Virus record (IMG/VR): IMGVR_UViG_3300045918_000071
Location: 1-40,173 of that record
Strand: one strand, 5' to 3'
Length of the DNA: 40,173 nucleotides
Source: a virus
This document shows, in pieces, positions 1 through 40,173 of the stretch (within the stretch, counting starts at the first letter, position 1; the number at the start of each line of letters is the position of its first letter). The translations under genes and the position numbers were made by a program. The notes beneath the pieces are model-generated. The model was not told where the DNA came from. It was given only the letters and a program-made list of their open reading frames with translations, and did no database searches.

Positions 1-51
1 AACGATAAGCAGAGTTGTGCGGGCTTCCTTTTCTATATCATCTAAGTTCAT
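1..51 (-). CDS. 5' end of a gene cut by the window edge
   Basis: Only the first 17 codons are present, starting MNLDDIEKEARTTLL. The ATG overlaps the TGA of the small gene upstream in an ATGA arrangement, which is the usual sign of translational coupling. The peptide is acidic and probably helical. No function can be assigned. Confidence 0.55.
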   Translation of the reverse strand, partial: MNLDDIEKEARTTLLIV

Positions 52-128
52 ATTGATTGCACCAACAGCCATGCAACAAAGGTGGCAAACATTACGGCCA
101 CTAAAATTGTTTCGGTAAGGTCACTCAT
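48..128 (-). CDS. Small single-span membrane protein (26 aa)
   Basis: The ORF encodes 26 residues starting MSDLTETILVAVMFATFVAW and ending LLVQSI. A short polar N-terminus is followed by one hydrophobic segment (about residues 8-25) long enough to cross the inner membrane. A strong AAGGAGAG ribosome-binding site sits just upstream, and a near-consensus promoter at 156-183 lies directly before it. It is coupled by ATGA to the next gene, which leaves the window. Phages often carry such miniproteins, but this one resembles no named family. Its role is unknown. Confidence 0.6.
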   Translation of the reverse strand: MSDLTETILVAVMFATFVAWLLVQSI

Positions 129-155
129 TTTGCTCTCCTTGGTTATTGTGCGATC

Positions 156-183
156 AGTATAACATTGTTTTACAACTTGTCAA
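156..183 (-). promoter_or_regulatory. Leftward sigma70 promoter P1 with palindromic operator-like core
   Basis: Reading the minus strand, a TTGACA -35 box (178-183) and a TATACT -10 box (156-161) are separated by 16 nt, with a TGn extended -10. The -35 overlaps the helicase stop codon. The spacer and -10 (156-174) match, at about 15 of 19 positions, the 19-bp imperfect palindrome also found at 13399-13417 and 14735-14753. Confidence 0.75.
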
Positions 184-1661
184 AAGAAATTTACATCTAA
201 TTCATTTGTCGTGACACCGTTGCGGTATCGTTGCAGTGCAGCCTTCAGCCCCTCCTGATCGTCAGTCTTACGCTCGATAGCGTCAGCCACTGCCAGATCG
301 ATGGTGTCACGGCATAGGATGCGGATGATTGATACCGACTTTTTCTGACCCTGCCGGTCGATGCGTGCGTTCATCTGGTCATATAAATCAAGGCTCCAGT
401 TCAACCCGAACCAGACGACGACGTGACCTGAGTCCTGCAAAGAGTCCAAACCATGGCCGATGCTCGCCGGGTGACCGATCATCAGCCTGACCTCACCTCT
501 GTTCCATCGGTTGATCACCTTCTCGGTATCCTTTGATGATATCTCAGTCAGGTTGACAGGCTTGTACGACCTGAATCGTTCCATGATTCGCATAGCATCA
601 GCCTTGAAGGTATAACTGCACAGCACGGGTGACCCGCCTGCTTCCTCCAATACCTCCTCCAGTGCGTCCAGCTTTGCGTCATGCAGCACCTCATAATCAA
701 GGCCACCGGACACCACATAAGGATTTCCGTTCGCAATCTGAAGGCACTTATTCGAGATGCTGGTCTTGCTGAATACCTCCAGCTCGGTACCGTTGTCCAG
801 CTTGCTGAAAAGATCACGCTCGATATCCTGATAAACCTTCCGCGCAGAGTCGGGCAGATCCACCATCATGTTGACGATCACCTTCGTCGGCATATCGAGA
901 TAGTCACGGGCGTCCATCTTGATCGTGATATCACCAATCTTCTGCTCGATCCGCGCCTTACCCAGCTCACTCGGTTTGTAACTCCACCCCATATAGTCAG
1001 ACTCGAAGTACGAGTCCTTGAAGTGGGTGACGTACTGTCCGAGCCGCTGCCCACCGTCGACCACCAGATACTGACCATGCAGATCAAGGTACCCGTTGCT
1101 GGCCGGTGTACCTGTCAGGCCAGTGCGGTATTTGAACCGAGGGATTATCTTGCGCCAGCCGGTGATCTTGATCTTGTGCATCTGCCCTGTTCGGTCCTTG
1201 CGATCACGGTTACCGCCAGACATGCGCAGGCTGGATGCGTTCTTGCATTTCGACACCTCGTCATATACAACCATCTGAAACGGCAGTTCTTTGTCATGGT
1301 AGTAATGCTCGAGTGTCTCGGCCAGCCAGTTCATGTTTTCATAGTTGATCAGGAACACATCAGCGTCGGTGAACAGCGCACGCAGTCGCTTCTCCTTGGT
1401 ACCATGCACGATGCTGAAGCGCAGGTGCTGAGTGTGACTCCACTTGCGAGCCTCACGCGCCCACACAGCATGCACCACGCGTAGCGGTCCGAAGATCATC
1501 GTCTTCTGCACCTGCCCTGCGCGCATGCGGTCAACGATTGTGGTCAGGGTACTTATTGTTTTACCTGTACCCATGCCCATCCAAAGCATCGAATCTGCGC
1601 ACTTCAACTGATGAAGGATTGCTTCCTTCTGGTATTCATGCAGCTGAGATGGGGTTAGCAT
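180..1661 (-). CDS. SNF2-family (superfamily 2) DNA helicase/translocase
   Basis: This is a 493-residue SF2 ATPase of the compact SNF2-like type found in phage replication modules. Walker A is GMGTGKT (residues 29-35), motif II is a DEVSKC variant in place of DEAH, motif III is TGTPASN, and motif VI is QMNARIDRQGQ near the C-terminus. Two RecA-like lobes are therefore present and the length is normal. The protein should use ATP to move along DNA in replication or recombination. Its ATG overlaps the preceding gene by 7 nt, and no good ribosome-binding site is seen, so translation is probably coupled. It is the last large gene of the leftward replication operon, next to the VRR-NUC gene; these two often occur together in phages. 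Confidence 0.9.
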   Translation of the reverse strand: MLTPSQLHEYQKEAILHQLKCADSMLWMGMGTGKTISTLTTIVDRMRAGQVQKTMIFGPLRVVHAVWAREARKWSHTQHLRFSIVHGTKEKRLRALFTDADVFLINYENMNWLAETLEHYYHDKELPFQMVVYDEVSKCKNASSLRMSGGNRDRKDRTGQMHKIKITGWRKIIPRFKYRTGLTGTPASNGYLDLHGQYLVVDGGQRLGQYVTHFKDSYFESDYMGWSYKPSELGKARIEQKIGDITIKMDARDYLDMPTKVIVNMMVDLPDSARKVYQDIERDLFSKLDNGTELEVFSKTSISNKCLQIANGNPYVVSGGLDYEVLHDAKLDALEEVLEEAGGSPVLCSYTFKADAMRIMERFRSYKPVNLTEISSKDTEKVINRWNRGEVRLMIGHPASIGHGLDSLQDSGHVVVWFGLNWSLDLYDQMNARIDRQGQKKSVSIIRILCRDTIDLAVADAIERKTDDQEGLKAALQRYRNGVTTNELDVNFF

Positions 1662-1891
1662 TCTCTGTATTTAACCCGGAACACTTTATCCGAGTAGCAC
1701 TTAATATATCCGTTCTCACCAGTGACAACCCACCAACCGTGACTCAGTGTTACAATGCTGCCGTCGTAACGGATCATGATGTGATCGGTATCGTATAGGC
1801 AGGCTTCATCGAACATGGCAATCACCTCAGCAGAGTTACGCCCATCCCACTGGATCGCGTCAGCCTTGTATGGTGTCTTTTCGTATTTCAT
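1655..1891 (-). CDS. Conserved phage protein of unknown function (78 aa)
   Basis: The protein begins MKYEKTPYKADAIQWDG and later has HGWWVVTGENGYIKCYSD. It resembles the widespread small phage proteins with an N-terminal KYRKKPV..EAIQW motif and a C-terminal G.W.+.G..GE.YPC..D.F motif, whose function is unknown. A GGAG site precedes the ATG, which overlaps the VRR-NUC stop in ATGA form. It sits in the replication operon between nuclease and helicase. Confidence 0.75.
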   Translation of the reverse strand: MKYEKTPYKADAIQWDGRNSAEVIAMFDEACLYDTDHIMIRYDGSIVTLSHGWWVVTGENGYIKCYSDKVFRVKYREC

Positions 1892-2163
1892 ATCTTCTCC
1901 ATGAATCTGTCCACACCCTGCTCACCGTACACAGTGACCACCTTGGCGCCCATCTCAACCAGCCGTGCATGCTCTCGGATCTGCACAGAACTGAGAACCC
2001 CTGAGTCTGTCTTTACCTCAACAAACCACGTCCTTCCGTCAAGGAACACAATGCGATCCGGTACGCCATCACGCCCGGGTGACACCCACTTACGGGTCAG
2101 GCCACCGCGTGCCACCACACACTTGTCGAGGTACGTCTCGACCTTATTCTCACGGACGCCCAT
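1888..2163 (-). CDS. VRR-NUC domain nuclease
   Basis: The 91-residue protein is essentially one VRR-NUC domain, a stand-alone restriction-endonuclease-fold nuclease. Visible motifs are an early helix with E (ENKVETYL), then GVPDRIVF..G..WFVEVK, giving the PD...(E)xK catalytic core, and a following LSSVQ helix. The length matches phage stand-alone VRR-NUC proteins. The fold is related to Holliday-junction and flap nucleases, so a role in resolving branched replication or recombination DNA is likely, perhaps with the SNF2 helicase downstream. Its 5' end overlaps the upstream gene by 14 nt, and no strong ribosome-binding site is seen. Confidence 0.88.
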   Translation of the reverse strand: MGVRENKVETYLDKCVVARGGLTRKWVSPGRDGVPDRIVFLDGRTWFVEVKTDSGVLSSVQIREHARLVEMGAKVVTVYGEQGVDRFMEKI

Positions 2164-2446
2164 TGATCACCACCATTCTCTGACCGAAAAACACCACCTT
2201 CTCAGCATCGTAGACACCGTCCGTGTAGCCACGCTTGACCAGACCCTGCCGTGCAGAACAGCTGCGCCAGATTGCCTTGAACGCGTTACCCTCGGCAAAG
2301 TTCATCTGCAGCGCCTCAATGATATCGTTGCACTCAGCTGTGTAAGATAAGTTACCTGACAGCGGGTCGGACACTTTGACCTTGTAATAGCTCACTGAGC
2401 CGCCGGTGTACTCAGGTGTGTGCAGTCCTTCAGCTTGGTCTTTCAT
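2150..2446 (-). CDS. Conserved phage protein near DNA polymerase (98 aa)
   Basis: The protein contains YYKVKVSDPLSG, then AECNDIIEALQMNFAEG, then an aromatic/basic tail ending in AEKVVFFGQRMV. It resembles a small protein commonly found beside polymerase genes in podovirus and siphovirus replication modules, with no known biochemistry. A GGGAG site lies upstream, and the ATG overlaps the polymerase C-fragment stop. No catalytic motif is seen. Confidence 0.7.
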   Translation of the reverse strand: MKDQAEGLHTPEYTGGSVSYYKVKVSDPLSGNLSYTAECNDIIEALQMNFAEGNAFKAIWRSCSARQGLVKRGYTDGVYDAEKVVFFGQRMVVINGRP

Positions 2447-3021
2447 CTCGTTCTCCCGTTAAACAATGTGATACATTCTACCAGCTTTTTCGCCTCGCGG
2501 ATGTAGTATTCGTAATTTATATCGCTGAACGTCATACCGCTCAGCCGGTTGGCGATCATCACCGTCCACCCTGTGTGGATGCCGGTGCGGACTTCCTGAT
2601 ACATGCTACGGTTCTTGGTGTGAATGCGCTCGTCCCATACACCCTCACCGATCTCCTCCATCACCTGCTCATAGTATGAGTCGGTCAGCTTGTTGGCACG
2701 CTTGAAGCCGGTACCCTTGGCAGGTGCGATCTTCTCCAAGGTGTCACCGTCGGTCGAGATGTAGTACCGGATGACGTTCGGAATCTTCACCCCGCCCCAC
2801 TCCAGCACGTTCGCGCGTGGCACCTTGGTGCGCAGGAGGAAGTCGTACACGTCATCATGGTTCTCGATGACCTCACGGATGTCCTCACCTCGCACCAGTG
2901 CAGCCTCTGCTGCCTTGGCAACGACACGCGCTGACCAGTCCTTATGATGAGGTAGCTCACGTGTGCCGGGCTTCTCCATGGCTGTCTGGTAGGCGTAGCA
3001 GCCTATGCGCTTGACGTACAT
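2443..3021 (-). CDS. Family B DNA polymerase, C-terminal (thumb) fragment
   Basis: The 192 residues match the C-terminal region of phage family B polymerases: YVKRIGCYAY, then HKDWSARVVAKAAEAALV, then YDFLLRTKVPRAN, then a RYYISTDGD..EKI segment. This is the part that follows the catalytic palm and forms the thumb. It lacks exonuclease and palm motifs, which are in the separate gene at 3687-5117. An AAGGAG ribosome-binding site lies 7-8 nt before the ATG, inside the end of the homing endonuclease gene. An in-frame TAA directly abuts the ATG, so it must start here as its own polypeptide. The two fragments presumably assemble into one working enzyme, as reported for the split polymerases of some Aeromonas T4-like phages; that is inference here. 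Confidence 0.88.
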   Translation of the reverse strand: MYVKRIGCYAYQTAMEKPGTRELPHHKDWSARVVAKAAEAALVRGEDIREVIENHDDVYDFLLRTKVPRANVLEWGGVKIPNVIRYYISTDGDTLEKIAPAKGTGFKRANKLTDSYYEQVMEEIGEGVWDERIHTKNRSMYQEVRTGIHTGWTVMIANRLSGMTFSDINYEYYIREAKKLVECITLFNGRTR

Positions 3022-3674
3022 TTATCTCTCCTTATCACTCTGAATCCTTTACATACCGCGTCACTTACCGATCTACGATGGTATGTACTAAGAACGCTTC
3101 CAATCCTTAACTCTAACAACCTATTGTATTTGCAGAACTCGACTTCACCTGTAGGGTGATGAACTTCATATTCATATTTAGTTTTTAAATGTGAAAATAA
3201 CTCTCCCTGTATCCTGACTCTTTCAGGGTCACTAGCCCACTTCTTTTTAAGTTTTTCAGAATGTCCATCTCTGATGCCAGCCGCCCACTGTCTCTTTAAA
3301 TTTTCACTCATTTTCAGACTTGTTTCGGGCGACGTGACCATCCCTGTACTGCTATCCATTCTCAAGTTATAACCAAACTGTCTATCAGTTGACCCTGACT
3401 TTTTCATCCAGTACAACTCTCGTTCTGAAATAACATCGAGAGAACAAAACTCGAGAGGAACCATCTCAAAATTATCAATTCCGTCCTTGACCATCGCTCT
3501 GTATAGATAGTCGTTTAAATGTCCTAATGCTCTGAATTCAAAGTCATATAGGTACTGATGACACCTCTTGTACATACACTTGGTTCTACCTATATATATT
3601 TTTCCATTTATAAGGTTTCTTATCCCATAAATGACGGGTCGGTTTTTTAAAAGCAAGTTTGGTTTCATCATCAC
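3003..3674 (-). CDS. GIY-YIG homing endonuclease inserted in the polymerase gene
   Basis: The 223-residue protein has an N-terminal GIY-YIG domain: VIYGIRN (GIY) then KIYIGRTK (YIG), R-H rich helices, and an E in ISERELYW as the likely metal ligand. A NUMOD3-like DNA-binding segment (SPETSLKMSENLKRQW, about residues 120-140) and a C-terminal helix-turn-helix-like part follow. It is clearly more AT-rich than the polymerase halves. No convincing ribosome-binding site precedes the ATG; it lies 12 nt after the polymerase N-fragment stop and may be translated by reinitiation. Only about 12 nt upstream are non-coding, so there is no room for a group I intron. It is best seen as a free-standing Seg-like homing gene that split its host gene. 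Confidence 0.88.
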   Translation of the reverse strand: MMMKPNLLLKNRPVIYGIRNLINGKIYIGRTKCMYKRCHQYLYDFEFRALGHLNDYLYRAMVKDGIDNFEMVPLEFCSLDVISERELYWMKKSGSTDRQFGYNLRMDSSTGMVTSPETSLKMSENLKRQWAAGIRDGHSEKLKKKWASDPERVRIQGELFSHLKTKYEYEVHHPTGEVEFCKYNRLLELRIGSVLSTYHRRSVSDAVCKGFRVIRRDKCTSSA

Positions 3675-3686
3675 AGTGTAATGTAG

Positions 3687-5117
3687 TTATTCACTAACCG
3701 CAATGTAATTATTAACATCTTTTACAAACATGCGTGAGTACAGCGCCTCCTCCAGATGCAGCTTGGTGACGCTCTCCCACCACCGGCACAATGACCTGAC
3801 ATGGTCGAGGTACTCTCGAGGGCACAGGCACGTCACACCGTCGGTATTCGCCTGTATCATGCGCAGTCCTGGCACCTTGATCATTTGCTCGATCAGCATG
3901 CACAGCAGCAGCTGACCGTTGATAGTGATCGCCATGGTGTAGGCCATGTCGAGGAATGGACTGTGCTCGTTGTTGGACCCGCCATACGCACCATTAAGCG
4001 CCAGCTTGTACGCCTCATTCTCTGGTGTCTTCTTTGGGAACGTCTTACGGGTTTCGTACACACTCAGGTACGCATTGCAGAACTCAGTACCGAGGTGCTC
4101 AGGGTAGAGGTTGTTCTGGATACCCAGATTTGGGTAGTATGATCCAACATCGTTATCAATCAATAGGTTACGTTCATCTGAGTAGACCGCCTCCCCGTCC
4201 ACTGAGCCATGCAACCCTCCCGTGCCGAAGTAGTAAGTCAGGCCACCGACGCTGGCCGACAGATCGGTGAACACACCCTTCGTCTCGGTGATCGTCTGGG
4301 CTGCGAGCCACTGGTGGATCCGGTGGAACTCAGGATGCTCCAGCTTGACATACGGGAAGATGACATCAGCAAGTGCCAGTGATGTACGGATAGTTTGCTT
4401 CTTCTGTTTCCGGTTGGATGAGTCACGGTAGTAACAGCTGACCCCATGCTTCTCCATCTCAGTCACCAGCAGCGTCTCACCGATCTTCACATCGGACATG
4501 TTGGTCATATCGATACCGAACGATGCACTCAGGTCGGCTCGCAGCTTCAGTGCCGACAGCGACTCCCGATAGAACAACATTGTCGCCTCAACGTCGTGCC
4601 AGTTGTACTCGATCAAGGTGTCGATCTGCTCACTGGTCAGCACTGTGCCGACCTCAAACGGTAGATCCTCGACAGAGTCCATACGCATGTTGAACTCCAG
4701 CACCTTCAGGCTGGTCATCTTGGCCTTGTTGTCGAAGTGGTGAACCTTGAACAGATCCACTTGGGATACGATACGGTCACGGTCCCAGATGATGTGGCCG
4801 AACTCACCAAAATTATTGATGATCGACATCGCCTTGGCATAGATATCATGGCAGGTGATGAACTCGTACCCGTAGATGTAGTGCAGCACGGGGTAATCGA
4901 AGCCGACGTTATTGAAACCGACCATGCGACAGCCCTGCTGACGGAGCGTGTCTAGCCAGTCGCAGAGTGCGTCGTACTGATTGCGGCGATCACTGATCTC
5001 GAACTGCCAGCGTGTGCCGTTGGTGTGCTCAGCACAGAGTGTGAACGCGTTGGGGAATGTTTCAATATCATAAGTGATGTCGCCCGGTGTGACGCCAAAG
5101 ATGAAGTCAGGCTCCAC
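3687..5117 (-). CDS. Family B DNA polymerase, N-terminal (exonuclease and palm) fragment
   Basis: This 476-residue fragment carries the 3'-5' exonuclease motifs DIETFPN (Exo I, residues 17-23), GFNNVGFDYP (Exo II) and YNWHDVEAT (Exo III). The polymerase motifs are DNDVGSYYPNL (A), KLALNGAYGG (B) and QANTDGVTCL (C). It ends at KDVNNYIAVSE, just past the KxY-type motif, where the homing endonuclease is inserted. It therefore has the catalytic residues but no thumb. I choose the GTG at 5117 because AGGAG lies 8 nt upstream and the small zinc protein gene overlaps it; an earlier GTG at 5195 has no ribosome-binding site. It is the replicative polymerase, working with the fragment at 2443-3021. Confidence 0.88.
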   Translation of the reverse strand: MEPDFIFGVTPGDITYDIETFPNAFTLCAEHTNGTRWQFEISDRRNQYDALCDWLDTLRQQGCRMVGFNNVGFDYPVLHYIYGYEFITCHDIYAKAMSIINNFGEFGHIIWDRDRIVSQVDLFKVHHFDNKAKMTSLKVLEFNMRMDSVEDLPFEVGTVLTSEQIDTLIEYNWHDVEATMLFYRESLSALKLRADLSASFGIDMTNMSDVKIGETLLVTEMEKHGVSCYYRDSSNRKQKKQTIRTSLALADVIFPYVKLEHPEFHRIHQWLAAQTITETKGVFTDLSASVGGLTYYFGTGGLHGSVDGEAVYSDERNLLIDNDVGSYYPNLGIQNNLYPEHLGTEFCNAYLSVYETRKTFPKKTPENEAYKLALNGAYGGSNNEHSPFLDMAYTMAITINGQLLLCMLIEQMIKVPGLRMIQANTDGVTCLCPREYLDHVRSLCRWWESVTKLHLEEALYSRMFVKDVNNYIAVSE

Positions 5118-5241
5118 GGCGTAATCTCCTGAGGTATCCACTGCCGATGTTGACGCAAGGTGGCGCGTCGTCGCTGATGTCCCACGACTTGCCACATTTT
5201 TTACAGTATACGGTATCGCATACCCTGTAGGTATTGTGCAT
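5107..5241 (-). CDS. Small zinc-ribbon-like protein (44 aa) before the polymerase
   Basis: The ORF starts at an ATG with an ATAAGGAG site 7 nt upstream and encodes MHNTYRVCDTVYCKKCGKSW, continuing DISDDAPPC. The CxxC pair plus a later C resembles half of a treble-clef or zinc-ribbon, and similar 40-80 residue CxxCGK.W proteins are common in phage replication operons. Its stop overlaps the polymerase GTG start by 11 nt, consistent with coupled translation. Function is unknown; a DNA- or protein-binding accessory role is a guess. Confidence 0.65.
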   Translation of the reverse strand: MHNTYRVCDTVYCKKCGKSWDISDDAPPCVNIGSGYLRRLRRGA

Positions 5242-5265
5242 TATTGTCTCCTTATAGTTCCCCGC

Positions 5266-5288
5266 ATAGCCCACTGTCACTGGGCTAT
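5266..5288 (-). promoter_or_regulatory. Intergenic hairpin between mazG-like and zinc-ribbon genes
   Basis: An 8-bp perfect stem (ATAGCCCA / TGGGCTAT) with a 7-nt loop sits in the 55-nt gap upstream of the 5107-5241 gene. It lacks a following U tract on either strand, so a simple intrinsic terminator is unlikely. It may be an RNA stability or processing element. Confidence 0.45.
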
Positions 5289-5296
5289 ATGTGGTG

Positions 5297-5896
5297 CTAT
5301 TTATCAGCTCTTTCCTGTGCAGCCTTGTCGGAGTAACCTGCCTTGTAACGCAGCATCAGTTTTTCCATGTTGGCTGCGATGACTTTATCACGACTGATAC
5401 CCGTCTCAGCATAGATATGTTCAAACTCTTTGTCGAATGTCGCGATAAGTCGACGCAACTGCTGCTTATCCAGAGCTTTATTGTAGACTGTGTGCTTCTT
5501 GACGTGATCGAGGATGTTACCCGCGATGACGATGATCGACCCGCCTTCAATCGGTTCACCTGCACCCGGCAACATCATCTTCAGACCTTCCAAAAAGAAC
5601 TCACAATCGCCAATTTCCTCCACGATGTGAGCAGGGTCGGTAGCATCAAACAGCTCAGCCACCTCACCACTCAGTCCGACAGCCATGTGAAGCAGGTTAC
5701 ACTTCTCAGGTGTCAGTGTCGCGAGGATGTCAGCACCGGGCTTGATCATACCTTTGACGAACTCACCATAAATGTTAGATGGTGTGATCTTATTTGATTG
5801 ACAGTTCACTTCAGCCGCCTTGGCTTTTGCCAGTTCGACAAAGTCAACCACGTGTGGATCGTCAACCGACTCTCCGTTCTTTAATATCATTGTCAT
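5297..5896 (-). CDS. MazG-like nucleotide pyrophosphohydrolase
   Basis: The 199-residue protein has the all-alpha NTP pyrophosphohydrolase signature: GLSGEVAELFDA, then HIVEEIGDCEFFLEG, giving the ExxE and EExxD metal-binding set. A second helical segment ends in ANMEKLMLRYKAGYSDKAA, which is typical of phage MazG-like enzymes. Such enzymes hydrolyse (d)NTPs to the monophosphate and pyrophosphate, for example to remodel the nucleotide pool or lower alarmone signals; which substrate applies here is unknown. Its ATG overlaps the HU gene stop (ATGA). Confidence 0.85.
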   Translation of the reverse strand: MTMILKNGESVDDPHVVDFVELAKAKAAEVNCQSNKITPSNIYGEFVKGMIKPGADILATLTPEKCNLLHMAVGLSGEVAELFDATDPAHIVEEIGDCEFFLEGLKMMLPGAGEPIEGGSIIVIAGNILDHVKKHTVYNKALDKQQLRRLIATFDKEFEHIYAETGISRDKVIAANMEKLMLRYKAGYSDKAAQERADK

Positions 5897-6162
5897 AACA
5901 CCCCCTTCATTACTTTCGCAGGTTTGAACGACACACTCTTGCTGGCGACAATATGTAATGCCTCACCTGTCTTCGGGTTACGACCAATACGTGCGACGCG
6001 TTTGGTCACCTTGAACTTACCGAAACCGTGCAGGTCGACCTTCTCATCGCACGACAGTGCTTCTACGATGTTAGTCAGCATGGCATCGACTACACGATGT
6101 ATTGTCACCTGTGAGCTATCACACTGGTCTGCTACCAGTTTAATCAAGTCGCTTTTGTTCAT
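5893..6162 (-). CDS. HU/IHF-family DNA-binding protein
   Basis: From MNKSDLIKLVADQCDSSQ onward, the 89 residues match the bacterial histone-like fold: helix 1-2, then DLHGFGKFKVTKRVARIGRNP, the beta-arm region with RxGRNPKTGE, and a SVSFKPAK C-terminal strand. The size equals that of HU. I choose the ATG at 6162 because GGAG lies 6 nt upstream; a 16-residue upstream extension would run into the SSB gene. The protein should bend and wrap DNA during replication or packaging. It lies between the SSB-like and MazG-like genes, co-directional. Confidence 0.92.
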   Translation of the reverse strand: MNKSDLIKLVADQCDSSQVTIHRVVDAMLTNIVEALSCDEKVDLHGFGKFKVTKRVARIGRNPKTGEALHIVASKSVSFKPAKVMKGVL

Positions 6163-6178
6163 TTGATTCTCCGTTAAG

Positions 6179-6832
6179 TTAGAACGAGGTAGGCGGAACC
6201 AGCAATCCACCAGCGATCATCTGCTGATCAGTCCACCCTGCCGCTACGTACTGTGCATAGGTGTACTGTGCGGCAGCAGTCATGATTGGACCCGATGGTG
6301 CAGGTGCAGGTGCAGGTACTACCGACCCCATATCACTAAACAGCTCTTCCACGGACTTGCGGCTGTCCAGACGACCCAGTTCACCCAGCACACCGGTGAT
6401 CATCACCGCATTCAGGCCGGCTGATACGCCGCTGTTCACCGCCTGCTTATAGACGAACGTGTTGAACGACGCCCATGCGATATCACCTGACACAACCTGA
6501 GATGGATCCATGACGGGCTGCATGTTCGAGTCAACCACTGCAGGTTTATACTCAACCTTCGCACCACCTGAGATAATCATGTAGTTGTGCATCTTTGGGT
6601 CGTTCGGGTACTCGGCTGCACCATCCTTCAGGAAGCACTTACCTTTGGCAGGGAACCCGTTGGGGAACCCTGCTGCTTTTTCCTGTGCGACGATTGCCTG
6701 AATATTGACCAGCTGTGGGTCATCCTTGCGAATCAGAATGGTGCAGCTGAACTTTGGGTCATCACCTGGGTTGACTGAACGCGCCTGAAACAGGTGAGGG
6801 AACGACAGGATACCTTTGACTTTGAATTGCAT
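6179..6832 (-). CDS. DUF2815-family single-stranded DNA-binding protein
   Basis: The 217-residue protein starts MQFKVKGILSFPHLFQARSV and has the OB-fold-like pattern of phage DUF2815 proteins (KFSCTILIRKDDPQ, then a KCFLKDGAAEYPNDP segment, then GDIAWASFNTFVY). A short proline-alanine stretch (VVPAPAPAPAPSG) near residue 180 acts as a linker to a C-terminal tail. Family members are found with DUF2800 nuclease, polymerase and primase, as here, and are taken to coat ssDNA at the fork. AAGGAG precedes the ATG. Confidence 0.85.
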   Translation of the reverse strand: MQFKVKGILSFPHLFQARSVNPGDDPKFSCTILIRKDDPQLVNIQAIVAQEKAAGFPNGFPAKGKCFLKDGAAEYPNDPKMHNYMIISGGAKVEYKPAVVDSNMQPVMDPSQVVSGDIAWASFNTFVYKQAVNSGVSAGLNAVMITGVLGELGRLDSRKSVEELFSDMGSVVPAPAPAPSGPIMTAAAQYTYAQYVAAGWTDQQMIAGGLLVPPTSF

Positions 6833-6843
6833 GTTGAATCTCC

Positions 6844-8031
6844 TTATAAGAATGTGATTAAATCTTCAAATACATTTACTACCTTCGTCAGCTTCAATGC
6901 ACCGGCTACATTACTAATGTACTGCTTGCTGATCTTGTCCTTCTGCTCGTTGGTCAGAGCACCCAGTTTTAACACCTGCGCTGGAGAGATGAGCTTCGAT
7001 GGATAGATATCGTCCAGTTTCAGCTTGCGACCCTTCAGCATCTTCACTACCTCTTCCTCCGGTACGTTCCAAGCGTTCGAGCTTCTGCCGGGGCGCATTG
7101 CGTAGCCACTCACATGCTGACCTGCCTCGATACGACGCTGGATCTCAGCTTCAACCTTGTCGAAGACAGACTCAAGCCCTGCACGTGCGTCGGCCAGCTC
7201 GGTTAGCTTCTTGTCGTCCAGCAGGGTCACGTCACCGAAGGTGCTAGTGATCGACTCAAACAGTGACCCCTGCGGTACTGCGGCGATAGCCTTCTTCGAC
7301 CCTGCTGTACAGTTGGCCTTGTGCTTGCAGAAGTCCTCGCAGTGCTTACCCGGTATCAGTGGTGCGTCTGGGTTGTCAGTCGCGACAGCAGCAACGAACA
7401 ATTTGTCGGCTTCACGCATCACCACACTGGAATGATTCACGCTGGACCAGCGTACCTTCGGTTCAGTCTTTGGTTGCACGATCGACATGCGACATCCGAC
7501 ATCATAGTCAGGCAGTTTGCCTGCCAGATATGACACCAACTGGCTGTTTCCACTGGCGTCCACACAGGTGCGACCGTCCTTGTAGTCACATACCTCGATG
7601 AAATTGATCGTGTCGTCGAACTCGACGGCAGTGATCGTCACGTCAACCGTGCCCCACCAGTCATCACGGCCATACTTCTCACCGGGGTTCGACTGGGTCT
7701 CAGCCTGCACCTTGATGGCACAGTCAGGGTAGGCCAACTGCAACTCAGCCACACGTCGACCGATATAGTCGAGAGCAACCTGCACACGTTCAGCACGGTC
7801 AATATTAACCATCCATCCTGCACGCTGGTCTTCATGGTTCACCCCGATGATCTCACCGACAAACGACTGAGCAGACACACCGCGTAGCAGACACAACTCA
7901 AGCAGCAAGTGTGAGCCTGTGCCGTCGACTGCCGCCGCTCCAGCTATATCAGGGTAAGCGGCCTCCTCACGCACTGAGCCGGGGCAGTGTGGCCACCGTT
8001 TGTTACTCGGTCCAAGGCGAGCGTGTCCCAT
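6844..8031 (-). CDS. DUF2800-family (RecB/Cas4-like) nuclease
   Basis: The 395-residue protein begins MGHARLGPSNKRWPHCPGS with a conserved cysteine, the start typical of DUF2800. Around residues 165-180 it has NFIEVCDYKDG, which fits the (D/E)xK core of a PD-(D/E)XK exonuclease. A cysteine cluster follows (CEDFCKHKANC, near residue 240), likely an iron-sulfur or zinc site as in Cas4-like nucleases. The family partners with DUF2815 SSBs, so a role in DNA end processing or recombination is likely. Its ATG overlaps the upstream gene's TAA. Confidence 0.85.
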   Translation of the reverse strand: MGHARLGPSNKRWPHCPGSVREEAAYPDIAGAAAVDGTGSHLLLELCLLRGVSAQSFVGEIIGVNHEDQRAGWMVNIDRAERVQVALDYIGRRVAELQLAYPDCAIKVQAETQSNPGEKYGRDDWWGTVDVTITAVEFDDTINFIEVCDYKDGRTCVDASGNSQLVSYLAGKLPDYDVGCRMSIVQPKTEPKVRWSSVNHSSVVMREADKLFVAAVATDNPDAPLIPGKHCEDFCKHKANCTAGSKKAIAAVPQGSLFESITSTFGDVTLLDDKKLTELADARAGLESVFDKVEAEIQRRIEAGQHVSGYAMRPGRSSNAWNVPEEEVVKMLKGRKLKLDDIYPSKLISPAQVLKLGALTNEQKDKISKQYISNVAGALKLTKVVNVFEDLITFL

Positions 8032-8414
8032 TACAGTGCTCGCACTTGAGCCAGTACGTCGCCGTATTGTGCAGGTTGCAGGGATGCTACACCCGTGACG
8101 CCGAATGACTTCAGCACTGCGTCGATGCCATCACGTCCACCGAGGCGCCTGAACTCGATCATGAGTGCGGCGTTGAGCTGCTCGGCACTCATGTTGAGGG
8201 CGGCTGGTGCTGGTGCTGGTGCTGGTGCTGGTGCTGGTGCTGGTGCTGGTGCTGGTGCTGGTGCTGGTGCTGGTGCTGGTGCTGGTGCTGGTGCTGGTGC
8301 TGGCTCAACCTTATACGGTAGTTCTACATCAGGTGCTGCAGTCGTCTTACCTGCCAGTGCCACCAGTGCTTCCAGTGCTGCAACCATTTTCTTGATATCT
8401 TGTTCGATACTCAT
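8031..8414 (-). CDS. Ala-Pro repeat protein upstream of DUF2800 nuclease
   Basis: Starting at MSIEQDIKKMVAALEALV, the 127-residue protein has a helical N-terminus (about residues 1-30), a long (AP)n rod of about 17 units (about residues 37-72), and a C-terminal helical domain with LNAALMIEFRRLGGRDGIDA and LQPAQYGDVLAQ. The C-terminal module resembles the small domain at the tail of several phage recombination and SSB-associated proteins. The rod should hold the two ends apart as a stiff spacer. I choose the ATG at 8414 with AAGGGG upstream. The gene overlaps the DUF2800 start. Confidence 0.75.
   Translation of the reverse strand: MSIEQDIKKMVAALEALVALAGKTTAAPDVELPYKVEPAPAPAPAPAPAPAPAPAPAPAPAPAPAPAPAPAALNMSAEQLNAALMIEFRRLGGRDGIDAVLKSFGVTGVASLQPAQYGDVLAQVRAL
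8203..8303. repeat. Hexanucleotide tandem repeat encoding (Ala-Pro)n
   Basis: About 16.8 perfect copies of GCTGGT (plus strand) run without interruption over 101 bp. On the coding minus strand they give alternating Ala-Pro. Because the unit is 6 bp, copy changes by slippage would keep the frame. Confidence 0.97.
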
Positions 8415-8427
8415 ATTGTCTTTCCCC

Positions 8428-8595
8428 TTATTTAACAGTGATGGTGATACGATTGTCGACGTAAGCCTCAATCATCTCCCGGACGACCCATGTGTAGGGT
8501 CGGTTCTCTTTTGCACAGATATCCTTGAACTTCTCGATTGTGTCGGAATTGACACGCATGTTCAGGTTATCGTCTTTCAGTTTCTCTTCTGCCAT
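8428..8595 (-). CDS. Ribbon-helix-helix (Arc/CopG-like) DNA-binding protein
   Basis: From MAEEKLKDDNLNMRVNSDTI the 55-residue protein shows a short beta strand (LNMRV) then two helices (TIEKFKDICAKEN and YTWVVREMIEAYV), the Arc/CopG layout. I choose the ATG at 8595 because AAGGAGAG sits 5-6 nt upstream. Proteins of this fold bind palindromic operators as dimers of dimers, so this is a candidate regulator for the palindrome-bearing leftward promoters; that link is inference. Confidence 0.75.
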   Translation of the reverse strand: MAEEKLKDDNLNMRVNSDTIEKFKDICAKENRPYTWVVREMIEAYVDNRITITVK

Positions 8596-8684
8596 TACTT
8601 CTCTCCTTTGGTTAAAACTGGTGGTCGCTCTACTTTTCACCTGTTCCGCGACCTCTGGATTATCTATTACGGTTCATCAATAAA

Positions 8685-8781
8685 GAATGGTTGAGGGATT
8701 TGAACCGACGACCACCGCACATCTTCGAGTTATCTAGAATCTCTACGAATTCGCGTTGCTCTACCACTGAGCTAAACCATT
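8685..8781 (-). tRNA. tRNA-like gene with abnormal anticodon arm; anticodon unreadable
   Basis: The minus strand has a 7-bp acceptor stem (AATGGTT / AACCATT, extendable to 9 bp), T8-A9, a canonical D arm (GCTC-AGTGGTA-GAGC) and a T loop with GGTTCAAATCC. The T stem has two central mismatches (GTCGG against CCCTC). The element spans about 97 nt rather than 73-76. No normal 5-bp, 7-nt-loop anticodon arm can be drawn. The best class I folding (CGCG with TGCG, then a 5-nt variable loop) leaves a 32-nt loop holding a TTCG/CGAA hairpin. CCA is not encoded. It may be a decayed tRNA, an unusual tRNA or a tRNA mimic. Confidence 0.55.
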
Positions 8782-8844
8782 CTGTGTTGAATACCGAATC
8801 CGTCGCTTTTTCTCGCAGATACTTGCTTCGCTCATCGGTAAGAC

Positions 8845-8873
8845 ATTGTACTGCGTGTTTTAACTTTGTGCAA
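8845..8873 (-). promoter_or_regulatory. Leftward sigma70-like promoter before the tRNA-like gene
   Basis: On the minus strand TTGCAC (8868-8873) and TACAAT (8845-8850) are 17 nt apart. They overlap the 3' end of the primase-helicase gene and point at the tRNA-like element and the ribbon-helix-helix to SSB genes beyond it. Confidence 0.55.
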
Positions 8874-11358
8874 CTAATTTCAGTATTATTTTCGATCTCG
8901 CCATCTCTACCTCATACATCGCGTACACGTCCGCACCAGTGTGCTTCTCGCTGTTGCGCAGCACCCAGATTCTCAGCGACTGCCCTTTATGGCTCACCCG
9001 CTTCTGGCTGCAGCCGATCTCAGCCAGGATACGGCCGATGCGCACCGGTGTGAACCAGCTGGCCTCTTGATTGAGCAGCTCACTGTGCGACATCTCAGCC
9101 GCTCGCATGGTGTTCGACAGATCATTCACTGTGACGAGGTCGGACTTGAACGCGCCGATACGCTGATTGATGAACGTCTCGACCGTGATTGCCGCGGCTG
9201 ACTTGCTCGACTCGCGGATGTCACGCAGGAACTCGGTCATGGCGGGTGCCTCACCGGGGTTGAAGCCGGTCAGGTCCACCTCATTCATCAGGTGGTAGAT
9301 ACAAGCCTCATACTGCTGCAGCATCCACTCCCACCGAGTCTTCCAATACTCGCGCCACTCGGGCAGCACGTTGTCGTATTCGTCGCGGATGTTGAGATCA
9401 GACCATGCTGCATGGAAGCGGCGACTGGTACCGCCCAGGCGCAACGGTGTCCGGTCGTTGGTCATCATCATGCAGTTGACGATGTTGCGGATGTTGATCG
9501 CCGTGATCCCCTTCGGATTGACGCGCAGGGTGTTCGGTGGAGCAGCGGCCAGCGGCTTGAGACGGTTGCTCACCTCGCGCGACTGTGCATGGTCGGCCAT
9601 CTCAGTCTCGTTGATCATCAGCAGCTTCGTGTTCATAACGTATTCGTTGTGGTTGCTGGCCAGTTCGGTACCGTCGATTGTCTTCGCATACTCACCCATC
9701 GCCTGCATAACTGGGAAGGTGAGAAAGTCCTTACCGATACCCTCCTTGCCCCCGAACAACAGCATGTGGTTGATCTTGTTCTCAGGGAATCTCAGTGTGT
9801 ACGCCATCCACTTCAGGTGATGGTCGCGATGTTGAGTCCAGCCCAACTTGTCCCAGTGAGCCAGCCACCATGAGCAGTCGCCCTTGGCGCCGAGCAGGGT
9901 CTGGTCCGCTGTCCATGAGTTACCGAAGATGACACCCTTCTCAGTGAAGACGCGCGGCATACGCGGTGCGAAGTCAAGACGGTCAACCTTGGTGACCTTG
10001 CCGCACTCCAGCGCCTGCTTGCGTATCTCAGCGTCTTGGTCGTTGAAACCGTTCGTGAATGCGTCGGCTGTGTAGTATATCCGTGTGCCGAAGTCGTAGA
10101 ACCGGTTTTGTTCACGGATGAATATCAGGTTGGCGAGGAAGTCACGCGCAGCCGCGTTGTCGTACCACCCCCTGCGCAGGTCGTCCAGCACAGCCTTGAA
10201 GTCCGCCTTCGACCACTGCATCAGGTCGGTGATCTCTTTGTGATAGTGCACCTGCTCCATCTTCGGCATGTCCTCAGCGATGCGTAGTGCGGCCGCAGCG
10301 ACAGTGCGCGCCTCAGGGTCAGTGTGTGGCATGCGTCTGAGTGGCGCGAGGATGTCGACAGTAGGGGTGGTCATGAAGTCGGGTGTACCCATGAAATCAG
10401 GCGCCGGCGTCTCGGTCACGGATGCGAAGGTGCGACCCGCGCGCCAGTTGGCCATAGTCTGACTGAAGCCAGGAAGCTTAGTCTCGATGACACGCATCAT
10501 GTCGCGTGAGGTGCGTTCCTGACATCCACCATGGTGACAATGAAAGCCGATGCTTCCGTCATCGTTGGTGAAGATAGCCGACCCCGAGTCGTCGCCACCG
10601 GTGTGCTCATCGACCCACGGACAGGTGATGTCGAACCGGCCATCGCTGCGGATCTCCTTGATCTTGATGATCTCTGGTATGTGCAGCAGCGGGTGGTCGG
10701 GTATTGATATAGCACCATCCGTGCGAGCCTCGCGGCGTTCGCGGTGCAGGTCAACGCAGAAGGGCGCAGCCAGTGCCTCCATGGTCGTCGTGCGCTCCGG
10801 GTGCCAGTCGGTGATGCGGCACTGCCACGGCTTGCCGTCGATGAACTTGCTGACCTTGTGGTTCACACCGTCAGGCAGTCGCACGTAGCGTGTCACACCC
10901 TTCATGCCTGGGTCACGACCGTCAGGTGCCAGACCATTTGCAACGAGTCCGTCCAGCAGGTTCTCCACCATCGCGCGATCATGGCACGGCTCGGTGAGGA
11001 TATAGCCCCACTGCTCTGAGCCGGGACTCGTCTCGAGGATGTAGCTGGGCTGCGGTAGCAGTGAGCATGCGGCGACTGAGAGCTTCTCCTTGACATCGTC
11101 CAGCACAATCACGCGTGTGCGCAGGAACAGTGCCTTGCGGCGGCGAGCTACGCCATTCTCGTCAGGGTTGAAGATACTGACGCAGAAGTACTGGTTCGTG
11201 GTGGGTCGCAAGTTGTAGTTGCGCGCCCAGTCACCCTTCCATGCCGACAGGTGTCGGTCTGATGGGATCGCGGATGGATCGTATGGAAAATCTGTTATGT
11301 GTGCGAATGATGCGTCGTCTTTAAAAATAGCTTGCAAAAACTGAGTGTTATCTGGCAT
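8860..11358 (-). CDS. Primase-helicase (AEP-like primase plus SF3/D5 helicase, DUF5906 type)
   Basis: The 832-residue protein has an N-terminal region (about residues 1-210) with archaeo-eukaryotic/RepB-like primase features, including VIVLDDVKEK as the likely metal-binding DD and SYILETSPGSEQWGYIL. A middle zinc-like CxH patch (GFHCHHGGCQER, near residue 270) follows. The C-terminal helicase domain has Walker A GGKEGIGKDF (about 536-545), Walker B LLMINETEM and a sensor NCMMMTND. Length and layout fit phage and P4-like primase-helicases, which prime and unwind at the fork. Only a weak GGGA precedes the ATG. A tRNA-like element and a promoter lie just downstream. Confidence 0.88.
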   Translation of the reverse strand: MPDNTQFLQAIFKDDASFAHITDFPYDPSAIPSDRHLSAWKGDWARNYNLRPTTNQYFCVSIFNPDENGVARRRKALFLRTRVIVLDDVKEKLSVAACSLLPQPSYILETSPGSEQWGYILTEPCHDRAMVENLLDGLVANGLAPDGRDPGMKGVTRYVRLPDGVNHKVSKFIDGKPWQCRITDWHPERTTTMEALAAPFCVDLHRERREARTDGAISIPDHPLLHIPEIIKIKEIRSDGRFDITCPWVDEHTGGDDSGSAIFTNDDGSIGFHCHHGGCQERTSRDMMRVIETKLPGFSQTMANWRAGRTFASVTETPAPDFMGTPDFMTTPTVDILAPLRRMPHTDPEARTVAAAALRIAEDMPKMEQVHYHKEITDLMQWSKADFKAVLDDLRRGWYDNAAARDFLANLIFIREQNRFYDFGTRIYYTADAFTNGFNDQDAEIRKQALECGKVTKVDRLDFAPRMPRVFTEKGVIFGNSWTADQTLLGAKGDCSWWLAHWDKLGWTQHRDHHLKWMAYTLRFPENKINHMLLFGGKEGIGKDFLTFPVMQAMGEYAKTIDGTELASNHNEYVMNTKLLMINETEMADHAQSREVSNRLKPLAAAPPNTLRVNPKGITAINIRNIVNCMMMTNDRTPLRLGGTSRRFHAAWSDLNIRDEYDNVLPEWREYWKTRWEWMLQQYEACIYHLMNEVDLTGFNPGEAPAMTEFLRDIRESSKSAAAITVETFINQRIGAFKSDLVTVNDLSNTMRAAEMSHSELLNQEASWFTPVRIGRILAEIGCSQKRVSHKGQSLRIWVLRNSEKHTGADVYAMYEVEMARSKIILKLVAQS

Positions 11359-11398
11359 AATTATCCCGTTTCATGTTGTCTCCTCCCCGTAGCACCTT

Positions 11399-11428
11399 GG
11401 CCTGCACACCCTGCAGGCCTTTTTTTTT
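11399..11428 (+). terminator. Intrinsic terminator oriented to the plus strand
   Basis: A perfect 8-bp stem GGCCTGCA / TGCAGGCC with a 5-nt loop is followed by nine T residues on the plus strand, a textbook rho-independent terminator. All genes around it are on the minus strand, where the hairpin is preceded by A9 and not followed by U. Confidence 0.85.
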
Positions 11429-11444
11429 GCGGACGATCAATGTA

Positions 11445-12473
11445 TCACATGAAGCTAAGCGATGCATCTTGAATTTTATTTAAGATATGAGCGATCACAT
11501 CAACTGTCCACCCATTACCAAGCATCTTGTATCGTTGAGTATCGCTTACTGACGACGTGTAATTGTCGGGTACGGTCTGTAGGCGTTCTGCTTCGACTGG
11601 TGTTAGTTTGCGCACATAAAATTCAGAGTCGATCACCCAGTTCAAAAAACTGTCTACTGTGACTAAACAATTATCTTTCCCATGTTTCTGCACTGAGTAT
11701 TGTTTATGTCCAGGCTGGCGTAGTGTGGAATCACGACCGGTAGTTTTGCGGATTAGTGCGCGTGTAACCTTACCCTCTTCTGTCCTATCTTCGTAAAATG
11801 TTCTCGGTTCACCGATCTGGTCTGGAAAGATCACGACCTGCTTTTTATTCTTCGCTTCAAACACCAACTGACGGCGATGTTTTTCAAAGTAGGATTTTAA
11901 GTTTCCACCCTTCCAATAGTTAGCGTCCAGACAAAACGACTTGTCGCGATCTACCACACCTGATTCAAGTATGTCGGAGAGGGTTAACCCTTTGTCTTCT
12001 GGTTGAGTTATGTTGGGTATGTTTGTCCAGTAAAGTCGCTGGCGATTCTGTGCTGAAACAAGTGCTGAGTTTATTAAAATTGGCTGCACACCGAGTGCTT
12101 CACTTATCACATCCTGATATTCCTTCTTCATCTTCACATTCTCAAGCAGGAAGTAAGTTGGCTTCGTTTCTTTCAGTAGTCGCACAAACTCGAAGAACAG
12201 CTTACTGCGCGGGTCGTCAAAGTTCAACTGTTTTCCAGCGAATGAAAACCCCTGGCACGGACTCCCTCCTATGAGCAAGTCAATCTGCGGCAGGTTTTTT
12301 GCGTGAACCTCTGTGACTGAACCCAGTCTGATAATGTCCGGGTAGTTAGATTTTGAAACTTGAATGGCGTGTTTATCTATTTCACTAGCATAATATGCAG
12401 TGACATGTATACCGACGCGTTCTAGTGCAATCCGACCACACGACATCCCATCAAATAGACTTAACACCTTCAT
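11445..12473 (-). CDS. DNA (cytosine-5) methyltransferase, orphan
   Basis: The 342-residue enzyme has C5-MTase motif I (LSLFDGMSCG, residues 4-13), motif IV GGSPCQGFS with catalytic C73, motif VI LLENV, motif VIII AQNRQRLYW, and the closing motifs KLTPVEAERLQTVP and MLGNGWTVDVIAH. The target-recognition region is about residues 170-280. I choose the ATG at 12473 after AGGAGAG. No restriction enzyme gene lies beside it, so it probably protects phage DNA from host restriction. It is more AT-rich than the primase and lies next to an odd plus-strand terminator, which suggests late acquisition. The target sequence cannot be read from the protein. Confidence 0.92.
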   Translation of the reverse strand: MKVLSLFDGMSCGRIALERVGIHVTAYYASEIDKHAIQVSKSNYPDIIRLGSVTEVHAKNLPQIDLLIGGSPCQGFSFAGKQLNFDDPRSKLFFEFVRLLKETKPTYFLLENVKMKKEYQDVISEALGVQPILINSALVSAQNRQRLYWTNIPNITQPEDKGLTLSDILESGVVDRDKSFCLDANYWKGGNLKSYFEKHRRQLVFEAKNKKQVVIFPDQIGEPRTFYEDRTEEGKVTRALIRKTTGRDSTLRQPGHKQYSVQKHGKDNCLVTVDSFLNWVIDSEFYVRKLTPVEAERLQTVPDNYTSSVSDTQRYKMLGNGWTVDVIAHILNKIQDASLSFM

Positions 12474-12655
12474 TTGAACTCTCCTAAACATTTAGCGCAA
12501 GTCCACATCGAACCGACCATCTTACCACCCTTCGCCGGTGCTCGGTGGTTACCGGCGCGACAGTTACGATACAGAGATGACGAAAATCTGATAGTCATGC
12601 ACTTCGTCTGCTCCCTGTATCGCGCGATCACGTTTGGATCAGAGCAGGGCTTCAC
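12470..12655 (-). CDS. Small cysteine-rich protein (zinc-finger-like)
   Basis: The 61-residue reading from GTG at 12655 contains NCRAGNHRAPAKGG and ends WTCAKCLGEFK. The C..H and CxxC pairs suggest a zinc site. An ATG at 12598 would give 42 residues with the same motifs and a GGAG 12 nt upstream, so the start is uncertain. The 3' end overlaps the methyltransferase ATG in ATGA form. Function is unknown. Confidence 0.6.
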   Translation of the reverse strand: MKPCSDPNVIARYREQTKCMTIRFSSSLYRNCRAGNHRAPAKGGKMVGSMWTCAKCLGEFK

Positions 12656-12818
12656 GGAGCGCCTTCAGTGACTCAGGTGGCAGGTTCAGGTTCAGCAGTA
12701 CGTGAGGGCTGCGGTCGGTACGAGCCTGCGGCCAGACTGAGCTGATGGTGATTGATGTTATGTCGCCGGGCTTGATGTCGATGTGGAATTCAATTAATTC
12801 GGTTTTGTGAAATATCAT
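12639..12818 (-). CDS. Small hypothetical protein (59 aa)
   Basis: The protein begins MIFHKTELIEFHIDIKPGDI and ends PPESLKALREALL, a beta-rich start with a C-terminal helix. I choose the ATG at 12818 because GGAG is 6 nt upstream and the ATG overlaps the upstream TGA (ATGA); an ATG 12 nt earlier has no ribosome-binding site. I do not recognise the family. Confidence 0.6.
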   Translation of the reverse strand: MIFHKTELIEFHIDIKPGDITSITISSVWPQARTDRSPHVLLNLNLPPESLKALREALL

Positions 12819-12976
12819 TGTGTTCTCCATTTTATATTAGGGTTGTAGTATTCATACCAACCGGTCTGACCCTTGCAGGTGAAGACCGCTGTCAGTTTAT
12901 ATCCATACGGGACAGGGTAATCAGGTAGGGTAAACTTCTGCCCTTTCAGTGGGCCGTCAGTCAGTTTGATTTTCAA
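12815..12976 (-). CDS. Small hypothetical protein with TTG start (53 aa)
   Basis: The reading starts at TTG with GGAGAG 4-5 nt upstream and gives LKIKLTDGPLKGQKFTLPDY followed by a strand-rich, aromatic part (VFTCKGQTGWYEYY). Its stop overlaps the next ATG. The upstream gene overlaps its start by 20 nt. The pattern of a KL.DGPL.GQ..TLP motif recurs in small phage proteins, but no function is known. Confidence 0.6.
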   Translation of the reverse strand: MKIKLTDGPLKGQKFTLPDYPVPYGYKLTAVFTCKGQTGWYEYYNPNIKWRTQ

Positions 12977-13061
12977 GATACTCTCCAAACTTGCAAAGGT
13001 TATCGTATTGAGTGTAAATAGTGACGAGGCCCTTGATATGAATCAGTGATCTAGTTCCCAT
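12957..13061 (-). CDS. Short MGTRSL-type phage protein, possibly truncated
   Basis: The 34-residue reading begins MGTRSLIHIKGLVTIYTQYD. Its start resembles a common phage and bacterial family that opens MGTRSLT..... and continues with a YRQFDGYPSG segment for 100 or more residues. Here it ends soon after, so it is either a remnant or a mini-version. No Shine-Dalgarno is seen; the ATG follows the upstream TAA by 2 nt. Confidence 0.45.
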   Translation of the reverse strand: MGTRSLIHIKGLVTIYTQYDNLCKFGEYLENQTD

Positions 13062-13063
13062 GA

Positions 13064-13372
13064 TTAAAATACCGCGAAGACGAAGCCGACCTTAGTCTCA
13101 CCGACCACGCTGGTGTTGTCATTCAGGTAATCACGGACAATCTCAATGCGGTCGCTGTCTTCATCGAAATCGATGTTGTAGTCGCTGGCGATGTTGTCGA
13201 CAGTGTCCTCGTTGAAATCACAGCAGACTGCGATCACGTCCAACTCTGAGTCAGGGTTGATCTCTTCGAGGTAGTCATAGATCATCTCACGCGCCTCACG
13301 GCTGAAGTTGTCTGTGCGGTTGTAGGCATCGAACTCATCAACGAATTCTGATTGGCTAATTTCTTTTTTCAT
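13064..13372 (-). CDS. Acidic conserved phage protein (102 aa)
   Basis: From MKKEISQSEFVDEFDAYNR onward, the protein has DNFSREAREMIYDYLEE, then ELDVIAVCCDFNE and a very acidic C-terminal half. Proteins with the SEFVD.F......FS.EA...+FDYLE....+++D+IA+CC.+.E pattern are widespread in phages of Gram-negative bacteria and have no known function. AAGGAG lies 8 nt before the chosen ATG at 13372. A promoter (P2) lies directly upstream. Confidence 0.72.
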   Translation of the reverse strand: MKKEISQSEFVDEFDAYNRTDNFSREAREMIYDYLEEINPDSELDVIAVCCDFNEDTVDNIASDYNIDFDEDSDRIEIVRDYLNDNTSVVGETKVGFVFAVF

Positions 13373-13396
13373 GTTGTTCTCCTTAAGTGATGATGA

Positions 13397-13426
13397 ATTG
13401 TAACACAATGTTTTACATGAAGTCAA
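13397..13426 (-). promoter_or_regulatory. Leftward promoter P2 with palindromic operator-like core
   Basis: TTGACT (13421-13426) and TACAAT (13397-13402, with TGn before it) are 18 nt apart on the minus strand. Between and into the -10 lies the 19-bp palindrome at 13399-13417 (TGTAA...TTACA arms, one mismatched pair). It serves the 13064-13372 gene and those beyond. Confidence 0.7.
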
Positions 13427-13799
13427 GTTTCATTTTAAAAATATCAACACTTTCACTGTAATACCCGTTACTTTCACCAAACCATCGGATGGTCACGCCA
13501 CCTTTTACTGTGTCTAGTTTGTAGAACGTCCACGTAGCACTCTCTTCACCGTCTGCACTGAGTCTTGACTCAGGATCCTCAGCACGTGTAATTGGTGACC
13601 CGACCAAGTCCTGCAGGTCTCCGCAAATGTCTTCAACTCTCACATACTCGCAGCAGTCCTGCCGGTGGTACATCTCGTAACGCACATGACTGTTGGAGAA
13701 TACGATAGTCTCTTCGTCATGTTCAACCGACGTAAACGTCTGCCCGAGAAACTGTGAAATGTCGACGAGGTCGTTATGGTAGTTAGTTAGCCGGTTCAT
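13413..13799 (-). CDS. DUF7448-like phage protein (128 aa)
   Basis: The protein carries HRQDCCEYVRVEDICGDLQD, then LVGSPITRAEDPE, then a WTFYKLDTVKGGVTIRWFGES strand pair. This QDCCE.V..ED..GDL.DL.G.PI..AEE pattern matches a common phage protein family that I associate with DUF7448; the name is from memory and not checked. Function is unknown. The gene overlaps its downstream promoter P2 and is coupled by ATGA-type overlap to the gene upstream. Confidence 0.75.
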   Translation of the reverse strand: MNRLTNYHNDLVDISQFLGQTFTSVEHDEETIVFSNSHVRYEMYHRQDCCEYVRVEDICGDLQDLVGSPITRAEDPESRLSADGEESATWTFYKLDTVKGGVTIRWFGESNGYYSESVDIFKMKLDFM

Positions 13800-14170
13800 A
13801 ACTTACTCCCGAGATCCAGATACCAGTTGTCCTTATTGCTCACGATCAGCTCCTTCACCTTGGCGAACTGAGCCGATATCTTGGCAGCAGTGGGTGCCTT
13901 GATGGTGATCTTCCGAGTGTACACGGTGTCGTATGCCTTCCAGTTAGTTTTAGTCTTGACATAGAACACAGCTGGGTTGAACTGGATGCTACCGTCACCG
14001 TTCAGCCAGAGGCTGTACTGCAGTGGGTCGTTCTCACGGATCCCGTTGTTCACCTCTGCCTTGTTCTGCAGGTACAGCTTGACGATGTGCTCACCGAGGA
14101 TACTGGATGCGGTTGCGTCGCTCTTTGGGAAGGTTGTGAGCCAGAGTGCTTTGACTTCTGAGGGGGTCAT
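13796..14170 (-). CDS. Hypothetical phage protein (124 aa)
   Basis: The protein begins MTPSEVKALWLTTFPKSDAT and contains NNGIRENDPLQYSLWLNGDG and a C-terminal helix. I choose the ATG at 14170 because GGAG lies about 7 nt upstream; an ATG two codons earlier is too close to it. Soluble, mixed alpha/beta. I do not recognise the family. Confidence 0.6.
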   Translation of the reverse strand: MTPSEVKALWLTTFPKSDATASSILGEHIVKLYLQNKAEVNNGIRENDPLQYSLWLNGDGSIQFNPAVFYVKTKTNWKAYDTVYTRKITIKAPTAAKISAQFAKVKELIVSNKDNWYLDLGSKL

Positions 14171-14172
14171 GA

Positions 14173-14418
14173 TCATTCTCCAATCGATTCGTTGTCCAGC
14201 TTGTCAACACTTAATTCTTTGAAGCTCACCACCGTGAAGCCGAACTCGTCTTCAACCTCGACGTGGTATGCACCGTAGATGTTCTTACCCTTGTTGATCA
14301 GGCTGGCGATGTCCCGGGCGTGGCGCACGGCGACGGCTTTGGTCTTCCATGAAGTCTTGTCCTTCACCGACAGGTAACAGCCGCCTGTATCAATGGTCAG
14401 TCTGACTGAGTAGTTCAT
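14173..14418 (-). CDS. Hypothetical protein (81 aa)
   Basis: The protein has a SVRLTIDTGGCYLSVKDKTSW start, a helix AVRHARDIASLINKG, then strands and an acidic tail. The layout suggests a small beta-alpha-beta fold. AAGGAGAG precedes the ATG. No family is recognised; it is part of the early leftward gene cluster. Confidence 0.6.
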   Translation of the reverse strand: MNYSVRLTIDTGGCYLSVKDKTSWKTKAVAVRHARDIASLINKGKNIYGAYHVEVEDEFGFTVVSFKELSVDKLDNESIGE

Positions 14419-14428
14419 GACGCTCTCC

Positions 14429-14695
14429 TTATTTACTTACTACACGGACGACGGTGACAGTGCTGGTTTTCTCACACAGGCTGGCGAGGTCACCGAGTGC
14501 TATACGGACCTTCTTACTATCGAGGCTGACCCGCTCACTGGTGCTGACGGTGGCCCGGAACAGCTTGCCCTCGAACTCAGTCAGCTCAGATGACTTCAAA
14601 ACGTCCTTGATCTCATCTGCTTGGGCTGTGAGGTCTGCAATCTTGGCCAGTAACCGACCGAGGCGGTCGATCTCTCTTGCGTTGGTGATTTTCAT
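14429..14695 (-). CDS. First leftward early gene: helical plus beta protein (88 aa)
   Basis: From MKITNAREIDRLGRLLAKIA the protein has a coiled-coil-like helix (residues 5-40) and then EFEGKLFRATVSTSERVSLD, with a SKKVRIALGD helix. This helix-plus-FRATVS..ERV pattern resembles small phage proteins of the Gp157/Gam-like host-factor class, but the match is loose. AAGGAGAG precedes the ATG at 14695, and promoter P3 lies just upstream, so it is probably the first gene of the leftward operon. Confidence 0.6.
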   Translation of the reverse strand: MKITNAREIDRLGRLLAKIADLTAQADEIKDVLKSSELTEFEGKLFRATVSTSERVSLDSKKVRIALGDLASLCEKTSTVTVVRVVSK

Positions 14696-14732
14696 GATGC
14701 TCTCCTTTATTACTAGGTTGTTGTGTGTAAGT

Positions 14733-14761
14733 AATGTAACACGATGTTCTACAGGATGCAA
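14733..14761 (-). promoter_or_regulatory. Leftward promoter P3 with palindromic operator-like core
   Basis: TTGCAT (14756-14761) and TACATT (14733-14738) are 17 nt apart on the minus strand, and the 19-bp palindrome (14735-14753) lies between them. It heads the leftward gene block. Confidence 0.6.
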
Positions 14762-15072
14762 ACTATTTATTGATCATCTGACCGTCTGACCGTGTATTTT
14801 TGGAGAATATCCTTATTTTTCATATATATGCTAGAGTGTCTATAATTTTAATTGTGGTTTAGTATAGGAATATATAGCTTAAGGATATGTGAAGTTGTTA
14901 ATAGTATGATATAGTGTATTTCACATGTGCTTAACGCATGTTTTCCAGAGGTTATCGTCGGAAAAAAATTAAAGACTTGAAAACAGCCCTTTTTTCGGGT
15001 TAAGTGGTTGATTACAAAGGGGAAAGGTATCTGACACGATTTGGTGTTCATCTGACATGGAGAGGTAAGTAT
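14762..15072. other. AT-rich divergent non-coding region
   Basis: This stretch lies between the leftward early genes and the rightward HNH genes and is visibly AT-rich. It holds a direct repeat of TGACCGT (about 14779-14792), a TATAAT hexamer at 14841-14846 on the plus strand without a good -35, a TTGAAA at about 14977 with only a poor -10 at 17 nt, and a CCC-N7-GGG mini-hairpin near 14988-15000. TGATTACAAAGG occurs twice, near 15009 and 15074. The rightward promoter must be here but cannot be fixed. An origin or control region is possible. I see no credible gene. Confidence 0.6.
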
Positions 15073-15633
15073 ATGATTACAAAGGAACAAATGGCGGAGC
15101 ATGTGGACTACAATCCACTGACCGGTGGGTTCACCTACGTTTTCGGTTCGGCTAAGGTTGGTCGGATGCGTGGTCGACCTGCGGGGGTGCGTGGTCAGCA
15201 CGGTGTGATCAACATTAAAATCGACGGGCGCACAATCGGTGGTCACCGGCTTGCGTGGTTGTCGATTTACGGCGAGTACCCGAACTTCAGCATCGAGCAT
15301 ATCGACGGTGACAAGGGCAACAACAAGATCGACAACCTGCGGCGACTCAGCAGAGGGTACGATATGCCTGCGCTTACTCGAGATAAGTTGTTGTCTGAGT
15401 ATACCTACAGAGATGGTGAGATTTTGAGAGATGGTGAGATTGTCAAAGGCTCAATCATCAACGGATACAGAGTGATATTTATCGACGGTGAAAATCATTA
15501 TTTACAAAGGTTGGTATGGTGGTATCACCACGAGATTCATGGGTTGAGGAGGATATATCACATCAACGGTGTGAAGCGGGACAACCGGATCGAAAACCTT
15601 AAAGCAACTTATGAGAAAGTGAGCTTTTTATGA
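15073..15633 (+). CDS. HNH-family endonuclease with two tandem HNH units
   Basis: From MITKEQMAEHVDYNPLTGGF the 186-residue protein contains two copies of the phage HNH_3-type unit: HRLAWLSIYGEYP...IEHIDGDKGNNKIDNLR (first) and LQRLVWWYHHEIHG...IYHINGVKRDNRIENLK (second). The catalytic-type H before I(D/N)G is present in both. The GGAGAG site favours the ATG at 15073. It is the first gene of the rightward operon and is coupled by ATGA to the next HNH gene. Such genes are often mobile; a packaging role next to terminase is also possible. Confidence 0.82.
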   Translation: MITKEQMAEHVDYNPLTGGFTYVFGSAKVGRMRGRPAGVRGQHGVINIKIDGRTIGGHRLAWLSIYGEYPNFSIEHIDGDKGNNKIDNLRRLSRGYDMPALTRDKLLSEYTYRDGEILRDGEIVKGSIINGYRVIFIDGENHYLQRLVWWYHHEIHGLRRIYHINGVKRDNRIENLKATYEKVSFL

Positions 15634-16094
15634 AAAATATCAGCAGAAATCCTGTGTTATTGCAGGTGCGTATGTTTGATTATCGTGACGGGAAGATGTA
15701 CTTCAAGAACGGTAACCGAATTACTGCGAGCATGCTCGGTACCCAGATCAAGGAGATGGTCTGGGCGTGGCATAACGGTATCAATGACATCGGCTGGATC
15801 AAGCAGATCGACGGTGACAAGGGCAACAACTACATTGAGAACCTGCGCGCAATCAGAACAATCCCTATCTGCGCGAGGTTCAAGTATGTCGACGGGAAAT
15901 TGCGGGGTAGTTCATCGTACATCGATAATGATGGCGCGACTCGTCTGAAGGTTGGGAACATTTACCAACTACAACGTGAGTTGGTGTGGGAGTGGCACAA
16001 CGATGCGATAGGTATCATCATGCCGATTGAAAACATTGACGGTGATGTTACTAATGATCGAATTGAAAACCTTCGACAATTGAGCTTCCTATGA
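15630..16094 (+). CDS. Degenerate tandem HNH protein lacking catalytic histidines
   Basis: The 154-residue protein again has two HNH-like units (IKQIDGDKGNNYIENLR and IENIDGDVTNDRIENLR). The histidine that precedes IDG in active members is Q in the first and N in the second, so nuclease activity is doubtful. The DNA-contacting N..I.NLR helix is kept in both. It ends in LSFL like the previous gene (VSFL), pointing to duplication. Both ends overlap neighbours in ATGA form. Confidence 0.78.
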   Translation: MKNISRNPVLLQVRMFDYRDGKMYFKNGNRITASMLGTQIKEMVWAWHNGINDIGWIKQIDGDKGNNYIENLRAIRTIPICARFKYVDGKLRGSSSYIDNDGATRLKVGNIYQLQRELVWEWHNDAIGIIMPIENIDGDVTNDRIENLRQLSFL

Positions 16095-16423
16095 ACATCA
16101 GAGCCTACTTCAACTACAACAGAGTCACCGGCACGTTCACCAACTTACGTAAGGGTACATTCATCTCGGGTGCTGGACTCTGGGTGGCCGGTACGACATA
16201 CGGCCTCCACCGTCTCGCATGGTGGTGGGTCTACGGTGAACTGCCTCGGTTCCAGATCAAGCACATCAACGGAAACAAGCGCGACAACAGGATCAGCAAC
16301 CTGACGGTGTACTCGAAGCGGTTCGCGTTCGCGATGGAGAACCCGAAAGGTGACGAGATTGCAAAGCAGTTCGCTGACAAGGAAGCGGAAGATTATTTCA
16401 AGAATACGGGGTTTACATTATGA
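16091..16423 (+). CDS. Single-unit HNH endonuclease
   Basis: The 110-residue protein has an N-terminal strand region (FNYNRVTGTFTNLRKG) and one HNH unit: LHRLAWWWVYGELP then IKHINGNKRDNRISNL, with the histidine present. A charged tail (about residues 85-110) follows. It is the third member of the tandem array before the terminase genes and is coupled to the second by ATGA. Confidence 0.82.
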   Translation: MNIRAYFNYNRVTGTFTNLRKGTFISGAGLWVAGTTYGLHRLAWWWVYGELPRFQIKHINGNKRDNRISNLTVYSKRFAFAMENPKGDEIAKQFADKEAEDYFKNTGFTL

Positions 16424-16435
16424 ATTCGATCACTG

Positions 16436-16624
16436 GTGATCAGCAAGACCACAGATTCCTATCGCGACTTGATCTTCGCAGGTATTCGTGATCCTCTTGT
16501 TACACACTTGCACGAACTCAACAATAAGCGTAGAGTCGCGGAACTACAACCTAACCAGGAAGATGAACATGGACGAAATGAATACAGAAGACCAGGGTGG
16601 CACGTCAATCGAGCTGATGATTAA
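16436..16624 (+). CDS. Doubtful small ORF between HNH genes and terminase
   Basis: A GTG-started reading of 62 residues (MISKTTDSYRDLIFAGIRDP...) fills the 145-nt gap between genes and overlaps the next one. Its composition is protein-like, but there is no ribosome-binding site. A 23-residue ORF from ATG 16421 overlaps it in another frame. It may be a gene remnant. Confidence 0.3.
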   Translation: MISKTTDSYRDLIFAGIRDPLVTHLHELNNKRRVAELQPNQEDEHGRNEYRRPGWHVNRADD

Positions 16625-16814
16625 GGCTGACGGCACGATGACCGTGTCCATGGAGGCTGGTGACGTTGAAGGTCAGGAGTCTAACGAGACACCTGCTCGC
16701 GACCTCAACGACGCACTCAGAATCATCTCCCAGCTCGCTGGTGAGGTCATTGCTCAGGCTGGCGGCGCGGACGCAGAGAATACCGCATACGACAGCGAGA
16801 TGGCGGCTCAGTAG
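16569..16814 (+). CDS. Small acidic protein before terS (81 aa)
   Basis: From MDEMNTEDQGGTSIELMIKA the protein shows a short beta hairpin (IELMIKADGTMTVSME), an acidic linker and a C-terminal helix (DLNDALRIISQLAGEVIAQ). AGGA sits 8 nt before the chosen ATG. Small acidic proteins of this kind are common directly upstream of terS; the function is unknown. Confidence 0.65.
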   Translation: MDEMNTEDQGGTSIELMIKADGTMTVSMEAGDVEGQESNETPARDLNDALRIISQLAGEVIAQAGGADAENTAYDSEMAAQ

Positions 16815-16816
16815 TC

Positions 16817-17248
16817 ATGTTAAAACTCACCCCTAAGCAGCAGCTGTTCATCGATGAATACCTTATCGACCTGAATGCTACGCAGGCTGCTATTAGGGCG
16901 GGGTACAGTGTAAAGACTGCTGGAGTCATTGGAATTCAAAACTTAGGCAAACTTAACGTCCGTGATGCTCTGCAGTTGCGGATGAATGATCGAACAAAAC
17001 GCACTGAAATATCAGCAGATTACGTCCTGACTACAATCAGAAACACTATCGAGCGGTGTGCGCAGGCTCAGCCTGTTCTGGATCGCGAAGGTTTCCCAAC
17101 TGGTGAGTACAAGTTCGACTCTGGTGCAGTGCTGAAGGGTGCCGAGCTACTCGGTAAGCACCTGAAGTTATTCACTGATAAAGTTGAAACAACGGGTGCA
17201 GACGGTGGGCCAATCAACCACAGTATTCAAGTCACTTTCGGAAAATGA
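16817..17248 (+). CDS. terS: Terminase small subunit
   Basis: The 143-residue protein opens LTPKQQLFIDEYLIDLNATQAAIRAGYS, the helix-turn-helix signature of the Terminase_2 family; a central helical oligomerisation region and a basic C-terminal strand (QVTFGK) follow. It recognises the packaging site and recruits the large subunit. The stop overlaps the terL start in ATGA form. Only weak Shine-Dalgarno signal is present. Confidence 0.93.
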   Translation: MLKLTPKQQLFIDEYLIDLNATQAAIRAGYSVKTAGVIGIQNLGKLNVRDALQLRMNDRTKRTEISADYVLTTIRNTIERCAQAQPVLDREGFPTGEYKFDSGAVLKGAELLGKHLKLFTDKVETTGADGGPINHSIQVTFGK

Positions 17249-18516
17249 CCGAAGCAAAGTTCCCACCTAAACTGAAGCCGTTATTCGAGGAACACCGTTA
17301 CAAGATTGCATATGGTGGTCGCGGATCCGGTAAAAGTTGGTCGTACGCCAAGGCGTTATTAATCCTTGGTGCATCAGCACCCACCCGTATTCTATGTGCC
17401 CGTGAGATCCAGAAGTCAATCAAGCAATCTGTGCACACACTTCTGTCAGATCAGATAAAGGAACTTGGTCTAGGTAGTTTCTACACCATTCTTGAAACTG
17501 AAATCCGTGGCGCCAATGGTACAAATATATCATTCTCAGGTCTGGCCAGTCACACAGCTGACACGCTGAAGAGCTTCGAGGGTGCCGATTTGGTATGGTG
17601 TGAAGAAGCACAGACGATTAGCAAGAAATCGTGGGACATCCTGATACCTACGATCCGTAAGCCCGGCTCGGAGATTTGGGTAAGCTTTAACCCTGAACTG
17701 GACAGCGATGAAACCTATAAGCGTTTCGTCTTGTCTCCACCACCCGGCGCAGTTGTCATGGAGGTTAATCACTCAGACAACCCGTGGTTCCCTGCTGTAC
17801 TAGAACAGGAGCGCATACACTGCCAGCTCACAAACAAGGAAGACTACGACACAATCTGGGAAGGTAAGTGCCGCACCAGTGTGGTCGGTGCAATCTACGC
17901 TCATGAAGTTGATGCTGCACTGCGCGGCGGTAGAGTGTGCAATGTACCATATGATCCTATGTTGAAAGTTCACACGATTTGGGATCTCGGCTGGAATGAT
18001 TCAATGGCAATCATCTTGTGCCAAAAAATCAGGTCAGAGTTGCGAGTCATCGGCTATATCGAGGACGATCATAAAACGCTCGACTGGTATGTGGCTGAGT
18101 TGAAGAAGTTGAATTATAACTGGGGCAATGATTATCTACCGCATGACGGGAAGACAAAGGACTTCAAGACCGGCAAGAGTGCAGAAGAGATTCTGAAAGC
18201 ATTCAATCGTAAAGTTAAGATCACTCCGCAGATAGGTGTTGAGAATGGAATCAAAGCTGGTCGTATGGCGTTCCCTCGAACATACTTTGACAAGACTAGC
18301 ACTGCTCGACTCGTTGAGTGTCTGAAGCGATACAAGCGGGCAGTAAACCAGCAGACCGGTGAACCAGGGGATCCGGTTCATGATGAGTACAGTCATGGTG
18401 CTGACGTGTGGCGGTATCTTGCGGTCGTAGTTGATCAGCTGGTCAATGAAGAACTGGTCGAAGAATATGTGATCATGAAACCTGTAGCACCCCTCAACTC
18501 ATCGATGGGCTATTGA
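17245..18516 (+). CDS. terL: Terminase large subunit
   Basis: The 423-residue packaging motor has Walker A GGRGSGKS (residues 24-31), Walker B ADLVWCEEAQ with the catalytic E, and a coupling motif WVSFNPE. The RNase H-like nuclease has acidic sites in TIWDLGWNDS, DDHKTLDWY and HDEYSHGADVWRY. It matches Terminase_3/PBSX-like large subunits. It pumps DNA into the procapsid and cuts it. A strong promoter overlaps its stop codon. Confidence 0.95.
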   Translation: MTEAKFPPKLKPLFEEHRYKIAYGGRGSGKSWSYAKALLILGASAPTRILCAREIQKSIKQSVHTLLSDQIKELGLGSFYTILETEIRGANGTNISFSGLASHTADTLKSFEGADLVWCEEAQTISKKSWDILIPTIRKPGSEIWVSFNPELDSDETYKRFVLSPPPGAVVMEVNHSDNPWFPAVLEQERIHCQLTNKEDYDTIWEGKCRTSVVGAIYAHEVDAALRGGRVCNVPYDPMLKVHTIWDLGWNDSMAIILCQKIRSELRVIGYIEDDHKTLDWYVAELKKLNYNWGNDYLPHDGKTKDFKTGKSAEEILKAFNRKVKITPQIGVENGIKAGRMAFPRTYFDKTSTARLVECLKRYKRAVNQQTGEPGDPVHDEYSHGADVWRYLAVVVDQLVNEELVEEYVIMKPVAPLNSSMGY

Positions 18517-18540
18517 CACGCCTAACATAACGCCTATAAT
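18513..18540 (+). promoter_or_regulatory. Near-perfect sigma70 promoter for the structural genes
   Basis: TTGACA (18513-18518) and TATAAT (18535-18540), both exact consensus hexamers, are 16 nt apart. The -35 overlaps the terL stop. It drives the gene at 18567 and likely the virion operon. Confidence 0.88.
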
Positions 18541-18566
18541 CGCGCAACCCCAATAGGAGTATTATT

Positions 18567-18914
18567 ATGAAAATCAGCACAGCAACAGGTCAGTCACTCG
18601 ACGCAGTCGCCATCTCCGGACGTGTCGTCGTCGCTCAACAAGTCATCATCTGCCCGATCACAACCGGTGTCACCCTCGCATCACTCTGCACTGGTGCAAT
18701 CATCCCCGCTGGCGCGGTAGCCGTCGAGATCATGGCTGACGGTGGTGCGATCCGATTAAGTCTGAAGCAGGGTCAGCTCGCTACTGTTGCAATCGGTATG
18801 CCGTTGGCAGACCAGACCAGTCGCGTGATCGACAGCAACCTTGCGTCCGTGAGTGTGATATCCGGTGCAGCTGCTGCGGTTAATGCACAGGTCATTTTCT
18901 ACGACCGTGTTTAA
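18567..18914 (+). CDS. Small probable virion protein (115 aa)
   Basis: The protein (MKISTATGQSLDAVAISGRV...) is almost all beta-strand and small residues, with GVTLASLCTGAIIPAGAVA and MADGGAIRLSLKQGQ. This resembles capsid-decoration or spike-base domains, but no family is certain. AGGAG precedes the ATG, and the gene follows a consensus promoter 26 nt upstream, so high expression is expected. Confidence 0.55.
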   Translation: MKISTATGQSLDAVAISGRVVVAQQVIICPITTGVTLASLCTGAIIPAGAVAVEIMADGGAIRLSLKQGQLATVAIGMPLADQTSRVIDSNLASVSVISGAAAAVNAQVIFYDRV

Positions 18915-18919
18915 ATAGT

Positions 18920-18947
18920 TTGCAAATACTCAGAACCTGAGTACAAT
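18920..18947 (+). promoter_or_regulatory. Second rightward promoter before the portal gene
   Basis: TTGCAA (18920-18925) and TACAAT (18942-18947) are 16 nt apart. The spacer forms a 7-bp hairpin (TACTCAG / CTGAGTA) that could instead act as an operator. A second small stem (GCGTC / GACGC) lies just before the portal ribosome-binding site. Confidence 0.5.
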
Positions 18948-18996
18948 CAGAAAAGCAGCGTCGTGATGACGCAGCATTCCCATCGAAGGAGTTGTT

Positions 18997-21264
18997 TTGG
19001 GCAGAGAAATACCTCAAGAAGTCCAGCAGATGCTGGAACTTCATAAGCTTAAAAAAGAGGAGCGACTCGACGCTCTGGGAAAGATCGTCGCACTCCGACG
19101 GTCTGAAGCTGTTGCTGCTCGTAAAGAATCAGGCATTGAACGTGTATGGAAAGAGGACGAGGAATACTACCTCGGAATTGATGACGCGAACCGTGCCACT
19201 GCAACCTACACCAAGTCACCTGACTCAAGTGGTGGGTTGTCGTCTGCTGGTAAATCAACCGGCAACAGATGTACTGCATTCTTCAATGCCACCCGCCAAT
19301 TCGTTGACTCTGCCGCTGCTCGCATGGGTGATATTCTGCTGCCTGCTGGTGACTGGAATTTCTCAATCCGTGCTACCCCTGTTCCCGACCTGATCGACGT
19401 AAAGTCAAGCACTCAGCCTGTCGTCAGTCAAACTGGTCCTGTTGCCCCTAACCCAGACGGCACACCTTACACGGTCGGTCAGTTCGCCAAGGAAGAAATC
19501 AGTGATGCTGATGCACGTGCGCAGAAAGCTGAGGTGCGGATCCGCGACTGGCTGACTGAGTGCAACTATCACACCGAAGTGCGCAAGGTGATCGATCTCT
19601 CTGCGATGAAGGGTACCGGCATAATCCGTGGCGCATTCCCGACCGTCAGCAAGGTTCGCTCGGTATCGAACGGTGAGCTGACTATCAAGTACGAAACAAA
19701 GCCAGGAAGTAAGCAGGTTGATTGCGAGAACTTTTTCCCTGATCCGAACTGCGGTGACAACATCCAGAACGGTGAGTTTTGCATTGAGCGTGATTACTTC
19801 ACTGCACGCCAGCTGCGTGGATTGATGGATGATCCGAGCTACATGGCCAACCGCATCCAGAAGGTGCTTGAGGAAGGCGTCGACGATTCGAACAAAGAAT
19901 TGAACAAGGACACGAAGGACAGCGACCGGTTCCCTGTCTGGTACTACTTCGGCAACATCGACATCGAAGACCTGAAGTGCATGCCGAAGAGTGGCGCAGA
20001 TGACAATACGGCTGGCGACATGGTGCCTGCTGTCGTCGTCATGGTCAACAACACAGTGATCAAAGGTCACCTCGCACCCCTTGATAACGATGAATTCCCG
20101 TATGACATAATGGCATGGCAGCGGGTCCCTGGCTCAATCTGGGGTATCGGTGTAGCGCGTCAGGCGAGAGTACCACAGGACATGCTCAATGCATCCGCAC
20201 GTGCACTGATGAACAATGCAGGACTGTCGTCTGCACCACAGATTGTCGTTCGTCGGTCAGCTGTCCGTCCGTCTGATGGTGAGTGGTCACTGCTGCCGGG
20301 CAAGATCTGGTTCACGACCGAAGAAGCTGATACGCGCAGCGTCTCTGACGCATTCACCTCGGTTGTCATCCCATCGATGCAGGCAGAGCTGTCCGCAAAC
20401 ATTCAGCTGGCCATGAAGTTCATGGAAGACGCAACGGGTGTCAGCTTCATGCTGCAAGGTCAGCAAGGCTCAGCACCTGACACTGTCGGCGGCATGACTC
20501 TGCTGCACAACAACGCTTCATCGCTGCTGCGTCGCATCGCTCGCGTGTTCGATGAGTCGGTCACTGAGCCTCACATTCGTCGTTACTACGACTGGCTGCT
20601 GATACATGGTGAAGACGACGAGAAGGGTGACCTGCATATCGAGGCTATCGGCTCAACTGCGCTTGTTGAGCGTGAGATTCAATCACAACAAGCAGCACAG
20701 ATTCTGCAGATGTCACTGAATCCTATCTTCGAGATGTCACCGAAGAAGGCGAAAGATGAACTGCTGCGCAGCTGGCGCTTCGATCCTAAGAAGTTCGACC
20801 TGTCTGAGGAAGAGAAACAAGCAGCTAAACAGCAACAGCCTGCGCCGGCGCCTGCTGTACAGGCTGCGCAGATCCGTGCTGCGTCTGCTGAGAAGATTGC
20901 AGCTGCCAACGCAGTGCACGATCAACAGACGACTGCAGCAGAGCTGGATCATGATGAGCAGATTGCTAAGATGGATACCGACCGCGATACAGTATATGTA
21001 CAAGCTCAGACTGCGCGTGATCAGATGACTTATCAGTCTCGCATAGATGAGCTGCAGTTGCGCGAACGTCTGGCAATGATGGACTACGCCAACAAGCACC
21101 AGATCACGTTGGATAACGTCAAGGCTAAGCTGTCAGAGACAGTGATGAAATTAAACGTCCAGAAGCAACTGGCCGCAGCTGACATGCACTCGAAGACACC
21201 GGTTATCACACCACCTGTAGAGATACCAGGACGTGCACAGGTAGGACATGCGTATGAGCAGTGA
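18997..21264 (+). CDS. Portal (head-tail connector) protein
   Basis: The 755-residue protein begins at TTG with AAGGAG 6-7 nt upstream (MGREIPQEVQQMLELHKLKK). It has the podovirus portal pattern: KWxxDExYYxG-like start (WKEDEEYYLGIDD), FFNATRQFVDSAAARMGDIL, NFFPDPNCGDNIQNGEFC, a WGIGVARQARVPQDMLNA crown/stem helix and LQGQQGSAPDTVGGMTLL. After about residue 610 a long alanine/glutamine coiled coil continues to the C-terminus and could form the barrel that reaches into the capsid. Twelve copies form the DNA channel. Position after terL and before scaffold is standard. Confidence 0.9.
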   Translation: MGREIPQEVQQMLELHKLKKEERLDALGKIVALRRSEAVAARKESGIERVWKEDEEYYLGIDDANRATATYTKSPDSSGGLSSAGKSTGNRCTAFFNATRQFVDSAAARMGDILLPAGDWNFSIRATPVPDLIDVKSSTQPVVSQTGPVAPNPDGTPYTVGQFAKEEISDADARAQKAEVRIRDWLTECNYHTEVRKVIDLSAMKGTGIIRGAFPTVSKVRSVSNGELTIKYETKPGSKQVDCENFFPDPNCGDNIQNGEFCIERDYFTARQLRGLMDDPSYMANRIQKVLEEGVDDSNKELNKDTKDSDRFPVWYYFGNIDIEDLKCMPKSGADDNTAGDMVPAVVVMVNNTVIKGHLAPLDNDEFPYDIMAWQRVPGSIWGIGVARQARVPQDMLNASARALMNNAGLSSAPQIVVRRSAVRPSDGEWSLLPGKIWFTTEEADTRSVSDAFTSVVIPSMQAELSANIQLAMKFMEDATGVSFMLQGQQGSAPDTVGGMTLLHNNASSLLRRIARVFDESVTEPHIRRYYDWLLIHGEDDEKGDLHIEAIGSTALVEREIQSQQAAQILQMSLNPIFEMSPKKAKDELLRSWRFDPKKFDLSEEEKQAAKQQQPAPAPAVQAAQIRAASAEKIAAANAVHDQQTTAAELDHDEQIAKMDTDRDTVYVQAQTARDQMTYQSRIDELQLRERLAMMDYANKHQITLDNVKAKLSETVMKLNVQKQLAAADMHSKTPVITPPVEIPGRAQVGHAYEQ

Positions 21265-21451
21265 CTTCACCCTCACCAACCAAGAGCGCGACAGTGCGCT
21301 GTGGAAGCGGCTGAACGCTCACCTTGAGTCACGGATCGACATGATGCGTCGGCAGAACGACACATCACTGACTGAAACAGAGACAGAAAGATTACGCGGA
21401 CGCATTGCGTTTGCAAAAGAATTACAGGCTTTAAACAACACACCCGACTGA
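21254..21451 (+). CDS. Small helical protein between portal and scaffold (65 aa)
   Basis: The protein (MSSDFTLTNQERDSALWKRL...) is one long charged helix pair with RLRGRIAFAKELQAL at the end. Small ORFs of this kind commonly follow the portal gene in podoviruses. It overlaps the portal 3' end; I choose the second ATG with AGGA 7 nt upstream. Confidence 0.65.
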   Translation: MSSDFTLTNQERDSALWKRLNAHLESRIDMMRRQNDTSLTETETERLRGRIAFAKELQALNNTPD

Positions 21452-21477
21452 GAGGCCGAGTGCATTAGGAGTAGAAG

Positions 21478-22281
21478 ATGGAAGACTTAGAACAGGAAGC
21501 ATTTTTAGCTGAGATGACAGCTGATGACGAAGCTCCACCCGCTGACGCGCAAGCGCCGGTAGTTGAAGAGGTAGTCGAGGCTGTACCAGTCCGCAAAGAA
21601 GTGATCGCGGGTTACACCGAAGAAGAAGTCAGAGAAGCACTCTCCCAAATTGGGAAACTTCAAAAGAGTTTGGACACAGTCAACGGTACTTATGGATCTC
21701 GTCTGGACAATCAGCAAAAGGTTATCGATGAATTACGGCAACGCGGTTCTACTGTCGGTGGTTTAACCACTGACAAACTTACCAGATTGTCGAAGGAATT
21801 CCCCGAGATCGCTGAGATGCTTGCTTCAGATTTAAGTGAGTACGTCACACAGGGTGCGGCACCACAGTTTGACCCAGAGATCATCGAGCGGTCAGTCTCT
21901 ACCAAGATGCAGTTGGTCGAGGAACGGATCGCAGCGAAGGAAAGAGAACTGGAACTACGCGCCCTGACAAGAGCACACCGTGACTGGCGGGATGTTGCAG
22001 CATTTGAGCAGTCTGCTGATGGGTCGATCGCATGGAAAAATCAGGCGTTCGGCAAGTGGGTAGATAGTCAACCTGCAGAAGTTAAGACGCAATTGCTTAA
22101 CAGCAATGATGCGGACTACCTCTCTGACAGATTGACTGAGTTCAAGGCTATCAAGCCGAAGGTCGCAAACAAGGAAGTAATCGAGGCTGCAGTTCGCCCT
22201 CGCGGAGTTCAGGGGCGTGTCGCCGCTGATCCAGAGTTGGATGAAGATGCAGCATATAGAGCCGAAATGGCTCGACGTTAA
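21478..22281 (+). CDS. Scaffolding protein
   Basis: The 267-residue protein is highly charged, with an acidic, proline-rich start (residues 1-40), a central coiled coil (about 45-150), and a basic tail ending in DAAYRAEMARR. This layout and its place directly before the major capsid gene are the hallmarks of scaffold proteins, which guide procapsid assembly and are then lost. It also has an IAWKNQAFGKWVDSQP segment typical of this family. Confidence 0.82.
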   Translation: MEDLEQEAFLAEMTADDEAPPADAQAPVVEEVVEAVPVRKEVIAGYTEEEVREALSQIGKLQKSLDTVNGTYGSRLDNQQKVIDELRQRGSTVGGLTTDKLTRLSKEFPEIAEMLASDLSEYVTQGAAPQFDPEIIERSVSTKMQLVEERIAAKERELELRALTRAHRDWRDVAAFEQSADGSIAWKNQAFGKWVDSQPAEVKTQLLNSNDADYLSDRLTEFKAIKPKVANKEVIEAAVRPRGVQGRVAADPELDEDAAYRAEMARR

Positions 22282-22303
22282 TTTTAATTAAAGGAGTATT
22301 ACC

Positions 22304-23383
22304 ATGGCAATCCAAGGCTTTACACTCACACCTCAGCGTGTAGGTATCATCAAGGGTCGTATGATGAAGTCGGCAATCCCCCGTGTAGTTCTGGGCACTG
22401 TCGGTGAAAACGATGACTTCAAGGCGAACACTGGCGACACAGTCAAATATCGTCGTATCCTGAACAAGGGTAACACTGCAGCTCAGCCGAACCGCTTCTT
22501 CCAAGATGCGGCCGGTGACCGTGCTCAACAGTACGCAACCGACCATCTGACAGCTGAAGGCGTGACCTCTGCTGCCGAGTCGATCACAGTGCAGGACATC
22601 TCTGCAACCCTGCAACAGTATAACGTGCTGTACGGTTACACTGACAAGACGTTCGACCTGTACGAAGATGATATCCCTAAGGCGATGACAACCTTGACTG
22701 GCCAGCGCGTTGCTCTGGTTCACGAGATGGTTCTGTTCGGCGTGCTGAAGGGCTGCACCAACAAGTTCTACGGCGGCACGGGTACATCTCGCGCAACTGT
22801 GAACGGTACAATCAGCCTGATCGGTCTGCGTAAGATCGCTCGTTCACTGGCAGCTAACCATGCTGAGCCAATCGACAAGATGACCAAGTTTATCGCCGCA
22901 AGCGGTAACTACGGCACATCCGCTGTTGAGCGTTGCTTCCCTGTGTTCATCTCGACTGACCTGCATCCTGACGTTCGTGACCTGCCAGGATTTATCCCTG
23001 TTGCAAAGTACAGCGATCCTAACAAAGCAGTTGCAGGTGAATTCGGTTCTTGCGAAGAGTTCCGCTTCATCTCCAGCCCTGAGTTGGTTGCTGTTCAAGA
23101 TGGTGGCGCTGCCGTTGCTGGCTCCGTACCGGCACTGTTGTCTACCACTGGCACCTTCGCTGACGTGTACCAAGCAATCGTTGGTTCACAGGACGCATGG
23201 GGTCACATCGGCCTGAGCGGTAAGCAGTTGGATATCACTGCTCTGCCACCTGGTCAAAAGGACAAAGCAGATCCACAAGGTCAACGCGGTTATGTTGGTG
23301 CCAAGTTCTACTACAACGCAGTCGTTCTGAACAACCTTCAGATGGCAGTGTATGAAGTAGCAACCAACGCTCTGACGGCCTAA
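22304..23383 (+). CDS. Major capsid protein, N4-gp56 type
   Basis: The 359-residue protein matches the N4-gp56-like HK97-fold capsid family: KMxxxAIPRVVLG-type start, DTVKYRRILN, DISATLQQYNVLYGYTDKTF, LVHEMVLFGVLKGCTNKFYG and a C-terminal KFYYNAVVLNNLQMAVYEVA. AAGGAG is present upstream. A hairpin follows the gene, and two related accessory genes come next. It forms the icosahedral shell. Confidence 0.92.
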   Translation: MAIQGFTLTPQRVGIIKGRMMKSAIPRVVLGTVGENDDFKANTGDTVKYRRILNKGNTAAQPNRFFQDAAGDRAQQYATDHLTAEGVTSAAESITVQDISATLQQYNVLYGYTDKTFDLYEDDIPKAMTTLTGQRVALVHEMVLFGVLKGCTNKFYGGTGTSRATVNGTISLIGLRKIARSLAANHAEPIDKMTKFIAASGNYGTSAVERCFPVFISTDLHPDVRDLPGFIPVAKYSDPNKAVAGEFGSCEEFRFISSPELVAVQDGGAAVAGSVPALLSTTGTFADVYQAIVGSQDAWGHIGLSGKQLDITALPPGQKDKADPQGQRGYVGAKFYYNAVVLNNLQMAVYEVATNALTA

Positions 23384-23389
23384 TCCATA

Positions 23390-23409
23390 GGGCCGGGTAA
23401 TACCGGCCC
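23390..23409 (+). promoter_or_regulatory. Hairpin after the capsid gene
   Basis: A perfect 7-bp GC stem (GGGCCGG / CCGGCCC) with a 6-nt loop starts 7 nt after the capsid stop. Only ACTTTAG follows, so termination would be partial at most; it may stabilise the capsid mRNA. Confidence 0.55.
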
Positions 23410-23428
23410 ACTTTAGAAAGGAATCATT

Positions 23429-23932
23429 ATGGAAAAGCTATCACCCCGGATGAGTTCGTTATCAGACAAGCGAGGTGCTATTGACCTTCTTAAGATACTT
23501 ACGGATATTTATAATCGCATGAACTCGGTTCTGTTCAGCACCGCCGGTCTGGCTATTGCTACCACGACGACAGCCGTCAAGATTGGTACCGCGTTCTCTG
23601 CATCCGTGCAAGGCGTGTTGCAGTCTGTAGCAATTACTGACAATGCTTTTGTACTGTCCGGAACTATCCCAACCGCCACTCAGAACATTTTCGTGTTCTC
23701 AATGGATAAGGCTGGTGTATTGTTCTCACAGATGGGTACCGGTGCTGCAACTTTGGCTGGCGTCAAGTGGCCGAACGTACCTACAACTCGCACCGTGCTG
23801 GGCTATGTTGTTGTAGCCAACGCAACCGGCGCGAACTTCGTAGGCGGCACCACTGCACTGAGCGCAGTTTCAATCACAACAACTTACGTCAACACCGTTG
23901 GCGCATTCGACCCTAACGCATCAATCGTCTAA
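23429..23932 (+). CDS. Capsid accessory (decoration-like) protein 1
   Basis: The 167-residue protein has an N-terminal helix (MSSLSDKRGAIDLLKILTDI), then a threonine/alanine/valine-rich beta domain with IFVFSMDKAGVLFSQMG and KWPNVPTTRTVLGYVVV. Its beta part aligns by pattern with the next gene. Composition and place after the capsid gene suggest a decoration or head-surface protein, with the N-terminal helix as a possible anchor. No enzyme motif is present. Confidence 0.6.
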   Translation: MEKLSPRMSSLSDKRGAIDLLKILTDIYNRMNSVLFSTAGLAIATTTTAVKIGTAFSASVQGVLQSVAITDNAFVLSGTIPTATQNIFVFSMDKAGVLFSQMGTGAATLAGVKWPNVPTTRTVLGYVVVANATGANFVGGTTALSAVSITTTYVNTVGAFDPNASIV

Positions 23933-23943
23933 GGAGTATCACA

Positions 23944-24444
23944 ATGGAACCAAAAGTACAAGCCTTAACCCTGAACCACCTGAACACTGGTGCAGTTGCC
24001 GGTACCACTAACTCGTTCACAACCACTGCAGCATCGGTGTGTTCGATCAGTGGTAAGTTCGCAGTTGCTCTGGCCATCCTGACCAACTCTGCAACTACTC
24101 CGACACTGGATGCTGTAACTGGTGTAGCCTTCCCGGCAATCCTGCCGAACACTGCCGCTGCAATCGTGTTTGGTGTGAACGCTGCTGGTACTCTGGTGGC
24201 CGTGCAAGGTCCAGCAACTCCAACCGTGACTGGTGTAACAACCACTGTTGGTGCATTCATCGCCGGTCCTCAGTTCCCATCTATCCCTGACAACTTCTGC
24301 CCAATCGCGTACACCATTGCGCGTTGTGCACCAAGTCTGACAACAGGTGTGGTTCTGGGCACGACTCAGTGGGCAGCGGCTGGTGCAAGTTTCACCACGT
24401 TCCAAAACGTGAGCACCTTGCCAGATCGTCTGCAAATAGCGTAA
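23944..24444 (+). CDS. Capsid accessory (decoration-like) protein 2, paralogue of the previous gene
   Basis: The 166-residue protein is almost all beta and alanine/threonine-rich. It shares with its neighbour the order VFGVNAAGTLVAVQG, then QFPSIPDNFCPIAYTI, then a TG...GTT..AA..+.TF.NV tail. AAGGAG precedes the ATG. A tandem duplication that later diverged is likely. Confidence 0.6.
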   Translation: MEPKVQALTLNHLNTGAVAGTTNSFTTTAASVCSISGKFAVALAILTNSATTPTLDAVTGVAFPAILPNTAAAIVFGVNAAGTLVAVQGPATPTVTGVTTTVGAFIAGPQFPSIPDNFCPIAYTIARCAPSLTTGVVLGTTQWAAAGASFTTFQNVSTLPDRLQIA

Positions 24445-24483
24445 AGTAGCAGAGTGGCGGGGTGACTCGCCACTCAACTACTT
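24444..24483 (+). promoter_or_regulatory. Long intergenic hairpin
   Basis: AAGTAG / CTACTT and GAGTGGCG / CGCCACTC form a 14-bp stem with one 2x2 internal loop (CA/AA) and an 8-nt apical loop. It fills the gap after the 23944-24444 gene and ends just before the next AGGAG. No U tract follows. Confidence 0.65.
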
Positions 24484-24496
24484 AGGAGAGTAAAAC

Positions 24497-24985
24497 ATGA
24501 ACCAACGAGTAAGAGCGTCAATCCGCACATCCGACGTGCCTGTTGCCGACAGCACCACAGTAGACCTGTCATCCAGCATCAAGGATGAAGACCTGCACGG
24601 CATGGCCATCGTAACGGGTGAGTCACTCACATCACCCCATCTGGCAGAATATGTCAAAGATTTAGCATTCATGAACGACGTCCTCACGATCACCGTGAGT
24701 GAGTCACCTGATCCAAACGCTGAAAACCCTGTACCCGCTGCCGTCAATGGCGAGACACGCCTGTTCACACGCGGTCAAGAGTACAAAGTCCAGCGCAAGT
24801 TTGTCGACTCACTGATCAAGTGTGAAGACCGTGTGAAGACGATCAACTTCAAAGACGCTGACGGTGTCGACCAGACTAAGATCGAGCGTATCCCAACGCT
24901 GAAGTACCCACTGTCAATCCACCACGACCCCGCAGGCGAGACAGGTCGTCGCTGGTTCAAACATCAATGCTCGAACGCGTGGTAG
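24497..24985 (+). CDS. Conserved virion-region protein (162 aa)
   Basis: The protein contains RVRASIRTSDVPVADSTTV, RGQEYKVQRKFVDSLIKC and PTLKYPLSIHHDPAGETGRR. It is mixed alpha/beta with no hydrophobic segment. I have seen the closing PTLKYP.SV..DP..E.G..W pattern in podovirus structural clusters, but the role is unknown. AGGAG precedes the ATG. Confidence 0.6.
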   Translation: MNQRVRASIRTSDVPVADSTTVDLSSSIKDEDLHGMAIVTGESLTSPHLAEYVKDLAFMNDVLTITVSESPDPNAENPVPAAVNGETRLFTRGQEYKVQRKFVDSLIKCEDRVKTINFKDADGVDQTKIERIPTLKYPLSIHHDPAGETGRRWFKHQCSNAW

Positions 24986-24995
24986 GAGAACTGAT

Positions 24996-25211
24996 ATGGC
25001 TAAGAAATTAACTGAAAACTCTGTAGATGCGGGCATCACCATGGATGATGTCGCGGGTATCGAGGGCGTCACTGGTGACGGTGTCCGCTTCGCAGTGCAG
25101 TACTACACTGACGGTAAGATGTCGAAGGATGAACTGATCCTGCGCCTGACTGCGCTCGGTGAAGATCCTGCAGTCGATATCGAAACCATTATCACACTCG
25201 CCAAGGGTTAA
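24996..25211 (+). CDS. Small hypothetical virion-cluster protein (71 aa)
   Basis: An acidic, mostly helical protein (MAKKLTENSVDAGITMDDVA...) with YYTDGKMSKDELILRLTALG near the middle. GGAG lies upstream, and only 3 nt separate it from the adaptor gene. Function is unknown. Confidence 0.6.
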   Translation: MAKKLTENSVDAGITMDDVAGIEGVTGDGVRFAVQYYTDGKMSKDELILRLTALGEDPAVDIETIITLAKG

Positions 25212-25214
25212 GAC

Positions 25215-25883
25215 ATGTCCACGTACATCCAGCTCGTCAAGTCACTAGCAGTTGAGTGCGGGGTAACCTCCACGCCGCCGGCTACTGTCGCAAGTGCCAC
25301 AGGTGAGTGGGCGAGGCTGTGTGCGTGGGTATCTCAATCATGGGTGGATGTGCAGGAATACCACACCACATGGGAGTGGATGAAGAAGACAGTCACCTTC
25401 AACACTGTCGCCACAGTCGGGTCATACACACCGGTGGCTGACCTTGCTGAGTGGGACTTCAACTCGTTTCGTGCGTACCTGACTGCAGCAGGGGTCGGTA
25501 CCGAGATGATGCTACTGTTCACACCGTATGAACAGTTTTACAATACCTATCTACTCGGTGCGAGAAAGCTGGTCTACTCTCGTCCGTCTGAGATTTCAGT
25601 AAGCCCAGCGAAGGCGTTGCTGCTGGGGCTTGCTCCAAACGACATTTACACTGTCAGCGGCGAATACTACAAAGCACCGGTCGTGCTCACTGCTGACGCT
25701 GACACACCTGAGATGCCTGCCCGATTCCATACAATGATTGTGTATCGCGCGATGATGATGTACGGCGCCTTCGAGGCAGCGAACGAAGTCTATCAACGCG
25801 GTGAGCAAGAGTACCGCAGGATGATAAACAAACTTGAATTAAACCAACTTGCTACATTCACACGCGCAGGGTCGATGATATGA
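25215..25883 (+). CDS. Head-to-tail adaptor protein
   Basis: The 222-residue protein has the pattern of podovirus adaptors (gp4-like): an early ECGV start, ATGEWARLCAWVSQSWVDVQ, HTTWEWMKK, PYEQFYNTYLLG, then MPARFHTMIVYRAMMMYGAF and a C-terminal helix with YRRMINKLELNQL. It should form a ring on the portal that ejects or holds the nozzle. It is coupled to the nozzle gene by ATGA. Confidence 0.8.
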   Translation: MSTYIQLVKSLAVECGVTSTPPATVASATGEWARLCAWVSQSWVDVQEYHTTWEWMKKTVTFNTVATVGSYTPVADLAEWDFNSFRAYLTAAGVGTEMMLLFTPYEQFYNTYLLGARKLVYSRPSEISVSPAKALLLGLAPNDIYTVSGEYYKAPVVLTADADTPEMPARFHTMIVYRAMMMYGAFEAANEVYQRGEQEYRRMINKLELNQLATFTRAGSMI

Positions 25884-27913
25884 CGATGCAGATGCCGCAG
25901 GTTAAGTTCGACCTGATACAGATGAAGGGTGGATGGGATCAGAAGACTCCGACACTTGATCTCGCATCTGGCTTCGCAAAAGAGGCTCTCAACTTCGAGT
26001 GCAGTGTGGCAGGTGGGTACAGTCGCATCGCTGGATATGAGCGGTACGACGGTCATGCTCGACCCTCTGACGCAGTCTGGAAGACGATATTCATCACAAC
26101 CTTCACAACCACACCCGCAGTCGGCGCAACCGTAACAGGTGCGACATCCGCAGCCACTGGCGTGGTGTGTGCAGTCGCTGCCGACTATATTGTGGTCACC
26201 AAGGCGACAGGTACGTTCAGCACAACTGAAGTGATCATGAACGGTGTGGCGGTCGTCGGCACGGCGAAAGTCCCGACAATTGGGATGACGTCGCAGAACT
26301 CAGCAATCTACACCTCGCTTGCCGCTGACCAGTATCGCGCTAACATCGCAGCGATCCCTGGCTCAGGCACACCGATTGGATGCTTCCTGTTCAACGACAT
26401 CGTGTATGGACTGCGCCCGAACACACTGGGCACTGCTGTCGACATGTACAAGTCGAGTGCTGCAGGATGGGTGCAGGTGCCGTTCTTCAACGAGGTTAGT
26501 TTCACAGCTGGTACTACTGAGCCTACTGACGGTGCGACCCTGACACAGGGTGGAGTTACGGCAACCATCAAAAGAGTCATGATACAGTCAGGCGCATGGA
26601 CAGGATCCGCTGCCGGCCGGTTCATTATCACTAACCCTGTTGGCGGCAACTTTGCTGCAGGTGCTGCCACCATCGGCGCGACCACTGTCACATTGAGCGG
26701 CATACAGACGGCAATCACAATGGCGGTCGGTGGTAAGCTGGAGGTTACTGATGGTAACTTCTCAGGCGGCGTATCGACTGCGCGCATCTACGGGTGTGAC
26801 GGTATCAACAGGATGTTTGAGTTCGACGGTACCACCCTCGCACCGATCACGACAGGCACGACACCTGACGCACCAAAGCACATCGTAGTCCACAAGAACT
26901 ACCTGTTTGCGAGCATCCAGTCATCACTGATCTTCTCGGCACCCGGTCTACCGTTCAACTACACTGCGCTGTCTGGTGCTGGTGTCGTCGGCGTCGGGCA
27001 GAATGTGACAGGTATGGTTGTGTTACCCGGAGCGCAGACGACCGCCACAATGATGGTGTCGTCACGCGAGAATACGTTCATGCTGTACGGCGTGGGTGCG
27101 TCGACATGGAACTTCGTCACATTCAACACAGGTGCAGGGGCGCTGGATTACACGATTCAGAATATGGCTCAGACTTACTGGATGGATGATCGTGGCGTCG
27201 TGTCGCTGCAGTCATCGCTGAACTTCGGTAACTTCGATCAGGCCACTCTGACAGCGAACATAGGTAAGTTCATCGAAGAGAAGCGCACCCGTGTGACTTA
27301 CTCGACGCTGGACCGCAGGCGTAGTCAGTATCGTGTGTTCTTCAATGACGGCAGCGGACTATATATCACGTCGGTCAACGGCACGCTGATGGGTAACATG
27401 CCAGTGTATTACCCGAACCCCGTGTTCATGTGCGATGAGCGCAAGTATTCGGACGGTAGTGAGGCTTCATTCTTCTGCTCCCCGAACGGGTTCGTGTACC
27501 AGATGGACAAGGGTACTTCGTTCGATGGCGCACCGATTGACGCATACATCACGCTGAATTACAACTCATCAAAGTCTGCACGGATCCTCAAAAGATACCG
27601 CAAGTGTGCACTGGAGATGTACAGCAGTGGCTTCTGCCAAGTCGGTTTCGGGTATATGTTGGGTTATTCGTCAACATTGATTGATCAACCACTACCCGTA
27701 AACTACTCAACTGATGTAAAATCAATGCAGTGGGATAATTTTACGTGGGATAACTTTACGTGGGATGGTAGGTCGATCAGCCCTACCGAGTGCGAGATGC
27801 AGGGTACTGCTGAGAATGTTGCGATTATGTTCCGGTCATCGACTGCTTATTATCAACAGTTTACAATTAACAGCGCAATCGTTCACTACTCGATGCGCAG
27901 AGCACTGAGGTAA
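25880..27913 (+). CDS. Tail nozzle / tubular protein B-like
   Basis: The 677-residue protein begins with the family's LIQMKGGWDQKTPTLDL...GFAKEALNFE signature and the GGYSRIAGYERYDG motif. Beta-rich repeats follow: GCDGINRMFEFDGTT, KHIVVHKNYLFASIQSSL, WMDDRGVVSLQSSLNFG and RRRSQYRVFFNDGSGLYI. This propeller-like layout matches gp10/gp12-type tail tube proteins. It forms the end of the short tail below the adaptor. Confidence 0.85.
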   Translation: MTMQMPQVKFDLIQMKGGWDQKTPTLDLASGFAKEALNFECSVAGGYSRIAGYERYDGHARPSDAVWKTIFITTFTTTPAVGATVTGATSAATGVVCAVAADYIVVTKATGTFSTTEVIMNGVAVVGTAKVPTIGMTSQNSAIYTSLAADQYRANIAAIPGSGTPIGCFLFNDIVYGLRPNTLGTAVDMYKSSAAGWVQVPFFNEVSFTAGTTEPTDGATLTQGGVTATIKRVMIQSGAWTGSAAGRFIITNPVGGNFAAGAATIGATTVTLSGIQTAITMAVGGKLEVTDGNFSGGVSTARIYGCDGINRMFEFDGTTLAPITTGTTPDAPKHIVVHKNYLFASIQSSLIFSAPGLPFNYTALSGAGVVGVGQNVTGMVVLPGAQTTATMMVSSRENTFMLYGVGASTWNFVTFNTGAGALDYTIQNMAQTYWMDDRGVVSLQSSLNFGNFDQATLTANIGKFIEEKRTRVTYSTLDRRRSQYRVFFNDGSGLYITSVNGTLMGNMPVYYPNPVFMCDERKYSDGSEASFFCSPNGFVYQMDKGTSFDGAPIDAYITLNYNSSKSARILKRYRKCALEMYSSGFCQVGFGYMLGYSSTLIDQPLPVNYSTDVKSMQWDNFTWDNFTWDGRSISPTECEMQGTAENVAIMFRSSTAYYQQFTINSAIVHYSMRRALR

Positions 27914-27915
27914 AT

Positions 27916-28698
27916 ATGGCTGGATTACTCGCTACACCCACTACAACGACTCAGCAACCCGTGCAGCCTGTATCCGTTGCTCAGACGTCAGCTGTGCCGA
28001 CTGCGACGACGACAGTCAACACCGCCCAGGCGAACGCAGTAACACCAACAGCAGTGCAGCAGACCGCTGCACCAGTGCTCGCAGTCAACCCTACCACCGA
28101 CACCATGGCTGGGCAAGTGAACACGATCATCGCAGCAGACAGTCCATTGATGCAACGTGCCGCAGCGAAGGCCAATGAAGCGTCGAACTCCAAAGGACTG
28201 CTGAACAGCAGTATGGCTGTCGGTGCTGCGCAGGGTGCAGTGATGGATGCTGCAATGCCGATCGCTCAGAACGATGCCAATGCGAACCGCACCACGGCTA
28301 TAGCCAACGCAGACATGCAGAAGCAGAACGACCAGTTCAATGCTCAGCAGCAGAATGCAATGAACACCACATCGGCACAGCTGCAGACACAGGTCAACCA
28401 ATCCAATACACAGGCACAGAACGCAGTCACGATCAATCAGCTGGATCAAGCCAACAAGGTACAACTGGCTCAGATTCAGGCGAGTTACCAAGGTGACATG
28501 CAGGCTAATCAAGGTGCCAGCACCATGTTCAATACTGCGATGTCTTCGATCAATAACATCCAGCAGAGCACGACGATGGACGCTGCGACCAAGCAATCCA
28601 GTATCAACCAGCAGATCACCATGCTGAAGTCGGGTCTGGCGCTGCAAGGCAGTATTGCGAACCTCAACCTGACATCAGTGCTGAACTTCACGGTATGA
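27916..28698 (+). CDS. Low-complexity helical virion protein, probable ejection or tail component
   Basis: The 260-residue protein has a Thr/Gln/Val-rich disordered start (residues 1-60) and a long helical part with PLMQRAAAKANEASNSKGLL, AVGAAQGAVMDAA and many Q/N residues. Similar proteins with the L..RA...ANE.SN.RGLLNSS motif sit after the nozzle gene in related podoviruses. GAGGTAA precedes the ATG. Confidence 0.6.
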   Translation: MAGLLATPTTTTQQPVQPVSVAQTSAVPTATTTVNTAQANAVTPTAVQQTAAPVLAVNPTTDTMAGQVNTIIAADSPLMQRAAAKANEASNSKGLLNSSMAVGAAQGAVMDAAMPIAQNDANANRTTAIANADMQKQNDQFNAQQQNAMNTTSAQLQTQVNQSNTQAQNAVTINQLDQANKVQLAQIQASYQGDMQANQGASTMFNTAMSSINNIQQSTTMDAATKQSSINQQITMLKSGLALQGSIANLNLTSVLNFTV

Positions 28699-29162
28699 AC
28701 ATTGTAGACCTGATGGCTGCACAGAACGATGAACCAGTAGAGGGTGAGTCGTTTGACGAGATGATGGCACGCTATGACGACCTGCCTGTGGAGTCGATCC
28801 GCAGCAAGATATTGAAGATGCAGTCTTACCTGAGCACACTTCCTCAAGCTGAGGTGCCTGTCAAGCAGTATATCGTCGGCGGGATTCTATATCGCGAGAT
28901 CACGATCCCGAAGGGTGTTTACTGTGTGGGTTCAGTTTATAAGGAGCCTCATATTCACTTCGTCATACGAGGTGATATGACTGTGCTGACTGATGAAGGA
29001 TTGAAGCGAGTTACCGGTGCACAGTCTTTCGTATCACCTGCTGGCGTCAAGCGTGCAGGATACGCGCACGAAGAAACAGTTTGGGCTGCAGTATTCCGCA
29101 CTGATGAAACCGACCCAGAGAAAGCATTCCAAGGGTTCACCGTTGAAGAAGGGTTGATATGA
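28695..29162 (+). CDS. Cupin-fold protein in the tail cluster
   Basis: The 155-residue protein has a helical N-terminus (residues 1-55) and then a small jelly roll: ILYREITIPKGVYCVGSVY, KEPHIHFVIRGDMTVLTDEG and QSFVSPAGVKRAGYAHEETV. HIH plus the later H at the position of the cupin metal ligands suggests a single-domain cupin that may bind metal. It is ATGA-coupled on both sides, so it is co-produced with virion proteins. Whether it is structural or enzymatic is unknown. Confidence 0.72.
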   Translation: MNIVDLMAAQNDEPVEGESFDEMMARYDDLPVESIRSKILKMQSYLSTLPQAEVPVKQYIVGGILYREITIPKGVYCVGSVYKEPHIHFVIRGDMTVLTDEGLKRVTGAQSFVSPAGVKRAGYAHEETVWAAVFRTDETDPEKAFQGFTVEEGLI

Positions 29163-30019
29163 ACTATTTACGAAGAAAGATAAAAGGTCACTGCTACGAA
29201 GTCAGCTTGATCGTTTCCGCAGTCGGATTTGCTGCCACTGCTGCCGCAGTCGCCACAGTTGGTGCAGGTGTCATGGCTGCGGGGTCGGTACTGGGTATCA
29301 AGGAGGCCAAGCAGGTTGGTGGCCTGATGATGGCCGGTGGTTCCATAGCGTCAGGTCTCGGCGGACTCGGGATGGTCGGCGGTGTAGCAGGGGCAACCTC
29401 CACGCTGGGTACCCTGTCAGCCGGTGCATCTCTAGTCGGTGGAGCCATGCAGGGTGTAGGTATCCTGACCGGTAACAACAAGCTTGCAAATATCGGTGGG
29501 ATGATCGGTGGTGCAGGGACACTCGGTACATCGATGCTGGGTACCACATCGGCTACTAGTTTCGATCCTTCAGGTCTGACAACGAAACAGATTGAATCAC
29601 TGGGTGGAGCTGCCAATATGCCCACTGATATGGCGAGTATGACCACATCTCAGATTGAAGCACTGGGTGGAGCTGCCAATATCCCCATGAAGGTGGGCGG
29701 CCTGTCCGTGACAGGCGGGGTAGCGTCATCGGGTGCGCCTGCATCAACTTCACTGATGGACAACATCACCAAGTACGACAAGCTGATCGGCATGGCTGGT
29801 AATGCTGCTAGTTCGATGATGACCAGCAAGTCAGCAAATGACAAACTGGCACAGGATCAGGCGCAGTTCAATCAGTCACTGGCATTCCAGCAGCAGCAGC
29901 ACCCGAATGGCCAGAACCAGTCGGTCATACCCGTGTCTGCACCAGTAGCACAGCAGTACGCACAGCGTATCACACCGACATCGCGCGGTTTACTTCAAAC
30001 TGTACCGGGGATTTCATAA
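29159..30019 (+). CDS. Glycine/alanine-rich ejection protein
   Basis: The 286-residue protein has a basic start, then a hydrophobic Gly/Ala/Met run (about residues 15-125) that could insert into membranes. A near-exact 12-residue repeat follows (IESLGGAANMP and IEALGGAANIP), then a Q-rich tail. The make-up fits internal virion proteins that form a channel across the cell envelope during DNA entry. Confidence 0.65.
   Translation: MNYLRRKIKGHCYEVSLIVSAVGFAATAAAVATVGAGVMAAGSVLGIKEAKQVGGLMMAGGSIASGLGGLGMVGGVAGATSTLGTLSAGASLVGGAMQGVGILTGNNKLANIGGMIGGAGTLGTSMLGTTSATSFDPSGLTTKQIESLGGAANMPTDMASMTTSQIEALGGAANIPMKVGGLSVTGGVASSGAPASTSLMDNITKYDKLIGMAGNAASSMMTSKSANDKLAQDQAQFNQSLAFQQQQHPNGQNQSVIPVSAPVAQQYAQRITPTSRGLLQTVPGIS
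29588..29686. repeat. Direct repeat inside the ejection gene
   Basis: Two 36-bp copies (29588-29623 and 29651-29686) differ at three positions and are offset by 63 bp, exactly 21 codons, so they encode a repeated peptide with the frame kept. Confidence 0.85.
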
Positions 30020-30531
30020 TGCTTACTATTACAGCTGACCATGCAAAAGCAAGTCTGTTCAAGAGTCTCAAACCTGAAGAGCAATCGATCATCGGTCGAG
30101 TGATCTACGCCGGTATGAAGATGCTGTTCGACCAGACGATGAATGACAAAGTAGTCGAAGGTCTGAAGCAGGCCGTCGAGGGTAAGGGGATGGATGTAGC
30201 TGATGCGCTCGGTATCGGTGTCGGGCACACGCTCGTCATCATGTACAACGAGAGCAAGGGTACCATGCCACTCGGTGCACTGCTGCCGGCCGGCTACGTG
30301 CTGCTGGCGAAGATGTTCGAGTTCGTCAATGAGACGAAGATGTTCCCAGTCACTGATGAAGACTTCGGTCAAGCAATGCAGATGACCAACGCCGTGATCA
30401 ACAGAACATTCAACCCAGACCACAATAAGGATCTGGTTGAGCAGGGCAAGTCTGCGATCAGCCAAGGTCAACAGACCGAGCAACAAGCACAGCCTGCAGG
30501 ATTGCTGGCTCAACCTCAAGGAGCAGCATAA
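30019..30531 (+). CDS. Virion-cluster helical protein (170 aa)
   Basis: The protein has LFKSLKPEEQSIIGRVIYAG, a moderately hydrophobic centre (VGHTLVIMYNESKGTMPLGALLPAGYVLLAKMFEFV) and a Q-rich disordered tail. It starts in a TAATG overlap and is followed at once by another ejection-type gene. Probably a small internal virion protein. Confidence 0.58.
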   Translation: MLTITADHAKASLFKSLKPEEQSIIGRVIYAGMKMLFDQTMNDKVVEGLKQAVEGKGMDVADALGIGVGHTLVIMYNESKGTMPLGALLPAGYVLLAKMFEFVNETKMFPVTDEDFGQAMQMTNAVINRTFNPDHNKDLVEQGKSAISQGQQTEQQAQPAGLLAQPQGAA

Positions 30532-31631
30532 TGGCTTACGGCGCGATGGTGAGTGGTCTGTTGGGCGCAGTTGAAGGTGCAGGTAAGCAGGCTGATGAGC
30601 GGATGAAACAGGCTGCTGAGAAGGAGAAGTTCGACCGTGAGCTGACTGCGAAGGAAGGCTCAGCGAAGCGCATGCTCGACATGGAGATGGAGACGAAGGA
30701 CTTGTACGCACAGCGTGTGGCTGAACGTACCAAGAACCAGCGTGGCGCTGATATGAAGACTATCGACAGTGCGACCCAGTCCGGTGTTGACGATCTCAAA
30801 TTGTCGCGAGTTAAGAATGCGATGGCGGATGCAGGTGTCAATGCATCTGAGATGTCTGTCGAAGCGATCAAAGCCTTTGAAGCAAACCCGCAGGCGTTCA
30901 AGGATACGCTGGACTCTGCAAAGATTAAGGACACCGGTTTACTCAATGTTAGTGCAAGAGACGCCGCAGATGTTCGTCAGCGTAAATCGTTTGAGGTCAA
31001 TCCTGATATAGCCGCGCATGAACAAGTGTTGCGTAAAGACACCCAGACTGAGACTCGACTCGACAACCAAGAAAAAGCAGCTGACAATCGTTTCGAAGTT
31101 CAGACTGCACAGATTGACAGACAGATCGCAGCGAGTTCAGCCGCATCACTCCGTGCAGAAAAAGTAAGTACGAACGCAAACGATCGCATGGTTGTTGCAC
31201 AGTACAACGCAAAAGCTGATGCGATGTTACCTGAACTCAGGGCTGCGTATGATAGAGCCGATCCTAAGAAGAACCAGTTTGCGAAACCTGCTGAACTGGC
31301 CACTGCGCATGAGGAAGCACTAACCATTGAGAAGCAACGTCAGGCTTATATTAATGAAGGGTTGAAAGTTCTCGGTGTGAAGTCTGAGGAGGGTGATTCA
31401 AAAGGAAAAGGTATTTCAGATATGAGTAAGTATGAGCGCGGCAGTGAGAAGAAGGTTGACCCCGTGAAGGATGAACCAAGGAAAGGTATCGCTGACCAAC
31501 TTGCGGCAGCACGGAAGATTATCGACAATGTAGATCGTAAGTCAGGTATAAGTCTGGCCAATGCGAGAAAACTTCTCGATGAGTTCGATCCTGTGGTTGT
31601 GTCAGCACTTCGGAAAAAAGAAAACTTATAA
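30531..31631 (+). CDS. Long helical internal virion (ejection) protein
   Basis: The 366-residue protein is nearly all charged helix after a short hydrophobic start (YGAMVSGLLGAVEGAGKQ). Coiled-coil-like stretches cover about residues 20-110 and 150-230. It is in the operon directly before the giant polyvalent gene and resembles the helical ejection proteins of podoviruses. AAGGAG lies within the end of the previous gene. Confidence 0.65.
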   Translation: MAYGAMVSGLLGAVEGAGKQADERMKQAAEKEKFDRELTAKEGSAKRMLDMEMETKDLYAQRVAERTKNQRGADMKTIDSATQSGVDDLKLSRVKNAMADAGVNASEMSVEAIKAFEANPQAFKDTLDSAKIKDTGLLNVSARDAADVRQRKSFEVNPDIAAHEQVLRKDTQTETRLDNQEKAADNRFEVQTAQIDRQIAASSAASLRAEKVSTNANDRMVVAQYNAKADAMLPELRAAYDRADPKKNQFAKPAELATAHEEALTIEKQRQAYINEGLKVLGVKSEEGDSKGKGISDMSKYERGSEKKVDPVKDEPRKGIADQLAAARKIIDNVDRKSGISLANARKLLDEFDPVVVSALRKKENL

Positions 31632-31696
31632 TCACAGATACGATGTAAAATAAATAACTCCGTCGGACGACGATATACTCCCAATGAAGGACTCGT

Positions 31697-34600
31697 ATGC
31701 CAAAGATTGATATTCAAGCTGCACTCCGTGATGGTTATTCGCAAAAAGATATTCTGGACGGGATGGGTAAGGCTGGATATCTTGACGGTTATGATATCAG
31801 TGCGATGCGCAAGGATGGGTATTCCGATGGTGACATTCTCTCAGGATTGGCATCCGTATTCCAACCTGCAGCACCCAGACCAGAGAAGCCCGAGCAGGGT
31901 GACTTCGGTCGCGGGTTCGTAAATACATTCAAACAACTTCCCCAATTACTCAACGGACTTGTAGCCGGTGAGGCTGCGGTGGGTGAGAAGATATTCGGTA
32001 AAGGTGGTGCATGGACTGGTGCGAAAAATGATGCAGTCACTGCATACAAAGCTGCAAGTGAAGACCTCGCTACGAACTCCAAACAATCTGACTCACTGAC
32101 CTATTCATGGGATCAAGCTAAGCAGGGTAACTACGGTTCATTGGTGGACTGGTTACAATACGGTATCGGTTATTCAATCGGCCAAGGTGTACAGATGCTG
32201 GCCACAGGTGGCGTAGGTTCAGTAGCAGGTAAGGCTGCACTCAAAGGAGTTGCTGAACAGACTGCGAGAGGGATGGTCGCGAAAGAAGTAGCAGCGATCA
32301 CATCAAGCGCGGCGGGTAAAGCGATGAGTGCTGAAGCAGTGCAGCAGGCGGCAGTGCAGTCTGTTGCCGCAAACATTGGTCAGAAAGTTGCACTGGGGCA
32401 CGCCGCTGTCGGCATGGAAGGCGGTGAGATTTTTGGTGATCTCATATCCAATAACCCAGACGCCAGCGGCGCGGATCTCGCGAAGGCGTTCGTCGCCACA
32501 ATGGGAGCAGGTGCACTTGAATTCGTTGGTGACAAGATAGGTCTTGACTTGATGCTCGGTAAGGGCGTAGGCAAGTTGGCAAAGTCGCGGGCAGTAAACG
32601 CAGCAGTCGGTGGTGCTGCAGGTATCGCGACCGAAGGTGGCACCGAATACTTCCAGACAGGTCTTGAGGAATACGGCAAGGGTAACGAGTCTGCTCTGGT
32701 ACCGTTCATGCAATCCGAAGCAGCACAGACTCAAGCGTTTGACGCTGCGGGTCTTGGTGCTCTCGGGGGTGCAGCGATGGGTGGTGTCGGTGGAGCAATA
32801 GCTAAACCACAAGGATTACTCAAACAAGAAACACAAGAGAAGATCGCCACCGCACCAACCGTCGATGCGGCTATTGAGGCAGCAGAAGCAGCAGTCACCC
32901 TGTCCACCATAGACAGCCTCGTTGACCAGAAGGATCAACTGGTGTCGGATGAGTACGCCGCAGCCACTCGTCAGAGCGGTTACGCAGCTCCTATCGCTGA
33001 ACCGTCTACCGAGCCGCTGATCGTCACCGGTCGCACTGACTCACAAATTGAAGCTGAGGAAATCCTTCTTGCCCAGTCTGCTGTGCTGAAGGGTACAGCG
33101 ACTGAAGCTCAGAAAGAGCTTGCCGACCGACCATTACCCACTGTGGAGTTATTCGATGGTAGCCAGAACAACGTACCTGCCAGTAAACTTGTGGATCGAA
33201 GAGGTGTACCTTTCGGGGAACCTAACTCAGAAGGAGTCACTGGAACTGGCGTTCGCGGAGATGGCGATGGAATTTCCGTTGCAGACTCGTACCGCGCTCG
33301 AAAAAGTGAGCCTGTTCCAGTATCAGGGTCGACTGCAGTAGCGACAGTCGCAGGTCAGGTTGCCACCAACGACACGATCCAAGTCGACAGTAATGGTGTC
33401 GCATCCAACCAGCCGATCGACAATGCACCAAAAGTAACGAAGCCTGACTCAGTGCCGTCACAAGTATCACTGCACACTGTGACCACTGACAAAGGGCAGC
33501 TGGCGCTGTCACCGACTGATAAGGGTAAGGCGAACCTGCCAGCCATCCGTGAGGAACTAAAGGCTGCGGGACTGTCTGTCGGTCAGCGTAAGTCGGACGG
33601 GATGTTGCTGATCAGTAATAAGTCAGACCCTGCGCTCGTAGCCACTACAGTGAAGGCAATCAACGCGAAATTCAGTGATGACCGGGTCGATGCAAGCCTT
33701 GACGAGATCCGTGGTGAGAGTCAGTCACCGACGATTGAAGCCCCTGCACCTACTACTGAGCCACGCCCAGCAGGTATCGTTGCGAACACTGACGCATCAC
33801 TACTCAAGTCAGCAGGTGCAACAGGTGTTCGTATCCACAAAGCGCACCAGCTTGGTGACACTGAGGGTACGACTCGCACGACAAAGGCACGTGCAGCAAT
33901 CATTGAACGAGTCGCCAAGATGTTCGGTCGCGAGGTAGTGTTATTCTCATCGGCCACACCCACGGCCGACGGTATGTATAGTTCAGGTAATAAGCTGTAC
34001 GTCAACATTGATTCGTCGGTCGATCCAATGGCGGTCGCCGGCCATGAGTTTCGGCACTCTCTGAAGGGTACACCAGGACATGATGCGATCAACGCTGCTG
34101 CAGTAAAGATCCTCAAGCAGAGTGACACGATGGTGAAGTTTGCCAATTCGTACCTAACGCGTGCTGAGAATAAGCCGATGCTGGACCGCTTCAATGAAGG
34201 CACTCATAATGATGAAGATGTGAAGTTCCTCGCTGAAGAGTACAGCGCAGATATCACCGGCAACCTGTGGCGCGACCCTGCAGCACTGAAGGACATCTTC
34301 AACCACATTGCCACCGAGTATCCAGTCTCAAAGGCCCGTGCACTGATACAGCAGATCGGTGATGCTGTCACCAAGTTCATCAACCAGCTGCTGGCTCGCG
34401 GCGGGTTCCAAGAGTTCGTGTCACGTGACGAGCTGGTTGAGCTGAAGACCGAGATCAAGAAGGCGATGACTGATGCGTACATCGCTGCCGACCGTGCCAA
34501 GCTGACTGGTAAGAAGGATCACGTCATCGATACGAACGGCTGGAAGTTCAGCCCGGTGAAACGGAAACCTCACTGGTCAGATGAGTCTACCGGTAAGCAG

Positions 34601-37600
34601 GTGTCAGAAAAACTAGTCAAAGTAAACGACATCGACGAGTCACGTGAACTGGCGTCATCTCAGATATGGCGCAAGGGTCGCGACTTGAAGATCGCTCTCG
34701 ATGCGCGTATTCAGATGGCTGCAAAAGCTGCAAAGGTTGACTTGAGTGAGAAGACTCCTGAGACATTGAAGTTCCTCCAGAATCGTGCAGTTGTTGAAAT
34801 TGAGGCGGCGATTAAAACTAATCCTGGTGCAATCGGTTGGTATGACGAGACAGTCACTGAGGCGTTCAGAATCTTAGGGTACATTCACCCTGAGCTGAAT
34901 ACTGACCAGCATGCACGGTTCGCGTTCACATGGGCGCTTGCAGTTACATCCAATGGTATGAAGGTCGACAAGAATTTTGAACTGGCTGAGCATGCTTATG
35001 AATCCTACAAGTTGACCGGTAAAATGCCGACGACCATCGGTATCGGTACTGCCGCTGAAGCGATCAACAACAGCTTATCGTTATTTAATAAGACCAAAAA
35101 GTCGTCGACACTTGAGCAGATGCAGTTGTTCATGACAACCAAAACTACAGTCAAGTCGTTGATATCAGACGGGTACAAGATATCAGGTGAAGGTACAACT
35201 ACTGAAGTGTTTGGTGCAGCAATCCTCGGCGCAAAGATCGGTAACGGATTCTTCATGAACCTGTACGGTGAGTTCGGCCAGCTGACAATGGATCGATGGT
35301 TGATGCGCACGTTCGGTAGATGGACTGGCACACTGGTACATGTCGACAGAGATGCTGTGATTGAGAAGCGTACCAAGCTGAAAGCAATCATTCAGTCAAT
35401 GACATTGACTGAAAGGAAGCAGTTTGCAGGGGTGCTCGGTATAAAGTCATTGGCAGGTAATACTGATGACATCGGTGCACTCATCCAGAAGAAGTCGATG
35501 AAAGAAGACATCAGAGCATTGATGTCGGCAGTCGCACCACGTGATACGTCTGCCTTCGATGAGTTCCTCGGCAAAGCAAAATCAAACCAAGTACGTATCA
35601 GCGCGGGTGATGAACTCCGCAAGATGGGTAACGGGTTGACCATGTCGCATGACGGTCAGAAGGAGGCACCGGCAGGTTCTGGAGAGCGTGATTTTATCCG
35701 CGCAATATTCGCTGGTGCAATGAAGGAATTGGTAGTAAAGTATCCTGACCTGACTGTCGCAGATGCACAGGCATTGCTGTGGTACCCAGAGAAGAAGCTG
35801 TATGAATTAGCCAAAGTGGACGACACAAAAAATGACTACGAAGACAATGAAGCACCAGACTATGCCAACGCAGCAGCAAAACTCGCCAGAGCAAAAGGAA
35901 TATCTTTTCCACCCAAGACCGCTGGACGAGCAGCAGATATTCGATCTGGAAAACGAGAACAACGATCTGGATATGATAGCCCAAAATATAGCCAATCGCG
36001 CATCCTCTTTGAAGTAGCACCGGATCCTCACGATACCGAGCTGACATCTGCATGGAACAAACAGTCTAACGACGAGAAGATAAAACTCAGCAATGATGTA
36101 GCTGAAACTGTCGTCAAAAAACTGCTCGACCAGATGCACGTCAAAGGTGAGATGTCGCTGCAGATTGGTGGATACATGGGCGAGTCTAACCCATCATTCA
36201 CTATCACACTGGAAAACGGAAACCCTGACGAAGTCGCAAAGGCTGCGGGGTTTGTGCTATCACAGGACATGATGATCGCGGTCAGCGAAACGCCATTCGA
36301 CGGTGGTCACAATACAGGTGCAGTCACATTCAACCTGAATGGTGATGATGCGACCGAAGTGTACAAAAAGATATACGCAGGTGTCCCAGAAGCCGAAGGT
36401 CATACGACAGTCGACGGGGTCATGACGATTATCAACAATCCTGACATCGGTATATCAACAGCAGATCTGGCCAATAAAATTGACAGAGTGTTGAACAATG
36501 TTTATCATATGGATGTGTGGAATAACGCATACGCATCATTCCCAACATCTAAGGAGTACGGATATGTCAGTGACAATCAGGGACATCAAGGATTTACCAG
36601 CAGATCACCCGCTGCGCAAGGGGTTAGTGATCTTCGTGCCGAGACCAACCGTCTCATCGCAGAAAAGCTCGGAGTCAAATTCTCAGCAGGGCGTTCACCC
36701 GATGCAGTCAGCAGTGGACGAGATGGAGTCACACCTGACGCAGAAGGCGTAAAGGCTCGAGGGGTTCACTACTCCAAAGAGCAGCGCAGCACGCTGAACT
36801 CGTCAGCTTTCGGCTCCGGTCTGAAGGGTGAGGAGCTGGCGCGTGTACGCAATGCAGCAGATGACCGGATCAAACACCGGATCTACTTCTACGTCAATGG
36901 TGGTCGTGGTATCAACCCTGAGTCTGGGGTTGGTGCTCACGCACACGAAGCTGACCTGAACAACCTCTACGACATCGACGCCAACCCGCTTGACTTATCC
37001 ACAGCAGACAAGAACATGATGGAGTCCCGCGTCCTTGATGCAGGATTCGACGGTTACGTGTCGCCTGAACGCGGTATCGCGATCATGCTGGGTCAGCGTG
37101 CGATGCAGGTTGAGTACAAAGGTACAGGCCGTCCAGAAGTGGTAGCAGTGCAGCGCGGCCAGAAGTCGACATACGGACAGCAGCAGGCTGAGGTGAGTGC
37201 GAGCAAGAGTCTCCCGGCAGGCCAGATGAAGGGTTCTGACTGGAAACGCATGATGAAGGCGCTGATACCTCAGATTGACGTGTCACACCTCAATGATGAC
37301 ACGACCTACTACCGGTCAGAGATCGTCGCTAAACCGAAGATGTCATCAGTTCGCGATGCTCTGCATACCAAGGTCAATGAATATTATGATGACGCGAAGG
37401 CTGAGTACGCTGCAATAGAAGGTACTGAGGGTGGGCGACTTATCAACACCGACCTCGCACGTGAGCTGTCAGAACATTACCGTGCTGACCGCACCCTGTC
37501 GAACGAAGTGCATGAGCCATCAAGCGTATTTGTGAAGAAGCTATACACAGACCTGCTGGCTCAGGATACACCTGACAACAAGATGTCGGTTGTACTATTC

Positions 37601-38980
37601 ATGGCCGGTGGCACGGGTGCAGGTAAGTCAAGCAGTCTGGCTATCCCCACAATCGCGTCCATCGCGAAGAAGGCTGAAATCGTCTACGACTCCACGATGA
37701 GTAATTTCAGGTCATCAGTCGCGAAGATCGATCAGGCGCTGGCGGCGGGCCGAGGTGTGTGGATAAACTACGTGTATCGCGAACCTGTCGACTCCCTAGT
37801 GAACGGTGCACTACCTCGTGCCATGGTCGAAGGTCGCACTGCGCCGTTGTCAGCTCACCACAAGACTCACGTCGGTGCGAACAAAGTCATCCGTCAACTG
37901 GCCGAACACTATGCTGGGAACCCGCGCGTCGGTTTCAAGATTGTGGATAATTCAAGAGGTCGAGGCAATCAGGCTGAAATCGACTTGACAAGTATGACAA
38001 TGTTGAACGATAATGAAGTCAAGGAGAAATTACATCATGAACTCGAAAAAGAATATCAAGCCGGTCGAATCTCAGAGTCAGTCTATAAGGCCACCAAAGG
38101 TCAAGAAGATGACGGACGAGGAGTTTCAGAAGTTCGGAAATCAAGTGACAGCGGAGTTGGTACGGAACCTCAAACGGATCAAGCCAAACTAAGCACTCGA
38201 CGGTTCTACTCTCAACTGTCTAACGCAGTCGAGGCTGCACCTGACCGTATGTTCACTACAGGCAAGGCCACTGCGGCATGGTTGCAGGCTAACACATCGA
38301 AGCTCGGCATCAAGGCTGACGAGCTGTACTGGTCAGGTGCACTCGACTGGATGACGGGTCAGGCGCGTGTGACCAAGGGTGACGTCGTGTCGTTCCTCAA
38401 GGGTAACGGTGTGCAGATCAAAGAGGTGCTCAAGTCGAAGCAGGAGTTCAACCCTGACGAGCCTACGCTCCCTGACGGCATGACTGTCGAACCGATCACT
38501 GATGATGAGCGCAATGAAGAGGGCGGCGCATGGAAGCGCAACGATTATGTCCTGCGTGATGCTAACGGTCATGCGCTCGGCCTGGGTAAGTCCAGCAGTG
38601 ATGCAATCGTTGACGGTCAAGCTGGGTATCCTGAACTGTTCGAGGGTGAGGATACCACCAAGTTCGGCAGTTATGTGTTGCCGGGCGGCAAGAACTACCG
38701 TGAGTTGCTGATGACTGTACCTGCAAATTACAAGGAAGAAAATTCACAGCAGTTCAAGTCCCCCCACTATGATGAACCGAACATCATCGCACACCTGCGC
38801 ATGGATGATCGAGTCGACTCGTCTGGTGCTAAAACTCTAATGATTCAGGAAATTCAGAGCGACTTTGGCCAAGCGTACAAGAAGCAGACTGACGCAATCA
38901 ACAAGTCGGTCGATGATGACTTCCTTGGTATAGTCGAACGGATGAAGCAAGCCGGTGAACTTCAGGTAGAATGCGATTAA
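31697..38980 (+). CDS. Giant polyvalent protein (2427 aa): metallopeptidase-like, ART-like and zeta-toxin modules
   Basis: Modules in order: GYSxxDIL-type repeats (residues 10-60); a Gly/Ala-rich, membrane-active-looking region (about 80-375); disordered linkers; a small alpha/beta region (about 590-665); a zincin-like site HEFRH (783-787) with EEYSAD (847-852) as probable third ligand; a helical domain (about 988-1403) ending in a WYPEKKLYEL motif like DUF7178; an APDP domain (about 1437-1623); an ART-like domain starting GVHYSK (H1691) with HRIYFYVNGG; a zeta-toxin kinase with P-loop GGTGAGKS (1971-1978); and the first part of a further domain (2169-2427, GALDWM...IQEIQSDFGQ). Such proteins are carried in the virion and injected. 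The last domain is cut and continues in the next gene. GAAGGA precedes the ATG. Confidence 0.85.
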   Translation: MPKIDIQAALRDGYSQKDILDGMGKAGYLDGYDISAMRKDGYSDGDILSGLASVFQPAAPRPEKPEQGDFGRGFVNTFKQLPQLLNGLVAGEAAVGEKIFGKGGAWTGAKNDAVTAYKAASEDLATNSKQSDSLTYSWDQAKQGNYGSLVDWLQYGIGYSIGQGVQMLATGGVGSVAGKAALKGVAEQTARGMVAKEVAAITSSAAGKAMSAEAVQQAAVQSVAANIGQKVALGHAAVGMEGGEIFGDLISNNPDASGADLAKAFVATMGAGALEFVGDKIGLDLMLGKGVGKLAKSRAVNAAVGGAAGIATEGGTEYFQTGLEEYGKGNESALVPFMQSEAAQTQAFDAAGLGALGGAAMGGVGGAIAKPQGLLKQETQEKIATAPTVDAAIEAAEAAVTLSTIDSLVDQKDQLVSDEYAAATRQSGYAAPIAEPSTEPLIVTGRTDSQIEAEEILLAQSAVLKGTATEAQKELADRPLPTVELFDGSQNNVPASKLVDRRGVPFGEPNSEGVTGTGVRGDGDGISVADSYRARKSEPVPVSGSTAVATVAGQVATNDTIQVDSNGVASNQPIDNAPKVTKPDSVPSQVSLHTVTTDKGQLALSPTDKGKANLPAIREELKAAGLSVGQRKSDGMLLISNKSDPALVATTVKAINAKFSDDRVDASLDEIRGESQSPTIEAPAPTTEPRPAGIVANTDASLLKSAGATGVRIHKAHQLGDTEGTTRTTKARAAIIERVAKMFGREVVLFSSATPTADGMYSSGNKLYVNIDSSVDPMAVAGHEFRHSLKGTPGHDAINAAAVKILKQSDTMVKFANSYLTRAENKPMLDRFNEGTHNDEDVKFLAEEYSADITGNLWRDPAALKDIFNHIATEYPVSKARALIQQIGDAVTKFINQLLARGGFQEFVSRDELVELKTEIKKAMTDAYIAADRAKLTGKKDHVIDTNGWKFSPVKRKPHWSDESTGKQVSEKLVKVNDIDESRELASSQIWRKGRDLKIALDARIQMAAKAAKVDLSEKTPETLKFLQNRAVVEIEAAIKTNPGAIGWYDETVTEAFRILGYIHPELNTDQHARFAFTWALAVTSNGMKVDKNFELAEHAYESYKLTGKMPTTIGIGTAAEAINNSLSLFNKTKKSSTLEQMQLFMTTKTTVKSLISDGYKISGEGTTTEVFGAAILGAKIGNGFFMNLYGEFGQLTMDRWLMRTFGRWTGTLVHVDRDAVIEKRTKLKAIIQSMTLTERKQFAGVLGIKSLAGNTDDIGALIQKKSMKEDIRALMSAVAPRDTSAFDEFLGKAKSNQVRISAGDELRKMGNGLTMSHDGQKEAPAGSGERDFIRAIFAGAMKELVVKYPDLTVADAQALLWYPEKKLYELAKVDDTKNDYEDNEAPDYANAAAKLARAKGISFPPKTAGRAADIRSGKREQRSGYDSPKYSQSRILFEVAPDPHDTELTSAWNKQSNDEKIKLSNDVAETVVKKLLDQMHVKGEMSLQIGGYMGESNPSFTITLENGNPDEVAKAAGFVLSQDMMIAVSETPFDGGHNTGAVTFNLNGDDATEVYKKIYAGVPEAEGHTTVDGVMTIINNPDIGISTADLANKIDRVLNNVYHMDVWNNAYASFPTSKEYGYVSDNQGHQGFTSRSPAAQGVSDLRAETNRLIAEKLGVKFSAGRSPDAVSSGRDGVTPDAEGVKARGVHYSKEQRSTLNSSAFGSGLKGEELARVRNAADDRIKHRIYFYVNGGRGINPESGVGAHAHEADLNNLYDIDANPLDLSTADKNMMESRVLDAGFDGYVSPERGIAIMLGQRAMQVEYKGTGRPEVVAVQRGQKSTYGQQQAEVSASKSLPAGQMKGSDWKRMMKALIPQIDVSHLNDDTTYYRSEIVAKPKMSSVRDALHTKVNEYYDDAKAEYAAIEGTEGGRLINTDLARELSEHYRADRTLSNEVHEPSSVFVKKLYTDLLAQDTPDNKMSVVLFMAGGTGAGKSSSLAIPTIASIAKKAEIVYDSTMSNFRSSVAKIDQALAAGRGVWINYVYREPVDSLVNGALPRAMVEGRTAPLSAHHKTHVGANKVIRQLAEHYAGNPRVGFKIVDNSRGRGNQAEIDLTSMTMLNDNEVKEKLHHELEKEYQAGRISESVYKATKGQEDDGRGVSEVRKSSDSGVGTEPQTDQAKLSTRRFYSQLSNAVEAAPDRMFTTGKATAAWLQANTSKLGIKADELYWSGALDWMTGQARVTKGDVVSFLKGNGVQIKEVLKSKQEFNPDEPTLPDGMTVEPITDDERNEEGGAWKRNDYVLRDANGHALGLGKSSSDAIVDGQAGYPELFEGEDTTKFGSYVLPGGKNYRELLMTVPANYKEENSQQFKSPHYDEPNIIAHLRMDDRVDSSGAKTLMIQEIQSDFGQAYKKQTDAINKSVDDDFLGIVERMKQAGELQVECD
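35832..36017 (+). CDS. Candidate embedded ORF a, out of frame in the giant gene
   Basis: A 61-residue reading in another frame gives ...PEQKEYLFHPRPLDEQQIFDL then DMIAQNIANRASSLK, which looks like a folded, acidic protein. The giant's own frame is here a low-complexity linker (RSGKREQRSGYDS). No ribosome-binding site is seen. Confidence 0.35.
   Translation: MTTKTMKHQTMPTQQQNSPEQKEYLFHPRPLDEQQIFDLENENNDLDMIAQNIANRASSLK
36564..36752 (+). CDS. Candidate embedded ORF b, out of frame in the giant gene
   Basis: A 62-residue reading starts MSVTIRDIKDLPADHPLRKG after AAGGAG with about 7 nt spacing, as good as any site in the operon. The main frame at this point is the linker between the APDP domain and the ART-like domain. 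Function is unknown; translation needs testing. Confidence 0.5.
   Translation: MSVTIRDIKDLPADHPLRKGLVIFVPRPTVSSQKSSESNSQQGVHPMQSAVDEMESHLTQKA
38037..38192 (+). CDS. Candidate embedded ORF c, out of frame in the giant gene
   Basis: A 51-residue, lysine-rich reading starts MNSKKNIKPVESQSQSI and contains MTDEEFQKFGNQVTAELV. AAGGAG lies 10 nt upstream. It covers the end of the zeta-toxin domain and the low-complexity linker after it. Confidence 0.45.
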   Translation: MNSKKNIKPVESQSQSIRPPKVKKMTDEEFQKFGNQVTAELVRNLKRIKPN

Positions 38981-38991
38981 AGGAGAATTAG

Positions 38992-40173
38992 ATGGCTTGC
39001 AGATACACGTACAAAGGTAAGACATACGAAGCGCACCAGTTCGATGATGTGCTTCGAGCAATGCGGCCGGCCGAGGCTGCGAAGTTCATGCCTAGTGTAT
39101 CGAGCATCCCAGCCGCACCGATGGTCACGGACACGAAGTCGTGGACAGCACTGGCCATGAAGCGTGCCATCATTGAGGCAGTCGACTCTGGAGCGGACAA
39201 GGTCGCATGGACAACTGGTGCTCAACAAGCTGACCGGTACTCGCTTGAAAAGCAGGCTGGTGGTGTCTACTACACTAAAGACGGTGTCGGTGCAGGCACC
39301 CTCGTCGTCACTGCAGTGGGCAAGACGATCAACGACACACCGATACTCGAGAAGGACAATGTCGATATTGATGATATCGAGGACTACGTCGGTAAAGAGA
39401 TCGCTGACCGGCTGCTGAAAACTACCCCAGATAAAGATGGTTTCCACTTCGTTGAAGGTGATGATCTGAAGGTCGGCGGCGAAGGAATGAAGGGTTTCTA
39501 CGACGATATCATACCGCAGGTCGCACGCGATATCCTGAAGAAGTTCGGCGGGAAGCTGGAGACTGTGAGTCTCGACTTGAACCCGTCATTTGACAAGACA
39601 GCAAAAGACCTGATGGTCAGGATCAACAAGACCAGCGACGGTCGGTATCGTGCAGGGGTGGGCGCAGGTGATGAGCGAGTCGCTGAGACATTCGACACCG
39701 ACGCTGAGGCACAGCAGTGGGCGAAGGATCAAGTCGAACTGGCACGTGTCAGACCGACGAACGAGCAACCCGGCTTCACGATTACCGGCGCCATGCGCAC
39801 AAAGGTGAAGGCTGAAGGGTTACCATTGTTTAGTAATCAACGGAAGCAGCTTGAAGCAACAGGTAAGTCATCGCAGACTGATACGCCTGAGTTTAAAAAG
39901 TGGTTTGGCGATAGTAAGGTGGTAGATTCCGATGGAAATCCATTAGTTGTTTACCACAGCACAAGTGCAGAAACAGATTTCTCAAGATTCAAGAAACGTG
40001 TCGGAGATATAGGCAACCATTTCGGCACTATCGGGCAGGCAGAGGATCGCGGAGAATACATAAACAAGTTCGGTGCTGAGTATAAGAACCCGCGCATCTT
40101 ACCTGTGTATTTGACAATCAAAAGACCTTTGCGGCTTACTGACGCTGGCGCATGGAATGCGGAAAATCTCAAA
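38992..40173 (+). CDS. Second polyvalent protein (5' part): continuation domain plus ART-PolyVal
   Basis: The 394 codons run off the window. The start is ATG after AGGAG, with an in-frame TAG directly before it. Residues 1-170 (KSWTALAMKRAI, VAWTTGAQQADRYSL, GEGMKGFYDDIIPQVA) complete the domain begun at the end of the giant protein. After a linker, FKKWFGDSKVVDSDGNPLVV and YHSTS with NHFGT and ILPVYLTIKRPLRL mark an ART-PolyVal ADP-ribosyltransferase-like domain. Confidence 0.85.
   Translation, partial: MACRYTYKGKTYEAHQFDDVLRAMRPAEAAKFMPSVSSIPAAPMVTDTKSWTALAMKRAIIEAVDSGADKVAWTTGAQQADRYSLEKQAGGVYYTKDGVGAGTLVVTAVGKTINDTPILEKDNVDIDDIEDYVGKEIADRLLKTTPDKDGFHFVEGDDLKVGGEGMKGFYDDIIPQVARDILKKFGGKLETVSLDLNPSFDKTAKDLMVRINKTSDGRYRAGVGAGDERVAETFDTDAEAQQWAKDQVELARVRPTNEQPGFTITGAMRTKVKAEGLPLFSNQRKQLEATGKSSQTDTPEFKKWFGDSKVVDSDGNPLVVYHSTSAETDFSRFKKRVGDIGNHFGTIGQAEDRGEYINKFGAEYKNPRILPVYLTIKRPLRLTDAGAWNAENLK

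Follow-up and report, generated by a model that had tools for sequence, protein, structure and literature searches.

The stretch of viral DNA analysed here (the window) is a record of 40,173 bases, in which the reading frame of a family B DNA polymerase is divided between two genes on the minus strand, with an endonuclease gene between them. In the order in which they are transcribed, the features of the locus are as follows.

5126..5130, minus strand: AGGAG, predicted ribosome-binding site of the N-fragment (sequence, duplex energy)
3687..5117, minus strand: N-fragment of the family B DNA polymerase, 476 aa (phrog_1252, E 1.7e-153; alignment with intact homologues)
3700..3713, minus strand: AATAATTACATTGC, the NNYIA codons of the N-fragment and probable endonuclease target region (in relatives, the gene carries group I introns directly upstream)
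3678..3691, minus strand: AATAACTACATTAC, a target-like sequence at the upstream edge of the insert, overlapping the N-fragment stop (12/14 match to the NNYIA codons; kept in related inserts)
3003..3671, minus strand: GIY-YIG homing endonuclease gene, about 222 aa (Pfam, PHROG, catalytic columns)
3028..3033, minus strand: AAGGAG, predicted ribosome-binding site of the C-fragment, within the endonuclease ORF (sequence, Shine-Dalgarno energy)
2443..3021, minus strand: C-fragment of the family B DNA polymerase, 192 aa, thumb and C-terminal part (phrog_15833, E 6.6e-37; C-terminal part of phrog_1252, E 2.6e-25)

The N-fragment runs from a GTG at 5117 to a TAA at 3687, carries the exonuclease, motifs A, B and C and a KxY-like strand, and ends in KDVNNYIAVSE*; the Shine-Dalgarno duplex energy at its start is -7.4. 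The endonuclease ORF has three candidate starts (GTG 3674, ATG 3671 and ATG 3668) and stops at 3003, overlapping the C-fragment ORF by 19 nt. Its start lacks a ribosome-binding site of its own, as judged by anti-Shine-Dalgarno duplex energies of +0.9 to +1.9. The C-fragment starts at ATG 3021 with MYVKRIGCYAY, and its AAGGAG pairs with the anti-Shine-Dalgarno sequence at -9.3 kcal/mol; intact homologues average -3.1 at the corresponding position. A preliminary description had proposed a polymerase cut in two by a GIY-YIG gene, with the AAGGAG inside that gene, an in-frame TAA adjoining the ATG of the C-fragment, and only about 12 nt of non-coding sequence. Every one of these elements is present, the non-coding stretch being 12 nt after the N-fragment stop, or 18 nt if the endonuclease begins at ATG 3668.

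Almost nothing appears to be missing from the polymerase, since the two fragments together cover nearly all of PHROG 1252 (DNA polymerase, 663 positions), the N-fragment positions 53-508 and the C-fragment positions 513-652. The alignment with intact homologues that had been suggested as a check runs end to end with nothing lost: when the joined fragments are set against intact Vibrio phage polymerases, KDVNNYIAVSE / MYVKRIGCYAY lies opposite RDVNNYMAETTEGKLKRIGAYAY, and the join differs by 0-2 residues at the turn. The family B hallmarks DxETFPN, NDVGSYYPN, KLALNGAYG and NTDG are all found in this alignment, and the C-fragment is matched over at least 80% of its length by 318 phage records. 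A second intact polymerase had been named as evidence that would count against the proposal; a six-frame search of the whole 40,173-base record, which may be incomplete, found none. The phage itself is a metagenomic contig without close relatives: megablast of window positions 1-25000 gave no match, and a search of genome contigs gave a single weak relative.

The gene between the fragments matches the Pfam GIY-YIG family above the curated cut-off (E 3.6e-06) and a PHROG homing endonuclease family (E 2.3e-23). Residues Y14, G27, R35, E84 and N101 are invariant across relatives, and the first G of GIY is a V in the window. Among close relatives the insertion site is polymorphic for presence and absence, being for example intact in ZCEC13 and occupied in KpTRp1, and likewise intact in L055 and L062 and occupied in L042. 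On these matches the insert is a free-standing GIY-YIG homing endonuclease gene, whose product is presumed to cleave and to home.

Could the insert instead be a group I or II intron, unrecognised or highly degenerate, with its core overlapping the endonuclease ORF, so that splicing yields a single polypeptide? Relatives of the endonuclease are indeed encoded by group I introns in the polB genes of crAss-like and Flavobacterium phages, with one class located some 10 codons 5' of the point where the window's polymerase is split, and compact introns with overlapping ORFs exist. However, Rfam scans for group I and II introns at permissive thresholds were empty both over window positions 2400-5300 and in seven other split loci, while the same scans detected both halves of the group I core in two phages with relatives of the window endonuclease inside polB, crAss-like cr3_1 (E 1.7e-9 and 3.6e-4) and Flavobacterium FPSV-S29 (E 3.5e-10 and 0.004). 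Core motifs (AGAGACTA / TAGTC) lie on either side of most endonuclease copies that are carried in introns, and of 0/12 intronless copies. The 12-18 nt of non-coding sequence leave little outside the reading frames, and both fragments have ribosome sites and start codons that a spliced gene would not need. A hidden intron is therefore rejected and splicing is improbable, in keeping with the original claim that no group I intron is present.

What, then, does the break do to the enzyme? It had been placed after motif C (NTDG) and the KxY-like strand, at the border of palm and thumb, and the alignment and an AF2 model of an intact homologue (L009; 38 sequences, pLDDT 89, pTM 0.84) both bear this out. 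A Foldseek search with the model ranked family B polymerases at the top (E 3.9e-16). The break maps to L009 residues 483-486, between strands 477-482 and 487-490, and is thus predicted to be in the turn of a beta-hairpin. Considering that the broken loop is a hairpin turn, and that the flanking strands and domains stay whole, the fragments presumably rebuild the polymerase.

The split might nevertheless mark a dead or decaying polymerase, with the phage relying on a host enzyme or on some other polymerase. An endonuclease does interrupt an essential gene here, and another polymerase could lie outside the record if the window is incomplete. Decay is hard to reconcile with the intact catalytic motifs and the two intact reading frames of the window, with the ribosome sites of the C-fragments, or with the persistence of the split across lineages. 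Between split Klebsiella Jedunavirus phages, the N-fragment has a dN/dS of 0.00-0.22 and the C-fragment one of 0.03-0.24, far below 1 and similar to the values in intact pairs, which indicates that both fragments are under purifying selection in these relatives. Moreover, the complete genome of JD001, an isolated, plaque-forming virulent phage, has a split polB and no other annotated DNA polymerase. We consider a dead enzyme an unlikely account of the locus. Joining of the pieces by protein trans-splicing has a precedent of sorts in Pseudomonas phage MIJ3, where a split PolB with an endonuclease between its halves carries intein halves and trans-splicing has been proposed (PMC6892783). The window's three ORFs contain no Hint or intein domain detectable with Pfam or PHROG, and the fragments end and begin at exactly homologous residues without extra sequence, so a split intein is excluded for all practical purposes. 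An assembly or sequencing artefact, which the reliance on one metagenomic contig might suggest, is scarcely credible, given that the same arrangement occurs on the independent contigs L042, L043 and L063 and in isolate genomes, with the same or other endonucleases. With the hairpin-turn position of the break, the purifying selection on both halves and the lone split polB of JD001, a two-piece enzyme is the best explanation. Very probably, then, the family B polymerase of this phage has been split by an intronless GIY-YIG insertion and its pieces presumably assemble; that they form an active enzyme is something we infer.

The same turn is split in many Klebsiella Jedunavirus isolates, an Acinetobacter phage and a number of metagenomic phages. 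Orthologous GIY-YIG genes lie at this point in six further IMG/VR loci (L042, L043, L063, L106, L107 and L108), a second GIY-YIG lineage in L086 and L137 (with NUMOD3 detected in L086), and an HNH gene in L034. In L084 the fragments are separated by a 164-nt spacer with a 48-codon Cys-rich ORF and no recognisable endonuclease. A further GIY-YIG relative sits at the turn in Acinetobacter phage phiAB441. The Klebsiella Jedunavirus phages JD001, KpV79, FZ14, pKp383, KpTRp1, RCIP0047 and BUCT_49532 share with the window the split point, an intervening endonuclease, and a C-fragment with its own start and ribosome site. Unlike in the window, their inserts are mostly T5orf172/MUG113 zinc-ribbon genes (FZ14, pKp383 and JustaPhage; KpV79 and JD001, judged by eye) or HNH genes (RCIP0047 and KpVB3; HNH with AP2 in BUCT_49532), while the KpTRp1 insert is of the GIY-YIG type and shares 42-46% identity with that of the window. 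The turn thus hosts at least four types of endonuclease: two GIY-YIG lineages, HNH and T5orf172/zinc-ribbon. C-fragment ribosome sites are predicted in nearly all split loci tested, the start in L107 being ambiguous.

Most homologues are unsplit, with an intact polymerase in about 65 of 80 IMG/VR loci. In a phylogeny of 83 polymerases, 9 changes of state are required to explain the split, all 9 forced by well-supported branches, and trees of the N-part and the C-part alone force 7 and 8; the changes counted may include losses. From these distributions the palm/thumb turn is a recurrent fission point across distant phages. Perhaps not every change of insert required a new break: several different Jedunavirus inserts share the N-fragment tail IMVIE, which makes endonuclease exchange at an already split locus possible within this group. 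DNA conservation at the split spot is ordinary (60th percentile), and the codons just upstream are in the top 7%. Our search of open-access papers found no account of this recurrent split, and since PHROG holds separate C-fragment families, split genes are already in databases without comment.

Several of these loci have peculiarities of their own. The JD001 insert (L101 2021-2860) is represented in the RefSeq annotation only by a 64-aa ORF, and we considered it as a decayed endonuclease; this was rejected, as a T5orf172-like frame of about 285 codons is open there. A further frame break in the N-fragment of phiAB441 (L091 2791-2914) was considered as evidence of a three-piece polymerase, a reading not adopted because the break resembles a frameshift, real or due to sequencing error. 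The intact polymerases of the Jedunavirus phages RCIP0054 (L098) and KpV52 (L104) are about 57% identical to split FZ14 in the N-part and 89-95% in the C-part, a step that we read as a recombination boundary near the split and homing site. In L109, L115 and L120, C-fragments that follow other GIY-YIG inserts have N-terminal extensions of about 20 residues, for example MTHDEEVKIIRNLISSGKIKTKG, as if adapting as separate proteins.

Where did the insert come from? In the endonuclease tree the window gene belongs to a clade (support 100/100) that mixes intronless (site-2) copies with intron-borne copies from crAss-like phages, whose introns sit in the polymerase gene at D-V|NNY, some 10 codons before the point at which the window's polymerase is split. 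A second clade contains intron-borne copies at motif A, and the gene-splitting copies of L086 and L137 are nested within it. The hypothesis that the intronless copies all arose once is rejected (p-AU 0.0003). The family thus seems to have switched between an intron-borne and a gene-splitting form on at least two occasions, whichever the direction. Two side observations concern other places in polB. At PolB motif A, Flavobacterium locus L089 (2524-3479) has a group I intron, containing a GIY-YIG gene, that L097 lacks; the sequences on either side of this intron match the empty allele of Fpv3 at 99.8-100% identity, and the first exon is annotated as a truncated gene. In the IMG/VR loci L144-L149, related GIY-YIG genes occupy a third place, between motifs A and B, where a search for the intron core motifs found none.

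The 21 nt from the N-fragment stop to the endonuclease start are conserved (AATAAYTRCATTACA) and resemble the NNYIA codons. The 12/14 match of this target-like leader in the window, L042 and L063 has a shuffle p of about 0.003-0.006, and the match is weak or absent in L106, KpTRp1 and L107 against their own targets. I-TevI is repressed via an upstream operator that resembles its own homing site (PMC2988022), which makes it plausible that the leader is a putative operator; alternatively, it would be a copy of the target made at insertion. We regard the leader as only a lead. A joint reading of these observations is possible, if somewhat short of probable: the hairpin turn would be a true hot spot, invaded by unrelated endonuclease families because its flanking codons are conserved and a break there is tolerated; one GIY-YIG lineage would alternate between intron-borne and intronless forms while keeping its target, with the conserved leader as an I-TevI-style operator; and some lineages would lose the endonuclease and keep the two-piece polymerase.

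The closest known parallel is gp43 of the Aeromonas T4-like phages 25 and 44RR, a family B polymerase likewise encoded in two cistrons (43A and 43B), with a GIY-YIG gene between them in phage 25. The phage 25 proteins co-purify and have polymerase activity (PMC2988022). The sites differ, a point missed by the preliminary description: the Aeromonas break precedes motif B and falls in the fingers, near T4 residue 510, while that of the window follows motif C and the KxY strand (T4 KKRY at 702). That description had called the window a different phage type from the Aeromonas cases; the remark understated the matter, as the same turn is split across distant phages. Unlike the window, 44RR (PMC2988022) and avDM3 have a mere non-coding spacer between the cistrons, so the endonuclease may have arrived second in the Aeromonas split. 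Phage 25 also has a group I intron; none was found in the window.

Intronless insertion of an endonuclease gene (mobE) has likewise divided an essential enzyme in Aeromonas phage Aeh1, where the product of the split nrdA stays active as two chains (PMC2988022); there the pair is a ribonucleotide reductase and an HNH-type endonuclease, here a polymerase and a GIY-YIG enzyme. The passage on Methanothermobacter thermautotrophicus in PMC7776575, which cites Kelman 1999, describes its PolB as two polypeptides; unlike the window's, this is a cellular archaeal enzyme, and that passage reports no endonuclease. The group I introns in the polB of crAss-like phages (cr3_1) and Flavobacterium phages put a homologous endonuclease in a homologous polymerase gene, as in the window, and because the full group I core is present there, splicing of the gene is expected in place of a split.

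The simplest mechanism is that a free-standing GIY-YIG gene, without a self-splicing intron, inserted into the palm-thumb hairpin turn of what would be the phage's only family B polymerase. The upstream part would end at a stop codon provided by the insert, and translation of the downstream part would begin from a Shine-Dalgarno site and start codon at the insert's 3' end; one operon would thereby yield two polypeptides, which presumably bind each other and restore the polymerase. The endonuclease may then spread when related phages infect the same cell, by cleaving their uninterrupted polB alleles at the conserved DVNNY-KxKRxG codons.

The split phage polymerases known before belong to a few T4-like phages and are broken in the fingers. 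In the present case another polymerase subfamily appears to have been split repeatedly, in independent events, at a single point that the structure explains; the endonucleases at this point come from different families, and the split occurs in isolates that can be grown. This makes it possible to ask what allows an essential replication enzyme to tolerate being cut in two, and whether intron-borne endonucleases gave rise to the gene-splitting ones; the palm/thumb turn is also a candidate place, already tried out in nature, at which to divide a polymerase into two parts. The Jedunavirus polymerase fragments are annotated as two polymerase genes or as hypothetical proteins, and the 'two polymerase genes' of these genomes should probably be read as one enzyme.

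Elsewhere in the window, whose genome is podovirus-like, the plus strand carries a 2427-aa ORF without a PHROG match (31697-38980) and, slightly upstream of the terminase genes, a gene (15004-15633) for a protein with two HNH-like stretches (phrog_99 and phrog_959).
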